From: Anas platyrhynchos | Lineage: Eukaryota; Chordata; Aves; Anseriformes; Anatidae | Direction: 5' to 3' | Length of the DNA stretch: 64,000 nt | NCBI RefSeq assembly: GCF_047663525.1 | Contig: NC_092603.1 | Location: 537,501 to 601,500, forward strand | Shown here: piece after piece, positions 1 through 64,000 of the stretch | Position numbering within the stretch: the first letter of the stretch is position 1 | How the letters are laid out: each line of letters opens with the position of its first letter | Notes under the pieces: generated by a model | Databases searched by the model: none | The model's input: the letters and a program-made list of their open reading frames with translations, nothing else | Told to the model about the DNA's origin: nothing | Program-made: the position numbers and the translations under genes

Positions 1-1850
1 ATTTTGGGGGTGAAGTTTTGGGGTGGGTGAATTTTGGGGGTGAAATTTTTGGGGTTAATGAATTTTGGGAACGAAGTTTTGGGGTGGTGAATTTTTGGGG
101 TGGTTTGGGGGTTAGTACATTTTTGGGGTGAAATTTTTGGGGTTAGGGAATTTTTGGGGAGAGTTTTTGGGGTTAATGAATTTTGGGGGCGAAGTTTTGG
201 GGTTAGTAAATTTTTGGGGTGAGGTTTTGGGGTGGGTGAATTTTGGGGGTGATATTTTTAGGGTTAGTGAATTTTTGGGGTGGGTGAATTTTTGGGGTGA
301 AATTTTTGGGGTTATGAATTTTGGGGGTGAAGATTTGGGGTGGGGGAGTTTTGGGGGTGAAATTTTTGGGGTGAAGTTTTGGGGTGGGTGAATTTGGGGG
401 GTGAAATTTTTGGGGTTAATGAATTTTGGGAACGAAGTTTTGGGGTGGTGAATTTTTGGGGTGGTTTTGGGGTTAGTACATTTTTGGGGTGAAATTTTTG
501 GGGTTAGGGAATTTTTGGGGAGAGTTTTTGGGGTTAATGAATTTTGGGGGCGAAGTTTTGGGGTGGGGGAGTTTTGGGGGTGAAATTTTTGGGGTTAATG
601 AATTTTGGGAACGAAGTTTTGGGGTGGTGAATTTTTGGGGTGGTTTTGGGGTTAGTACATTTTTGGGGTGAAATTTTTGGGGTTAGGGAATTTTTGGGGA
701 GAGGTTTTGGGGTTAATGAATTTTGGGGGCGAAGTTTTGGGGTGGGGGAGTTTTGGGGGTGAAATTTTTGGGGTTAATGAATTTTGGGAACGAAGTTTTG
801 GGGTGGTGAATTTTTGGGGTGGTTTTGGGGTTAATGAATTTTGGGGGCGAAATTTTGGGGTTAGTAAATTTTTGGGGTGAGGTTTTGGGGTGGGTGAATT
901 TTGGGGGTGATATTTTTAGGGTTAGTGAATTTTTGGGGTGGGTGAATTTTTGGGGTGAAATTTTTGGGGTTATGAATTTTGGGGGTGAAGATTTGGGGTG
1001 GGGGAGTTTTGGGGGTGAAATTTTTGGGGTGAAGTTTTGGGGTGGGTGAATTTGGGGGGTGAAATTTTTGGGGTTAATGAATTTTGGGAACGAAGTTTTG
1101 GGGTGGTGAATTTTTGGGGTGGTTTTGGGGTTAGTACATTTTTGGGGTGAAATTTTTGGGGTTAGGGAATTTTTGGGGAGAGTTTTTGGGGTTAATGAAT
1201 TTTGGGGGCGAAGTTTTGGGGTGGGGGAGTTTTGGGGGTGAAATTTTTGGGGTTAATGAATTTTGGGAACGAAGTTTTGGGGTGGTGAATTTTTGGGGTG
1301 GTTTTGGGGTTAGTACATTTTTGGGGTGAAATTTTTGGGGTTAGGGAATTTTTGGGGAGAGGTTTTGGGGTTAATGAATTTTGGGGGCGAAGTTTTGGGG
1401 TGGGGGAGTTTTGGGGGTGAAATTTTTGGGGTTAATGAATTTTGGGAACGAAGTTTTGGGGTGGTGAATTTTTGGGGTGGTTTTGGGGTTAATGAATTTT
1501 GGGGGCGAAATTTTGGGGTTAGTAAATTTTTGGGGTGAGGTTTTGGGGTGGGTGAATTTTGGGGGTGATATTTTTAGGGTTAGTGAATTTTGGGGGTGGG
1601 TGAATTTTTGGGGTGAAATTTTTGGGGTTAGGGAATTTTGGGGGTGAAGATTTGGGGTGGGGGAGTTTTGGGGGTGAAATTTTTGGGGTGAGGTTTTGGG
1701 GTGAGTGAATTTTTGGGGTGAAATTTTTGGGATTAGTGAATTTTTGGGGTGAGTTTTTGGGGTTAGTGATTTTTTGGGGTGAAGTTTTGGGGTTAGTAAG
1801 TTTTTGGGGTGAGGTTTTGGGGTGGGTGAATTTTTGGGTAGTGAATTTTT
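1..1850. repeat. G-rich minisatellite with 658-bp higher-order repeat
   Basis: Tandem units of about 20-40 bp alternate GGGG runs with GAATTTT or GAAGTTTT. A longer period is superimposed: the stretch around 371-1030 recurs at +658 bp almost base for base, so two tandem higher-order units are present. The G-rich strand is the plus strand. Long reading frames here merely reflect stop-free units. Confidence 0.9.
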
Positions 1851-3230
1851 GGGGTGAACTTTTGGGGTAAATTTTGGGGTATCAAATTTTTGGGTGAACT
1901 TTTGGGGTATTGAATTTTTTGGGGTGAACTTTTGGGGTAAAATTTTGGGGTAGTGAATTTTTGCGGTGAACTTTTGGGGTAAATTTTGGGGTATTGAATT
2001 TTGGGGGTGAACTTTTGGGGTATTGAATTTTTGGGGTTAACTTTTGGGGCAAATTTTGGGGGTTTTGAATTTTTGGGGGTACATTTTTGGGGTATCAAAC
2101 TTCCGGGGCGAATTTTAGGTGTGAAATTTTGGGGCAAAGGAATTTTTGGGGCTGAACTTTTAGGGTAAAATTTTGGGGTAATGAATTTTTGGGGCAAACC
2201 TTAGGGGTAAATTTTTGGGGGTACATTTTTGGGGTATCGAATTTTTGGGGTGATCTTTTGGGGTAAATTTTTGGGGTAGTGAATTATTGGGCTGAACTTT
2301 TAGTGTAAATTTTTGAGGTATCGAATTTTTTGGGTGAACTTTTGGGGTAAATTTTGGGGGTATCAAAGTTTTGGGGCGAATTTTAGGGCGAATGAATTTT
2401 TGGGATGAATTTTTGGGGTAAATTTATGGGGTTTTGAATTTTTGGGGTAAACCTTTGGGGTGAACTTTTGGGGTATCGAATTTTTGGGTGAACTTTTGGG
2501 GTATCGAATTTTTGGGTGAACTTTTGGGGTATCGAATTTTTGGGGTGAACTTTTGGGGTAAAGTTTTTGGGGTATCGAATTTTGGGGTGATCTTTTGGGG
2601 TAAATTTTTGGGGTTTTGAACTTTTGGGGTAAATTTTGGGGGTATCAAATTTTTGGGGTGAACTTTTGGGGTAAATTTTGGGGGTTTTGAATTTTTGGGG
2701 TACATTTTTGGGGTGTCAAACTTCCGGGGCGAATTTTAGGCGTGAAATTTTGGGGCGAAGGAATTTTTGGGGCTGAACTTTTAGGGTAAAATTTTGGGGT
2801 AGTGAATTTTTGGGGCAAACCTTAGGGGTAGGTTTTTGGGGTACATTTTTGGGGTATCAAATTTTTGGGTGAACATTTGGGGTAAATTTTGGGGGTATTG
2901 AATTTTGGGGGTAAATTTTGGGGTAGTGAATTTTTGGGGTAAACCTTTGGGGTGAAATTTTGGGGTATCGAATTTTTGGGTGAACTTTTGGGGTATCGAA
3001 TTTTTGGGGTGAACTTTTGGGGTAAAATTTTGGGGTAATGAGTTTTTTGTTGTGAACTTTTGGGGTAAATTTTGGGGGTATCGAATTTTTGGGGTGAACT
3101 TTTGGGGTAAATTTTGGGGGTATCAAATTTTTGGGGTGAACTTTTGGGGTAAATTTTGGGGGTTTTGAACTTTTGGGTTAAATTTTGGGGGTAAATTTTT
3201 GGGGTTTTGAATTTTTGGGGTACATTTTTG
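1850..3230. repeat. Minisatellite, GGGGTATCGAATTTTT family
   Basis: Related to the preceding array but with a different unit, in which GGGGTAAATTTTTGGGG alternates with GGGGTGAACTTTTGGGG and GGTATCGAATTTTT at irregular 35-45 bp spacing. No gene seen. Confidence 0.85.
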
Positions 3231-3393
3231 GGTTCCTGATCCTTTCCCCCCCCCCCAAACCCATCAGGAGCCGAAGCCGCCCGCGACCCCAGCCCCTCGG
3301 AGGCCGCCCCCCCCTCGCAGCCCAATTTGGGGTGGGGGTCGGGGGGGTCCCTGCGGCGCCAGCTGGGGCTGATCCTCCAAAATGCGGGGCGCA
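3230..3393 (+). pseudogene. Truncated duplicate of the exon at 4021
   Basis: Bases 3268-3393 repeat 4021-4146, and the upstream polypyrimidine tract and AG acceptor are copied too. The copy stops abruptly in a codon and runs straight back into minisatellite. It therefore carries a usable-looking 3' splice site but no complete exon. It appears to be a by-product of array expansion. Confidence 0.85.
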
Positions 3394-3985
3394 GCGGGTT
3401 TTGGGGGTGAAGTTTTTGGGGTAAATTTTTGGGGTATCGAATTTTTGGGTGAACTTTTGGGGTATTGAATTTTTGGGGTGAACTTTTGGGGGTAGTGAAT
3501 TTTGGGGTAAATTTTTGGGGTATCGAACTTCCGGGGCGAATTTTAGGTGTGAAATTTTGGGGCTGAACTTTTGGGGTAAATTTTGGGGTATCTAATTTTT
3601 GGGTGATCTTTTGTGGTATCGAATTTTTGGGGTAAATTTTTGGGGTATCGAATTTTTGGGGTGAACTTTTGGGGTAAATTTTCGGGGTTTCGAACTTTTG
3701 GGGTGAACTTTTGGGGTAAATTTTTGGGGTTTTGAACTTTTGGGGGTAAATTTTTGGGGGTATCGAATTTTTGGGGTGAACTTTTGGGGTATCGAATTTT
3801 TGGGGTGAACTTTTGGGGTAAAGTTTTTGGGGTATCGAATTTTGGGGTGATCTTTTGGGGTAAATTTTCGGGGTTTCAAACTTTTGGGGTGAACTTTTGG
3901 GGTAAATTTTGGGAGTTTTGAATTTTTGGGTTAAATTTTTGGGGTAAATTTTTGGGGTTTTGAATTTTTGGGTTAAATTTTTGGG
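3394..3985. repeat. Minisatellite between exon copy and exon
   Basis: Same GGGGTATCGAATTTTTGG-type units as 1850-3230. Copy and original exon are thus each preceded by the same array, consistent with a segmental tandem duplication of about 750 bp. Confidence 0.8.
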
Positions 3986-4020
3986 TTCCTGATCCTTTTC
4001 CCCCCCCCCAAACCCATCAG

Positions 4021-4265
4021 GAGCCGAAGCCGCCCGCGACCCCAGCCCCTCGGAGGCCGCCCCCCCCTCGCAGCCCAATTTGGGGTGGGGGTCGGGGGGG
4101 TCCCTGCGGCGCCAGCTGGGGCTGATCCTCCAAAATGCGGGGCGCACCCGGGTGGAGCAGATGCTGCGGGAGCTGGTTCGGGAGCAGGGCCAGGGGGGGG
4201 CGCAGAGGGGCCGAAAAAGAGCCCCCCGACCCCCCCGGGATGGAGGTGGGAGCCGAAAAATTTAG
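4021..4265 (+). CDS. Terminal coding exon of unidentified gene
   Basis: A C-rich polypyrimidine tract and CAG at 4018-4020 precede an open frame that reads to TAG at 4263-4265, about 81 residues. After a Pro/Ser/Ala-rich start, the frame holds a plausible amphipathic helix (LRRQLGLILQNAGRTRVEQM, continuing LRELVREQ), then a basic tail with RGRKR and RPPRDGGGSRKI. G/C-ending codons and conservative composition suggest real coding sequence, unlike the repeats around it. Upstream exons must lie outside the window or in the arrays, and I do not recognise the protein. It may belong to a gene separate from the zinc-finger gene downstream. The first 126 bp are duplicated at 3268. Confidence 0.5.
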
Positions 4266-4284
4266 GGGAGATCCCCCCAAATTT

Positions 4285-4830
4285 TTTATTTTGGGGTTTG
4301 GGGTTGGAGTTTGGGGGTTGGGGGGATTGGAGTTTGGGGGGGGAGTTTTGGGGGGGGGAATTTGGGGGGGGGTGGAATTTGGGGTTGGAATTTGGGGTTG
4401 GGGTTGGAGTTTGGGGTGGGGGTGGAATTTGGGGGGGGGGATGGAGTTTGGGGGGGGAATTTGGGGTTGGAATTTGGGGTTGGAGTTTGGGGGGGGAATT
4501 TAGAGGGGGGGTTGGAATTTGGGGTTGGGGTTGGAATTTGGGGTTGGGGTTGGAATTTGGGGGGGTTGGAATTTGGGGTTTGGGGGGGGTTGGAATTTGG
4601 AGGGGTTGGAGTTTGGGGGGGAATTTAGAGGGGTTGGAATTTGGGGTTTGGGGTTGGGGTTTGGGGGGGGGTGGAATTTGGGGTTGGGGTTGGAATTTGG
4701 GGGGGTTGGAATTTGGGGTTTGGGGTTGGGGTTGGAGTTTGGGGTGGGGAATTTGGGGGGGGTGGAATTTGGGGTTGGGGTTGGAATTTGGGGGGGGGTT
4801 GGAGTTTGGGGTTGGAATTGTTTGGGGACT
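4285..4830. repeat. GGGTTGGAATTTGG minisatellite
   Basis: Tandem TTGGAATTTGGGGTTGGGG and TTGGAGTTTGGGGGG units of 12-20 bp, with strongly G-rich plus strand and high G-quadruplex potential. Confidence 0.9.
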
Positions 4831-5780
4831 GGGACCCCCAGTTTGGGCATGGGATTGGGGATGGGACCCCCAAATTGGGCATGGGAATGGGATGGGACCC
4901 CAATTTTGGGCCTGGGACCCCCAATTTGGGCATAGGAACGTGGGTGGGACCCCAATTTTAGGCTTTTTACCCCCAATTTGGACATGGGAATACAGATAGG
5001 ACCCCAAATTTAGGCCCAGGCCCCCAATTTGGGCACAGGGACATGGGTGGGACCCCAAATTCAGGCCCAGGACCCCAAATTCAGGCCCAGGACCCCGATT
5101 TGGACACGGGATCAGGGATAGGACCCCAAATTTGGCGTTGGGCCCCCCAAATTCAGTGCTGGGCACCCAAAATTCAGGCCTGGGACCCCCAATTTGGACA
5201 TAGGATCAGGAATGGGACCCCAAATTCAGGTCTAGAGCCCCAAATCCAGCCTTGGGCACCCAAATCTGGGCCTGAGCCCCCCAAATTCAAGTCTAGGACC
5301 CCAATTTGGGCACAGGATCAGGGACAGGACCCTAAATTCAGGGTTGGGCCCCCCAAATTCGGGTGTGAGCCCCCCAAATTCAGGCCAGGGACCCCAATTT
5401 GGGCCAGGGACCCCAAATTTGGGCACGGGATCAGGGTTAGGACCCCAAATTCAGTGCGGGGACCTCAAAACTGAGACCAGGACCCCCCAAATTCAGACCA
5501 GGCCCCCCCAAATTAAAACCAGGCCCCCAAATTCAAACCAGGCCCCCCCAAATTCAAACCAGGCCCCCCCAAATTCAAACCAGGGTCCCCCAAATTCAGA
5601 CCAGGCCCCCCCAAATTCAGACCAGGCCCCCCCAAATTAAAACCAGGCCCCCAAATTCAAACCAGGCCCCCCCAAATTCAAACCAAGGCCCCCCAAATTC
5701 AGACCAGGGCCCCCAAATTCAGACCAGGCCCCCCCAAATTCAAACCAGGCCCCCCAAATTCAAACGTAGACCCCCAAAAC
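4830..5780. repeat. CCCCAAATTCAGGCC minisatellites
   Basis: Two related arrays. The first, to about 5470, has units such as GGACCCCAAATTCAGGCCCA at about 20-60 bp. The second, about 5480-5770, has 17-18 bp units such as CCCCCCAAATTCAGACCAG. Strand bias flips to C-rich plus strand relative to the array before it. Confidence 0.9.
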
Positions 5781-5889
5781 GAGCCCCAAACCCCCCAAAA
5801 CAATCCCAAAACCCCCCAAAATTCAGACACGATGGGTCGAAACAACACCGGGGGTCAACTTTTGGGGTCCCGGCGCGGGGGTCCCGGTG

Positions 5890-8628
5890 ATGGGGGGGTC
5901 TTTAACACCCCCCCCCCCCAAAATTCCTCAAGGAGGCACCGAGGAGGCGGCACCGCGGTCCCCGTCCCCACCGGCGGAGCCCCCCGGCAGACCCCAACGA
6001 CGCGGCGGAGGTGCCAAAAAAAATTCGGCGACCGCGACCCCGTGCACCCAATGCGTCCGCGGCGGTGCCACCACCACCACCAAATCCCGGCGGTGCCGCG
6101 GCGGTGCCGTCACCGTGGTCCCCGAAAAGCCGCACCGGTGCGCCGAGTGCGGCAAGGGCTTCAGCCGCGGCTCCAACCTGGCCCAGCACCGGCGGATCCA
6201 CAGCGGGGAGCGGCCGCACCGGTGCGGGGATTGCGGTAAGGGGTTTATCCAAAAATCCGACCTCGAGCGGCACCGGCGCGTCCACACCGGCGAGCGGCCG
6301 TACCCGTGCGGTGATTGCGGCAAACGCTTCAGCGTCAGCTCCCACCTGGACCGGCACCGCCGAACCCACGCCGGCGTCGCCGGGAGGTCGGGGGTCCAAC
6401 CCCGCGGGCGTTCGGTGGAGCCGGGGGGGGAAATTGGGGTTTTGGCACCCGCCGGCGCCCCGTTTCGGTGCGGGGAGTGCGGGAAGGGGTTCGGGCAGCG
6501 CGCGGCGCTCGGCAAGCACCGCAAGACGCACGGCGCCGAAAAGCCGCACCGGTGCGGGGATTGCGGCAAGAGCTTCAGCCGCGGGTCCAACCTCACCCAG
6601 CATCGCCGAATTCACACCGGGGAGCGCCCCTTCGCCTGCGGGGATTGCGGTAAAGGATTTATCCAAAAATCCGACCTGGAGCGCCACCACCGCGTCCACA
6701 CCGGCGAGCGGCCGTACCGGTGCGGCGAGTGCGGCAAAAGCTTCAGCGTCAGCTCCCACCTGGAGCGGCACCGCAAAATCCACGCCGCCGCCGCCGAGCG
6801 CTGCCCGAAACATTCGGAAGGGTTTTTGGCCGCCCAAAAACATTCGGAAGGTTTTTTGGCCGCCCAGCAGCGCCGCGGGAGGCTCTCCAAGTGCCGGGAG
6901 TGCGGGCGGTGTTTCGGGCACGGCGCGGCGTTGCTCAAGCACCAGCGGGCGCACGCCGGGGGGCGCCCCCCGCCGCGGTGCCCCGATTGCGGTGAGGAGG
7001 AGGAGGAGGATGAGGAGGAAGGTGGGAGCGTGGTGGTGGCACCCGAAAAACCCTACAAGTGTGGCGAGTGCGGGAAGGGCTTCGGGCAACGCTCGGCGTT
7101 GGTCAAGCACCGGCGCATCCACACCGGGGAGAAGCCCTACGCTTGCGGTGATTGCGGCAAGGGCTTCATCCAAAAATCCGACCTCACCATCCACCGGCGC
7201 ATGCACACCGGGGAGAAGCCCTACAAGTGCCCCGAGTGCTCCAAGTGCTTCAGCGTCTCCTCCAACCTCCTGACCCACCGGCGCACCCATCTCGGCGAGA
7301 AGCCCTACGGCTGCCCCGAGTGCGGCAAGAGCTTCATCCAGCGCTCCGAGCTCACCATCCACCGGCGCGTGCACACCGGGGAGAAGCCCTACAAGTGCCC
7401 CGAGTGCGCCAAGTGCTTCAGCCGCAGCTCCCACCTCAACCGGCACCAGCGCACCCACGCCGGGGACAAGGGCAAGGCCAACGCCGCGGCCAACGGCAAC
7501 GCCGGCGGCAACGTCATGGCCAACGGCAACGCCAACGCCAAAATCAACGCCAACGTCAACGTCATGGCCAACCCCAACGCCAACGTCAACGCCTACGTCA
7601 ATGGTAACGTCAACGCCAACGCCATGGCCAAGGTCAACGCCATGGCCATCACCAACCCCAACGTCAACCCCAACGTCAACGCCATGACCGACGTCAACGC
7701 CATGGCCAACGGCATCACCAATGCCAAAATTAACGCCAATGTCAACACCAACGTCAACTCCAACCCCAATGTCAACTCCATGGCCAACGTCAACACCAAC
7801 GTCAACGCCATGGCCAACATCAACGCCAACTCCATGGCCAACGTCAACGCCAACGTCAACGGTGGCGTCAATGCCATGGCCAACGTCATCACCAACGCCA
7901 AAATCAACGCCAATGCCAACGTCAACTCCAACGCCATCACCATGGCCAATGCCAACGTCAACGTCAACACCAAATCCAACGTCAACTCCAACGTCAACAC
8001 CATCACCATGGCCAACGTCAACGCCAACGTCAACGGTAGCGTCAATGCCATGGCCAACTCCAACGTCAACACCATGGCCAACACCATCACCAACGCCAAA
8101 ATCAACGCCAACATCAACACCATGGCCAACGTCAACGTCAACTCCAACGCCATCACCATGGCCAACGCCAACGTCAACGTCAACACCAAATCCGACGTCA
8201 ACTCCAACGTCAACGCCATCACCAACGCCAACATCAACTCCAACGTCAACACCAACGCCATCACCATGGCCAACGTCAACGGTAGCGTCAACGCCATGGC
8301 CAACGTCATCACCAACGCCAAAATCAACGCCAACGCCATGGCCAACATCAACGCCAACTCCAACGTCAACTCCAACGCCAATGTCATCACCAACGTCAAC
8401 GCCATGGCCAACGGCATCTCCAACGCCGCCCCGGCCCCGCCGCTGCCCCCCGGCGCCTTCCCCGCCCCCCCGCTGCCCCCCTTCCCCGCCGCCCCCGCCG
8501 CCCTGCCCCTGCCCCCCCTGGAGCTGCCCTGGGCCCTCCCGTTCCCAACCCGCGCCTTCCCCCCCCCCGCCTTCCCCCCGGCCGCGTCCCCCCCCGGGGC
8601 ACCCCCGGCCTCCTCCCTCATCAATTGA
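5890..8628 (+). CDS. C2H2 zinc-finger protein with NxN repeat tail
   Basis: Open frame of 912 residues from ATG 5890 (G at -3 and +4, a good Kozak context) to TGA 8626. It may still be the 3' exon of a longer gene. Residues 1-80 are Pro/Arg/Gly-rich with no KRAB, SCAN or BTB signature. Residues about 82-523 hold 13 Krüppel-type fingers (CxECGK-F-x-H-x-H with TGERP/TGEKP linkers). Helix sets such as RGSNL, QKSDL and VSSHL recur in the same order, so the fingers grew by duplicating three- to four-finger modules. Finger 7 is followed by a duplicated [10 protein letters not shown] spacer, and finger 8 by a short acidic run. Residues about 527-844 are an Asn-alternating repeat, and the last 68 are Pro/Ala-rich. 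It is probably a nuclear DNA-binding regulator. The targets are unknown and no specific orthologue was recognised. Confidence 0.85.
7480..8425 (+). repeat. Coding hexamer repeat (AACGTC/AACGCC)
   Basis: A 6-bp periodic array inside the zinc-finger reading frame. Codons alternate AAC with GCC, GTC, ATC, ATG or ACC, giving NANVNANV-like protein for about 310 residues. Because 6 is a multiple of 3, expansion never breaks the frame. The antisense frame is correspondingly Leu/Ala-rich. Confidence 0.9.
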
Positions 8629-8734
8629 GTGGGGGGGGGGTGGGGGTCGCGGGACCCCCCCTCAGGAGAGCCCAGAGGGGGGTGCGGAGGGGTCTCGGGT
8701 ACAAGGGGGCCTGGGATTGGCCCCTCCGGCCCCA

Positions 8735-9590
8735 TCGTCATCCTCACCATCATCATCTTCATCATCCTCACCATCATCATCTTCATCATCATCAGCCCCA
8801 ACCGTCATCTTCATCCTCACCATCATCATCTTCACCATCATCCTCACCATCATCGATGGCCCCTACCATCATCATCATCCTCACCGTCATCATCTTCATC
8901 CTCTTCATCATCATCTTCGTCATCCTCGCCATCATCATCTTCATCATCAGCCCCAATCATCTTCGTCCTCACCATCATCACCATCATCATCCTCACCGCC
9001 ATATCAGCATCTTCATCCCCTTCATCATCATCACGCCCTCCATCCCCATCTTCATCCTCTCCATCCTCATCCTCATTGCCCTGAGCCTCACCATCATCAT
9101 CTTCATCACCGTCAGCCCCAACCATCTTCATCATCCTCACCATCATCATCCTCACCTCCATCGCTATCAACACTCCCATCCTCATCTTCATCATCCTCAC
9201 CATCATCTTCCTCACCTCCATCATTATCAGCGTCTCCATCCCCATCATCATCCTCATCTTCATCACAATCAGCCCCAACCATCATCGTCCTCACCATCAT
9301 CATCCTCACCTCCATCGCTATCAACACGCCCATCCTCATCTTCATCATCCTCACCATCATCTTCCTCACCTCCATCATTATCAGCGTCTCCATCCCCATC
9401 TTCATCCCCACCATCATCATCCTCACCTCCAGAGCCATCGCTGTTGACATCATCTTCATCCCCATCATCTTCATCCCATCTTCATCCTCATCATCTTCAT
9501 CCCATCTTCACCACCACCATCATCTTCATCCCCATCATCTTCATCCCCTTCATCCCCACCCCCACCATCCTCATCCTCCCCACCCACCCA
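8735..9590. repeat. CATCAT-rich array in 3' region of zinc-finger gene
   Basis: Imperfect TCATCATC/CACCATCATC triplet and 12-mer units lying between the zinc-finger stop codon and its likely poly(A) signal. The array is probably within the 3' UTR. Some higher-order units of about 180 bp recur (for example around 9120-9240 and 9290-9410). Confidence 0.85.
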
Positions 9591-10289
9591 CCCGCCCCCC
9601 TCCCCTCCCGTTGCCCTTTTTTTGGGTAAAAACCAGCCAAAATGCACATTTCCAGCAGGACTTGGGCTGTTCCCACCCTGGGGCACCTCTTGGAGTCCCC
9701 CTTTTTTGGGGTCCCCCCCATTTTATGGGGCCACCCCACTCCCTTTTTTGACCCGTTTGCCCCCCGTTTTTCCTCCTCCTGTGGATTTACCAAATCTCCC
9801 AGGACTGTCCCCAAAGGGCGGCGCTCGGGAACGTTCAAAAACTGAAGCAGAAAAAGGGCTTTTTTGGGGTTTTTCCCCCTTTTTCTGCCCCAACGTGGAT
9901 TTATTTTAGGGGGTGGGTGGGGGGTGGCAGGCCCGTCTGCCATCAGCAGACGATAATTGCAATTTTGGGTTATTTTATACCGTTTTTTTGTGTCTTGTTC
10001 ACAAAGTTTTGGCCCTCCCGTGGCCACGCAGCGATGCTCCCGCTGGATTTGGGGGAAAAAAGCCCAGATTCGGGCCATCTGCACAAGAAACCAGCACTGA
10101 AAATCACGTTTTGGACTCGATTTGTTACCTTGTGCGGAGCCGCAGCGCTGGGTTTGCCCAATTCCCCGCTTTCTACACCCAAAACGGGAGCAAACCGGGC
10201 TGATTTCAGCCCCTTTTTTTAAAAAAATGATAGAATTTGCCTTTTTTTGTTGTTCTTTTCTGGTGTGACTTTGTATCCCGGGTCGGTTC
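9590..10289 (+). other. Unique sequence, probable 3' UTR of zinc-finger gene
   Basis: About 700 bp of non-repetitive sequence with no convincing coding exon, ending at an AATAAA. It contains a perfect 6-bp stem hairpin, GTCTGC at 9935-9940 and GCAGAC at 9946-9951, around a 5-nt loop. Assignment to the zinc-finger transcript is inferred from position and strand. Confidence 0.5.
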
Positions 10290-10295
10290 AATAAA
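10290..10295 (+). terminator. Poly(A) signal AATAAA, plus strand
   Basis: AATAAA in unique sequence about 1.7 kb after the zinc-finger stop codon and followed by T/G-containing sequence. It is the best candidate for the 3' end of that gene. It converges on the IER3 3' end from the other strand. Confidence 0.55.
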
Positions 10296-10429
10296 CGGCC
10301 GACTCGCGATGAAAAGTGGTGCTTTCTACCCAAAACCGCGTTTTCTACCCAAAATGGTGCTTTTTACCCCAAACGGTGCTTTCTTTTAGGGTCTTCTGCC
10401 CCCCCAAATTGGGAATTTGGGGCAGAAAA

Positions 10430-10640
10430 CGTGAAATTTCTCTTTTTTTGGGGGTTGTGGTGTGACGCAAAGCCCGAATGACGACACAGCAGCGACTCGT
10501 GTTAAATAAGTTATTGTATAAATAACCCCGAAATCACGTTAAATAACCCCGAATTAAATAGCCTTAAATAACCCGCAAATTAAATAATTCCCCCCCAATT
10601 AAATAACCGAAAAATAAATACAATAAATAAATAGTGGGGG
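10430..10640 (-). promoter_or_regulatory. IER3: AU-rich elements in IER3 3' UTR
   Basis: On the minus strand the sequence 3' of IER3 contains ATTTATTTATT and many repeated TTATTTAA/TATTTAA segments. These are typical AU-rich destabilising elements. IER3 in mammals is an immediate-early mRNA with AREs in its 3' UTR, so the location fits. No canonical AATAAA was found on this strand. Confidence 0.6.
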
Positions 10641-10679
10641 GGGGGAGGGGAGGGGAAGCCCCGAGGCTCACGGCCCCGA

Positions 10680-10990
10680 GGGTGAGGTAGGGGCACCCAT
10701 GGGTGCTGAGTACCATCAAAGTCCTGATATCGTAGTGTTTGACCCCAAAACGTTATTGGGGTGCTGGGTGCCACCCCGAGGGCCAGGCGGGGGGCACCCA
10801 TGGGTGCTGGGCGTCGCTCCCATTAGTCCAACGGGTGCCACCCCGGGGTGCTGGTGACGTCTTGGAGGGTCACCCCAAAAGGTGGGGAGGGTCCCGGGTG
10901 GTCCCATCAGCGGGCAGCCCCCCCGGCCGTGCCATTTTGGGGGTCCAGGGTGGGCGACAGCAGCAGCGGGCAGGAGGCACCCATGGGTGC
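10680..10990. repeat. 14-bp palindrome GCACCCATGGGTGC, three copies
   Basis: The perfect inverted repeat occurs at 10693-10706, 10794-10807 and 10977-10990, with a degenerate fourth copy near 11156. The copies span the end of IER3 coding sequence and its 3' UTR. Confidence 0.8.
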
Positions 10991-11272
10991 CCCCAAGTGC
11001 GTCCTTACGAGGGTCCCGTTGGGTGGGCACGTTGTCACCGCCGTCCTGGGCAGCTCCTGGGTCACAGAGGGGGGGTTCAAGGTCACGTCGGGTGTCACCG
11101 GGGGGGTCACGGCCGTGTCGGGTGTCACCGGGGGGGTCACGGCCGCCTCGGGTGCCACCATGGGTGCCGCGTCCCCCGGCGCGCTGTAGACCTGGGCGCC
11201 CACCACGGCCAGCAGCAGGATCAGCAGGCGCTTGGCCGCGCTCGGTTCCTCCGTCGGGGGCGGCCTTCGCAC
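10907..11272 (-). CDS. IER3: IER3 exon 2 (membrane and C-terminal part)
   Basis: The acceptor TTTTAG at 11273 is followed by a frame that joins exon 1 in phase 0. The joined stretch P-A-V-R-R-P-P-P-T-E-E-P then AAKRLLILLL aligns without gaps to the mammalian IER3 segment ending EEPNPAKRLLFLLL. The Leu-rich stretch is the single hydrophobic segment of IER3 (IEX-1), a stress-induced regulator of ERK signalling and apoptosis. The remaining tail is Thr/Pro-rich with an internal duplication (AVTPPVTPD twice) and reaches TGA at 10907. It has no obvious counterpart of the conserved mammalian C-terminus, so a small frameshift or lineage divergence here is possible. The predicted protein is 179 residues against 156 in human. 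Confidence 0.85.
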   Translation of the reverse strand: MRRPPPTEEPSAAKRLLILLLAVVGAQVYSAPGDAAPMVAPEAAVTPPVTPDTAVTPPVTPDVTLNPPSVTQELPRTAVTTCPPNGTLVRTHLGAPMGASCPLLLSPTLDPQNGTAGGAAR

Positions 11273-11339
11273 CTAAAAGAGGTAAAAAATTAAAAAAAAT
11301 TGGGTTAGAAATTCATTTTTGGGGGAAAAAAGGCATTTT

Positions 11340-13510
11340 TTGGTGAAGTTCCAAGCCCCGGTTACAACCCAGTAGAGATCGCGTTGGGGAACCCATCCAA
11401 GAGGAAACCGGGGCGGACCCTGCTTAGCTTCCAAAACGATCCAGGGGTAATAATCCCTAATTAAGTCTAATTAATTGCCCCCGGGGGAGGAATGCTGCCC
11501 TGGGAGGGCAATAATTAACCCCTATAACCCCACAGCACATATATTAGAAATTTTTGGGGAAAAAAAAGCATGATTTGGGGAAAAATCCCCCTCCTGGTTA
11601 CAACCCCATGGGGTTTTCATTAGGGAACCCATCCAAGAGCAAACCCGGGCGGACCCTGCTTAGCTTCCAAGACGATCCAGGGGCAATAACCCCTAATTAA
11701 TTGCAATTAATTGCAATTAATTGCCCTGGGGGGCAATAATTAACCCCTACACCCCCCCTGCATATTGGTTAGAAATTTTTGGGGAAAAAAAAACATGATT
11801 TGGGTAAAAATCCCCCTCCTGGTTACAACCCCGTATAACTCATGTTAGGGAACCCATCCAAGAGGAAACCCGGGCAGACCCTGCTTAGCTTCCTAAACAA
11901 TCCAAGGGTATTAACCCCTAATTAATTGCAATTAATTGCCCTGGGGGGGCAATAATTAACCCCTACACCCCCCCCGAACATGGTTTAGAAGTTTTTTGGA
12001 AAAAAAAACGCAATTTGGGGAAAAATCCCCCTCTTGGTTACAACCCCATAGAGTTTGCATTAGGGAACCCATCCAAGAGCAAACCCGGGCGGACCCTGCT
12101 TAGCTTCCAAGACAGTCGGGGGGTAATAACCCCTAATTAATTGCAATTAATTGCCCTGGGGGGCAATAATTAATCCCTACATCCCCCCCGCACATGGATT
12201 AGAAATTTTTGGGGAAAAAAAAACATGATTTGGGTAAAAATCCCCCTCCTGGTTACAACCCCATAGAACTCATATTAGGGAACCCATCCAAGAGGAAACC
12301 CGGGCGGACCCTGCTTAGCTTCCAAAACGATCCGGGGGTAATAACCCCTAATTAATTGCAATTAATTGCCCTGGGGGGCAATAATTAACCCCTACACCCC
12401 CCTGCATACTGGTTAGAAGTTTTTGGGGAAAAAAAATGTAGTTTTGGGGAAAAATCCCCCTCCTGGTTACAACCCCGTATAACTCATGTTAGGGAACCCA
12501 TCCAAGAGGAAACCGGGGCGGACCCTGCTTAGCTTCCAAGACAGTCGGGGGGTAATAACCCCTAATTAATAGCAATTAATTGCCCTGGGGGGCAATAATT
12601 AACCCCTACACCCCCCTGCATATTGGTTAGAAATTTTTGGGGAAAAAAAAACGCGATTTGGGGAAAAATCCTCCTCCTGGTTACAACCCCATGGAGCTCC
12701 CGTGAGGGAACCCATCCAAGAGCAAACCCGGGCGGACCCTGCTTAGCTTCCAAAACGATCCGGGGGTAATAACCCCTAATTAATTGCAATTAATTGCCCT
12801 GGGGGGCAATAATTAACCCCTACACCCCCCTGCATATGGGTTAGCAATTTTTGGGGAAAAAAAAAACAATATTTGGGGAAAAATCCCCCTCCTGGTTACA
12901 ACCCCATGGAGATCGCGTTGGGGAACCCATCCAAGAGGAAACCCGGGCGGACCCTGCTTAGCTTCCAAAACGATCCGGGGGTACTAACCCTTAATTAAGT
13001 CTAATTAATTGCCCCTGGGGGAGGAATGCTGCCCTGGGAGGGCAATAATTAACCCCTATAACCACACAGCACATGGGTTAGAAATTTTTTGTGGAAAAAA
13101 AACACGATTTGGGTAAAAATCCCCCTCCTGGTTACAACCCCATGGAGATCGCGTTGGGGAACCCATCCAAGAGGAAACCCGGGCGGACCCTGCTTAGCTT
13201 CCAAAACGATCCAAGGGTATTAACCCCTAATTAATTGCAATTAATTGCCCTGGGGGGGCAATAATTAACCCCTTGACCCCCCTGCATATGGGTTAGAAAT
13301 TTTTTGGGGAAAAAAAAAACAATATTTGGGTAAAAATCCCCCTCCTGGTTACAACCCCATAGAACTCATGTTAGGGAACCCATCCAAGAGCAAACCCGGG
13401 CGGACCCTGCTTAGCTTCCAAAATGATCTAAGGGTATTAACCCCTAATTAAGCCTAATTAATTGCCCCGGGGGGGGCAATACTGCCCTGGGGGGGGGCAA
13501 TAATCACCCC
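11340..13510 (-). repeat. Ten-copy tandem array of 5S-rRNA-derived repeat in IER3 intron
   Basis: Units of 214-217 bp, with two 236-bp intervals and one of 225 bp. On the minus strand each unit contains GGAAGCTAAGCAGGGTC, 14 bases, then CTTGGATGGG. Both blocks and their spacing match the internal-promoter region (box A to box C) of vertebrate 5S rRNA, while the rest of 5S is not preserved. The remainder holds the palindrome TTAATTGCAATTAA and, on the minus strand, T5 and T7-T8 runs 45-65 nt beyond box C that resemble RNA polymerase III terminators. Cores start (plus-strand position of TGCTTAGC) at 11421, 11657, 11882, 12097, 12312, 12526, 12740, 12955, 13191 and 13408. Confidence 0.85.
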
Positions 13511-13554
13511 CTTGACCCCCCCCACCCCTTCCTTCCCCCCCCCGTGGCTCCACG

Positions 13555-13655
13555 CGGGGCTGAGTCACCCGGATTGTGACTCACCCCCCCCCCCGGAAAT
13601 GAGCCGCTTCCTGCCCCCCCCCCAGCCCAAATTTGGGCTCCCCGGGGGTATAAAA
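13555..13655. promoter_or_regulatory. AP-1/ETS cluster and plus-strand TATA box in IER3 intron
   Basis: Just inside IER3 intron 1 are TGAGTCA (about 13561) and TGACTCA (about 13576), both consensus AP-1 sites, then CGGAAATG and CTTCCTG ETS-like cores, then TATAAAA at 13649-13655 on the plus strand. It could be an intronic enhancer of this immediate-early gene or a promoter for an antisense transcript through exon 1. Confidence 0.5.
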
Positions 13656-13717
13656 AGGGGGGGGGGCCCCCCCCAGCCCCCCAAAAACCCCCCTCAGAGC
13701 CAGGCCGAGGTACTCAC

Positions 13718-13891
13718 AGCGGGCGGGTAGAGGACGCGGCGGTGCCTGCGGCGGGGCCTGGGGGCTCCGCTGGGCCCGGAGGGGGGCTCGAAGGTGAAAT
13801 AGCGGGGGGGGGTCGGCGCCAGCCCCCCCGGAGCCCCCCAGACCCCCCCGCTGGGGAACGGAGCCGCCGCCGCCGGAGCCGTCGCCGCCAT
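13718..13891 (-). CDS. IER3: IER3 exon 1 (N-terminal half)
   Basis: ATG at 13891 in strong context (GCCATGG) opens 58 codons ending at a GTGAGT donor. After an Ala/Pro/Gly-rich start come YFTFEPPSGP and RPRRRHRRVLYP, matching the mammalian IER3 FTFDPLPEP and RKRSRRVLYP blocks. The FTF motif lies where mammalian IER3 has its ERK-interaction motif, and the basic run corresponds to its nuclear-localisation region. Phase 0 at the exon end joins exon 2 exactly. A TATA box lies about 36 bp upstream of the ATG, so the 5' UTR must be very short or transcription starts close to the ATG. Confidence 0.88.
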
Positions 13892-13926
13892 GGCACAAAA
13901 TGGCGGCCGCCGGCCCCCGCCGCCGC

Positions 13927-13933
13927 TTTTATA
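13927..13933 (-). promoter_or_regulatory. IER3: IER3 TATA box
   Basis: TATAAAA on the minus strand, 36 bp before the IER3 ATG and flanked by GC-rich sequence. A CCAAT-like CCCAATAGG lies about 40 bp further upstream (about 13970). TATA-driven initiation fits an immediate-early gene. Confidence 0.75.
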
Positions 13934-14090
13934 GGGGAGGGGAGGCCACGCCCACCCAGGAGGAGGATCCTATTGGGTGAGGGGAGAGGAGGGGGCGTGG
14001 CCTCCAGGAAGAGGGGGCGAATGGGCGGGGTGGTGGGCGTGGTTAAGGGGTTTGGGGGCGTGGTTAAGGGGGTTGGGGGCGTGGCCTGGT

Positions 14091-14102
14091 GGGGAATTTC
14101 CC
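14091..14102. promoter_or_regulatory. IER3: NF-kappaB consensus upstream of IER3
   Basis: GGGGAATTTCCC matches the kappaB consensus (GGGRNWYYCC) about 160 bp upstream of the IER3 TATA box. Several GGGCGTGG Sp/KLF-type boxes lie between. Mammalian IER3 is a known NF-kappaB target, so a functional site is plausible. Confidence 0.7.
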
Positions 14103-14104
14103 GC

Positions 14105-15960
14105 CTGTATGGGGAGGGGAGGGGGGGCTATAGGGGGGCTATAGGGGGCTATAGGGGGGGTATGGGGGGGATATAGGGGGCTATAGGGGGGGTCTATATA
14201 GGATCTATAGGGGGCAGGGGGGCAATATAGGGGGCTATATAGGGGGCTATAGGGGGGCTGTAGGGGGTATGGGGGGCATATAGGGGGCATATAGGGGGCA
14301 TATGGGGGGCTATAGGGGGTCTGTATGGGGTCTATAGGGGGCAGGGGGGCTGTATAGGGGGCTATAGGGGGTGTATGGGGGGCTATGGGGGCTGTATAGG
14401 GTCTATATAGGGTCTATATAGGGTCTATAGGGGATATGGGGGCTATATAGGGGGTGTATGGGGGGCTATAGGGGCTATATGGGGTGTATGGGGGGGTATA
14501 TGGGGTCTATATAGGGTCTATACGTCGCATGGGGGCTATATAGGGGGCTATAGGGGGTGTATGGGGGGCTATGGGGGCTGTATAGGGGCTATATAGGGTC
14601 TATAGGGGATATGGGGGCTATATAGGGGGGCGTATGGGGGTCTATGGGGTCTGTATAGGGGCTATAGGGGGTGTATAGGGGCTATAGGGGCCACGTAGGG
14701 GGCTATAGGGGGTGTATGGGGGGCTATGGGGTCTATATGGGGTCTATATAGGGTCTATAGGGGGCATGAGGGCTATATAGAAGGCTATAGGGGGCGTATG
14801 GGGGTCTATGGAGGCTGTATAGGGGCTATAGGGGGCTGTATAGGGTCTATAGGGGGCAGGGGGGCTATATAGGGGGCTATAGAGGGGGCTATAGGGGGTG
14901 TATGGGGGGCTATGGGGTCTATATAGGGGCTATAGGGGCTATGGGGGCTATATAGGGGGGTGTATGGGGGGCTATAGGGGCTATAGGGGGTCTATATAGG
15001 GTCTATAGGGGGCAGGGGGGCTATATAGGGGGTGTATAGGGGCTATAGGGGCTATATAGGGGGCTATAGGGGGTGTATGGGGGGCTATGGGGGCTGTATA
15101 GGGGCTATATAGGGTCTATAGGGGATATGGGGGCTATATAGGGGGCGTATGGGGGTCTATGGGGTCTATATAGGGGCTATAGGGGGTGTATGGGGTCTAT
15201 ATAGGGTCTATGGGGTGCATGGGGGCTATATAGGGGGTTATAGGGGGTGTATGGGGGTCTATAGGGGGTATATGGGGTCTATATAGGGTCTATATAGGGT
15301 CTATATAGGGCGCATGGGGGCTATATAGGGGGCTATAGGGGGTGTATGGGGGGCTATAGGGGCTAATAGGGGGCTATAGGAACGATGTCGGGGGCTATAG
15401 GGGGTGTACGGGGGGGTATATGGGGGTTATAGGGTCTATATAGGGTCTATATAGGGTCTATAGGGGGCGAGGGGGCTATAGGGGTGCATGGGGGGCTATA
15501 GGGGGTGCGCGGGGGGGGCTATAGGGGCACATATAGGGGCCGGGGGGGGCTATAGGGGCTATAGGGGCATATATAGGGTCCGTGAGGGGGGGTATAGGGG
15601 CTATAGGGGAATATATAGGGGCCGGGGGGGGGGGGGCTATAGGGGCCGGGGGGGGCTATAGGGGCTATAGGGGGGCTATAGGGGCACATATAGGGGCCGG
15701 GGGGGGCTATAGGGGCTATAGGGGAATATATAGGGGCCGGGGGGGGGGGCTATAGGGGCCGGGGGGGGCTATAGGGGCTATAGGGGGGCTATAGGGGCCA
15801 TATAGGGGCCGGGGGGGGCTATAGGGGCTATAGGGGAATATATAGGGGCCGGGGGGGGGGGCTATAGGGGCCGGGGGGGGCTATAGGGGCTATAGGGGGG
15901 CTATAGGGGCACATATAGGGGCCATATAGGGCAGGGGGGAGCCCATAGGGGCTGCCTGGG
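14105..15960. repeat. CTATAGGGGG minisatellite
   Basis: Short units such as CTATAGGGGG, CTATATAGGGGG and TGTATGGGGGG, with longer periods of several hundred bases. From about 15520 the unit changes to a roughly 45-bp form with GGCCGGGGGGGG. No gene seen. Confidence 0.9.
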
Positions 15961-16044
15961 GGGGTTATAGGGGCGCAGCCCCCCCCCATCCCCCTTCCCC
16001 TATAGCCCCCATACCCCCCCCCGTTTCCTGTCCCCCCCCCCCCC

Positions 16045-16155
16045 CCCCGTGTGACGTCACGGCCGGGATTTTCCCGCCTTGCGCAATGGGGGGGGGGGAG
16101 GGGAGGGGGGGGAGGGGAGGGGGGGGGGCGCGTTCCTGAGCCCTGCGTCACGCGG
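16045..16155. promoter_or_regulatory. CRE / kappaB-E2F / C/EBP cluster between repeat arrays
   Basis: A unique island contains TGACGTCA at 16052-16059 (perfect CRE), GGGATTTTCC at 16065-16074 (kappaB), overlapping TTTCCCGCC (E2F-like), TTGCGCAAT at 16079-16087 (C/EBP) and TGCGTCACG near 16144. It is the only non-repetitive sequence between 14.1 and 18.1 kb and sits about 2.1 kb upstream of IER3, as expected for a stress-inducible enhancer. Confidence 0.6.
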
Positions 16156-16159
16156 GGGG

Positions 16160-18085
16160 GGCCCCAAATGACCCCAAAAGGCCCTAAAATGGCCCCAAAG
16201 GGACCCCAAATGGCCCAAAATGGCCCCAAATGACCCCAAAGGGACCCAAACGGACCCCAAATTACTCCAAATTGCCCCAAAGGGACCCAAAATGTCCCTA
16301 AAGGGCCCCAAAATGACCCCAAATGGACCCCAAAATGGCCCCAAAGGGACCCCAAAATGACCCAAAATGGCCCCAAAGGGCCGCAGGGGACCCCAAATGT
16401 CCCCAAAGGGACCCAAATGCCCCCAAAATGGCCCCAAAGGGACCCAAATGGCCCCAGAGGGACCCAGGGGACCCCAAAATGAACCCAAAGGGACCCAAAA
16501 TGACCCCAAATGTCCCCAAAGGGACCCAAATGGCCCCAAAGGGACCCCAAAATGACCCCAAAAAGGCCCAAATAGCCCCAAAGGGACCCAAATGGCCCCA
16601 GAGGGACCCAGGAGACCCCAAAATGACCCCAAAGGGACCCAAATGCTCCCAAAACGCCCCTAAAATGGCCTCAAAGGGCCACAGGAGACCCCAAATGGCC
16701 CCAAAATGACCCCAAAGGGGCCCCAAAAGGACCCAACTAGCCCCAAAGGGACCCCAAAATGTACCAAAGGGCCCCAAAATAACCCAAAGGACCCCCAAAG
16801 GGACCCAAATGGCCCCAAAATGACCCCAAATGGACCCCAAATGCCCCCAAAGGTACCCCAAAATGACCCAAAATGGCCCCAAAGGGACCCAGGGGACCCC
16901 AAAATGAACCCAAAGGGACCCAAATGCTCCCAAAACGCCCCTAAAATGGCCTCAAAGGGCCACAGGAGACTCCAAATGGCCCCAAAATGACCCCAAAGGG
17001 GCCCCAAAAGGACCCAACTAGCCCCAAAGGGACCCCAAAATGTACCAAAGGGCCCCAAAATAACCCAAAGGACCCCCAAAGGGACCCAAATGGCCCCAAA
17101 TGATCCCAAAGGGGCCCCAGAAGGCCCCAAAGGTACCCCAAAATGACCCAAAATGGCTCCAAAGGGCCGCAGGGGACCCCAAATATCCCCAAAGGAACCC
17201 AAATGCTCCCAAAATGCCCCCAAAATGGCCCCAAAGGGACCCAAATGGCCCCAGAGGGACCCAGGGGACCCCAAAATGACCCCAAAGGAACCCAAATGCC
17301 CCCAAAATGGCCCCAAAGGGACCCAAATGGCCCCAGAGGGACCCAGGGGACCCCAAATGTCCCCAAAGGGTCCCCAAAATGTCCCCAAAGGGACCCCAAA
17401 ATGACCCCAAATGTCCCCAAAATGTCCCCAAAGGGACCCAAATAGCCCCAAATGGCCCCAGGGAACCCTAAATGGCCCCAAAATGTCCCCAAAGGGCCCC
17501 AAAAGGACCCAAATTGCCCCAAATGGCCCCAAAATAACTCCAAAGGGGCCCCAAAAGGACCCAAATGTCACCAAAGGGACCCCAAAATGACCTCAAAGGG
17601 CCCCAAAATGGCCCCAAAGGGACCAAATAGCCCCCAAATGACCCAAAAGGGACCCAAATGGCCCCAGAAGGCCCCAAAGGGACCCAAAATGACTTCAAAG
17701 GGCCTGAAAATGACCCCAAATGTCCCCAAAGGGACCCCAAAGGGCCCAAATGGCCCCAGGGGACCCTAAATGGCCCCAAAGGCACCCAAAATGGCCCCAA
17801 AATGCCCCCAAATGGCCCAAAAGGGACCCAAATGGCCCCAAAATGCCCCCAAATGGCCCAAAAGGGACCCAAATGGCCCCAAAATGTCCCCAAAGGGCCC
17901 CAAAAGGACCCCAAAATAACCCCAAAATGTCCCCAAATGGACCCCAAATGTCCCCAAGTGCCCCCAGATGACCCCAAATGTCCCCGGGCGCCCCCAAATG
18001 ACCCCAAATATCCCCAAGAGACCCCAAATGTCCCCAAGAGACCCGAAATGACCCCAAAATGACCCAAAATGTCCCCAAATTTTCC
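16160..18085. repeat. CCCCAAAGGGACCCAAATGG minisatellite
   Basis: Units of about 10-11 bp built from CCCCAAAATG, GACCCCAAA and GGGACCCAAATGGC, with higher-order duplications (for example around 16670-16790 and 16960-17080). Both strands are open for long distances because the units lack stop codons. Confidence 0.9.
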
Positions 18086-19144
18086 CCCGAGGAGGCAGAG
18101 AGCGGCAGCCCCGATCCTGCCGTGTATTCGCGTCCGAATCCTCGCGGGGCGGCCGATAATTACAGGAATAATAATTAACGAGGCGGGGGGGGGGGGTTAA
18201 TTAACGCCCCCAGGGCCCCCTGAGTCCCGTGGGGAGGGGAGGAGGAGGAAGAGGAGGAGGAGGATGAAGGGCAATGAGGATGAAGGCTGGAGGAAGAGGA
18301 TGGTGATGAAGGAGGAGGAGGAGGAGGAGGCTGGAGGAAGAGGATGGTGATGAAGGACGAGGATGAAGGAGGCTGAGAAGAGGATGAAGGACGAGGAGGA
18401 GGAGGAGGAGGAGGAGGATGAAGGCTGGAGGAAGAGGATGGTGATGAAGGCCGAGGAGGAGGAGGAAGAGGAGGAGGAGGAGGATGGAGGCCGAGGAGAG
18501 GATGAAGGACAAGGAGGAAGAGGAGGAAGGAGGAGGATGAAGGAGGATGGAGGAAGAGGATGGTGATGAAGGCCAAGGAGGAGGAGGAAGAGGAGGAGGA
18601 GGAGGCTGGAGGAGGGAGGAAGAAGGGAGGAAGAGGAGGCTGAAGGAGGAAGAGGAGGCTGAGGGAGGAAGAGGAGGCTGATGAAGAAGGCCAGATGAGG
18701 AAGATGAGGCTGAAGGAGGAAGAGGAGGAAGATGGAGAAAGAGGAGGCTGAAGGAGGAGGCCAAAAAATGCAGATGAGGCTGAGGAAGATGAAGGCCAGG
18801 TGAGGAAGAGGAGGCTGAGGGAGGAAGATGAGGAAGATGGAGGAAGAGGAGGCTGATGAAGGAGACCAGGTGAGGAAGATGAGGCCAGGTGAGGAAGATG
18901 AGGCTGTGGGAGGAAGATGAGGAAGATGGAGGAAGAGGAGGCTGAAGGAGGAGGCCAAAACTGGAAAACGAGGCCGAGGAAGAGGAGGCCAGGCGAGGAA
19001 GAGGAGGCCGAAGGAGGAAGAGGAGGCTGCGGGAGGCAGATGAAGGCAACAGAGGCCGTGGAGAGGAAGAGGAGGCTGCGGGAGGAAGGCCGGGGGGAGG
19101 CTGAGGAGACCCGGGGGGTCTCGGGGGGGGTCTTTGGGGGGGTC
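18086..19144 (-). repeat. DDR1: DDR1 3' UTR region with purine-rich GAGGAG array
   Basis: Downstream of the DDR1 stop lies about 860 bp of imperfect GAGGAGGA/GATGAAGG units (plus-strand purine). Unique sequence at 18086-18200 follows and contains, on the minus strand, AATACA (18123-18128), a weak poly(A) signal variant. Placing the DDR1 3' end here is inference. Confidence 0.5.
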
Positions 19145-19282
19145 TCAGGCGAGGCCGGCGTGGTGGCGGAGGAGGCGGTGGAGGAGGCCGAAGGTCGGGC
19201 GGTCGGCGGCGTCGCGGGCCCAGCAGCGCAGCATCACCCCGTGCAGCGCCGGGGGGCAGCCGGGGGGGCGGGGTAGGTACTC
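19145..19282 (-). CDS. DDR1: DDR1 last exon (end of kinase C-lobe)
   Basis: CCCCAG acceptor, then 45 codons and TGA. EYLPRPPGCP, VMLRCWARDAADRPTF and LLHRLL align with the DDR1 C-terminus, where mammals have YLSRPPACP, LMLRCWSRESEQRPPF and LHRFL. This is the last part of the kinase C-lobe, including the invariant Arg in the ADRP motif. Length and phase (0) match the upstream exon, and the mammalian DDR1 protein also ends a few residues after the LHR helix. Confidence 0.93.
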   Translation of the reverse strand, partial: EYLPRPPGCPPALHGVMLRCWARDAADRPTFGLLHRLLRHHAGLA

Positions 19283-19289
19283 CTGGGGG

Positions 19290-20390
19290 GTCACGGGGGG
19301 GTCAGAGGTCATCCGGGGGGTCAAAGGTCATCATCAGGGGTCAAAGGTCATCATTAGGGGTCAAAGGTCACCATTAGGGGTCATTAGGGGTCGTCAGGGG
19401 GCATCAGGGGTTAGGGGTCGCAAGGGGTGAGGGGGGGGTGAGGGGGGGTGAGGGGGCGTGGGGAGGGTCAAAGGTCATCAAGGGGGGGGTCAAAGGTCAT
19501 CCGGGGGGTCAAAGGTCATCATCAGGGGTCAATAGGGGTCATCAGGGGGCGTCAGGGGTTAGGGGTCGCAAGGGGTGAGGGGGCACCAGAAGGCGTGGGG
19601 AGGGTCAAAGGTCATCAAGGGGGGGGGTCAAAGGTCACCCGGGGGGTCAAAGGTCATCATCAGGGGTCAAAGGTCATCGTCAGGGGTCATCAAAGGTCAT
19701 TAAGGGTCATTAGGGGGCGTCAGGGGTTAAGGGTCGCAAGGGGTGAGGGGGGGTGAGGGGGGGCGAGGGGGGGTGAGGGGGCGTGGGGAGGGTCAAAGAT
19801 CATCAAGGGGGGGGTCAAAGGTCATCCAGGGGGTCAAAGGTCATCGTCAGGGGTCAAAGGTCATCATTAGGGGTCATTAGGGGTCATTAGGGGGCATCAG
19901 GGGTTAGGGGTCGCAAGGGGCGAGGGGGGGTGAGGGGGGGTGAGGGGGCGTGGGGAGGGTCAAAGGTCATCAAGGGGGGGTCAAAGGTCATCCGGGGGTC
20001 AAAGGTCATCATCAGGGGTCAAAGGTCATCATCAGGGGTCAATAGGGGTCATCAGGGGGCGTCAGGGGTTAGGGGGTCACAAGGGGTGAGGGGGGGTGAG
20101 GGGGCACTGGGAGGCGTGGGGAGGGTCAAAGGTCATCAAGTGGGGGTCAAAGGTCACCCGGGGGGTCAAAGGTCATCATCAGGGGTCAATAGGGGTCATC
20201 AGGGGGCGTCAGGGGTTAGGGGTCGCAAGGGGTGAGGGGCACCAGAAGGCGTGGGGAGGGTCAAAGGTCATCAAGGGGGGGGGGTCAAAGGTCACCCGGG
20301 GGGTCAAAGGTCATCATCAGGGGTCAAAGGTCATCGTCAGGGGTCATCAAAGGTCATTAAGGGTCATTAGGGTCATCAGGGGGCATGGGG
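19290..20390. repeat. GGGTCAAAGGTCA array in last DDR1 intron
   Basis: About two dozen copies of GTCAAAGGTCA, mostly within GGGTCAAAGGTCATCA, are organised in higher-order blocks of roughly 150-180 bp that also carry GGGGTTAGGGGTCGCAAGGG. The core is a direct repeat of AGGTCA-type half-sites with one-base spacing (DR1). Confidence 0.9.
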
Positions 20391-20394
20391 AGGC

Positions 20395-20992
20395 TGGGGG
20401 GTGCTTCTGGGGACTCCCAGTGCCTCCCAGTATACTCCCAGTGCCTCCCAGTATGCCCCAGTTGCTTCCCGGTCCTGCCCAGTAGTCCTTTGTTCCCCCC
20501 AGTGTCCTCCCAGTAGCTCCAAGTGTCCTCCCAGTACCTCCCAGTATCCTCCCAGTGTCTCCCAGTACGCCCCAGTGGCTTCCCAGTCCTGCCCAGTAGA
20601 CCTTTGTTCCCACCAGTGTCCTCCCAGTACCTCCCAGTATCCTCCCAGTGTCTCCCAGTATGCCCCAGTTGCTTCCCAGACCATCCCAGTAGCCCTTCGT
20701 TTCCCCCAGTACCTCCCAGTATCCTCCCAGTACATCCCATTTGCTTCCCGGTCCCTCCCAGTAGCCCTTCATTCCCCCCAGTGTCCTCCCAGTAACCCCC
20801 AGTGTCCTCCCAGTGCCCCCAGTGCCTCCCAGTCCCCTCTATCCCCCTCCCAGCCCCCTCCCATCCCCTCCCAGTCCCTCCCAGTGCCTTCCAGTCCCCT
20901 CTATCCCCCTCCCAGCCTCCTCCCAGCCCCTCCCAGTGCCTCCCAGTCCCTCCCAGTGCCCTCCAGCCTCCTCCCAGTGCCTCCCAGTGCCC
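20395..20992. repeat. CCTCCCAGTA decamer array
   Basis: Period-10 units CCTCCCAGTA, CCTCCCAGTG and relatives, with longer units of about 110 bp up to about 20800, then CCCCTCCCAGC-type units up to the splice donor at 20995-20996. Confidence 0.88.
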
Positions 20993-20996
20993 CCAC

Positions 20997-21145
20997 CTGG
21001 CGGCCCTGCGCTCGGAAGTGGTGGCCGGCGTTGGCGATGACCTGCTCGTCGCTCAGGGCCCCGTAGGGCTGCTCCCGGCACCGCGTCAGCACCTCCCACA
21101 GCGTCACCCAAAAGCCCAGGCGTCGCTGGCCGGGGTGAAAGTCCC
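20997..21145 (-). CDS. DDR1: DDR1 kinase exon (subdomains IX-X) with 1-base deficit
   Basis: TTTTAG acceptor; GTFTPASDAWAFG at the start and TLWEVLTRCREQPYGALS, DEQVIANAGHHFRAQGRQ after it match DDR1 (FTTASDVWAFGVTLWEVL..., DEQVIENAGEFFRDQGRQ). The exon is 149 bp, whereas 50 codons need 150. One G is missing from the run encoding Phe-Gly-Val at about 21105, so the first 13 codons and the rest sit in different frames. Splice sites and all other residues are intact. I infer a consensus error in a homopolymer rather than a dead gene. Confidence 0.92.
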
Positions 21146-21149
21146 CTAA

Positions 21150-22072
21150 AAAAGGAAAAAATGGGGAAAAAGGGGAAAAAAATGGGAAAAAGGGAAAAAA
21201 AAGGGAGAAAAAGGGAAAAAGGAAAAAAGGGAAAAAAAGGAAAAAAGGAAAAAAAAGAAAAAAAATGAAAAAAAAATGAAAAAGGAAAAAAAAGGGAAAC
21301 AAGGGAAAAAAGGAAAAAAGGGGAAAAAGGAAAAAAAGAAAAAAGGAAAAAAAAAAGGGAAAAAAGGGTAAAAAGGGAAAAAAAGGGGAAAAAGGGGAAA
21401 AAGGGGAAAATGAAAAAGGGAAAAAAGGAAAAAGGGTAAAAAAGGTAAAAAAGGGGAAAAAGGGAAAAAGGGGGAAAAAGGCGATAAAAAAGGGAAAAAG
21501 GGAAAAAGGGGAAAAAGGGAAAAAAGGAAAGAAAGGAAAGAAAGGAAAAAAGGGGAAAAAAGGGAAAAAATGAATAAAAAAGGGGAAAAAAGGAAAAAAG
21601 GGAAAAGGAAAAAAAAAAAGGAAAAAAGGAAAAAAGGGAAAAAAAGGGATAAAAGGAAAAGGGAAAAAAGGAAAAGAAAGGGAAAAGGGAAAAAAAGGAA
21701 AAAAGGGGGAAAAAAGGGAAAAAGGGGAAAAAAAGAAAAAAGGGAAAAAAAAGAAAAAAAGAAAAAAAAGGAAAAAAGAAAAAAAAATGAAAAAAAGGGA
21801 AAAAGGAAAAAAATGGAAAAAAAGGAAAAAAAGGGAAAAAAGGAAAAAAGGGAAAAAAGGAAAAAAAAAAGGAAAAAAAGGAAAAAAGGGAAAAAAGCAA
21901 AAAAAAAAGAAAAAAGGGAAAAAAGAAAAAAAGGAAAAAAAAAAGGAAAAAAGGGAAAAAAGGAAAAAAAGGAAAAAAATGAAAGAAAAAATGAATAAAA
22001 AAGGAAAAAAAGGGGAAAAATGAAAGAAAAAAGGAAAAAAAGGAAAAAAAAAGGAAAAAAAGGAAAAAGACC
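21150..22072. repeat. Homopurine A/G array in DDR1 intron
   Basis: About 920 bp of almost pure GGGAAAAAAGG-type sequence on the plus strand, interrupted mainly by rare T. Its mirror-like purine tracts could form triplex (H-DNA). Confidence 0.92.
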
Positions 22073-22079
22073 CCAAACC

Positions 22080-22970
22080 ATACCCCCATTAACCCTTGTT
22101 GCCCCCCAAGACTCACCATGAGGATGCACTCCCAGACCCCAAACCCCCTTAACTCCCCCCAAAATTACCCAAACCCCATTTTCTTCCCCCAAACCCCATT
22201 AACCCCATTACCCCCATTACCCCCATTACCCCATTAACCCCCCCCCCAGGCTCACCATGAGGATGCACTCCCAGACCCCCATTATCTGTCCCCAAAACCC
22301 CCTTAACTCCCCTTAACTCCCCCAAAATTACCCAAATCCCCATTTTCTTCCCCCAAACCCCATTAACCCCATTAACCCCATTAACCCCATTAACCCCATT
22401 AACCCCATTAACCCCTTCCCTCCCCCAAACCCCATTACCCCATTACCCCCATTACCCCCATTAACCCCATTAACCCCTTCCCTCCCAGTGCCCCCCTCAC
22501 CCCCAGACCCCATTACCTCCCCCAAACCCCATTACCCCCATTAACCCCTTTAACCCCATTACCCCCATTAACCCCAGACCCCTTTAACCCCATGAACCCC
22601 ATTACCCCCATTACCCCCATTAACCCCCTCACCCCCATTAACCCCATTACCCCCATTACCCCCATTAACCCCCCCCCAAGACTCACCATGAGGATGCACT
22701 CCCAGACCCCAAACCCCTTAACTCCCCCCAAAATTACCCAACCCCCATTATCTGTCCCCAAACCCCCTTTACCCTTCCAAACCCCCCTTATCTACCCCAA
22801 AACCCTCTTAACTCCCCCCAAAATTACCCAAATCCCCATTTTCTTCCCCCCAAACCCCATTAACCCATGAACCCCATTACCCCCATTACCCCCATTACCC
22901 CCATTACCCCCCATTACCCCCATTACCCCCACTAACCCCCATTAACCCTTTATCTCCCGGCGCCCCCGGG
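22080..22970. repeat. CCATTAACCC array carrying three exon-end copies
   Basis: ATTACCCCC/ATTAACCCC units with dispersed copies of the 3' edge of the neighbouring DDR1 kinase exon plus its splice donor at 22112-22134, 22251-22274 and 22682-22705. Each copy reads, on the minus strand, GGAGTGCATCCTCATG followed by GTGAG. Two copies carry the stronger donor GTGAGT, while the authentic exon has GTGAGC. Confidence 0.9.
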
Positions 22971-22975
22971 CTCAC

Positions 22976-23210
22976 CATGAGGATGCACTCCCAGGCCATC
23001 CAGCGGATGGGCAGCAGGGCGCGGCCGCGCACCCGGTAGTAGTCGGCGGCGTAGAGCTGGCGGCTCATCCCGAAATCCGCCACCTTCACCCGGAAGCCGT
23101 CGCCCACCAGGCAGTTGCGGGTGGCCAGGTCCCGGTGCACGAAATTCAACCCGGCCAGGAAACGCATCCCCGAGGCGATCTGAGCCCCCACGTGCAGCAG
23201 GGTGCCCAGC
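22976..23210 (-). CDS. DDR1: DDR1 kinase exon (catalytic and activation loops)
   Basis: 235 bp, one base plus 78 codons, with CAG acceptor and GTGAG donor. [20 protein letters not shown] precedes the catalytic loop HRDLATRN. It is followed by the Mg-binding DFG, the activation loop [11 protein letters not shown] with the DDR-type YxxxYY autophosphorylation tyrosines, then [13 protein letters not shown]. Nearly every residue matches vertebrate DDR1/DDR2. With the discoidin exons upstream, and IER3 as neighbour, DDR1 rather than DDR2 is the right call. Catalytic Asp, Arg and Asn are all present, so this part would encode an active kinase. Its 5' edge and 3' edge are each duplicated in the flanking introns. 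Confidence 0.96.
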
Positions 23211-23214
23211 CTGG

Positions 23215-24890
23215 GGGGGGCGGGGTCAAAAAGGGGGCGTGGTTAAAGTGGGCGTGGTCAGAAAGGGGCGTGGTTAATTTGGGAGGGGCCAAAGGGGGCG
23301 TGGTCAGAGGTGGGAGGGGCCAAAGGGGGCGTGGTCCAAGGGTGGGGTCAATGGGGGGCGTGGGAACGGAGGGAGAGGGTCAGTCGGGAGAGGGTAATTG
23401 GAGGGGGCGTGGCCAAAAGGGGGCGTGGTTAAAGTGGGAGGGGCCAAAGGGGGCGTGGTCTGAAGTGGGAGGGGCTAAAGGGGGCGTGGTCAAAGGGTGG
23501 GGGCAATTGGGGTCATGGGAAAGGAAGAGGGGGAGTTGGAGGGGGCGTGGCCAGAGTGGGTGTGGTCAGAAAGGGGCGTGGTCATAGAGTGGGCGTGGTC
23601 TCATAGGGCGTGGTCATATAGGCGTGGTCAGCCCGGCCAGGAAACGCATCCCCGAGGCGATCTGAGCCCCCACGTGCAGCAGGGTGCCCAGCCTGGGGGG
23701 GGGGGGCGGGGTCAAAAAAGGGGGCGTGGTCAAAAAAGGGGGCGTGGTTAAAGTGGGCGTGGTCAGAGTGGGCGTGGTTAATTTGGGAGGGGGCGTGGGT
23801 AAGGGGGTGGGGTCATTTGGGGTCATGGGAAAGGGAGAGGTGTGGTTGGAGGGGGCGTGGTCAAAAAGTGGGCGTGGTCAGGGGTGGGAGGGGCCAAAGG
23901 GGGCGTGGTTAAATTGGGAGGGGCCAAAGGGGGGCGTGGTCAGAGTGGGCGTGGTCAAATTGGGCGTGGTTAATTTGGGAGGGGCGTGGTCCAAGGGTGG
24001 GGTCAATTGGGGTCATGGGAAAGGGAGAGGGGTGGTTGGAGGGGGCGTGGTCAAAAGGGGGCGTGGTTAAACTGGGAGGGGCCAAAGGGGGCGTGGTCTG
24101 AAGTGGGAGGGGCCAAAGGGGGCGTGGTCTAAGGGGAGGGGGCGTGGTCGAAGGGTGGGTCAATTGGGGTCATGGAAAGGGGGCGTGGCCAATTGGGGCG
24201 TGGTCAAAGGGGGCGTGGTCAAAGAGGGAGGGGCTAAAGGGGGTGTGGTCCAGGGGTGGGGTCAATTGGGGGCGTGTGGTCAATTGGGGTCATGGGAAGG
24301 GGTCAGGGAGAGGGGGCGTGGTCAAAGGGGGCGTGGTCAGAGTGGGTGTGGTCAAAAGGGGGCGTGGTTTGGGGGTGGGAGGGGCCAAAGGGGGCGTGGT
24401 CAAAGGGGGTGGGGTCATAAGGGGGTGGGGTCAATTGGGGTCATGGGAAGGGGTCATGGAGAGGTGTGGTTGGAGGGGGCGTGGTCAAAAGGGGGCGTGG
24501 TCAAAGTGGGAGGGGCCAAAGGGGGCGTGGTCAGAGGTGGGAGGGGCTAAAGGGGGCGTGGTCCAAGGGTGGGGTCAATGGGGGGCGTGGGAACGGAGGG
24601 AGGGGTGTGGTTGGAGGGGGCGTGGTCAAAGTGGGAGGGGCTAAAGGGGGCGTGGTCAAAGGGTGGGGTCAATTGGGGGCGTGGGGTCAATTGGGGTCAT
24701 GGGAAAGGGGGTGTGGTCAATTGGGGGGCGTGGTCATAAAGGGGCGTGGTCAGAGTGGGAGGGGCCAAAGGGGGGCGTGGTTAATTTGGGAGGGCTAAGG
24801 GGGGCGTGGTCGGAGGTGGGAGGGGCTAAAGGGGGCGTGGTCAAAAGGGGTGGGGCCAATTGGGGACATGAGGGGAGGGGCTTACTGGAG
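23215..24890. repeat. GGGGGCGTGGTCAAA minisatellite
   Basis: Units of about 17-20 bp around GGGGGCGTGGTC with GGGAGGGGCCAAA, in higher-order blocks of about 190-240 bp that include GGGTCAATTGGGGTCATGGG. GGGCGTGG is a KLF/Sp-type box. Confidence 0.9.
23632..23692 (-). pseudogene. Duplicate of 5' half-exon of DDR1 kinase exon
   Basis: 61 bp identical to 23150-23210, offset 482 bp, including the acceptor AG and about 100 bp of adjoining intron array. It would encode [20 protein letters not shown] and then runs into repeats without a donor, making it a cryptic acceptor or pseudoexon. Complete identity implies a recent copy. Confidence 0.93.
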
Positions 24891-25330
24891 GGGAGGGGCT
24901 GAGGGGAGGGGACGAGGCTGAGGGAGGGGAGGGGGCTGAGGGGAAGGGGAGGAGCTGGGTGGAGGGGAGGGGCTGATGGAGAGGGGAGGAAGCTTTAAGG
25001 GAGGGAAAGAGCTAGAGGAAGGAGAGAGACTAATGGATGAGGGAAGGAGCTTTAATGGAGGGAAAAGACTTAAGGGGGAGAGAGTTGATGGAGGGGGCGG
25101 GGCTCATGGAGGGGGAGGGGCTGATGGAGAGGGGGCGGGGCTTATGGAGGGGGCGGGGCTTAAGGAGAGGGGGCGGGGCTTGAGGGAGGGGGCGGGGCTG
25201 GTAGAGGACGGGGGCCTGGCCTGGGGGCGCCGCCACGGGGGGGGGCTTTTGGGGGGGGCGTGTCTTTTTTTTGGGGGGGGTGTCTTTTTTTTGGGGGGGG
25301 GGGGCGTGTCTTTTTTTGGGGGCGGCATGT
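24890..25330. repeat. GGGGAGGGGCTGA array and poly-G/T tracts
   Basis: GGGGCGGGGCTTA/GGGGAGGGGCTGA units up to about 25215, then GTGTCTTTTTTTTGGGGGGG units. No gene seen. Confidence 0.8.
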
Positions 25331-25339
25331 CGTCCCCAA

Positions 25340-25473
25340 GGGGGCGCGCCCCCCAGGAAGCGGTCCAAGTCGCCAATCCTTCATGTATGGTGATGATGTG
25401 GAGAAGCCACAGCCACCAGCCCGCACGATGAGTCCCGCAGCGCCCCAGGTGCGCGCGCCTCCTGCAGTCCCGC
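25340..25473 (-). CDS. DDR1: Probable DDR1 kinase N-lobe/hinge exon, indel-damaged
   Basis: After a TCCAG acceptor (25474), fragments in shifting frames resemble DDR1. GLQEAR corresponds to DFLKEVK, a Leu-Arg-Asp followed by Ile-Val-Arg-Leu to RLKDPNIIRLLG, Ile-Thr then Tyr-Met to the hinge ITDYM, and GDLDRFLGG to GDLNQFL. At least three indels are needed to connect them, and the downstream donor is unclear. The order and strand fit a DDR1 exon between 23210 and 26529. Coordinates are approximate. Confidence 0.5.
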
Positions 25474-25509
25474 CTGGAGACCCCAAAGAGACACACACAG
25501 GCATAGCAA

Positions 25510-26515
25510 CCGAAACACCATTACCCACATCAACCCCCACTGCGCCCCCCATTGTACCCCATATCCCCGTACCCGTACCCCATTACCCCATTACCCCGTA
25601 CCCCATACCCCGTACCCCATGTACCCCATTATACCCGTATACCCCCTACCCCCCATTACCCGGGCCCATTACCCCATTACCCCCGGATCCCGTGCCCCAT
25701 TATCCAGAATACCCCATTCTACCCCATATGCCCCAATACCCATTCCATTGCCCCCCATTATTCCATTGCCCCCCATTATTCCATTCCATTCACCCCATTC
25801 CCAATCCCCATAACCCCATTCCATTACCCTTCCATTCCATTCCATTCCATTCCATTCCATTCCATTCCATTCCATTCCATTCCATTCCATACCCCATTAT
25901 CCCCATTATCCCATTATCCCCATTACCCCGTACCCCAATATACCCCATACCCCATTATCCCCCATTACCCCCATTACCCCCATACACCCATCCCCCATTA
26001 CCCCCATTACCCTCCATTACCCCCATTACCCCCATTAACACCATTACCCAATACCCCCCATTGCCCCCCATTGCCCCCCATTAACCCCAATACCCCCCAT
26101 TACCCCCATTACCCCATTGCCCCCCATTATCCCCCATTGCCCCCCATTACCCCCCATTATCCCCGAGTACCCCCCATTGCCCCCCATTATCCCCCCAATA
26201 CCCCCAATACCCCCATTGACCCCCATTTACCCCAAACATCCCCATTCCCCCCATTACCCCCCATTTACCCCAAATACCCCCATTGCCCCCCTTTCCCCCC
26301 ATTTCCCCCCATTCCCCCCCATTTCCCCCCATTAACCCCATTAACCCCATTAGCCCCCATTGCCCCACCCATTCACCCCGCAAGCTCCCCCATGCCCCCA
26401 TTTCCCCCATCCCCCCAAACACCCCATTATCCCTACCCCCATCCCCCACCCCGTCCCCATCCCCCACGACCCCCACCCCCACGCCCCCGTACCCCCCCAC
26501 CTAGCAACTCGTGGC
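25510..26515. repeat. CCATTACCCC array with ATTCC pentamer block
   Basis: Units CCCATTACCCC, CCCCCATTGCC and similar. At about 25832-25887 a perfect run of the pentamer CCATT repeats about eleven times. Confidence 0.9.
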
Positions 26516-26528
26516 CCCTCCCTCGCAC

Positions 26529-26617
26529 CTGACCAGCCACCAGCCAGGGGGCGCCCCCGGGGCAGGCTGGAGAGGCGGGGCGGCGCCTGGGGGTCCTCGA
26601 CCTCGCGCCACGGGCAC
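26529..26617 (-). CDS. DDR1: Possible DDR1 kinase N-lobe exon
   Basis: CAG acceptor and GTGCGAGG donor bound 89 bp. One frame reads REVEDPQAPPRLSSLPRGRP, similar to the DDR1 segment CEVDSPQ...RKGHPL between the glycine loop and the VAVK lysine. The ends are out of frame with each other and the lysine strand is not clean. It lies between repeat arrays, where a DDR1 exon is expected. Confidence 0.4.
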
Positions 26618-26619
26618 CT

Positions 26620-28300
26620 GGGGGCCGGGGCTGGGCTGGGGGCGTGGCCTGAGGGCGGGGGCGTGGCCTGAAGGGGGCGGGGCTGGAGGGGGTGGGGCGG
26701 GGGCTGGGTGTGGGCGGGGGCGGCTGTGGGGGCGTCGCCTGAGTGAGGGGGCATCCATGGTGCTGGGGGCATCGTGTGAGGGGGCGTCACCTCAGGGTGG
26801 GCATCGCCAAAGGGGGGCAGGGCTGAGGGTGGGAGCAGTCACCTGGGAGATGGGGGTGGGAGAGGAGAAAGACAGGCCCTGAGAGACGGCCAGCTGGGGT
26901 ACAGAACCTGGGGGCGTGGCCTGAGTGGGGGGCATCGCGGTTGGGGGCGTGGCCCGGGTGGGAGGGGTCTGAGGGGGCGGGGCTGACCAGCCCTGAGATG
27001 GGGGTGGGAGGGGCGGGGCCCTCAGAGGCGCCACTGAGCAGGGGTGTAGGACCCTCAGGGGCGTGGCCTGGGGGCGAGGGGCGTGGCCTGAGGTGGGGGG
27101 CGTGGCCTCATGGTGGCGGGGTCTGGAGGAGGGGGCAGAGGCTGGAGGGGTGGGCGGGAGGCGGTGGGGTGGGAAGGGCCTGGTGGGGGAGGACAGAACA
27201 GCCTTGGAGCAGGTAGGACCTCAGGGGGCATGGCCTGAATTCTGGGGGCATGGCTTAAAGTGGGCATGGTCTAAATGGGCGTGGCCCAAAGGGTGGGAGG
27301 GGGCCTTAAAGGGGGGGCGGGGGCTGGGAGGGGTGGGCGGGGGCTGGTGGGGTGGGGGGGGGGGGCGGCTGCTGCTGGGGGCGTGGCCACGTGGGGGCGT
27401 GGCCTGGGGTGGGGGCGTGGTGGGGGGGGGGGCGTGGCCTGGGGTGGGAAAGAGGCCGGGGGGCGGGGGATGGGGGGTGGGCGGGGCCTGATGGGGGTGG
27501 GACAGCCCCTGGGGGCGCCAGCTTGAGTCCGCCTAGGGGGGCATCACCTAATTTTGGGGGGCGTGCGGCTGGAGTCGGGCATCACCTAAGGGGGCGTGGC
27601 CTTAAAAGGGGCGTGGCTTAAAGTGGGGCGTGGTCTTAAAGGGGGTCCTGCACGTGGCACAGGGGGCGTGGCTTCAAAAGGGGGCGTGGCTTTGGGCAAA
27701 GAGGACATGGTGAGGCCCTGGGGGCGTGGCCAGCCAAAGGCCAGAGCCAAAGGGGGGCGTGGCCAGAGCCAAAGGGGCGTGGCCAGAGCCAAAGGGGGCG
27801 TGGTCAGAGCCAGAAGGGGGGCGTGGTCAGAGCCAGAGGGGCGTGGTCAGAGCCAGAGGGTCGTGGCCAGAGCCAGGAAGGGGGCGTGGTCAGGACCCGA
27901 AGGGGGCGTGGTCAGAGCCCCAGAGGGTCGTGGCTTGCCCCGAGGGGGCGGGGCCACTACCTCTCCCGACTCCCCCTCCCCCAGCTTCTCCCGAAGCGGC
28001 AGGCGGCGACAAGGGGAGGGCAGGGGGGGGCTGGGGGCAGGGCCGGGGCGGGGCCAGGCGGGGAGTGGGCGGGGCCTCCGGTGACGTGGGCCTCGGCGTG
28101 GCCCCGGCCACGCCCATTCCTGAAGGGGGCGGGGCCGTCAGGGGCGTGGCCTCCCGGGGGGCGTGGCTTCCCCGTGCGGGGGCGTGGCCTCCCCGTGGGG
28201 CGTGGCTTAGCCAGGAGGGGGGCGTGGCTTCCCAGGAGAGGGGCGTGGCCTGCAAGGGGGTCGTGGGCGTCGCCACGGGGGTGGGCGTGGGGCGTGGCCT
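26620..28300. repeat. GGGGGCGTGGCC minisatellite
   Basis: Irregular GGGGGCGTGGCCTGA-type units, and at 27720-27950 units with CAGAGCCAAAGGGGGCGTGG. Stray unique fragments (26860-26930, 27510-27580) were examined for DDR1 exons without success. Confidence 0.8.
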
Positions 28301-28301
28301 G

Positions 28302-28408
28302 ACGCCGTCGGTGTTGATTGGCTTGGCGCCGTCGGGCGGGGCGCGGGCGAGGCCTGCCCATTGCTGCAGCGGGGCCAGCGGCAGGCGGATCTGGCCGGGC
28401 ACAGGGCT
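28302..28408 (-). CDS. DDR1: Possible DDR1 juxtamembrane exon
   Basis: After CTGCAG the minus-strand frame contains QIRLPLAPLQQWAGLARAPP and then GAKPINTDG, reminiscent of the DDR1 juxtamembrane run YRLLLATYARPPRG...AKPTNTQ. No clear donor was found, so coordinates and even exon status are uncertain. Confidence 0.35.
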
Positions 28409-28479
28409 GCAGAGGGGCGGGGCCACATCGAAAGAGGCCAGGCCAGCGGGGAAGGACAAGGGCCACGGGGAGAGAACCA

Positions 28480-31140
28480 GGCCATGTGGTTCCTCTCCCC
28501 TCCCCTTCCTCCCCCTCCTCCCTGGTCCCTCCCCTCCCCCCCGTCCATCTCCCCCTCCCCCTCCTTTCGGGGTCCCCTCCCCCTCCTCCATCTACCCCTA
28601 CCCCGTCCCCGCCCCCGTCCCTCTCCCCACCCCCATCCTTCCCCACCCCTCCCATCTCTCCCCCACCATCTCCCCATCCATCCTCCCATCATTCCCACCT
28701 TTCTCCCGACCATCTCCCCATCCCCCCACTTCCCTCTCTACCCCACCATCCTCCCATCCCCCACCCCATCCCACCATCTCCCCACCATCTCCCACCATCT
28801 CCCGCCCATCCTCCTGCCTCTTCACCATCTCCCCCCATCACCTCCCGCCCGTCCTCCCATCTCCCACCATCTCCCCACCATCCTCCGCCCCACCTCCCAC
28901 CATCTCCCCACCATCCTCCCATCTCCCTATCCCCATCCTCCCCCATCCATACCCCACCACCTCCCCCACTACCATCCTCCCACCTCCCCCATCCATCCCC
29001 ACCATCTCCCCATCCCCCCACCATCCATTACCCACCACCTCCCCACCCATCTCCCCAGCCACCTCCCATCTACCCACCACCCTTCCCCACCATCTCCCCA
29101 CCCATCCTCCCATCTCCCTATCCATCCTCCCATTCATCCCACATCTCCCCCACCTCTCCCCATCCCACTTCCCTCTCCCACCATCCTACCATTCCCACCC
29201 CACCTCCCCCACCATCTTCCCATCCATCCTCCCACCTCCCCACCCCACCTCCCATCTTCCCACCACCCTCCCCACCGTCTGCCCCACGCATCCTCCCGTC
29301 TTCCCACCATCTCCCCACTCATCCCACCATCCTCCCATCTCCCTATCCATCCCTCCCATTCATCCCACCATCTCCGACCATCTACCCATCCACCATCCAT
29401 TACTCCCACCCGACCCACCCATCTCCCCCTATCCATCCTCCCACATCCCCATCTCCCCACCCATCTACCCACCATCTACCCACCCCACCCCATCATCTCC
29501 CCACCCCATCCTCCACCGCCTCCCAGCTCCCCGCCTCCCATCTCCCCCATCCTCTCCCCACCCATCCTCCCATCTCCCTACCCCACCTCCCCCATCTCCC
29601 CGCCGTCTCCCCACCATCCTACCATCTCCCACCATCTCCCCATCCCACCATCCATCTCCCCATGATCTCCACCATCCCACCTCCCCATCCATCCTCCCAC
29701 CTCCCAGCCATCCTACCATCTCCCACCATCTCCCCACCACCTCAACCACCACCTCCCACCATCTCCCCACCCATCCTCCCATCTCCCCATCCATCCTCAT
29801 TCATCCACCATCTCCCCACCTTCTCCCCCATCCACCTTCCCTCTCCCCACCATCCTCTCCCACCACCTCCCCACCATCTCCCCCACCCATCCTCCCACCA
29901 CCATCTCCCCGTCCCACCTTCCCATCTCCCTACCACCTCCCGTATCTTCCCGTCCCACCTTCCCTCTCCCGTCGTCCTCCCACCTCCCATCCATCCCACC
30001 GTCTCCCCCGCCCGTCCTCCCGTCGCTCCCTATCCATCCTCCCGTTCATCCCACCATCTCCACCCGACCGTCTCCCATCCACTTTCCCCTCTTCCCCACC
30101 ATCCTCCCACCTCCCCGCCCGTCTCCCCACCCATCCACCCGTCCATCCTCCCATCTTCCCAGTACTTTATCCTCCGCCGCGCACCATCTCCCCGTCGTCC
30201 TCCCCCCATCTCCCCACAGTCTCCCCACTTTGTCTGCCACCGCCATCTTGCCCTATCCATCCTCCCGCCTGCCCCATCTCCCCCACCCGCTATCCCACCT
30301 CCCCACCGTCTCCCCATCCATCCCCAACCATCTCCCCACCATCCTCCCATATCCCCACCATCTCCCCACCTCCTCCCCATCCCACCACCCACCTCCCCAA
30401 CACCTCCCCACCATCTCCCCACCCCATCCTCCCATCTCCCACCATCTGCCATCCCACCTTTCCCATCTCCCCACCACCTCCCACCATCTCCCCACCCCAA
30501 CCACCATCTCCCACCATCCTCCCATTTCCCCACCACCTCCCACCATCTCCCATCCCATCCTCCCACCTCCCACCCCACCTCCCGTCCACCTCCCATCTCC
30601 CCGCCGCCTCCCGCATCTTCCCACCACCCCACCCCGCCATCTCCCTACCCATCCTCCCGCCTCCCGCCGCCTCCCGCATCTGCCCCGCCTTTCCCGCCCA
30701 TCTCCCCGCCACCTCCCGTCATCTCCCCGCCCATCCTCCCACCTCCCGCACCTCCCCCATCTCCCCACCATCCTCCCACCTCCCAGCCCACCTCCCCATC
30801 ATCCTCCCATCTCCCACCATCTCCCCGCCCCACCCCACATCTCCCTACCCGTCCTCCCGCCTCCCCACCCACCTCCACCATCTCCCCACCTTCTTCCCAT
30901 CTCCCCACCATCTCCCACCACCTCCCATCTCCCACCACCTCCCATACCCCCCACCATCCTCATCCAACTCCCCACCATCTCCCCATTCTCTTCCCATCTC
31001 CCCATCTCCCCCATCCTCCCACCGCCCTCCTCCCTCTCCCCACCCCCTCCCCCGCCCATTCCTCCCCCTCCCTCTCCCCACCCCACCCTCCCCCACCTCC
31101 TCCCTCTCCCCACCCTCTCCCCCACCCCCTCCCTCTCCCC
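28480..31140. repeat. CCCACCATCTCC minisatellite
   Basis: About 2.6 kb of 11-12 bp units CCCACCATCTCC, CATCCTCCCATC and similar, pyrimidine-rich on the plus strand. Stop-free in several frames, which explains very long spurious ORFs on both strands. Confidence 0.93.
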
Positions 31141-31151
31141 CTCCTCCTCAC

Positions 31152-31328
31152 CGTGCCCCCTTCCGGGTAGGATTCCTGGTACTCCCCCTGCCGGGGGGGG
31201 GATGCGCTCATACACCTCCCCCCGCCCCTCCCCCCTCCCCCCCCCTCCCCCTCCCCCGTGGCGTTGTTGATGACCACGGTGCCCGGCACCAAGCTGCACC
31301 CGCAGCTGGTAGCCGGGGCGCCACTGAC
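31152..31328 (-). CDS. DDR1: Probable DDR1 cytoplasmic juxtamembrane exon, indel-damaged
   Basis: CCCCAG acceptor and a GTGAGG donor. LRVQL and VPGTVVINNATGE, in adjacent frames, match the DDR1 segment ELTVHLSVPGDTILINN. Further on, EYQESYPEGG resembles the PPPYQEP motif. Two G/C homopolymer-rich stretches separate these frames, so missing bases are likely. Position between the transmembrane exon and the kinase exons supports the call. Confidence 0.6.
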
Positions 31329-31334
31329 CTGGGG

Positions 31335-31990
31335 CAGCCTCCAGTTGCTCCAGTGCCTCCCAGTGCCTCCAGTTACCCCAGTCAGTCCCTCCCAGTCCCT
31401 CCCATTCCTTCCCATTCTTCCCAGTTCTTCCAGTCCTTACAGTCCCTCCCAGTCCCTCCCGTTCTTCTTCCTGGTCCCTCCCAGTGCCTCCCTGTCCCTC
31501 CCAGTACCACCCCAGTATCCCTCAGTCCCTCCCAGTATCCCCCAGTTCCTCCCAGTACTCCCAGTCCCTCCCCATTTCCTCCAGTCCCCCCATTTCCTCC
31601 CAGTACCCCCCAGTTCCTCCCATTCCTTCCCGATCCCCCCAATCCCCAGTCAGATCCCTCCCAGTCAATTCCCTGCAGTCCCCCTCCCAGTTCCCGGTCC
31701 CAACCCTGCAGTCCCTCCCGTCAGTCCCTCCCAGTCCCTCCCAGTCCCTCCGGTCCCGTCCCTGCAGTCGATCCCTCCAGTCCCACCAATCCTCCCAGTC
31801 CCTCCCAGTCCCTCCCAGTACCCCACAGTGCCCTCCCAGTTGCTCCCGGTCCCTCCCAGTTGCCCCCCAATGCCCTCCCAGTCCCCTCCCAGTCCTTCCC
31901 AGTCCCCTCCCAGTCCCCCCCAGTCCCTCCCAATCCCCTCCAGTCCCCTCCCAATCCCCTCCAGCCCCCTCCCGGTTCGCCCAGTTGCCC
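31335..31990. repeat. CCCTCCCAGT decamer array
   Basis: Period-10 CCCTCCCAGT / CCTCCCAGTC units, closely related to the arrays at 20.4, 44.7 and 45.1 kb. Confidence 0.9.
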
Positions 31991-31994
31991 CCAC

Positions 31995-32133
31995 CTTCCC
32001 GGTGTCCTCCTGCAGCGCTCACGCCAGAGAGAATGACGGCGATGACAGCGGAAAATGCGGGCAGGATGATCCCCAGCAGGCAGCCACAATCAGGCGGAGG
32101 CGGGGCCGTCACTGGCCTGGACCAGCCGGGACC
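31995..32133 (-). CDS. DDR1: DDR1 transmembrane exon, indels present
   Basis: CGCAG acceptor and AAG/GTGGGG donor. GCLLGIILPAFSAVIAVIL matches the DDR1 transmembrane start IGCLVAIILLLL and is a single hydrophobic helix. The preceding residues (SRLVQASDG in one frame) and the following ones (RLQEDTGK-like) lie in other frames, so short indels are present. Entering phase from the previous exon is 1. Confidence 0.7.
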
Positions 32134-32159
32134 CTGCGGGGGGCGGGGCCGGAGCAGCG

Positions 32160-32975
32160 CCCCCTAATCCCCGCCCCCTCTAATCCCCGCCCCCTTACCC
32201 ACCCCCTTAATCCCACCCCCCATAATCCCCTCCCCCTTAATCCCAGCCCCTTAATCCCTACCCCTTTAATCCCCACCCCACTTAATCCCACCTTAATCCC
32301 AGCCCCCTTAATCCCCGCCCCATTAATCCCATCCTCTTAATCCCTACCCTCTTAATCCCCCCTTTAATCCCCACCCCCTTAATCCCCACCCCTTAATCCC
32401 CCCTTAATCCCCACCCCCTTAATCCCACCCCATTAATCCCCCTCTTAATCCCCACCCTCCTTAATCCCGACCCCCTTAATCCACCCTTAATCCCTACCCC
32501 TTTAATCCCCACCCCATTTAATCCCTACCCCCTTTAATCCCACCCTCCTTAATCCCCCCTTAATCCCCACCCCCTTAATCCCTACCCCCTTAATCCCCAC
32601 CCCCTTAATCTCAATCCTCTTAATCCCTACCCTCTTAATCCCCCCTTAATCCCACCCCCCTTAATCCCTACCCCCTTAATCCCCACCCCCTTAATCCCAC
32701 CCCATTAATCCCCCTCTTAATCCCCACCCTCCTTAATCCCGACCCCCTTAATCCACCCTTAATCCCTACCCCCTTTAATCCCACCCCTTTAATCCCCATC
32801 CTCTTAATCCCCCCTTAATCCCCACTCCCTTAATCTCAATCCTCTTAATCCCTACCCTCTTAATCCCCCCTTAATCCCACCCCCCTTAATCCCCACCCCC
32901 TTAATCCCCACCCCCTTAATCCCTACCCTCTTAATCCCAGCCCATTTAAGCCCCGCCCACTTAATCCCCGGTCCT
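32160..32975. repeat. CTTAATCCCCACCC minisatellite
   Basis: Units of about 14-16 bp with one TAATCC per unit, in higher-order blocks of about 225-250 bp (for example 32400-32560 against 32640-32790). Confidence 0.92.
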
Positions 32976-32977
32976 AC

Positions 32978-33100
32978 CTGGGGTGGTGACGTTGGTGGCC
33001 TCACCCCAGGGGTCTTCGGGGTCGCCCCCCGCCTCCAGGGAGGGGTCCGGGGGGGCGGCCGGGGGCCACCCGCTGGCGCCCACCCCCTCCTCCACCACCT
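32978..33100 (-). CDS. DDR1: DDR1 extracellular stalk exon
   Basis: 123 bp with CGCAG acceptor and GTAGG donor; two bases, 40 codons, one base. Reads VVEEGVGASGWPPAAPPDPS and ends NVTTP. It corresponds to the acidic/proline-rich juxtamembrane stalk of DDR1 (SDVVNNSS...PPAPWWPPGPP). NVT is a possible N-glycosylation site. Phase 1/2 joins exactly to the exon at 34404-34650, producing VSEVVEE. Confidence 0.88.
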
Positions 33101-33119
33101 CTGCGGGGGCAAAACCCCG

Positions 33120-34375
33120 TGGGGCGTCAACGGGGGGGGCCAACCGATGACCCCAAAACCCCAACAATGACCCCAAAACCCAACCAATGACCCCAAAACC
33201 CAACCGATGACCCCAAAACCCAAAAAACGACCCCAAAACCCAACCGATGACCCCAAAATCCAACCGATGACCCAAAAACCCAACCGATGACCTCAAAACC
33301 CAAACAATGACCCCAAAACCCAACCGATGACCCCAAAACCCAAAAAACGACCCCAAAACCCAACCGATGACCCCAAAACTCAACCGATGACCCCAAAACC
33401 CAACCACTGACCCCAAAACCCAACCAACGACCCCAAAATCCAAACAATGACCCCAAAACCCAAGCGATGACCCCGAAACCCAAACAATGACCCCAAAACC
33501 CAAACCGATGACCCCAAAACCCAACCAATGACCCCAAAACCCAACCAATGACCCCAGAACCCAACCAATGACCCCTAAAACCCAAACAATGACCCCAAAA
33601 CCCAACCAATGACTCCAAAACCCAACCAATGACCTGAAAACCCAACTGATGACCCTAAAACTCAACTGATGACCCCAAAACCCAACCGATGACCCCAAAA
33701 CCCAAAAAAACGACCCCAAAACCCAACCGATGACACCAAAATCCAAACGATGACCCCAAAACCCAAACAATGACCCCAAAACCCAACCGATGACCCCAAA
33801 ACTCAACTGATGACCCCAAAACCCAAGCGATGACCCCAACACCCAACCAATGACCCCAAAACCCACCCAACGACCCCAAAACCCACCCAACGACCCCAAA
33901 ACCCACCCAATGACCCCAAAACCCACCCAATGACCCCAAAACCCAAACAATGACCCCAAAACCCAACCGATGACCCCATAACCCACCCAACATCCCCAAA
34001 ACCCAACCAACGACCCCAAAACCCAACCAATGACCCCAAAACCCACCCAATGACCCCAAAACCCAACCAATGACCCCAAAACCCAACCAATGACCCCACC
34101 ACCCACCCAAGGACCCCATAACCCACCCAACATCCCCAAAACCCACCCAACATCCCCAAAACCCACCCAAGGACCCCAAAACCCAACCAATGACCCCAAA
34201 ACCCACCCAATGACCCCAAAACCCAACTGATGACCCCAAAACCCAACCAATGACCCAAAACCCACCCAACAACCCCATAACCCACCCAACGACCCCAAAA
34301 CCCACCCAACAACCCCAAAACCAACCAATGACCCCATAATCCACCCACCCACCCCACAACCTTCTGGGATTAACC
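33120..34375. repeat. 20-bp CCCAACCAATGACCCCAAAA array
   Basis: About 60 near-perfect 20-bp units CCCAACCGATGACCCCAAAA or CCCAACCAATGACCCCAAAA. The second type contains a full CCAAT box (AACCAATGA). Confidence 0.95.
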
Positions 34376-34403
34376 CCCCCACCCCAAAAAAAAATGAACC
34401 CAC

Positions 34404-34650
34404 CCGAAACGAAGGCGACCTCGCTGAAGAGCAGCCACTCCCCCCCGAAAACGAAGTGACACCGGATTAAACGGGCGCGGCGCCCCCCCAGGGGGACGCT
34501 GACCCAACGGGCCCGGGGGTCCCCGAAGACCCCCCCGGGTTTGTGGGTGACGGGGGTGGGGTCCCAGGGGGCGTCCCGGGTGGGCTTGAAGCGACACGAC
34601 GCCTCGGCGAAGACGCTCACCCCCCGCCCCGGCATGTTGTTGCAGTGCAC
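34404..34650 (-). CDS. DDR1: DDR1 discoidin-like domain exon
   Basis: 247 bp, 82 codons plus one base, with CCAG acceptor and GTGGGT donor. VHCNNMPGRGVSVFAEASCR, FGDPRARWVSVPLGGRRAR, HFVFGGEWLLFSEVAFVS match the second part of the DDR1 discoidin-like domain (VHCNNMHTLG..., GDPRARAVSVPLGG, FAGPWLLFSEISF). The frame is intact throughout. It contributes to the extracellular collagen-receptor module adjoining the membrane stalk. Confidence 0.95.
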
Positions 34651-34759
34651 CTGGAGGGGGGATTTGGGGGGGTCCCACGGGGTCCCGGGGGGGCACCCGG
34701 GGGTCCCCGAGGGGCGGGGGCGCCCCGTAATCCCACCCAACCCCCCAGGAATAGGCCTG

Positions 34760-36085
34760 GATTAAAGGTAACCGCGGCGCCGTGGCTCTGATCCCATAAT
34801 CTCCTGATTTAATCCCATAATCTCCTGCCTTAATCCCATAATCTCCTGATTTAATCCCATATATCCTGCCCCAATCCCATAATCCTGCCCCAATCCGGAC
34901 CTAATCCCACCACCCTTTGCCCTAATCCCGTCCCCCCAGCCCTAATCCCACCCTGATCCCATCCCCCCAGCCCTAATCCCACCCTAATCCAACCCCCCAA
35001 CCCCTAATCCCGCCCCCTCCCCACCCTAATCCCACTCCCCAGCCCTAATCCCACCACCCCCAGCCCTAATCCCACCCTAATACCACCACCCCCAGCCCTA
35101 ATCCCACCCTAATCCCACCCCCCAACCCCTAATCCCGCCCCCTCCCCACCCTAATCCCACTCCCCAGCCCTAATCCCACCCCCCAGCCCTAATCCCACCC
35201 TAATCCCGTCCCCCCAGCCCTAATCCCACCCTAATCCCACCCCCCAACCCCTAATCCCGCCCCCTCCCCACCCTAATCCCACTCCCCAGCCCTAATCCCA
35301 CCCCCCCAGCCCTAATCCCACCCTAATCCCAAGACCCCAGCCTTAATCCCACCCTAATCCCGCCCCCCAACCCCTAATCCCGCCCCCTCCCCACCCTAAT
35401 CCCACTCCCCAGCCCTAATACCACCCTAATCCCACCCCCCAACCCCTAATCCCGCCCACTCCCCGCCCTAATCCCACTCCCCCAGCCCTAATCCCACCAC
35501 CCCTCACCCTAATCCTGCCCCCCAACCCCTAATCCCGCCCCTCCCCACCCTAATACCACTCCCCTAGCCCTAATCCCACCCTAATCCCACCCCCCCAGCC
35601 CTAATCCCATCCTAATCCCGCCCCCCAACCCCTAATCCCGCCCCCTCCCCACCCTAATCCCACTCCCCAGCCCTAATACCACCCCCCCAGCCCTAATCCC
35701 ACCCTAATCCCACCCCCCACCCCCTAATCCCACCCCTCCCGCCCTAATACCACTCCCCCAGCCCTAATCCCACCCCCCCAGCCCTAATATCACCCTAATC
35801 CCACCCCTCCTCACCCTAATACCGCCCCCTCCCCACCCTAATCCCACTCCCCAGCCCTAATCCCATCACCCCAGCCCTAATCCCACCCTAATCCCACCCT
35901 TCCCCACCATAATCCCACTCCCCCAGCCCTAATCCCATCCTAATCCCACCCCCCACCCCCTAATCCCACCCCTCCCCGCCCTAATACCACTCCCCCAGCC
36001 CTAATCCCACCCCCCCAGCCCTAATCCCACCCTAATCCCACCCCTCCTCACCCTAATCCCGCCCCCCACCCCCTAATCCCACCCC
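34760..36085. repeat. CCCTAATCCCACCC minisatellite
   Basis: Units of about 13-16 bp with TAATCC in nearly every one, in higher-order blocks of roughly 115-130 bp that include CCCCCAACCCCTAATCCCG. Confidence 0.93.
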
Positions 36086-36095
36086 TCCCGGCCAC

Positions 36096-36280
36096 CTGCA
36101 TGGCGTGGAAGTTTCGGGGCCGCTCGAATTCGAACTCGAGCTCCATTTTGGGGCGGGGGCCGGGGGGCGCCGCCAGCCCACGTAGTCGTAGCCGGGCCAC
36201 AGGCGCCGCTCCCGGCTGCGGGTGAAGTCGTCCAGCCCCAAAATCCCGTCCGCCAGCTGCCCCAGCCCCCAAAAAGCAAC
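36096..36280 (-). CDS. DDR1: DDR1 discoidin-like domain exon with two 1-base deficits
   Basis: CCCAG acceptor and CAG/GTGGCC donor. [29 protein letters not shown] and [18 protein letters not shown] match DDR1 ([33 protein letters not shown]). Observed length is 185 bp, but 187 is needed for phase (one base plus 62 codons). One G is missing just after the start (Phe-Gly-Gly-Leu) and one C in the proline run before Lys-Met-Glu. The blocks between these points are fully conserved, so these are most likely homopolymer consensus errors. Confidence 0.93.
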
Positions 36281-36299
36281 CTGGGGACACCGGGGGGGG

Positions 36300-37500
36300 G
36301 GGGGCACCCCGTCACCCCCAGGGAACCCCGGGGTGGGGGGGATTCCCGGACAGGCGGTGGGACCCCAAAAGGGACACACGGATAGGGGGGTGACCCCATA
36401 ACACCCATTGGGACCCCAAAAGGGACATTTGGGGACCCCAAAAGGGACACCCAGATATGGGGGTGACCCCATAACATCCATTGGGACCCCAAAAGGGACA
36501 TTTGGGGACCCCAAAAGGGACACCCAGATATGGGGGTGACCCCATTCTGCCCATTGGGACCCCAAAAGGGACATTTGGGGACCCCAAAAGGGACACCCAG
36601 ATGTGGGGGTGACCCCATTATGTCCATTGGGACCCCAAAAGGGACATTTGGGGACCCCAAAAGGGACACCCAGATGTGGGGTGCCCCCATCCCACCCAGT
36701 TGGAGCCTGCCTGGAGGTGACTGGGGCAACTGGGGACGGTCAGGGACGTCTGGGGACAGTTTGGGGACACTGGGGGGTGTTTTGGGGACCCTTGTGGTTG
36801 GTTTGGGGACAGTTTGGGGACACCTGAGGATAATTTGGGGACACTGGGAACAATTTGGGGGACCCTTGGGGACAATTTGGAGTCATTGGGGACAATCTGG
36901 GGCCCCTTGGTGATGTTTTGGGGCCCCTTGGGGAAAATTTGGGGACAGTGGGGACCATTTGGGGACCTCTGGGGACAGTTTGGGGACACTTGGGGACAAT
37001 TTGGGGACAACTTGGGGACAATTTGGGGACAATCTGGGGACAACTGGGGATGTTTTGGGGACACATGGGGACAATCTGGGGATATTGTGGACAATTTGGG
37101 GACACTGTGGACAATTTGGGGACCCTTGGGGACAGTTTGGGGACACTTGGGGACAATTTGGGGACACTTGGGGACAATTTGGGGATGACTTGAGGACCAC
37201 TTGGGCCACCGGGAGGGGACCCGGGGCCACTTTGGGGCCACTTTGGGGCCAGATTTATGGGACCGGGGTAGGGTGGAGGTCCTTGGGGACATTTGGGGAC
37301 AATTTGGGGACACTTGGGGACAATTTGGGGACAATTTGGGGACACTGAGGACGACTCGAAGACCACTTGGGCCACCGGGAGGGGACCCGGGGCCACTTTG
37401 GGGCCACTTTGGGGCCAGATTTATGGGACCGGGGTAGGGTGGAGGTCCTTGGGGACATTTGGGGACATTTGGGGACATTTGGGGACATTTGGGGACTCAC
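36300..37500. repeat. 73-bp repeat and TTTGGGGACA array
   Basis: At 36370-36690 a 73-bp unit with GACCCCAAAAGGGACATTTG occurs four to five times. From 36720, TTTGGGGACA-type units follow, including a 170-bp duplication (about 37190-37290 repeated near 37360-37460). Confidence 0.9.
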
Positions 37501-37603
37501 GGGCCGGCGCTGTCCCCGTCGTAGGTGGAGTCGTTGAGGACGACGGGCGCGGGGCCCAGGGCCATGACGTGTCCCCGCGGCGCCGCGTAGGACAGGAGCC
37601 CGG
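37501..37603 (-). CDS. DDR1: DDR1 discoidin-like domain exon
   Basis: 103 bp (two bases, 33 codons, two bases) with CCCAG acceptor and GTGAGT donor. GLLSYAAPRGHVMALGPAPV then VLNDSTYDGDSAG matches DDR1 GLLSYTAPVGQ...YLNDSTYDGHTVGG. The frame is intact, and phase joins the flanking exons to give WDAGLLSY and SAGPLLFGG. Asn-Asp-Ser is not a glycosylation sequon because Asp-Ser follows out of register. Confidence 0.93.
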
Positions 37604-37674
37604 CTGGGGACGGGGACATTGTCACCGCGGGGCCACCAAGGGGGGGACACCGCGGGGGGGTGGTCTGGGGACAC

Positions 37675-39370
37675 CCGAGGTGACCTGAGGTGACGTGGGG
37701 TGACACGGGGTGACATGAGGTGACACGGGGTGACACGGGGTGGCATGGGGCGACACAGGGGGACTTGGGGTGACACAGGGTGACATGGGGTGGCCCGGGG
37801 TGACATGAGGTGACATGAGGTGACCCGGGGTGACCCAAGTTGACCTGGGATGACCCAAGATGACATGAGGTGACCCAAGATGACCCGAAGTGACCCGAGG
37901 TGACATGAGGTGACCCGAGGTGACATGAGGTGACATGAAGTGACATGAGGTGACCCAAGGTGACCCGAGGTGACCCAAGTTGAACTGGGATGACCCAAGG
38001 TGACATGAGGTGACCCAAGTTGACCTGAGATGACCCGAGGTGACATGAGGTGACCCGGGGTGACCCATGGTGACCCGAGGTGACATGAGGTGACCCAAAT
38101 TGAACTGGGATGACCCAAGGTGACATAAGGTGACCCAAGATGACCCAAGATGACCCAAGGTGACCCAAGATGACCCGAGGTGACATGAGGTGACATGAGG
38201 TGACCCGAGGTGACCCAAGGTGACCCAAGATGACCCGAAGTGACCCGAGGTGACATGAGGTGACATGAGGTGACCCGAGGTGACCCAAAATGACCCAAGA
38301 TGACATGAGGTGACCCAAGATGACCCAAGATGACCCAAGGTGACATGAAGTGACATGAGGTGACCCGGGGTGACCCAAAGTGACCCAAGATGACCCAAGT
38401 TGACCTGGGATGACCCAGGATGACATGAAGTGACCTGAGGTGACCCAAGGTGACCCATGGTGACATGAGGTGACCCAAAGTGACCCAAAGTGACCCAAGA
38501 TGACCCAAGATGACCCGAGGTGACATGAGGTGACCCGAGGTGACCCAAGTTGAACTGGGATGACCCGTGGTGACATGAGGTGACCCAAGGTGACCCGGGG
38601 TGACCCAAGATGACCTGGGGTGACCCAAGTTGAACTGGGATGACCCAAGATGACCCAAGGTGACCCAAGGTGACCCATGGTGACATGAGGTGACCCAAGG
38701 TGACATGAGGTGACCCAAGATGACCCAAGATGACCCAAGGTGACCCAAGATGACCCGAGGTGACATGAGGTGACATGAAGTGACATGAGGTGACCCAAGA
38801 TGACCCAAGGTGACCCAAGTTGAACTGGGATGACCCAAGGTGACATGAGGTGACATGAGGTGACCCGAGGTGACCCAAGGTGACCCAAGATGACCCGGGG
38901 TGACCCAAGGTGACCCATGGTGACATGAGGTGACCCAAGGTGACCCAAGATGACCCAAGGTGACATGAGGTGACCCGTGGTGACCCAAAGTGACCCAAGA
39001 TGACCCAAGTTGACCTGGGATGACCCGAGGTGACATGAGGTGACATGAGGTGACCCGAGGTGACCCAAGGTGACCCAAGATGACCCGAAGTGACCCGAGG
39101 TGACATGAGGTGACATGAGGTGACCCAAGGTGACCCGTGGTGACATGAGGTGACATGAGGTGACCCAAGTTGACCTGGGATGACCCCAGATGACATAAGG
39201 TGACCCAAGATGACCCAAGGTGACATGAGGTGACATGAGGTGACCCGAGGTGACCCAAGATGACCCAAGGTGACCCAAGTTGACCCAAGGTGACCTGGGA
39301 TGACCCGAAGTGACCCGAAGTGACCCGAGATGACCCATGGTGACATGAGGTGACCCGAGGTGCCCCCAGG
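37675..39370. repeat. 10-bp TGACCCAAGG array
   Basis: About 165 tandem decamers, TGACCCAAGG, TGACATGAGG, TGACCCGAGG, TGAACTGGGA and variants, with blocks of the order of 300-400 bp repeating. It produces a very long spurious minus-strand frame in which the real exons at 37501 and 39381 are embedded. Confidence 0.95.
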
Positions 39371-39380
39371 TGACACTGAC

Positions 39381-39528
39381 CGTCCCAGGGGCAGCCGTAG
39401 AGCTCGAGGCGCAGGCAGACGCTCATGGCGCGGGGGGCGCGGGGGTACACGCGCAGCGCCCGCGCCACCGGGGGGGGCGCCAGGTCCTTCAGCACCACCC
39501 CCGCCGGGTCCTCATTGCCCCCGATCTC
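39381..39528 (-). CDS. DDR1: DDR1 discoidin domain end / linker exon
   Basis: 148 bp, 49 codons plus one base, with CGCAG acceptor and GTCAGT donor. EIGGNEDPAGVVLKDLAPPP, VARALRVYPRAPRAMSVCLR and LELYGCPWD align with DDR1 VISGNEDPEGVVLKDLGPPM, VRFYPRADRVMSVCLRVELYGC. It includes the Cys that closes the discoidin domain. All frames are intact despite an 8-base C run. Confidence 0.95.
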
Positions 39529-39534
39529 CTGCGG

Positions 39535-41290
39535 TGGCCCCAAGGTCCCCAAGGTGGCCTCAAGACCCCCAAGGTGGCCCCAAGACCCCCACGGTGGCCT
39601 CAAGACCCCCCAAATGCCCCAATATGGTCCCAAAACCCAAAGGTGGCCCCAAATCCCAAAGGTGGCCCCAAGACCCTCAAGGTGGCCCCAAAGACCCCGA
39701 GGTGGCCTCAAGACCCCCATGGTGGTCCCAAGACCCCCCAAATGCCCCAATGTGGTCCCAGATCCCAAAGGTGGCCCCAAAACCCAAAGTGTCCCCAAAT
39801 CCCAAATATGACCCCAAGGTCCCCAAGGTGGCCCCAAGGTCCCCAAGGTGGCCACAAGACCCCACGGTGGCCTCAAGACCCCCCAAATGCCCCAATGTGG
39901 TCCCAAAACCCAAAGGTGGCCCCAAATCCCAAAGGTGTCCCCAAACCCTAATGGTGTCCCCAAGACCCTCAAGGTGGCCCCAAACCCCAAAGATGTCCCC
40001 AAGGTCCCCAAGGTGGCCACAAAGGCCCCGAGGTGGCCACAAGACCCCACGGTGGCCTCAAGACCCCCCAAATGCCCCAATGTGGTCCCAAAACCCAAAG
40101 GTGGCCCCAAATCCCAAAGGTGGCCCCAAAACCCAAAGGTGGCCCCAAAACCCAAAGTGTCCCCAAATCCCAAAGATGTCCCCAAGGTGCCCCCAAAGAC
40201 CCCGAGGTGGCCCCAAGACCCCCACGGTGGCCTCAAGACCCCCCAAATGCCCCAATGTGGTCCCAAAACCCAAAGGTGTCCCCAAAACCCAAAGGTGGCC
40301 CCAAATCCCAAAGTGTCCCCAAATCCCAAAGATGTCCCCAAGGTGGCCCCAAAGACCCCAAGGTGGCCACAAGACCCCACGGTGGCCTCAAGACCCCCCA
40401 AATGCCCCAATGTGGTCCCCAAACCCAAAGGTGGCCCCAAAACCCAAAGGTGACCCCAAATCCCAAAGATGTCCCCAAGGTCCCCAAGGTGGCCCCAAGA
40501 CCCCCACGGTGGCCCCAAAAGCCCCCAAATGCCCCAACGTGGTCCCAAATCCCAAAGGTGACCCCAAAACCCAAAGGTGGCCCCAAAACCCTAATGGTGT
40601 CCCCAAGACCCTCAAGATGTCCCCAAGGTGTCCCCAAATCCCCAACACATCCCCAAGTCCCCCGAGATGTTCCCCAAGACCCCCAGAGTGTCCCCAAAAC
40701 CCCAAGGTGTCCCCATCCCCCAAACGTGCCCCTAAATCCCAAAGGTAGCCCCAAGGTCCCCAAGGTGTCCCCAACATCCCCAATACCCCCAAATGTCCCC
40801 AACGCCCCCAAATGTCCCCAATATCCCCAAATCCCAAAGGTGTCCCCAATGTCCCTGATGTCCCCAATGTCCCCAACATCCCCAATGCCCCCAATGTCCC
40901 CAATGCCCCCGATGTCCCCAAATGTCCCCGACATCCCCAATGTCCCCAATATCCCCTCTATCCCCAATATCCCCAAATGTCCCCAACGTCCCCAATGTCC
41001 CTAATGCCCCCAAATGTCCCCAACACCCCCAAATGTCCCCAATACCCTCAACGTCCCCAACACCCCCAATGTCCCCAATGTCCCCAACACCCCCAATGTC
41101 CCCAACGTCCCCAATGTCCCCAATATCCCCAAATGTCCCCAACTCCCCCAATGTCCCCAAATGTCCCCAACACCCCCAATGCCCCCGATGTCCCCAAATG
41201 TCCCCGACATCCCCAATGTCCCTAATGTCCCCAATATCCTCTATATCCCCAAATGCCCCCAACACCCCCGATGTCCCCGATGTCCCCAGT
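39535..41290. repeat. CCCAAGGTGGCCCCAA and CCCCAATGTCCCCAAC arrays
   Basis: First about 1.2 kb of AAGGTGGCCCCAAGACCC-type units with higher-order repeats of about 190 bp, then about 550 bp of CCCCAATGTCCCCAACACCC units. No further exon found. Confidence 0.9.
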
Positions 41291-41295
41291 GTCAC

Positions 41296-41524
41296 CTCGG
41301 TGCCCCAGCGGTCGCGCCACCTGATCCAGCGGCGCCGGTCGCGGCTGTAGCGCAGGCGGTAGGCGCGGGCGAACTCCCGGCCGTGTCCCCCCGCGTGACG
41401 TCCCTGTGTCCCCACCAGTGTCACCAGGTGCAGGTGGCCCAGGTCCACCTCCAGGAACTCCTCCTCGGCCGGGAACACCGGGCCCGCCGGGCACCAGGCG
41501 CCGTCCCCGTCGCTGCGACCCAGC
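41296..41524 (-). CDS. DDR1: DDR1 discoidin domain core exon
   Basis: 229 bp (one base, 76 codons) with CCCAG acceptor and GTGAC donor. [60 protein letters not shown] and WRDRWGTE are near-identical to DDR1 ([44 protein letters not shown]). This is the beta-barrel of the collagen-binding F5/8-type discoidin domain. The frame is fully intact. Confidence 0.97.
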
Positions 41525-41529
41525 CTGGG

Positions 41530-42300
41530 GACATCGTGGGGACATCGTGGGGACGTCGGGGATGGGGGCACCTTGGGGACATGGGGACCTCCTGGGGACA
41601 TCTTGGGGACATGGGGATGTTCTGGGGACACGGGGACCTCTTGGGGACGTCTTGGGGACATGGGGACACTGGGGATGGGGAGGTCTTGGGGACACGGAGA
41701 CCTCTTGGGGACATGTGGGGGACTTGGGGACACCATGGGGACATGGGGATGTCCTGGGGACATGTGGGGGACATGGGGACACTGGGGATGGGGAGGTCTT
41801 GGGGACATGGGGACCTCCTGGGGACATCCTGGGGACATGGGGAGGGCGTGGGGACACCTTGGGGACATGGGGACACCAGGGATGGGGAGGGCTTGGGGAC
41901 ACAGGGACCTCTTGGGGACATTTGGGGGGCATGGGGACACCTTGGGGACATGGGGATGTCCTGGGGACATGGGGACCTCCTGGGGACATCTTGGGGACAT
42001 GGGGACACCTTGGGGACACAGGAACCTCGTGGGGACATGGGGACATTGGGGATGGGGAGGGCTTGGGGACACGGGGATGTGTTGGGGACATTGGGGATGG
42101 GGACATGTGGGGGGTGTGGGGACACCTTGGGGACATGGGGACATCTTGGGGGCATTTGGGGGGCGTGGGGACACCTTGGGGACATGGGGACCTCTTGGGG
42201 GCATTTGGGGGGCGTGGGGACACCTTGGGGACATTTGGGGACATTGTGGGGTCACCCGGGGACATGGGGACACCCAGGGCATCACGGGGCAGCGCTGGGT
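41530..42300. repeat. GGGGACATGGGGACACC array
   Basis: Units of GGGGACATGGGGACCTC and CTTGGGGACAC in blocks of roughly 90-130 bp. The remaining intron to 42515 includes ACTGGTCCATACTGG repeats. Confidence 0.9.
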
Positions 42301-42515
42301 GTGTGCACTGGGCCACACTGGTCCATACTGGTCCGTACTGGTCCATACTGGGGCTCCCTGGCTAGAGGTGAGCAGCAACAGCTCCAGGACGGGGACCCAG
42401 CGGTGACGCTGGGGACCCTATGGGGACACTGGGGACATGGGGAGGGGCTGCCAGGGGGGGGGACATGGGGCTGTACTGGGCCATACTGGTCTGTACTGGT
42501 GCATACTGGGCTCAC

Positions 42516-42618
42516 CGGCCGTGGCGGGCGGCGGTGGAGTCGGACCAGGCGCTGGAGGCCGAGAGGCGGCTGTCGGGGATGGAGCCGTCCTCCATGCCCA
42601 GCGCGAAGCGGCAGCGGG
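42516..42618 (-). CDS. DDR1: DDR1 discoidin domain first exon
   Basis: 103 bp (two bases, 33 codons, two bases) with CCCCAG acceptor and GTGAGC donor. RCRFALGMEDGSIPDSRLSA followed by SSAWSDSTAARHG aligns with DDR1 KCRYALGMQDRTIPDSDISA, SSSWSDSTAARHS. It holds the first discoidin Cys and the collagen-contact loops around the Trp in SSAWSDST. Phase joins the signal exon (giving an Ala-Arg-Cys junction) and the core exon (His-Gly-Arg-Leu). Confidence 0.96.
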
Positions 42619-42619
42619 C

Positions 42620-43735
42620 TGGGGATGTATAGGGGACGTATAGGGGACATGGGGACGTATGGGGGACATATAGGGGACATATAGGGGACGTATAGGGGAC
42701 ATATGGGGGACATGGGGACGTATGGGGGACATATAGGGGACATATGGGGATGTATAGGGGACATATAGGGGATGTATAGGGACATATAGGGGACGTATGG
42801 GGACATATAGGGACGTATAGGGGACATATAGGGGACACAGGGACATATAGGGGATGTATAGGGGATGTATAGGGGACGTATAGGGGACACGGGGACATAT
42901 AGGGGATGTATAGGGGACATATAGGGGACATGGGGACGTATAGGGGACATATAGGTGACATGGGGACATATAGGGGACGTATAGGGGAAGTATAGGGGAC
43001 ATATAGGGGATGTATAGGGGACACAGGGACATATAGGGGACGTATAGGGGATGTATAAGGGACGTATAGGGGACACGGGGACATATAGGGGACATATAGG
43101 GGACATATAGGGGATGTATAGGGACGTATAGGGGACGTATAGCGGACATGGGGACGTATGGGGGACATATAGGGGACATATAGGGGATGTATAGGGGACA
43201 TGGGGACGTATAGGGGACGTATGGGGGACACAGGGACATATAGGGGACGTATGGGGACGTATAGGGGACGTATAGGGGATGTATAGGGGAAGTATAGGGA
43301 AATATAGGGGACATGGGGACGTATGGGGGACATATAGGGGACACGGGGACATATAGGGGATGTATAGGGATGTAGAGGGGACGTATAGGGGACATATAGG
43401 GGACACGGTGACATATGGAGGACGTATAGGGGACATGGGAACGTATGGGGGACATATAGGGGATGTATAGGGGATGTATAGGGGACGTATAGGGGACGTA
43501 CAGGGGACATGGGAACGTATGGGGGACATATAGGGGACGTATAGGGGACACATAGAGAACACAGGGACATATAGGGGACATATAGGGGATGTATAGGGGA
43601 CATATAGGGACGTATAGGGGACATGGGGACATATGGGGACATATAGGGGACATGGGAACATATAGGGGACATATGGGGACAGAGGGACACCCAGACAACA
43701 GTCAGAGGGGACACCCATGCGGCCCCTATATAGGA
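42620..43735. repeat. ATATAGGGGACGT array
   Basis: Units of about 10-12 bp, ACATATAGGGG, ACGTATAGGGG and TGTATAGGGG, interspersed with ACACGGGGAC, in higher-order blocks. Stop-free on the minus strand, giving spurious Pro/Tyr/Ile-rich ORFs. Confidence 0.93.
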
Positions 43736-43739
43736 CTTA

Positions 43740-44580
43740 CACATCCCCTATAGGCCCCCTATAGCCCCCCTATATCCCCCATAGGGCTCCTGCCCTGCGT
43801 GGGTCCCACGGTGCCCCTATAGCCCCCCTATAGCCCCCCCACCCTATAGGGACCCTATAGGGGACCCACGGCCCCCCTGTACCCCTACAGGAGCCCCCCC
43901 ACCCTATAGGGGACCCACGGCCCCCCTGTACCCCTATAGGAGCCCCCCCACCCTATAGGGACCCTATAGGGGACCCCACAGCCCCCTGTACCCCTATAGG
44001 AGCCCCCCCACCCTATAGGGAACCTATAGGGGCCTCACACCCCCTGTACCCCTATAGGAGACCCCCACCCTATAGGGACCCTATAGGGGCCCCCCCACCC
44101 TATAGGGACCCTATAGGGGACCCCACAGCCCTTGTACCCCTATAGGAGCCCCCCCACCCTATAGGGACCCTATAGGGGACCCACAGCCCCCTGTACCCCT
44201 ATAGGGGCCCCCCCACCCTATAGGGACCCTATAGGGGACCCACGGCCCCCCTGTAACCCTATAGGAGCCCCCCACCCTATAGGGACCCTATAGGAGCCCC
44301 CCCACCCTATAGGGACCCTATAGGGGACCCCACAGCCCCTGTACCCCTATAGGAGCCCCCCCACCCTATAGGGACCCTATAGGAGCCCCCCCACCCTATA
44401 GGGACCCTATAGGGGACCCCACAGCCCACGGGACCCCCTCCCACCCCCAAAACCCCCCCCGTCCCCACACACCCCATAGGGCCCAGCGCCCCCCCGCCCC
44501 CTATAGCGCCCCCCGCCCCCTATAGCGCCCCCCGCCCCCTATAGCCCCCCCCCCGCCCCCTATAGCCCCTATAGGGTCGG
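43740..44580. repeat. CCCTATAGGGACCCTATAGG array
   Basis: Units of about 50-70 bp containing palindromic CCCTATAGGG and CCCCTATAGGAGCCCCCC. It lies in the first DDR1 coding intron up to the donor of the signal exon. Confidence 0.9.
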
Positions 44581-44588
44581 GGTCTCAC

Positions 44589-44683
44589 CCAGGTCCAGGT
44601 GCAGCCCAGCCCCCGCCCGGACCCCCGCCGCCAGCAGCAGGAGGGGGAGGGGCAGCGGGAAGCCCCCCATGGCCCCCCGGCAC
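44589..44683 (-). CDS. DDR1: DDR1 signal-peptide exon with start codon
   Basis: CCCAG acceptor at 44684-44685, short 5' UTR, ATG 44670-44668 in context GCCATGG, then 27 codons and one base to a GTGAGA donor. MGGFPLPLPLLLLAAGVRAG is a classical signal peptide with a Leu-rich core. AGLHLDL then continues into the discoidin exon, paralleling mammalian DDR1 (signal peptide, short linker, then PAKCRYALG). The acceptor immediately upstream shows that a non-coding 5' exon exists, as in mammalian DDR1. The coding part occupies 44589-44670. Confidence 0.92.
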
Positions 44684-44694
44684 CTGGGGGGGGG

Positions 44695-45945
44695 ACAACT
44701 GGGGTTACTGGGAGCACTGGGAGGGGCACTGGGAGCACTGGGAAGGGGGCTGGGGGCTTTGGGAGGGGGACTGGGAGCACTGGGAGGGGGACTGGGAGCA
44801 ATGGGAGGGGCACTGGGAGCACTGGGAGTACTGGGAGGGGGAGTGGGGGCTTTGGGAGGGGCACTGGGAGCACTGGGAGGGGGACTGGGATGGAACTGGG
44901 AGGACTGGGAGGGGACTGGGGGCACTGGGAGGGGACTGGAAGCACTGGGAGGGGACTGGGGGCACTGGGAGGTGTTACTGGGAGCACTGGGAGGGAACTG
45001 GGAGGGGTGTGGGGGGGAAGGGGCTCCCTATAAGGGGCTCCCAAAACCACCCCAAAATGACCCCAAATCCCCTGAAGCCACCCCAAAATGCCCCCAGTGC
45101 CCCTCCCAGTCCTCCCAGTTGCCTCCCAGTTGCCCACCAGTGTGACCCAGTGTCCATCAGTGCCTCCCAGTTCCCCCCAGTACACCCCCACTGCCTCCCA
45201 GTTGCCCCCCCAGTTTCCCCCAGTGCCTCCCAGTTGCCCCCCAGTCCCCCGCAGTCCCTCCCCCAGTGCTTCCAAGTTGCTTCCCAGTGCCTAACAGTCG
45301 CTCCCAGTCCCTCCCAGTCTCCCCCAGTGACTCCCAGTACCCTCCCATTTCCCCCCAGTCCCTCCCAGTGCCCCCCAGTCCCTCCCAGTGCCTCCCAGTC
45401 CCTCCCAGTGCCTCCCAGTCTCCCCCAGTGGCTTCCAGTACCCTCCCATTTCCCCCCAGTGCCTTCCCAATGCCTCCCAGTTGCCCCCCAGTCCCTCCCA
45501 GTGCCCTCCCAGTCTCCCCCAGTACCCTCCCATTTCCCCCAGTCCATCCCAGTTGCCCCCCAGTCCCCCGCAGTGCTTCCAAGTTGCCCCCCAGTGCCTC
45601 CCAGTTGCCCCCAGTCCCTCCCAGTGCCTCCTACCGTACTTCCCATTTCCCCCCAGTGCCTCCCCAGTGCCTCCCAGTTGCCCCCCAGTCCCCCCAGTCC
45701 CTCCCAGTTGCCCCCCAGTGCCTCCCAGTGCCCCCCAGTCCCCCCAGTCCCTCCCAGTTGCCCCCCAGTGCCTCCCAGTTGCCCCCAGTCGCCCCCAGTC
45801 CCCCCCCAGTGCCCTCCCAGTACCCCCCAGTGCCCCCCAGTCTCTCCCAGTGACCTCCCAGTCTCTCCCAGTGCCTCCCAGTTGCCCCCCAGTCCCCCCC
45901 AGTGCCCTCCCAGTCCCTCCCAGTGCCTCCCAGTTCCCACCTCTC
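44695..45945. repeat. CCTCCCAGTGCC / GGGAGCACTGGGAGG arrays
   Basis: Two inverted versions of the same motif: GCACTGGGAGG units at 44695-45000 and CCTCCCAGTTGCCCCCCAGT units at 45090-45945, separated by a short unique spacer near 45010-45090. The sense of the array flips between them. Confidence 0.9.
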
Positions 45946-46030
45946 TCCTCGCCTCCTCCTCGCCGCAGCCCCCGGCTCCTGGACCCTCCCCCCCCCCTCC
46001 CCCTTCCCCCTCCCCTCCCCCCCCCCAGGG
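45946..46030 (-). other. Possible DDR1 non-coding first exon
   Basis: A unique GC-rich stretch that on the minus strand reads CGAGGAGGAGGCGAGGAGAG and ends in a GAG/GTGGGA donor, upstream of an array and then the signal exon. Its position suits the 5' UTR exon that the acceptor at 44684 requires. No core promoter motif beyond GC richness was seen. Confidence 0.3.
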
Positions 46031-46129
46031 GGCGGGGGTCCCAAAAGGGGGCTCGGGAGCCCGGCGCGTGGGTGCCCTATGGGGGGGGGGGGCGACCCCC
46101 ATGGGGACCCCCCCAAAATTTCGGGGGGG

Positions 46130-48130
46130 GGTCCCCAAAACTCCCCCCCCCCGCCCCTTACAAAAAATCCCATTTTTGGGGGGCCTCGAAACGGATTTTT
46201 TTTCAGTTTTTAGGAGCCCCGAAGCGCCCCCCCTAAAAAAAAGTGAATTTTGGGGTCCCCAAAATCTCCTCTTTTTTGGGGGGAGCCCCTCAAAAAAAGC
46301 CCGTTTGGGATTGCCTCCAAAATCCCTTTTCTGGCTTTTTTGGGGGGCCTTGAAACTGCCTTTTTTTGGGGTGCGCCTCAAAAATCCCCTTAAAACCCTA
46401 AAAGCTGCGATTTTGGGGACCCTAAAAACCTTTTTTTGGGGGGAGGGGGCTGAAAACACCTTTTTGGGGACGTTTCACCCCAATTTTTGCACCCCTCAGC
46501 CCCAAAATTTTGGGGGCGCCCCTCTTTCGGGGACCAATTTTTTGGGGAGGAATCCTGAAAATTGCTGGGTTTAATTCTCCGCAATTTGGGGGCGCCCTTG
46601 AAACTCTTTTTTTGGGGTTCCCCAAAAAACTTCCTCAAAACCATATTTTTGGGGGGATATTGCGCTTTTTTGGGGCACCTTGAAACCACCTTTTTTTGGG
46701 TGAATTCCTCATTTTTGGGGTTCCCCCCAAAATTCCCCCAAAACCCTATTTTGGGGGGAAATTGTGCTTTTAGGGGCGCCTTGAAACCACCTTTTTCAGG
46801 GAAACCCCTCATTTTTGGGGTTCCCCCCCAAAATTCTTTCAAAACCCTATTTTTGGGGGGATATAGCCCTTTTTTGGGGCAACTTGAAACCACCTTTTTG
46901 GGGTTCCCCCAAAACTCCCCAAAAACCGATTTTTTGGGGGGGATATTGTGCTTTTTTGGGGCACCTTGAAACTCTTTTTTGGGGTTCCCCCCAAAACTCC
47001 CTGAAAACCCAATTTTTTGGGGGGATATTGAGCTTTTTTGGGGCACCTTGAACCCACCTTTTTCTGGGTGAATCCCTCATTTTTGGGGTTCCCCCAAAAT
47101 TTGCCCAAAACCCTATTTTTGGGGGGGATATTGAGCTTTTTTGGAGCATCTTGAAACCACCTTTTTGGGGTTCCTCCCAAAACTCCCCGAAAACCCTATT
47201 TTTGGGGGGATATAGCCCTTTTTTGGGGCAACTTGAAACCACCTTTTTGGGGTTCCCCCCAAAACTCCCTCAAAACCCAATATTTTGGGGGGATATTGTG
47301 CTTTTTTGGGGCACCTTGAAACCACTTTTTTCAGGGGAAACCCCTCATTTTTGGGTTCCCCCCAAAATTTGCCAAAAAACTCAATTTTTGGGGGGATATT
47401 GAGCTTTTTTGGGGCACCTTGAAACCACCTTTTTCAGGGGAAACCCTTCTTTTTTGGGGTTCCCCCCAAAACTCCTCAAAATCCAATTTTTGGGGGGGAT
47501 ATTGAGCTTTTTTGGGGCAACTTGAAACCACCTTTTTCAGGGGAAACCCCTCATTTTTGGGGTTCCCCCCCCAAATTCTTTCAAAACCCTATTTTTGGGG
47601 GGATATTGTACTTTTTTGGGGCGCCTTGAAACCACCTTTTTCATGGGGAACCCCTCATTTTGGGGTTCCCCCCAAAATTCCCCCAAAACCCTATTTTTGG
47701 GGGGATATTGAGCTTTTTTGGGGCGCCTTGAAACCACCTTTTTCAGGGGAAACCCTTCTTTTTGGGGTTCCCCCCAAACTCCCCAAAAACCGATTTTTTG
47801 GGGGGGATATTGTGCTTTTTTGGGGTACCTTGAAACTCTTTTTTGGGGTTCCCCCAAAACTCCCTCAAAACCCAATTTTTTGGGGGGATATTGAGCTTTT
47901 TGGGCGCACCCTGAAACCACTTTTTTCAGGGGAAACCCCTCATTTTTGGGGTCCCCTTGAAACAACTTTATTTTTTTGGGGGGGCTTAAAACTGCTATTT
48001 TTGGGGCAATCCCCTTGAAAATACCTTTTTTGGGGGGGTCTGGAAACTGCTTTTTTTTGGGGAAATCCTGAAACCGCCCTTTTTGGGGCCCCTCGAAACC
48101 GCCTTTTTGGGGGCCCCTGGAAAATCCCTT
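46130..48130. repeat. Roughly 100-bp minisatellite with GGGGATATTGAGC
   Basis: Units of about 95-105 bp, best between 46620 and 47950, each with TTGGGGGGATATTGAGCTTT, GGGGCACCTTGAAACCACC and CCCTCATTTTTGGGGTTCCC. They are variably truncated, with about 15 copies. No exon found. Confidence 0.9.
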
Positions 48131-48530
48131 TTGCCCCCCCCCCTTAAGCAGCTGCCTGGGGGGGGGGGGGGGGGGGCTCCTTTTTGGGAGTGGGTGGGTG
48201 GGGACCAAAAATTTTTTTTGGGGGGGGGGGGCTCCAGGCGCCTCCCCCCCCCCCCCTTTTCGCGTGGCTGAGCGATGAGCGCACGTCTGGGGGGGGGCTA
48301 AAAATACCCGGGGGGGGGGGACAATTAGGATGTGCCCCCCCCCTTTTTGTGCCCCCCCCCCTTTTTTGTCACCCCCCCCCCTTTTGTGTCCCCCCCCCTT
48401 TTTGTGCCCCCCCCCCCCTTTTTTGTCCCCCCCCCCCCAACAGCTGTCGGGGGGGGGGGGGGGCAACAGCTGCAGGGGGGGGAACAGCTGGGGGGGGGGA
48501 TGGGAGGCGGGGGGGGGGGAAATTCCAGAT
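48130..48530. other. Poly-C/poly-G runs
   Basis: Alternating runs of 9-17 C or G with CAGCTG cores and repeated TTTTTGTGCCCCCCC. No gene seen, and base-calling in such runs is doubtful. Confidence 0.6.
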
Positions 48531-48599
48531 TTTGGAGTCAGGTTCCCGACCGTTTGCCCTAATTTCAACGCTTTTTGGGTGCTTTTGGTGCATTATTTG

Positions 48600-49440
48600 C
48601 AGTTATTTGCCTGTTATTAGCAGTTTTTGATCATTCTTAGCTTATTTTTCCCCATTATTTGCAGTTTTTGCCCATTATTAGCTTCTATTTCTACATTATT
48701 TGCAGTTATTTGCCCATTATTAGCAGTTATTCCCCATTATTAGCTTCAATTTCCCCATTATTAGCAGGTTTTTGTCCATTATTAGCAGTTTTTATCTATT
48801 ATTAGCAGTTTTTGTCCATTATTAGCAGTTATTTCCCAGTTATTAGCTGTTTTTGCCCATTATTAGCAGTTTTTGCCCATTATTAGCTTATATTTCCACA
48901 TTATTAGTAGTTTTTTATTTATTTCCCCATTATTTCCCCATTTTCCCCCTTATTTCCCCTTTATTTCCCCATTTTTTCCCCATTTTTCCCATTTTTCCCA
49001 TTATTTCCCCATTTTCCCATTATTTTCCCATTATTTCCCCATTTTTCCCCCATTTTTCCCCCATTTTCCCCCATTTTTCCCCATCTTTCCCCATTTTTCC
49101 CCATCTTTTCCCAATTTTCCCCCATTTTTTCCCATTTTTCCCATTATTTCCCCATTTTTCCCGATTTTTCCCCATTTTTCCCCCATTTATCCCCCATTTT
49201 CCCCCAGTTTTTCCCCATCTTTCCTCCCATTTTTTCCCCATCTTTCCCCATTTTTCCCCCATTTTTCCCCATCTTTCCCCATTTTTCCCCATTTTTCCCA
49301 ATTTCCCCCATTTTTTCCCCATTTTTCCCCCATTTTTTATTTCCCCATTTTTTCCTGATTTTTCACCATTTTCCCCGTTTTTCTCCATTTTTCCCCATTT
49401 TTCCCCCATCATTCCCCCATTATTCCCATTATTCCCCATT
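48600..49440. repeat. ATTATTAGCAGTTTTTGCCC and TTTTCCCCATT arrays
   Basis: At 48600-48920, units of about 20-26 bp of CCATTATTAGCAGTTTTTG. At 48920-49440, TTTTCCCCCATTTTTCCCC units. Notably AT-richer than the rest of the window. Confidence 0.88.
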
Positions 49441-49559
49441 ACTAACCCTAATTAATTAACCCCATCATTAACCAATTTCGCCCACTTTCACCCCATTACC
49501 TCCAGACCACGCCCCCTCCCCCAAGCCCCGCCCCCCAATCCCCAAGCCCCACCCCTCTC

Positions 49560-49672
49560 CTTGTCAATCTCTCTCCGCTCAGCCAATGGGAGGCGCCGGT
49601 GGGCGGGGATTAGGGCGGGGGCGTGCCTGGCCGCCTCGCGGCCGCCGCCATCTTGGGAGCGGGCAGGGGCAG
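49560..49672 (+). promoter_or_regulatory. CpG promoter and non-coding first exon, plus strand
   Basis: CCAAT at 49583-49587 (AGCCAATGGG), GC boxes GGGCGGGG near 49601 and GGGCGGGGGC near 49614, then GCCGCCATCTTGGGAGC, a YY1 element typical of TSS-proximal sequence in ubiquitously expressed genes. An exon ending GGCAG/GTGAGG follows, with donor at 49673. This defines a plus-strand gene divergent from DDR1. Confidence 0.75.
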
Positions 49673-49679
49673 GTGAGGG

Positions 49680-51300
49680 GGGGGCTGTAGGGGAAATATG
49701 GGGGAAATAGGGGGAAAATCGGGCAAAAATGGGGGAAATGGGGGCGTGGGGAGGAACTGGGGGGGAACTGGGGGGTATAGGGCGGCTGGGGGGAATTTGG
49801 GGGAAAAACAGGGGAAAATGGGGGAAATATAGGGGAAATGTATGGGATCTATAGGGGATCTATAGGGGATCTATAGGGGATGGGGGGTATAGGGGGGTGT
49901 GGGGGGGATATGGGGGGGCTGGGGGGAAATTTGGGGGTGTTTAGGGGTGGATGGGGGGGAATTTTGGGGGAAAAATAGGGGAAATTGGGGGAAATATAGG
50001 GGAAAATGGGGGATCTATAGGGGATCTATAGGGGATCTATAGGGGATGGGGGGTATAGGGGGGTGTGGGGGGATATAGGGGGGCTGGGGGGGAAATTTGG
50101 GGGTGTTTAGGGGAAAATGGGGGAGAAATTGGGGAGATATAGGGGAAAATGGGGGATCTATAGGGGAAAATGGGGGATCTATAGGGGAAATATAGGGGAT
50201 CTATAGGGGATCTATAGGGGATGGGGGGTATAGGGGGGTGTATAGGGTATATAGGGTGGATGGGGGGAATTGGCGGTGTATAGGGGTGGATGGGGGGGAA
50301 TTTGGGGAAATATAGGGGGAAATGGGGGATCTATAGGGGAAAAAAGGGATCTATAGGGGAAATATATGGGATCTATAGGGGAAAAAGGGGATCTATAGGG
50401 GAAAAGGGGGGATCTATAGGGGAAAAAGAGGGATCTATAAGGGAAAATGGGGGATCTATAGGGGAAAAAAGGGATCTATAGGGGAAAAAGGGGATCTATA
50501 GGGTAAAAAGGGGGAGATATAGGAAAAAGGGGGATCTATAGGGAAAATGGGGATCTATAGGGGAAAAAGGGGGATCTATAGGGGGAAAGGGGGATCTATA
50601 GGGGAAAAGGGGGATCTATAGGGGAAAAAGGGATCTATAGGGGGAAAGGGGGGATCTATAGGGGAAAGGGGGGATCTATAGGGGAAAATGGGGGATCTAT
50701 AGGGAAAATGGGGGATCTATAGGGAAATATATGGGATCTATAGGGGAAAAAGGGGATCTATAGGGGAAAAGGGGGATCTATAGGGGAAAAAGGGATCTAT
50801 AGGGGAAATATAGGGGATCTATAGGGGATGGGGGTTATATGGGGGGTATGGGGGTGTATAGGGGTGGATGGGGGGAATTTGGGGAAATATAGGGGAAAAT
50901 GGGGGATCTATAGGGGAAAAAGGGATCTATAGGGGAAATATATGGGATCTATAGGGAAAAAGGGGATCTATAGGGAAAAAGGGGATCTATAGGGGAAATA
51001 CATGGGATCTATAGGGGATGGGGGGTTATATAGGGGGGTATGGGGGTATATAGGGGCGGCTGGGGGGGAATTTGGGGAAATATAGGGGAAAATAGGGGAT
51101 CTATAGGGGAAATATAGGGGATCTATAGGGGAAATTGGGGGATCTATAGGGAAATTGGGGGATCTATAGGGGAAAAGGGGGGATCTATAGGGGATGGGGT
51201 GTCTTGGGGTGTTATATAGGGGGCTTGGTGGGTATGGGGGCGTCTGGGGGGGATTTGGGGGCGTATAGGGGCGTCTGGGGGGTTATATAGGGGATATATA
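49680..51300. repeat. GATCTATAGGGGAAAAAGGG array
   Basis: Units of about 18-22 bp, GGGGATCTATAGGGGAAAA and variants, in higher-order blocks of several hundred bp. It fills the first intron of the plus-strand gene. Confidence 0.93.
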
Positions 51301-51354
51301 TAGGGGACGGACCCTATAGAGCCCCTCTCCCCCCCCCCGGGGCGGCGCCCCCCC

Positions 51355-51578
51355 ATGCGCCCCCCCCATGGGGGGCCGGGGCCAGAGCGAGGAGGGGGCG
51401 ACCTACGGCCGGGGGGGGGCGCCCCCCTGCCCCCCCCCCCGGTATACGACAGCCCCCACAGCCCCTATAGGGTGGGGGCGTCCCCTATAGGGCCCCCCCC
51501 CCCGCCCTATAGGGCCCCCTCCCCATATGGGTTTGGTTTTGCCCCTATAGGTGCCGGGGGAAGCGGAGCTGGGGGCAG
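51355..51578 (+). CDS. Unidentified Pro-rich protein, first coding exon
   Basis: ATG 51355, 74 codons plus two bases, with a GTAAAT donor. The protein is Gly/Pro-rich: GGPGPERGGGDLRPGGGAP, PVYDSPHSPYRVGASPIG, YRAPSPYGFGFAPIG. Phase (AG left over) fits exactly the next exon's initial G. The CCTATAGGG codons Pro-Tyr-Arg and Pro-Ile-Gly resemble the neighbouring repeat unit, so part of the exon may derive from the array. The start codon is provisional, because another ATG at 51368 is in a different frame. I do not recognise the family. Confidence 0.55.
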
Positions 51579-51589
51579 GTAAATTGGGG

Positions 51590-52490
51590 GGGGTCTTCGG
51601 GGGGGGGGTTATGGGGTCGGGCTGGTTATGGGGTGGGGGTTTTGGGGGGATTTTGGGGGGTTTTGGGACATTTTGGGGGGTTTGGGGTCATTTCGGGGGG
51701 GTTGGGGATATTTTGGGGGGATTTGAGGGTGTTGTGGGGGGGTTGGGTCATTTCAGGGGGGATTTGGGGACATTTTTGGGGGGTTTTGGGACATTTTGGG
51801 GGGGGTTGGGGATATTTTGGGGGGATTTGGGGATGTTGTGGGGGGATTTGGGGACAATTTGGGGACAATTTTGGGGGTTTGGGGGATTTTTGGGGTGTTG
51901 GGGATGTTTGGGGGGTTGGGGGTCATTTGGGGGGATTTGGGGTCATATTTGGGGGGGATTTGGGGTCATTTGGGGTAATTTTGGGGGGATTTGGGGACAT
52001 TTTGAGGGGTTTGGGGGACATTTTGGGGGGTTTGGGGTAATTTTGGGGGATTTGGGGTAATTTTGGGGGATTTGGGGACATTTTGGGGGGTTTGGGAGCA
52101 TTTTTGGGGGGTTTGAGGGCATCGGTTGTGGGTTTGGGGTCATTTTGGGGGGGATTTGGGGACATTGGGGGAGGATTTGGGGTGGGATTTGGGGTCTTTT
52201 GGGGTATTGGGGTCATTTTGGGGGGATTTGGGATTGTTTTGGGGGGGTTTGGGCCATCAGTGGGGATTTGGGGTCATTTTAGGGGGGATTTGGGGCGTTT
52301 TGGTGGGGATTTGGACATTTTGGGGGGGATTTGGGATGTTTTGGGGGGGTTGGGGGCATCGGTGATGGGTTTGGGGTCCTTTGGGGGGGATTTGGGGCGT
52401 TTTGGTGGGGATTTGGGGATATTTTGGGGATTTTGGGATATTGGGGGGGATTGGGACATTTTGGGGTGATTTGGGGACATTTTGGGCCCC
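51590..52490. repeat. TTTTGGGGGGATTTGGGG array
   Basis: Units of about 17-20 bp, GGGGATTTGGGGACATTTTG and variants. It fills the second intron of the plus-strand gene. Confidence 0.93.
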
Positions 52491-52505
52491 CCCCCCACCA
52501 CAAAG

Positions 52506-52653
52506 GCGTGGGCGCCCCCCCCGTGGCCCCCCACGTAAGAGCCGGAGGCAGAGGGACCCCGGGGACACCCCCATTTTGGGGACGGCCGCGACCCCAAAAC
52601 GCAGCCCCCCCCCCGTTTGGGGTGACGTCCCGACACGGGGACGCCGTTTTGGG
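52506..52653 (+). CDS. Unidentified basic protein, second coding exon
   Basis: Acceptor CCCACCACAAAG, 148 bp, one base plus 49 codons, ending at GTGAGA. Reads RGRPPRGPPRKSRRQRDPGD, TPILGTAATPKRSPPPVWGD, VPTRGRRFG, strongly basic with a possible nuclear-localisation cluster and an SPPPVW proline motif. Length, phase and splice sites all agree with the previous and following exons, which supports a genuine gene even though no homologue comes to mind. Confidence 0.6.
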
Positions 52654-52714
52654 GTGAGAAAAGGGGATTTTGGGGTCTCGGCTCAACCTTTTTGCCGTTT
52701 TTTTGCCCCCACAG

Positions 52715-52732
52715 GTGACAATAAATTGGTGA
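52715..52732 (+). CDS. Last codons of the Pro/Arg-rich protein with overlapping poly(A) signal
   Basis: Acceptor TTGCCCCCACAG, then VTINW and TGA at 52730-52732. AATAAA (52720-52725) lies inside these codons and is followed by a GGTCCCGGTGTTTTTTTTT GU-rich element, so the 3' UTR would be only a few tens of bases. The total predicted protein is about 129 residues. Confidence 0.5.
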   Translation: MTINW

Positions 52733-52849
52733 CAAAAAGGATCGGACGTGGTCCCGGTGTTTTTTTTTGGGGTCGTTTGGGGTATTTGGGGTGGGGGGGA
52801 CACGGGGAGACCCCAGGGGCTGAGGGGGCAGGAGGTGGCCCCAAAATGT

Positions 52850-54300
52850 CCCCATAACCCCAAAGTGTCCACAAAGCCCTAAATGTGTCCCCAAGGGGCC
52901 CTAAATGTGTCCCCAAGGCCCCAAATGTCCCCAAAAGGCCCTAAAAGTGCCCCTAAGGCCCCAAAAGTGTCCCCAAGGCCCCAAAATGTCCCCAAAGGGC
53001 CCTAAAAGTGCTCCAAAAGCCCCCAAAAGTGCCCTAAGGCCCCAAAATTATCCCCAAGGCCCCAAAAGTGCCCTTAGGGCCCCAAAAGTGTCCCCAAAGG
53101 GCCCCAAAAGTATCCCCAAGGCCCCAAAAGTGCCCCTAAAGCCCCAAATGTGTCCCCACAACCCCAAAATTGTCCCCAAGGGGCCCTAAAAGCGTCCCTA
53201 AGGCCCTAAATGTGTCCCCAAGGCCCCAAAATGTCCCCAAAGGGCCCTAAAAGTGCCCCTAAGGCCCCAAAAGTGTCCCCAAAGCCCTAAATGTGTCCCC
53301 CAGGGGCCCCAAATGTGTCCCCACAACCACAAAAGTGTCCCCAAGGGGCCCTAAAAGTGTCCTGAAGGCCCCAAAATGTTCCCAAATGGCCCTAAAAGTG
53401 CCCCAAAGCCCCCAAAAGTGTCCCCAAAGGGCCCTAAATGTGTCCCCAAGGCCCCAAAAGTGCCCTTAGGGCCCCAAAATGTCCCCAAAGGGCCCTAAAA
53501 GTGCTCCAAAAGCCCCCAAAAGTGCCCTAAGGCCCCAAAAGTGCCCTAAAATGCCCTTAAGGCCCCGAAAGTGTCCCCAGGCCCCTAAATCTGTCCCCAA
53601 GGCCCCAAAAGTGTCCCCAAGGCCCCAAAAGTGCCCCTAAAGCCCCCAAAAGTGTCCCCACAACCCCAAAATTGTCCCCAAGGGGCCCTAAAAGCGCCCC
53701 TTAGGCCCCAAAAGTGTCCCCAAGGCCCCAAAAGTGTCCCCAAAGGGCCCTAAAAGTGCCCCTAAGGCCCCAAAAGTGTCCCAAAGCCCTAAATGTGCCC
53801 CCAAGGCCCTAAATGTGTCCCCAAGGCCCCAAAATGTCCCCAAAGGGCCCTAAAAGTGCCCCTAAGTCCCCAAAAGTGTCCCCAAAGGGCCCCAAAAGTG
53901 ACCCTAAGGCCCCAAAAGTGTCCCAAGGGGCCCTAAAAGTGCTCCAAAAGCCCCCAAATTGCCCCTAAGGCCCCAAAATTATCCCCAAGGCCCCAAAAGT
54001 GTCCCCATAACCCCAAAAGTGTCCCCAAGGTGCCCTAAAAGTGTCCTGAAGCCCAAAATGTTCCCAAATGGCCCTAAAAAGTGCCCCAAAAGCCCCCAAA
54101 AGTGTCCTCAAGGGGCCCTAAATGTGTCCCCAAGGCCCCAAAATGTCCCCAAAAGGCCCTAAAAGTGTCCCTAAGGCCCTAAAATTGTCCCCAAAGTGCC
54201 CTAAAAGTGCCCAAAAACCCCCAAAAGTGCCCCTAAGGCCCCAAAAGTGTCCCCAAGGGGCCCTAAAAGTGCCCCAAAGCCCCTAAAATGTCCCCAAAAC
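52850..54300. repeat. CCCCAAAAGTGTCCCCAAGG minisatellite
   Basis: Units of about 17-19 bp, GGCCCCAAAAGTGTCCCCAA and GGGCCCTAAAAGTGCCCC, tandem for about 1.45 kb immediately after the 3' end of the plus-strand gene. Confidence 0.92.
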
Positions 54301-54815
54301 CCTGCTAATTAAGCCCCCCTAAAGCAGTTAATTAAGCTCTCCCAAAGCAGTTAATTAAGACCCCCTAAAACAGTTAATTAAGCCCCCAAATTGTTAATTA
54401 ACACCCCCCCCAAGCAGTTAAGCCCCCCAAATAGCTCATTAAGCCCCCCAAATGGTTAATTAAGCCCCAAATGGTTAATTACCCCCCCAATGGTTAATTA
54501 AGCCCCCCTAAAGCAGTTAATTAAGCCCAAATTTGTTAATTAAGCCCCCAATGGTTAATTAAGCACCCCAAAATGGTTAATCACCCCCAAATGGTTAATT
54601 AAGCTCCCCTAGAGTAGTTAATTAAGCCCCAAATTTGTTAATTAAGCCCCCAAATTGTTAATTAAGCCCCAAATTTGTTAATTAAGCCCCCCAGAGCACT
54701 TAATTAAGCCCCAAATTTGTTAATTAAGCCCCCTAATGCTTAATTAAGCCCCCCAAATACTTAATTAACCCCCCCCCCAGCAGCTAATTAACCCCTAACG
54801 GTTAATTAAAGCCCC
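54300..54815. repeat. GTTAATTAAGCCCCC array
   Basis: About 25 units of 18-20 bp with TTAATTAA in most copies, giving a dense series of TAATTA homeodomain-type cores in an otherwise C-rich context. Confidence 0.92.
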
Positions 54816-54854
54816 GTGGCTGTGACTCACCCCCCCCCCCCCCCCCACCCCCCC

Positions 54855-54870
54855 TTCCTTTATTTTGGGG
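54855..54870 (-). terminator. Possible poly(A) signal, minus strand
   Basis: AAAATAAAGG on the minus strand in non-repetitive sequence. It might end a minus-strand gene whose exons lie at 55.1 kb or further right, but none could be confirmed. Confidence 0.3.
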
Positions 54871-54899
54871 TGGAAAGGTGCGAAACGGCCGTTTTGGGG

Positions 54900-55270
54900 T
54901 AAATCCCCCTGGTTTTGGGGACTGTGATTCACCGGGGGGGGGTGGAGGTGACAAATTGGGGGGGGGGGGTGACAAATTGGGGGGGGGTGACAAATTGGGG
55001 GGGTGACACATGGGGGGGTGACACATGGGGGGGGTGACAAATTGGGGGGGGGTGACACCAGGGGGGGGGACACCAAGGGGGGGAGCCGTCGTGCTGCACG
55101 GAGACTGGGGGTCCCCGACCCCCGGCCCCCAGGTTTGGGGGGAGAAAGAAAAAGGGAGTGAAGGGCCGGGGGTTGCCGGCGCCCCCCTCACCCCCCTCAC
55201 CCCCCACCCCCCCGCGCACCCGCTGCCCCACCCGCCCCTGGCTCTGGCGGTGGCCTGGGAGCGTGCTGGA
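54900..55270. other. GGGGTGACAAATTGG repeat and GC-rich island
   Basis: Short GGGGGTGACAAATTGGG units to about 55070, then about 200 bp of unique GC-rich sequence. The minus strand contains a possible coding piece, but splice sites could not be paired. Confidence 0.4.
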
Positions 55271-55299
55271 GCACTGGGAGCACTCAGTGCTGGTGGGGG

Positions 55300-56290
55300 G
55301 ATGGGAGGGGTATCAGGATTGGGGGGGATGAGGGGGGGGTTCTGGGGGAGTTTTGTGGGAAGGAGGGGTTATGGGGGGGTTTGGGGGAGGTCCTCTAGAA
55401 AGGGGGTTTCGGGGAAATCCTGTAGAATTGGGGGTTTTGGGGGGTTTAGGGAAATCCTATAGAATTGGGGGTTTCGGGGAAATCCTCCTATGAATTGGGG
55501 GGTTTAGTGGGGGTATAGGGGGAGATCCTATAGAATTGGGGGGTTTGGGGGAAATCCCTATAAAATTAGGTTTGGGGGAAATATCCTATAAAGGGGCATT
55601 TAGGGGGGTTGGGGGAAATCCTATAAAATTGGTGGTTTTTGGTGGGGGTTTGGGGGAAATCCTATAAAATGGGGGGATTTGGGGGGTTTCGGGGAAATCC
55701 TATAATTTGGGGGGGTTTGGGGGGATTTCAGGGAAATCCTATGATTAGAGGATTTAGAGGATTTCAGGGAAATCCTATAAATTGGGGATTTGAGAGGATT
55801 TGAGGGAAATCCTATGAATTGGGGGGGTTGGGGGAGTTTAGAGGAAATCCTATGAATTGAGAGGACTCAGAGAATTGGGGGAAATCCTATCAATTGGAGT
55901 TGGACTCGAATCCTATGAATTGGAGTTCAAGAGTAGAATCCTATGAATTGGGGGTCTCGAGGTTTAGAGAAATCCTATGAATTGGGGGGCTCTAGGAAAT
56001 CCTATTGGAATTGGGGGTCCTGGGGGGACTCGAGGAAATCCTATGAATTGGGGGGGTTGGGGGGGGGTTTGGGGGAATCCTATGAATTGGGGTTGGGGGA
56101 ATCCTATGAATTGGGGGGGGGGTCTGGGGGTCAGGGGTTTGGGGGAATCCTATAAATTAGGGGCATTTGGGGGGGTTTTGGGGGAATCCTATAAAATTGA
56201 GGGGGGTTTGGGGGGGTTTTGGGGGAATCCTATGGAAATTGGGGGGGGGGGGGGGGTTGGGGGAATCCTGTGAGAGTGTGGGGGTGGTTT
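55300..56290. repeat. AAATCCTATAAATTGGGGG array
   Basis: Units of about 35-40 bp with GGGGAAATCCTATAGAATTG and GGGGGTTTGGG, degenerate in the middle (55740-55980). Confidence 0.9.
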
Positions 56291-56299
56291 GGGGGGAAA

Positions 56300-56420
56300 T
56301 CCTGTGAAGGTCGGAGGGTCCCTGCGGGCGCCCATTCGGCCCTGATCACGGTTTCCAGACGCCGCCGCGGAGAAGGTCGCGGCACCCTTTGGCGCCTGCG
56401 GGGGCTCCCGGAGTGGGGCT
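56300..56420 (+). other. Unique island with possible exon
   Basis: ATCACGGTTTCCAG resembles an acceptor (AG at 56357-56358). It is followed by a short frame, AAAEKVAAPFGACGGSRSG, before purine repeats. No donor assigned. Low confidence. Confidence 0.25.
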
Positions 56421-57775
56421 GAGGGGAGGGGATGGGGGGAGGGAAGATGGAGAGGGAGGGGGAGTGGGAGGAAGGGGAGGAGGTGGGAGGGAGGGGGAAG
56501 GGAGGGAGGTGGGGGAAGGAGGGAGGTGGGGGAGAGAGGGAGGAGGGAGAGGGAGGGAGAGAGGGAAGTGGGGGAATGGGGAGGGTGGGGGGAGGGAGGT
56601 GGAATGGGGGAGAAAGAAGGAAAGTGGTGGAATGGGGTGAAATGGGAGAATGGAGAGAAATGGGGGAAATGGGTGAAAAGGGGTGAAATGGGGAGAAAGA
56701 GAGAATTTTGGGGGAATGGGATGATAGGTGAAAGGAGGGAGATGGGAAGATGAGTGAAAACGAGGGAGGGATGGAGAGGGAAAATGGGCGAATGAGTGGG
56801 AGGGGGCGGTGGGTGACAGGGGAGAGGGAGGAGGTGACAGGGGAGAGTGGGAGTGGGGGTGGGTGGAGGGGGGGCGGGGGGGGGTGGGGGGAGGTGGGGG
56901 AGATGAGGGCGGAATTGGGTGGGAGATGGTGGAGATGAGGTGGAGAGTGGGAGGGATGGGATGAAGAGAATGGAGGAATGGAAAAAGGGGTGGAATGGGT
57001 TAGAATCAGTTGGTAAAAATGGGGTTAAAAAGGGCGAATGGGGTTAAAAAAGGGTAAAATGGAGAAAGAGACAGGCGAATGGGGTTAGAAAGAGGGCGAA
57101 TGGGTGGAGGGAGGGGAGAGGGGAGGATAGGAGGAAGGAGGAGGTGGGGGGGGTGGGTGGGAGGTTTGGGGAGAATGGGATGGATGGGGAAGAGAAAGAG
57201 AAATAGGGAAAATGGGGAAAAGAGGGAGAGGAAAATGGGTCGAATGGGTTAGAAAAGGGCGAATGGGTAAAAAGGGTGAAATGGGTGAAAATAGGGGAGA
57301 AGGATGGTGGAATGGGGTAAAAAGGGCAAAATGGGGGAGAAAAGGGCGAAAATAGGGGAAAAAAGGGACGAATGGGGAAAAAGAGGCAAAACGGGGTAAA
57401 AGCACGAATGGGGTAAAAACGGCGAATGGGTGGAGGGGACGAATTGTTTAAAACGGGGAAAAGGGGCAAAAGGAAGTGAAATGGGGAAGAAGGGGGAGAA
57501 GTTGGTGGAATGGAGAAAATGGTGAAAATGGGGCAAGGCTGGGGAAATGGGGTAAAACGGGCGAAATGGGGTAAAAAGAGCAAAAATGGGGTAAAAGCGC
57601 GAAATGGGGTAAAAGGGCGAAATGGGGTAGAAAGAGGGCGAAATGGGGTTGAGAGAGCGCAAAATGGGTTAGAAGAGCGCAAAATGGTGTAAAAACACGA
57701 AAATGGGTAAGAAAGCACAAAATTGTCGGGGGACGAATGGGGGAAAAAATGGGAAAATTGGTGAAAAAGGGTAAA
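56420..57775. repeat. Purine-rich GGGAGGGAGG and AATGGGGTAAAAAG arrays
   Basis: GGGAGGGAGG-type units to about 56950, then GGCGAATGGGGTAAAAAG units of about 18-20 bp. The plus strand is almost entirely purine. Confidence 0.9.
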
Positions 57776-57789
57776 AACTGGGGGGGGGG

Positions 57790-58120
57790 CTTTTGGGGGG
57801 GGGGTCTAACCCCTGCTCTGTCCGTGCCCGGGTTCGATTTAAGCCCCCCGCCGCCCCCCGGGGATTCAGGCTCGTGCCCCCGCGGGGGCTGGGACGGGGA
57901 GCGCCGCGGAGCTGGCGGCGGAGCGCTGAGGGGGGGCTTTCCCGGGGGGGGCCGGGGGGGCCCTGCGGCTCTGCCCCCCGGTTCCGACCCCCGGGGGCTC
58001 CTGTACCTCCTGTCCCGCGACCGACCACCGGGGTGGGACGGAGCCGACCGGATCTGCAAGAAGGGGCGCTGCGTGCGCCCCCGTACCTGGAGAAGACGGG
58101 TGGAGGGGGGCTCGGGGGGC
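57790..58120. other. CpG-rich island, possible exon
   Basis: About 330 bp of non-repetitive, CpG-dense sequence. The plus strand encodes GLLYLLSRDRPPGWDGADRI then CKKGRCVRP. The minus strand is also open and follows a TTCTCCAG acceptor-like motif at about 58100. Coding strand and gene could not be decided. A CpG-island promoter is the other reading. Confidence 0.35.
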
Positions 58121-58880
58121 GTGAGGGGGTTGGGGGGTTTGGGGGGGTGGGAGGGGCACCCACGCGTGTTTGGGGGGTTACGGTGGGGGGACACCCACAC
58201 GTGTTTGGGGGGTAGAGGGGGCTAGGGGAATCCCCACGCCGTGTCCTGATTAATGGGGGGGGGAGGTCCCACGGTCCTGATTGAAGGGAGGTCCCAGGGA
58301 TGAGAGGACACCCACGCGTGTGGGGTGGGGGGAGGGGCTGAGGGGGGTCCCACAACTCCTGGATTAATGGGGGGGGGGGGGTCCCACAAGGTCATAGGAG
58401 TGGGGGGGGGGTCCAGTATTTTGAGAATTTGAGGATTTTAGGAGATTTGAGGATTTTGAGGATTTCGGAGAATTAGAGATTTAGAGATTTGGAGATTTGG
58501 GGGATTTGGGGGTGTGGAGATTTGGAATTGAGAATTGGGGGTGTGGGGGTGTGGGGATGGAATGGAATGGAGAGGAATGGAATGGAATGGAATGGAATGG
58601 AGAGGAATGGAATGGAGAGGAATGGAATGGAATGGAATGGAATAGAGAGGAATGGAATGGAATGGAATGTAAGGGATTTGTGGGATTTTGGGAGGGATTT
58701 AGGGATTTGGGGAGTGGGGGTAGTTAGATGATTTGGGGGGATATTTGGGGGGTTGGGGGGATGGGTGGGGGGGTGTGGGGGGGTGGGGGGGGTGGGGGTG
58801 TGGGATAATTCAGGGGATTTGGGGGATGTTGGGTGGATTGGGGGAATTAAGAGATATTAGAGGGATAGAATAGAATCGAA
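58120..58880. repeat. GTTTGGGGGG, GGATTTGAG and GGAAT pentamer repeats
   Basis: Mixed short repeats. At 58556-58670 the pentamer GGAAT is tandem, interrupted by GGAGAGGAAT. This is the reverse complement of the CCATT run at 25.8 kb. Confidence 0.85.
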
Positions 58881-58889
58881 TGTGGGCTT

Positions 58890-59165
58890 GATTTGGGATT
58901 TGAGGCGTTTGACCACGCCCGGAAGACCCGTCTGGGACGATTTCAGGCATGGGTCTGGGACCCGCGCCCTTCACAGAGGTCTGGCCGCCCCCAGTTCATT
59001 TTAGGGCCTTGTATATACCAGCACTCCCATGGTCTTTTTCCCCCATTTTAATTTTTTTTTAGGGTTCCTGGAGGGGGTGACAAGCGCGACCCCCAACCCT
59101 GGCTCGGGGCTCCGCTCAGCCCACGCCCCTGGCTCTGGCCTGACGACGGCTCCCGCAAGCCCCAT
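58890..59165. other. Unique sequence island
   Basis: Non-repetitive, ordinary composition. A good acceptor-like TTTTTTTTAG at about 59062 on the plus strand precedes a frame FLEGVTSATPNPGSGLRSAH that continues about 15 more residues. No partner exon found, so coding status is open. Confidence 0.3.
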
Positions 59166-59169
59166 AGTT

Positions 59170-60295
59170 TGGGGGTTTTTTTTTGGGTGGGGGCCTTTTT
59201 AGGAGTTTCCTCCCCCAGCCTTTGGGTTTCCCTCCCATATTTAGGGTTTTTCTCCCCATCTTTAGGGTTTCCCTCCCACCCTTAGGGTTTCCCTCCCAAC
59301 CATTGGGGTCCCCCAATTTGTAGGATCCCCTCCCCCAGCCCTTAGGGTCTCCTCCCCCAGCCTTTAGGTTTCCTCCCCCATCCTTTAGGGTCTCCCTCCC
59401 CCAGCCTTAGGGTTTCCCTCCCCCACCCTTAGGATCCCCTTCCCCATTTAGGTCCCCAATTTGGGGTCCCCCCCCCCATTAGGATCCCCTTCCCCACCTT
59501 TAGGGTTTCCTCCCCATCTTAGGTTTCCCTCCCCATCTTATTTCCCTCCCCACTTTTAGGTTTCCCTCCCCACCCTTTAAGGTTTTCCCTCCCAACCATT
59601 CGGTCCCCAATTTGGGTCCCCTTCCCCACCCTTTGGGCTTCACCCCATTTCCTTGTTAACTGGGTACCCCCCACCTTTGGGTTTACCCTCCCCGCATTGG
59701 GTAGGCTTCCATATTAGGCCCCCCCATTAGGATCCCCCTCCCCCACATTAGGATTTCCCCCTCCCCTCTATTCAGTTCCCCCTCCCACCCTCGCCACATC
59801 CCCCCCATTAGATTCCCCCCCAATTAGATACCCCCTCCCCATTCGGATCCCCCCTCCCATTCAGATACCCCCCACCTTTAGACTCCCCCCCACCCTTCGG
59901 ATACCCCCCCCCATCTTCCGGATTTCCCTTCCCCACCTTTAGGATTCCCCCCACCTTTCAGCCCTCCCATTTAGAACTCCCCCCCCACCTTTGGGCTTCC
60001 CCCCCATTTCAGTTCCCCCATATTTAGACTCCCCCCCACCTTTTGGGTACCCCCTCCTCCCATTTAGGATTACCCCCTACCCCACCCTTTTAGCACCCCC
60101 CCCTATTTCAGTACCCCCCCATTTAGGACCACCCCATTTAGGATTCCCCCCCACCTTTAAGATTTCCCTCCCCCATTTCAGATTTCCCCCCCACCTTTTA
60201 GATTTCCCCCCCCACCTTTAGGATTTCCCCTCCCCCATTTCAGATTTCCCCCTCCCTCCCCATTTCAGCTCCCTTCCCCACCCTTAGCACCCCGC
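59170..60295. repeat. CCCCCACCTTTAGGATTTCC array
   Basis: Units of about 20-22 bp, CCCTCCCCCACCTTTAGGAT and variants, moderately degenerate. Confidence 0.9.
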
Positions 60296-60299
60296 TGCT

Positions 60300-60470
60300 G
60301 GGTCCCCCCATTTGGGTCCTAATGGCCACCCCGACCCCGTTGTCCCGCAGGCCGGGTCAGCGCCGGGCCCAGGGCCCCGGCGGCTGTGGGTTTGGAGGCG
60401 GCGGGCGCACGGCGCTGGAGAGCTGCGGGGCCGGGCTCCGGTGAACTGCCGCAGGGGACGCCCTCCTCAT
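60300..60470 (+). other. Possible exon in unique GC-rich sequence
   Basis: CGTTGTCCCGCAG is a good acceptor, ending at 60350. It is followed by about 90 bp of GC-rich sequence to a possible CCG/GTGAAC donor near 60440. Frames such as SAGPRAPAAVGLEAAGARR are open, but the protein is not recognisable. Confidence 0.3.
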
Positions 60471-60474
60471 ATGG

Positions 60475-63400
60475 GGCCGGTTCTATGGGGTCCAGCTCTA
60501 TGGGGTCAGGCTCTTATGGGGTCAAACTCTATGGGGTCGGTCTCCATTAGGGTTAGACTCTATTAGGGTTTGTGGTCTCTAATGGGTCAGCCTCTAAGGG
60601 GTCAAACTCTATGGGGTCGGTCCTCTATGGGTCAGCCTCTATGGGGTGAGTCTCTATGGGGTAAAACTCCAATGGATCACCCCCGATGGGGGCGGCTCTT
60701 ATAAGGGGTCGGCTCTATTGGGGTAAATCTATGCATGAGTAAATCTTATATAGGATAGTCTCTATAGATGAGATATATAGGATAGTCTCTATAAGATAGT
60801 CTCTATGAGTGAATCTTTTGTTGGGGTCCGTCTATTAGGGTGGTATATTCTATTCGGGTCTGGTCTCTATGGGTCAATTGTACATTAGGGTCAGCCTCTT
60901 CACACTGGTCTCTGATGGGGTTGGCCTGCTCTATTCAGTAGCCTACTCAGATTCAACTCTGTCAGTTCAAGTCTGTCTCAGGATCGATCTCTTATGGGTA
61001 AATCTACTACTGGGTTGATTGCTCTATGGGGTCAGATTCCATTGGGTGGCTCTATTGGGTCGGTTCAGTCACCTGCTGATGGGTGGTCTGTATTGGGTGG
61101 TCTGGTCGGGTGGTCTCTGTGCTGGGGTTGGTCTTCATGGGGGTGGCCTCCCATTGGGGTCAGCCTCTGATGGGGTCATCTATATAGGATCACCTGTATC
61201 AGTCGACTCTGTATTAGGTATAAACTATCTCAGGGTTCACTTCTGTATTAGATTGGCCTCTGATGGGTGAATCTATATTCAGTCACCTATCAGTAAACTA
61301 TCTGCAGTCGACTCTGTATAGTAGCTCTTATTGGGGTTTTAGCAGCCTCTAATGGGTAAAAGCCTCTAATGGGTGAAAACTCATTGAAAAGCCCTTATTA
61401 GGGATTAACACCTCTAATGGGTTCAAGTCTCTATTGGGTTTAGAGTCTACTTAATGGGTTCCAGACTCTATTGGGTTCGGACTCTATGGGGTTGGTATAG
61501 AGTGGAAGTTCTCTGTATGGGGTCAACTCCATCAGTATAGGATGGTCTGATGGGGTCGACTCTGTTGGTGGTGTGTGTGGGGTGGTATCTTAGGATAGTA
61601 TTCTGGGATCAAGTCTATTGGGGTCGGCTTCTATTGGACTGGTCTCTAATGGGGTCAGCCTCTAATGGGTTCACCTTCTAATGGGGTTAAAGCTTCTATG
61701 GGGTCAGATTCCATTAGGGTCAGCTTCTATTGGGGTCAGACTCTATTAGGATTAAGCCTCTAATGGGGTAAAATTCTCTATTAGATTAAAACTCTTCTAA
61801 TGGGTTAGATTCTCTAATGGGTGCAGACTCCCAATGGGGGCAGAAGCTCTATGCAGTTAGTGTCCATTAGGGTAAAAGCTTCTTATTGGGTATTAACCCT
61901 CTAATGGGGGCCAAGCCTCCCAATAGTCCATTGGGGTTTGGTCTCTATTAGATTGAATATTTGGGTCCATCTATATTGGGTTCAAGCCTCTAATAGGTGT
62001 CCTTGCTCAGTCTGAAGTCTATTATATTCAGGAGTTCAAGTCTCTGTGTGCAGGTGAATTGTGCTATGGGGTGAATGTTCTTATTGGGGTAGGCTTCTTA
62101 ATGGATTAAAGTCTGCTTAGGATAAAGCCTCCGGTGGAGTTGGACTCTAATGGGTTCGACTTAATGGGTCGGCTCTAATGGGTTGGCCTCCCATTGGGTT
62201 GTCAAGTCTACTATCCAGTGGTCTTATGGGGTCGACTCTATTGGGTCGGCCTCTATGGGTGAGCCTCCATTGGGGTCAGCCCCAATGGGGTCAAGACTTC
62301 TAATGGGGTGGACTCTCTTGGGGTCGGTCTCCATTGGGGTTGCACCCTCTTGGGGTTTCACCTCTAATGGGGTTGGCCTCCATTAGGGGGCCGCCTCCAT
62401 TGGGGTAGACTTCTATTGGGGTTGGCCTCTAATGGGGTCTAAACCTCTAATGGGGTCGGCCTCCAATGGGGTCGGCCTCTAATGGGGTCGGCCTCTTAAT
62501 GGGGTCAGCCTCCATTCGGGACCCATCCCTCTATGGGGTTGAACCTCTATGGGGTTTGCACCTCTATGGGGTAGCCCATGGGTAGACCTCTATGGGGTCA
62601 GCCTCCATAGGGGATTGAACCTCTATGGGGTGCAGCCTCTATGGGATCAACCTCTATGGGTGCATCCTCTATGGGGTCGGCCTCTATAGGGTCAATCCTC
62701 CATCAGACCCATCCCCTATTAGGGTGCGTCCTCCATGGGTCAAGCCTTTATGAGTTAAAGCCTCCATCAGATCAACCCTCTATGGGATAAAGCTTTATCA
62801 GAAACTCTCCATTAGATAATCCTCTATCAGGGTTAGGCTCTATGGGATCAACCTCTATGGATCAACCTTTATGGGATTGATCCTCTATGGGGTCATCCTC
62901 TGTGGGGTCGACCCTTACCCATGGGGTGAACTCTTATGGGGCCGACCTCTATGGGGTCAACCTTTTATGGGACCGTCCCTATTAGGGTTGATCCCCTATT
63001 AGGATTGATCCTATTATGGGTGGTCTATGGGCTAATCTATTATGGGTCCTTTAATACTATGGGTAAATATTTATGGGCCGTATTATGGGTCAACGTGGGT
63101 CGGCTATAGGGGTCCGCTCTTATGGGCCGACTCTAATATGGGTCGCCTACTATGGGATCATCTCCATTAGGGTGAGTTATTATAGGGTGCATCTCTGATA
63201 TGGGTGCACCCTCTGATGGGATTAAAAAACTAGTTGAAGGCCCCTTATTGGGGTGACCTCTAATAAGATTAAAAATCTCTATTCAGGATTTAACTCTTCT
63301 AATAGGGTGAACCCTCTAATGAGGTAAAATATTATTCTGGATTTGACCTCCATTAGGATTAACTTTTCTAATGAGTCAACTCTGATGGGTTCAACCTTGT

Positions 63401-63480
63401 GATGGGTGCACTCCCACTGGGGTGGTCTCTATTAATGGTCTCTCTGTGGGTGGTCTCTATTAGATTGACCTCTATGGGTC
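60475..63480. repeat. Degenerate CTCTATGGGGTCGGC array
   Basis: About 3 kb of 16-18 bp units, CTCTAATGGGGTCGGCCTC and CTCTATGGGGTCAGC, regular at the edges but with abundant small indels and substitutions in the middle (60700-61700 and 63000-63450). Confidence 0.88.
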
Positions 63481-63489
63481 GGTGCTTAT

Positions 63490-63665
63490 GGCGTGGGCAC
63501 CTGGTGCCGGCCCCATGGGCCGGCGTTGGCCTGCCGGTCTGGCGCAGATCCACCAACTGTCGCAGGCGCAGCTGGCCCGTGCCCACCTCCCCCGCCCCCA
63601 GGGTGGGCGCCCTCGGCCTGGCCCCGCACCTGGAACCTGGGGCGGAGAAGGGGGTGGGGCGGCCT
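63490..63665 (-). other. Possible coding exon, minus strand
   Basis: Unique GC-rich sequence. On the minus strand a frame joins an acidic run (DREAEGGGEAEEDEEDEEEE) to GAGEVGTGQLRLRQLVDLRQ. A CGCCCCAG/GTTCCAGG acceptor-like site is present in another frame. The gene is not identified. Confidence 0.3.
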
Positions 63666-64000
63666 TCATCCTCCTCATCCTCCTCCTCCTCATCCTCCTC
63701 ATCCTCCTCCGCCTCGCCTCCACCCTCGGCCTCCCGGTCCTTGGGCTCCAGGTCCTTCTTGCAGCCTTCAGCCTCTGAGTCCCTCCTCATCCTCCTCCTC
63801 CTTGGCCTCCGGACCCCCAGCCTCCTCGGCCTCCTCCTCCTCATCCTCCTCCTCCTCATCCTCCTCCTCCTCATCCTCCTCGGCCTTCAGCCTCAGCCTT
63901 CATCCTCCAGCCCTCCTCAGCCTTCCTCCTCCTTCAGCCTTCATCCCCAGCCCTCCTCATCCTCCTCTCTCTCCCTCGGCCTCCATCCCCCTTGGCCTCC
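63665..64000. repeat. CTCCTCATCCTC array
   Basis: Period-3/12 CTCCTCATCCTCCTC with GGCCTCCAGCC interruptions, running off the window. It encodes Glu/Asp or Arg/Met-rich low-complexity frames on the minus strand, partly perhaps a genuine acidic segment. Confidence 0.85.

Follow-up and report, generated by a model that had tools for sequence, protein, structure and literature searches.

The window analysed here, a 64,000-nucleotide stretch of the Anas platyrhynchos genome (contig NC_092603.1, here C17:537501-601500), carries on its minus strand a two-exon gene that reads from an ATG at 13891 to a stop codon ending at 10907 (positions given without a contig are those of the window). Conceptual splicing places the first exon, counted from its ATG up to the splice donor, at 13718..13891 and the coding part of the second, as far as the stop, at 10907..11272; the letters at the boundaries of the 2,445-bp intron between them (11273..13717, minus strand) are GT..AG. 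We take this gene to be IER3, a stress gene, from protein motifs in the spliced product; when the spliced protein was compared with Pfam models, none matched. Within the intron lies an array of ten tandem units (11303..13521, minus strand), placed by a tandem-repeat search and by the positions of the sequence blocks described below, with the same orientation as the host gene, as the original prediction had stated. The phase of the array and its outer ends are an arbitrary choice of ours. The array region has a GC content of 0.45-0.51 and a CpG o/e of 0.20-0.57, and the adjoining first exon is more CpG-rich.

Tandem repeats are common throughout the window, with 526 TRF rows in 64 kb, many of them overlapping, and much of its non-coding DNA is minisatellite-like. 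A long open reading frame on the plus strand (5887-8628) encodes zinc-finger-like repeats followed by a long Asn/Ala/Val-repeat tail, the latter lying over a minisatellite of a 36-bp type. The part of the IER3 intron near exon 1 (13560-13660) has on its plus strand TGAGTCA at 13561, GTGACTCA at 13576 and TATAAAA at 13649, a group that could be an antisense promoter or an enhancer.

The ten units follow one another head to tail on the minus strand, and each encloses a 41-bp core comprising box A, the GG of the intermediate element (IE) and the first part of box C. They are u1 (13521-13305, core 13379..13419), u2 (13304-13069, core 13162..13202), u3 (13068-12854, core 12926..12966), u4 (12853-12640, core 12711..12751), u5 (12639-12426, core 12497..12537), u6 (12425-12211, core 12283..12323), u7 (12210-11996, core 12068..12108), u8 (11995-11771, core 11853..11893), u9 (11770-11535, core 11628..11668) and u10 (11534-11303, core 11392..11432). 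The units are 214-236 bp long and 77-93% identical to one another in pairwise comparison. As predicted, every one of them holds the block GGAAGCTAAGCAGGGTC, then 14 bases, then CTTGGATGGG, with 0 mismatches and the same spacing in 10/10 units. The box A block has ten exact matches on the minus strand, from 11416 to 13419, and still ten in the window when up to 3 mismatches are allowed, against a mean of 0.16 and a maximum of 2 in shuffled sequences. The box C block is exact at all ten of these places; searched alone with up to 1 mismatch, it gives 12 matches where 20.5 are expected and is unremarkable by itself.

The blocks are those of the internal control region of 5S rRNA genes. In 5S position numbers the array agrees letter for letter with 5S at 47-63 (box A), at G70 and G71 (IE) and at 78-87, so that box A, the IE GG and the box C core are all present at the exact 5S spacing in 10/10 units. 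These are the features that it shares with the type I internal control region of vertebrate 5S genes. It differs from that region in standing in the intron of an RNA polymerase II gene, in having no recognisable 5S RNA around the blocks, and at the end of box C, where a complete box with GAC at 89-91 is not found and TC replaces GA at 89-90 in all ten units. Compared with the 5S gene of the same genome, which forms a tandem array of a 253-bp repeat on C9, all ten cores are identical at 34-35 of 41 positions.

Beyond the core, any likeness to 5S is at best weak. Local alignment of four units to 5S gave scores of 47-53 against top shuffle scores of 27-31, with spans of 41-54 bp, and in these four units no flank stood clearly above the shuffles. 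When flanks were compared from anchored positions, 5 of 20 comparisons stood out weakly (u4, u5 and u8 downstream; u5 and u7 upstream), with 0-2 of 60 shuffles equally good. The remainder of 5S is unrecognisable by either approach, in agreement with the original prediction that it had been lost. The 5S descent assumed there found no significant covariance match: against Rfam 5S (RF00001) the sole match listed, the unit of core 4, reached 22.3 bits (E 0.15) where the cut-off is 38, and a search of the window at the curated gathering cut-off returned no Rfam match. A 5S rRNA relic or pseudogene is rejected on this score and on the 41-54 bp that align in the four units compared. What survives is the TFIIIA footprint, namely box A, the IE GG at 70-71 and the eight leading bases of box C.

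The footprint is also the most constant part of the unit, a preference for the promoter blocks that had been predicted and that a column count upholds. Over the 191 gap-free columns of the ten-unit alignment, 38 of 41 columns are invariant in the core and 89 of 150 outside it (hypergeometric p = 1.7e-5), the ten units of one array not being ten independent witnesses. With homopolymer columns removed the counts are 38/41 and 58/99, and dropping edge units leaves p values of 4e-4 and 7e-4. Among windows of 41 columns the core is the most constant (38), the best window off the core having 33 invariant columns. Two further stretches, GGGTTGTAACC and ATTATTGCCCCC, are likewise invariant in all ten units, so that the core is not the sole constant stretch.

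These figures bear on a neutral history of the array, in which the intron captured a fragment, either of 5S or of a TFIIIA-type site, and was filled with copies of it by slippage and unequal crossing over, as seems to have happened to much of the non-coding DNA in the window; the boxes would survive because the array is young or homogenised there. The abundance of tandem repeats in this window, the 77-93% identity between units and the presence of invariant stretches such as GGGTTGTAACC outside the core are all consistent with such a course. It is harder to reconcile with core columns that have changed less than equally old flanks (38 invariant columns against 33 in the best off-core window), and we regard it as rather unlikely.

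The original prediction had offered a satellite or a short interspersed element as the identity of the repeat, and on this point it finds no support. A whole-unit search of the assembly (1.26 Gb in 42 contigs), which scores the best candidates only and skips very common words, gave 11 matches, all at C17:548801-550981, which is the array itself. In the genome 64 places carry the exact two-block pattern, 54 of them in the 5S array on C9 and 10 in the IER3 array; apart from the array under study, this pattern is confined to the true 5S genes. Within the window, nhmmer found no further unit copy that was better than its reversed control, and blastn returned a few pieces of 29-39 bp, at 54677-54705 and 18181-18216, with E values of 0.002-0.02 against 0.024 for the reversed control; these match the non-core part of the unit only. 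The core had 0 matches in viral contigs and 0 in prokaryote contigs. As far as these searches reach, this is a single-locus array. Confinement to one locus speaks against a dispersed SINE or a genome-wide satellite, both of which are rejected within the same reach, all unit copies lying in the array and none forming a single-copy element. Such confinement also fits the neutral history. The scans recovered degenerate or displaced 5S copies as well: C34:1266767 and C34:13741110 are solitary near-intact copies, 99% identical over 118 and 108 bases, and C1:155626611, among the matches listed in a one-mismatch scan, is a decayed copy whose 3' part is still legible.

SINEs derived from 5S (the SINE3 class, AmnSINE1) carry 5S-type promoter boxes, and in its boxes the array resembles them; it differs in not being dispersed, with every unit copy that was found lying in the array. 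The closest tandem relative that we found is the frog satellite PcP190, a tandem repeat whose unit of about 200 bp combines a conserved, 5S-related part and a variable part (PMC11675491). Its conserved part is 120 bp long and about 69% similar to 5S, and the satellite occurs in many frog families, whereas the array keeps 41 bp of 5S at one locus. A conserved part matching most of the 5S transcribed region, as in PcP190, is not found in the duck units, which are tandem but align with only 41-54 bp of 5S. We found no title or abstract that describes the array, or the class of tripartite TFIIIA-type sites introduced below, in the literature searched, the scope of which excluded preprints and most subscription papers.

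Runs of T downstream of the promoter blocks, another feature of the original prediction, are present in every unit. A T5 starts 42 bases past the 41-bp core in 9/10 units, the exception being u10, and a run of T6-T10 stands at +59/60 in 10/10. The presence of these runs makes use by RNA polymerase III possible. On such a reading each unit would be a type I promoter that recruits TFIIIA, TFIIIC and polymerase III and yields short RNAs of about 130-150 nt, sense to IER3, whose start would lie some 50 bases ahead of box A and whose end would be the T5 or the later T-run. The regular position of the T-runs and the exact spacing of box A and box C would fit, as would the distance of about 50 bp from a type I start to the A-box downstream of it that is given in PMC12409998, and PcP190, itself a 5S-related satellite, is transcribed (PMC11675491). 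Against these points, box C is clipped at 88-90, and the T-runs may be there by chance in DNA that is built of T and G runs. Nor does folding favour a functional RNA: the one trial transcript folded was slightly more stable than shuffles (z -1.32), and the consensus fold of the units has a two-sided change in 1 of 52 consensus pairs. These two results leave function at the level of RNA unsupported, and we judge polymerase III units to be distinctly unlikely.

A different view of the array emerges from sites elsewhere in the genome. When up to 1 mismatch was allowed, a search with only the box A block found 81 places: 54 in the C9 array, 10 in IER3, 2 on C34 and 15 others, all of which were inspected. 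In five of the 15, 10-12 of the 12 letters of box C stand at the distance seen in 5S, and the CpG o/e is 0.62-0.99. The other ten are chance-like, with 1-6 of 12 letters at the box C distance and a CpG o/e of 0.00-0.48; one of these has a 10/12 box C match, but at the wrong distance. A search with both blocks, scored so as to penalise true 5S, found 35 places, against 6 with the reversed pattern, and added sites on C15, C18, C28 and C35. From the 35 we kept the ten IER3 units and ten others (two each on C6 and C15, and one each on C1, C16, C18, C28, C29 and C35), and dropped 15 as background, two after inspection and 13 on their matched letters alone. Among the candidates set aside, C26:1274055 was left out of the class as its blocks do not extend, and C8:28140127 is chance-like, with neither GG nor GAC and a CpG o/e of 0.07.

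A plain two-block pattern without mismatches occurs 55 times on C9, 10 times in IER3 and 10 times elsewhere, nine of the last in the class. The tenth exact place, C7:16872003, was rejected: both blocks fit, and it is without the GG, the GAC and the AAGC that precedes TAAGCAGGG. In a control with the spacer cut by one base, the exact pattern occurs at 3 places, one of which is a solitary 5S copy. At 1 mismatch the numbers are similar, at least 56 places for the true spacing against 40 for the shortened one, so that the excess is confined to exact matches and the class is small. At 2 mismatches the pattern scan is uninformative, with at least 110 places against at least 180 in its reversed control.

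The outcome of these scans is a set of eleven sites at nine loci outside the 5S genes, each with box A, GG and a box C that includes GAC, at the exact 5S spacing. They share AAGCTAAGCAGGG at 5S positions 49-61, with one site deviating at 54, and GGATGGG at 81-87, with one deviating at 84, followed by A or T at 88; these box letters are ascertained, each site having been found by its box words. The GG at 70-71 (11/11 sites) and G89, A90 and C91 (11, 10 and 11 of 11) were absent from the box A and penalising two-block patterns used for discovery. Away from the blocks the sites agree with 5S only in patches. As a pattern the motif can be written AAGCTAAGCAGGG-N8-GG-N8-TGGATGGGWGAC. Its three parts correspond to box A, the IE and box C, the elements of which a type I promoter consists (named in PMC12409998). 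All eleven sites lie in 500-bp stretches with a GC content of 0.64-0.78 and a CpG o/e of 0.64-1.00, and nine have no T4 run within 120 nt downstream. In this most of them are unlike polymerase III genes; polymerase III use is no general feature of the class, which weighs further against that reading of the array. That nine other loci keep these three blocks likewise counts against the neutral history.

Several of the sites lie near genes. In CpG-rich DNA at C6:26887818 there is a complete tripartite site, and about 3.5 kb downstream of it are exon pieces assigned by Pfam to RRP12, a ribosome-biogenesis gene. The site on C1 has an ankyrin-repeat exon about 1.7 kb away, and that on C16 has an ERp29 exon of the same strand about 1.5 kb upstream; lying past this exon, the site is not in the ERp29 promoter. 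Further neighbours, recognised by eye, are presumably ANKRD49, KCNIP2 and EXOSC1. At loci other than that on C16 the base composition suggests candidate promoters. A second, smaller cluster of sites is found at C15:16227905-16228142 (minus strand, CpG-rich), where three TFIIIA-type sites lie 112 and 87 bp apart.

The departures of the IER3 core from 5S largely follow the variation within this class. In the region 47-87 the core has seven majority differences from 5S, and all fall among the 19 positions that vary in the class, none among the 22 constant ones (p = 0.0022); when 88-91 are counted in, the contrast falls to 2/25 against 8/20 (p = 0.013). The IER3 units keep every constant position of the motif as far as 87, G70 and G71 included, and their box C end is incomplete: the GA at 89-90, for which they have TC, is retained by 10-11 of the 11 other sites. 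They differ from the class also in setting, the CpG o/e of 0.20-0.57 in the array contrasting with the CpG-rich DNA around the other sites. The best reading, to judge from these letters, is that the array would be the extreme member of a small class of TFIIIA-type sites outside 5S genes. We file it under this known kind of site, and not as a new repeat family or gene family.

How might such sites work? TFIIIA is a nine-finger protein that binds 5S RNA as well as DNA. Since eleven non-5S sites keep the blocks in CpG-rich DNA, nine of them without a T4 run, TFIIIA-type sites acting as DNA are the better supported reading, and we propose tentatively, with nearly even confidence, that the array is a cluster of such sites serving as a regulatory element of IER3. 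TFIIIA would occupy the array sites on DNA and act in cis on this RNA polymerase II gene shortly downstream of its first exon, and the presence of ten sites would confer high avidity. The similarity of the units and their single locus suggest that the array grew from one site by local tandem duplication. Because TFIIIA binds 5S RNA too, the sites may make expression depend on how much free 5S RNA there is. According to PMC12409998, fingers 1-3 of TFIIIA read the C-box and finger 5 the IE, and box C and the IE form the high-affinity part of the site; with box C clipped, weaker binding is predicted for the IER3 units.

The same sites might be read by another factor. Many zinc-finger proteins bind CpG-island promoters, and a different C2H2 zinc-finger protein could recognise this composite site, both in IER3 and at the CpG-rich loci, in keeping with sites that retain no other part of 5S, are CpG-rich and mostly lack a terminator. 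TFIIIA, however, already reads the three blocks with the letters and spacing of 5S, and it would take a coincidence for another protein to share this split footprint; we consider this reading very improbable. For TFIIIA itself the nearest parallel is the zebrafish Gtf3aa ChIP-seq study (PMC12953832), the available text of which describes relatively low-affinity binding at the promoters of protein genes, for example serpine2. The common point is TFIIIA, or sites of its type, outside 5S genes and at promoters, or candidate promoters, of protein genes. The zebrafish binding differs in its relatively low affinity and in coming with no motif in that text (PMC12953832), where the duck genome offers a sequence class and a tenfold array of putative sites.

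TFIIIA is usually described as a factor for one gene family. A bolder and rather doubtful extension of the present proposal would give it a second role in vertebrates, that of controlling a small RNA polymerase II regulon through tripartite sites in CpG islands, one of them near RRP12, at a level set by the TFIIIA that is free of 5S RNA; IER3 would have joined this regulon in the present lineage by way of the tenfold array that its intron holds. Even a neutral array would show that what stays constant in a tandem repeat can be a site for protein binding and need not be a gene. With eleven defined sites at nine loci and the ten-site array in IER3, the control of protein genes by TFIIIA, and feedback on them from the supply of 5S RNA, become directly testable.
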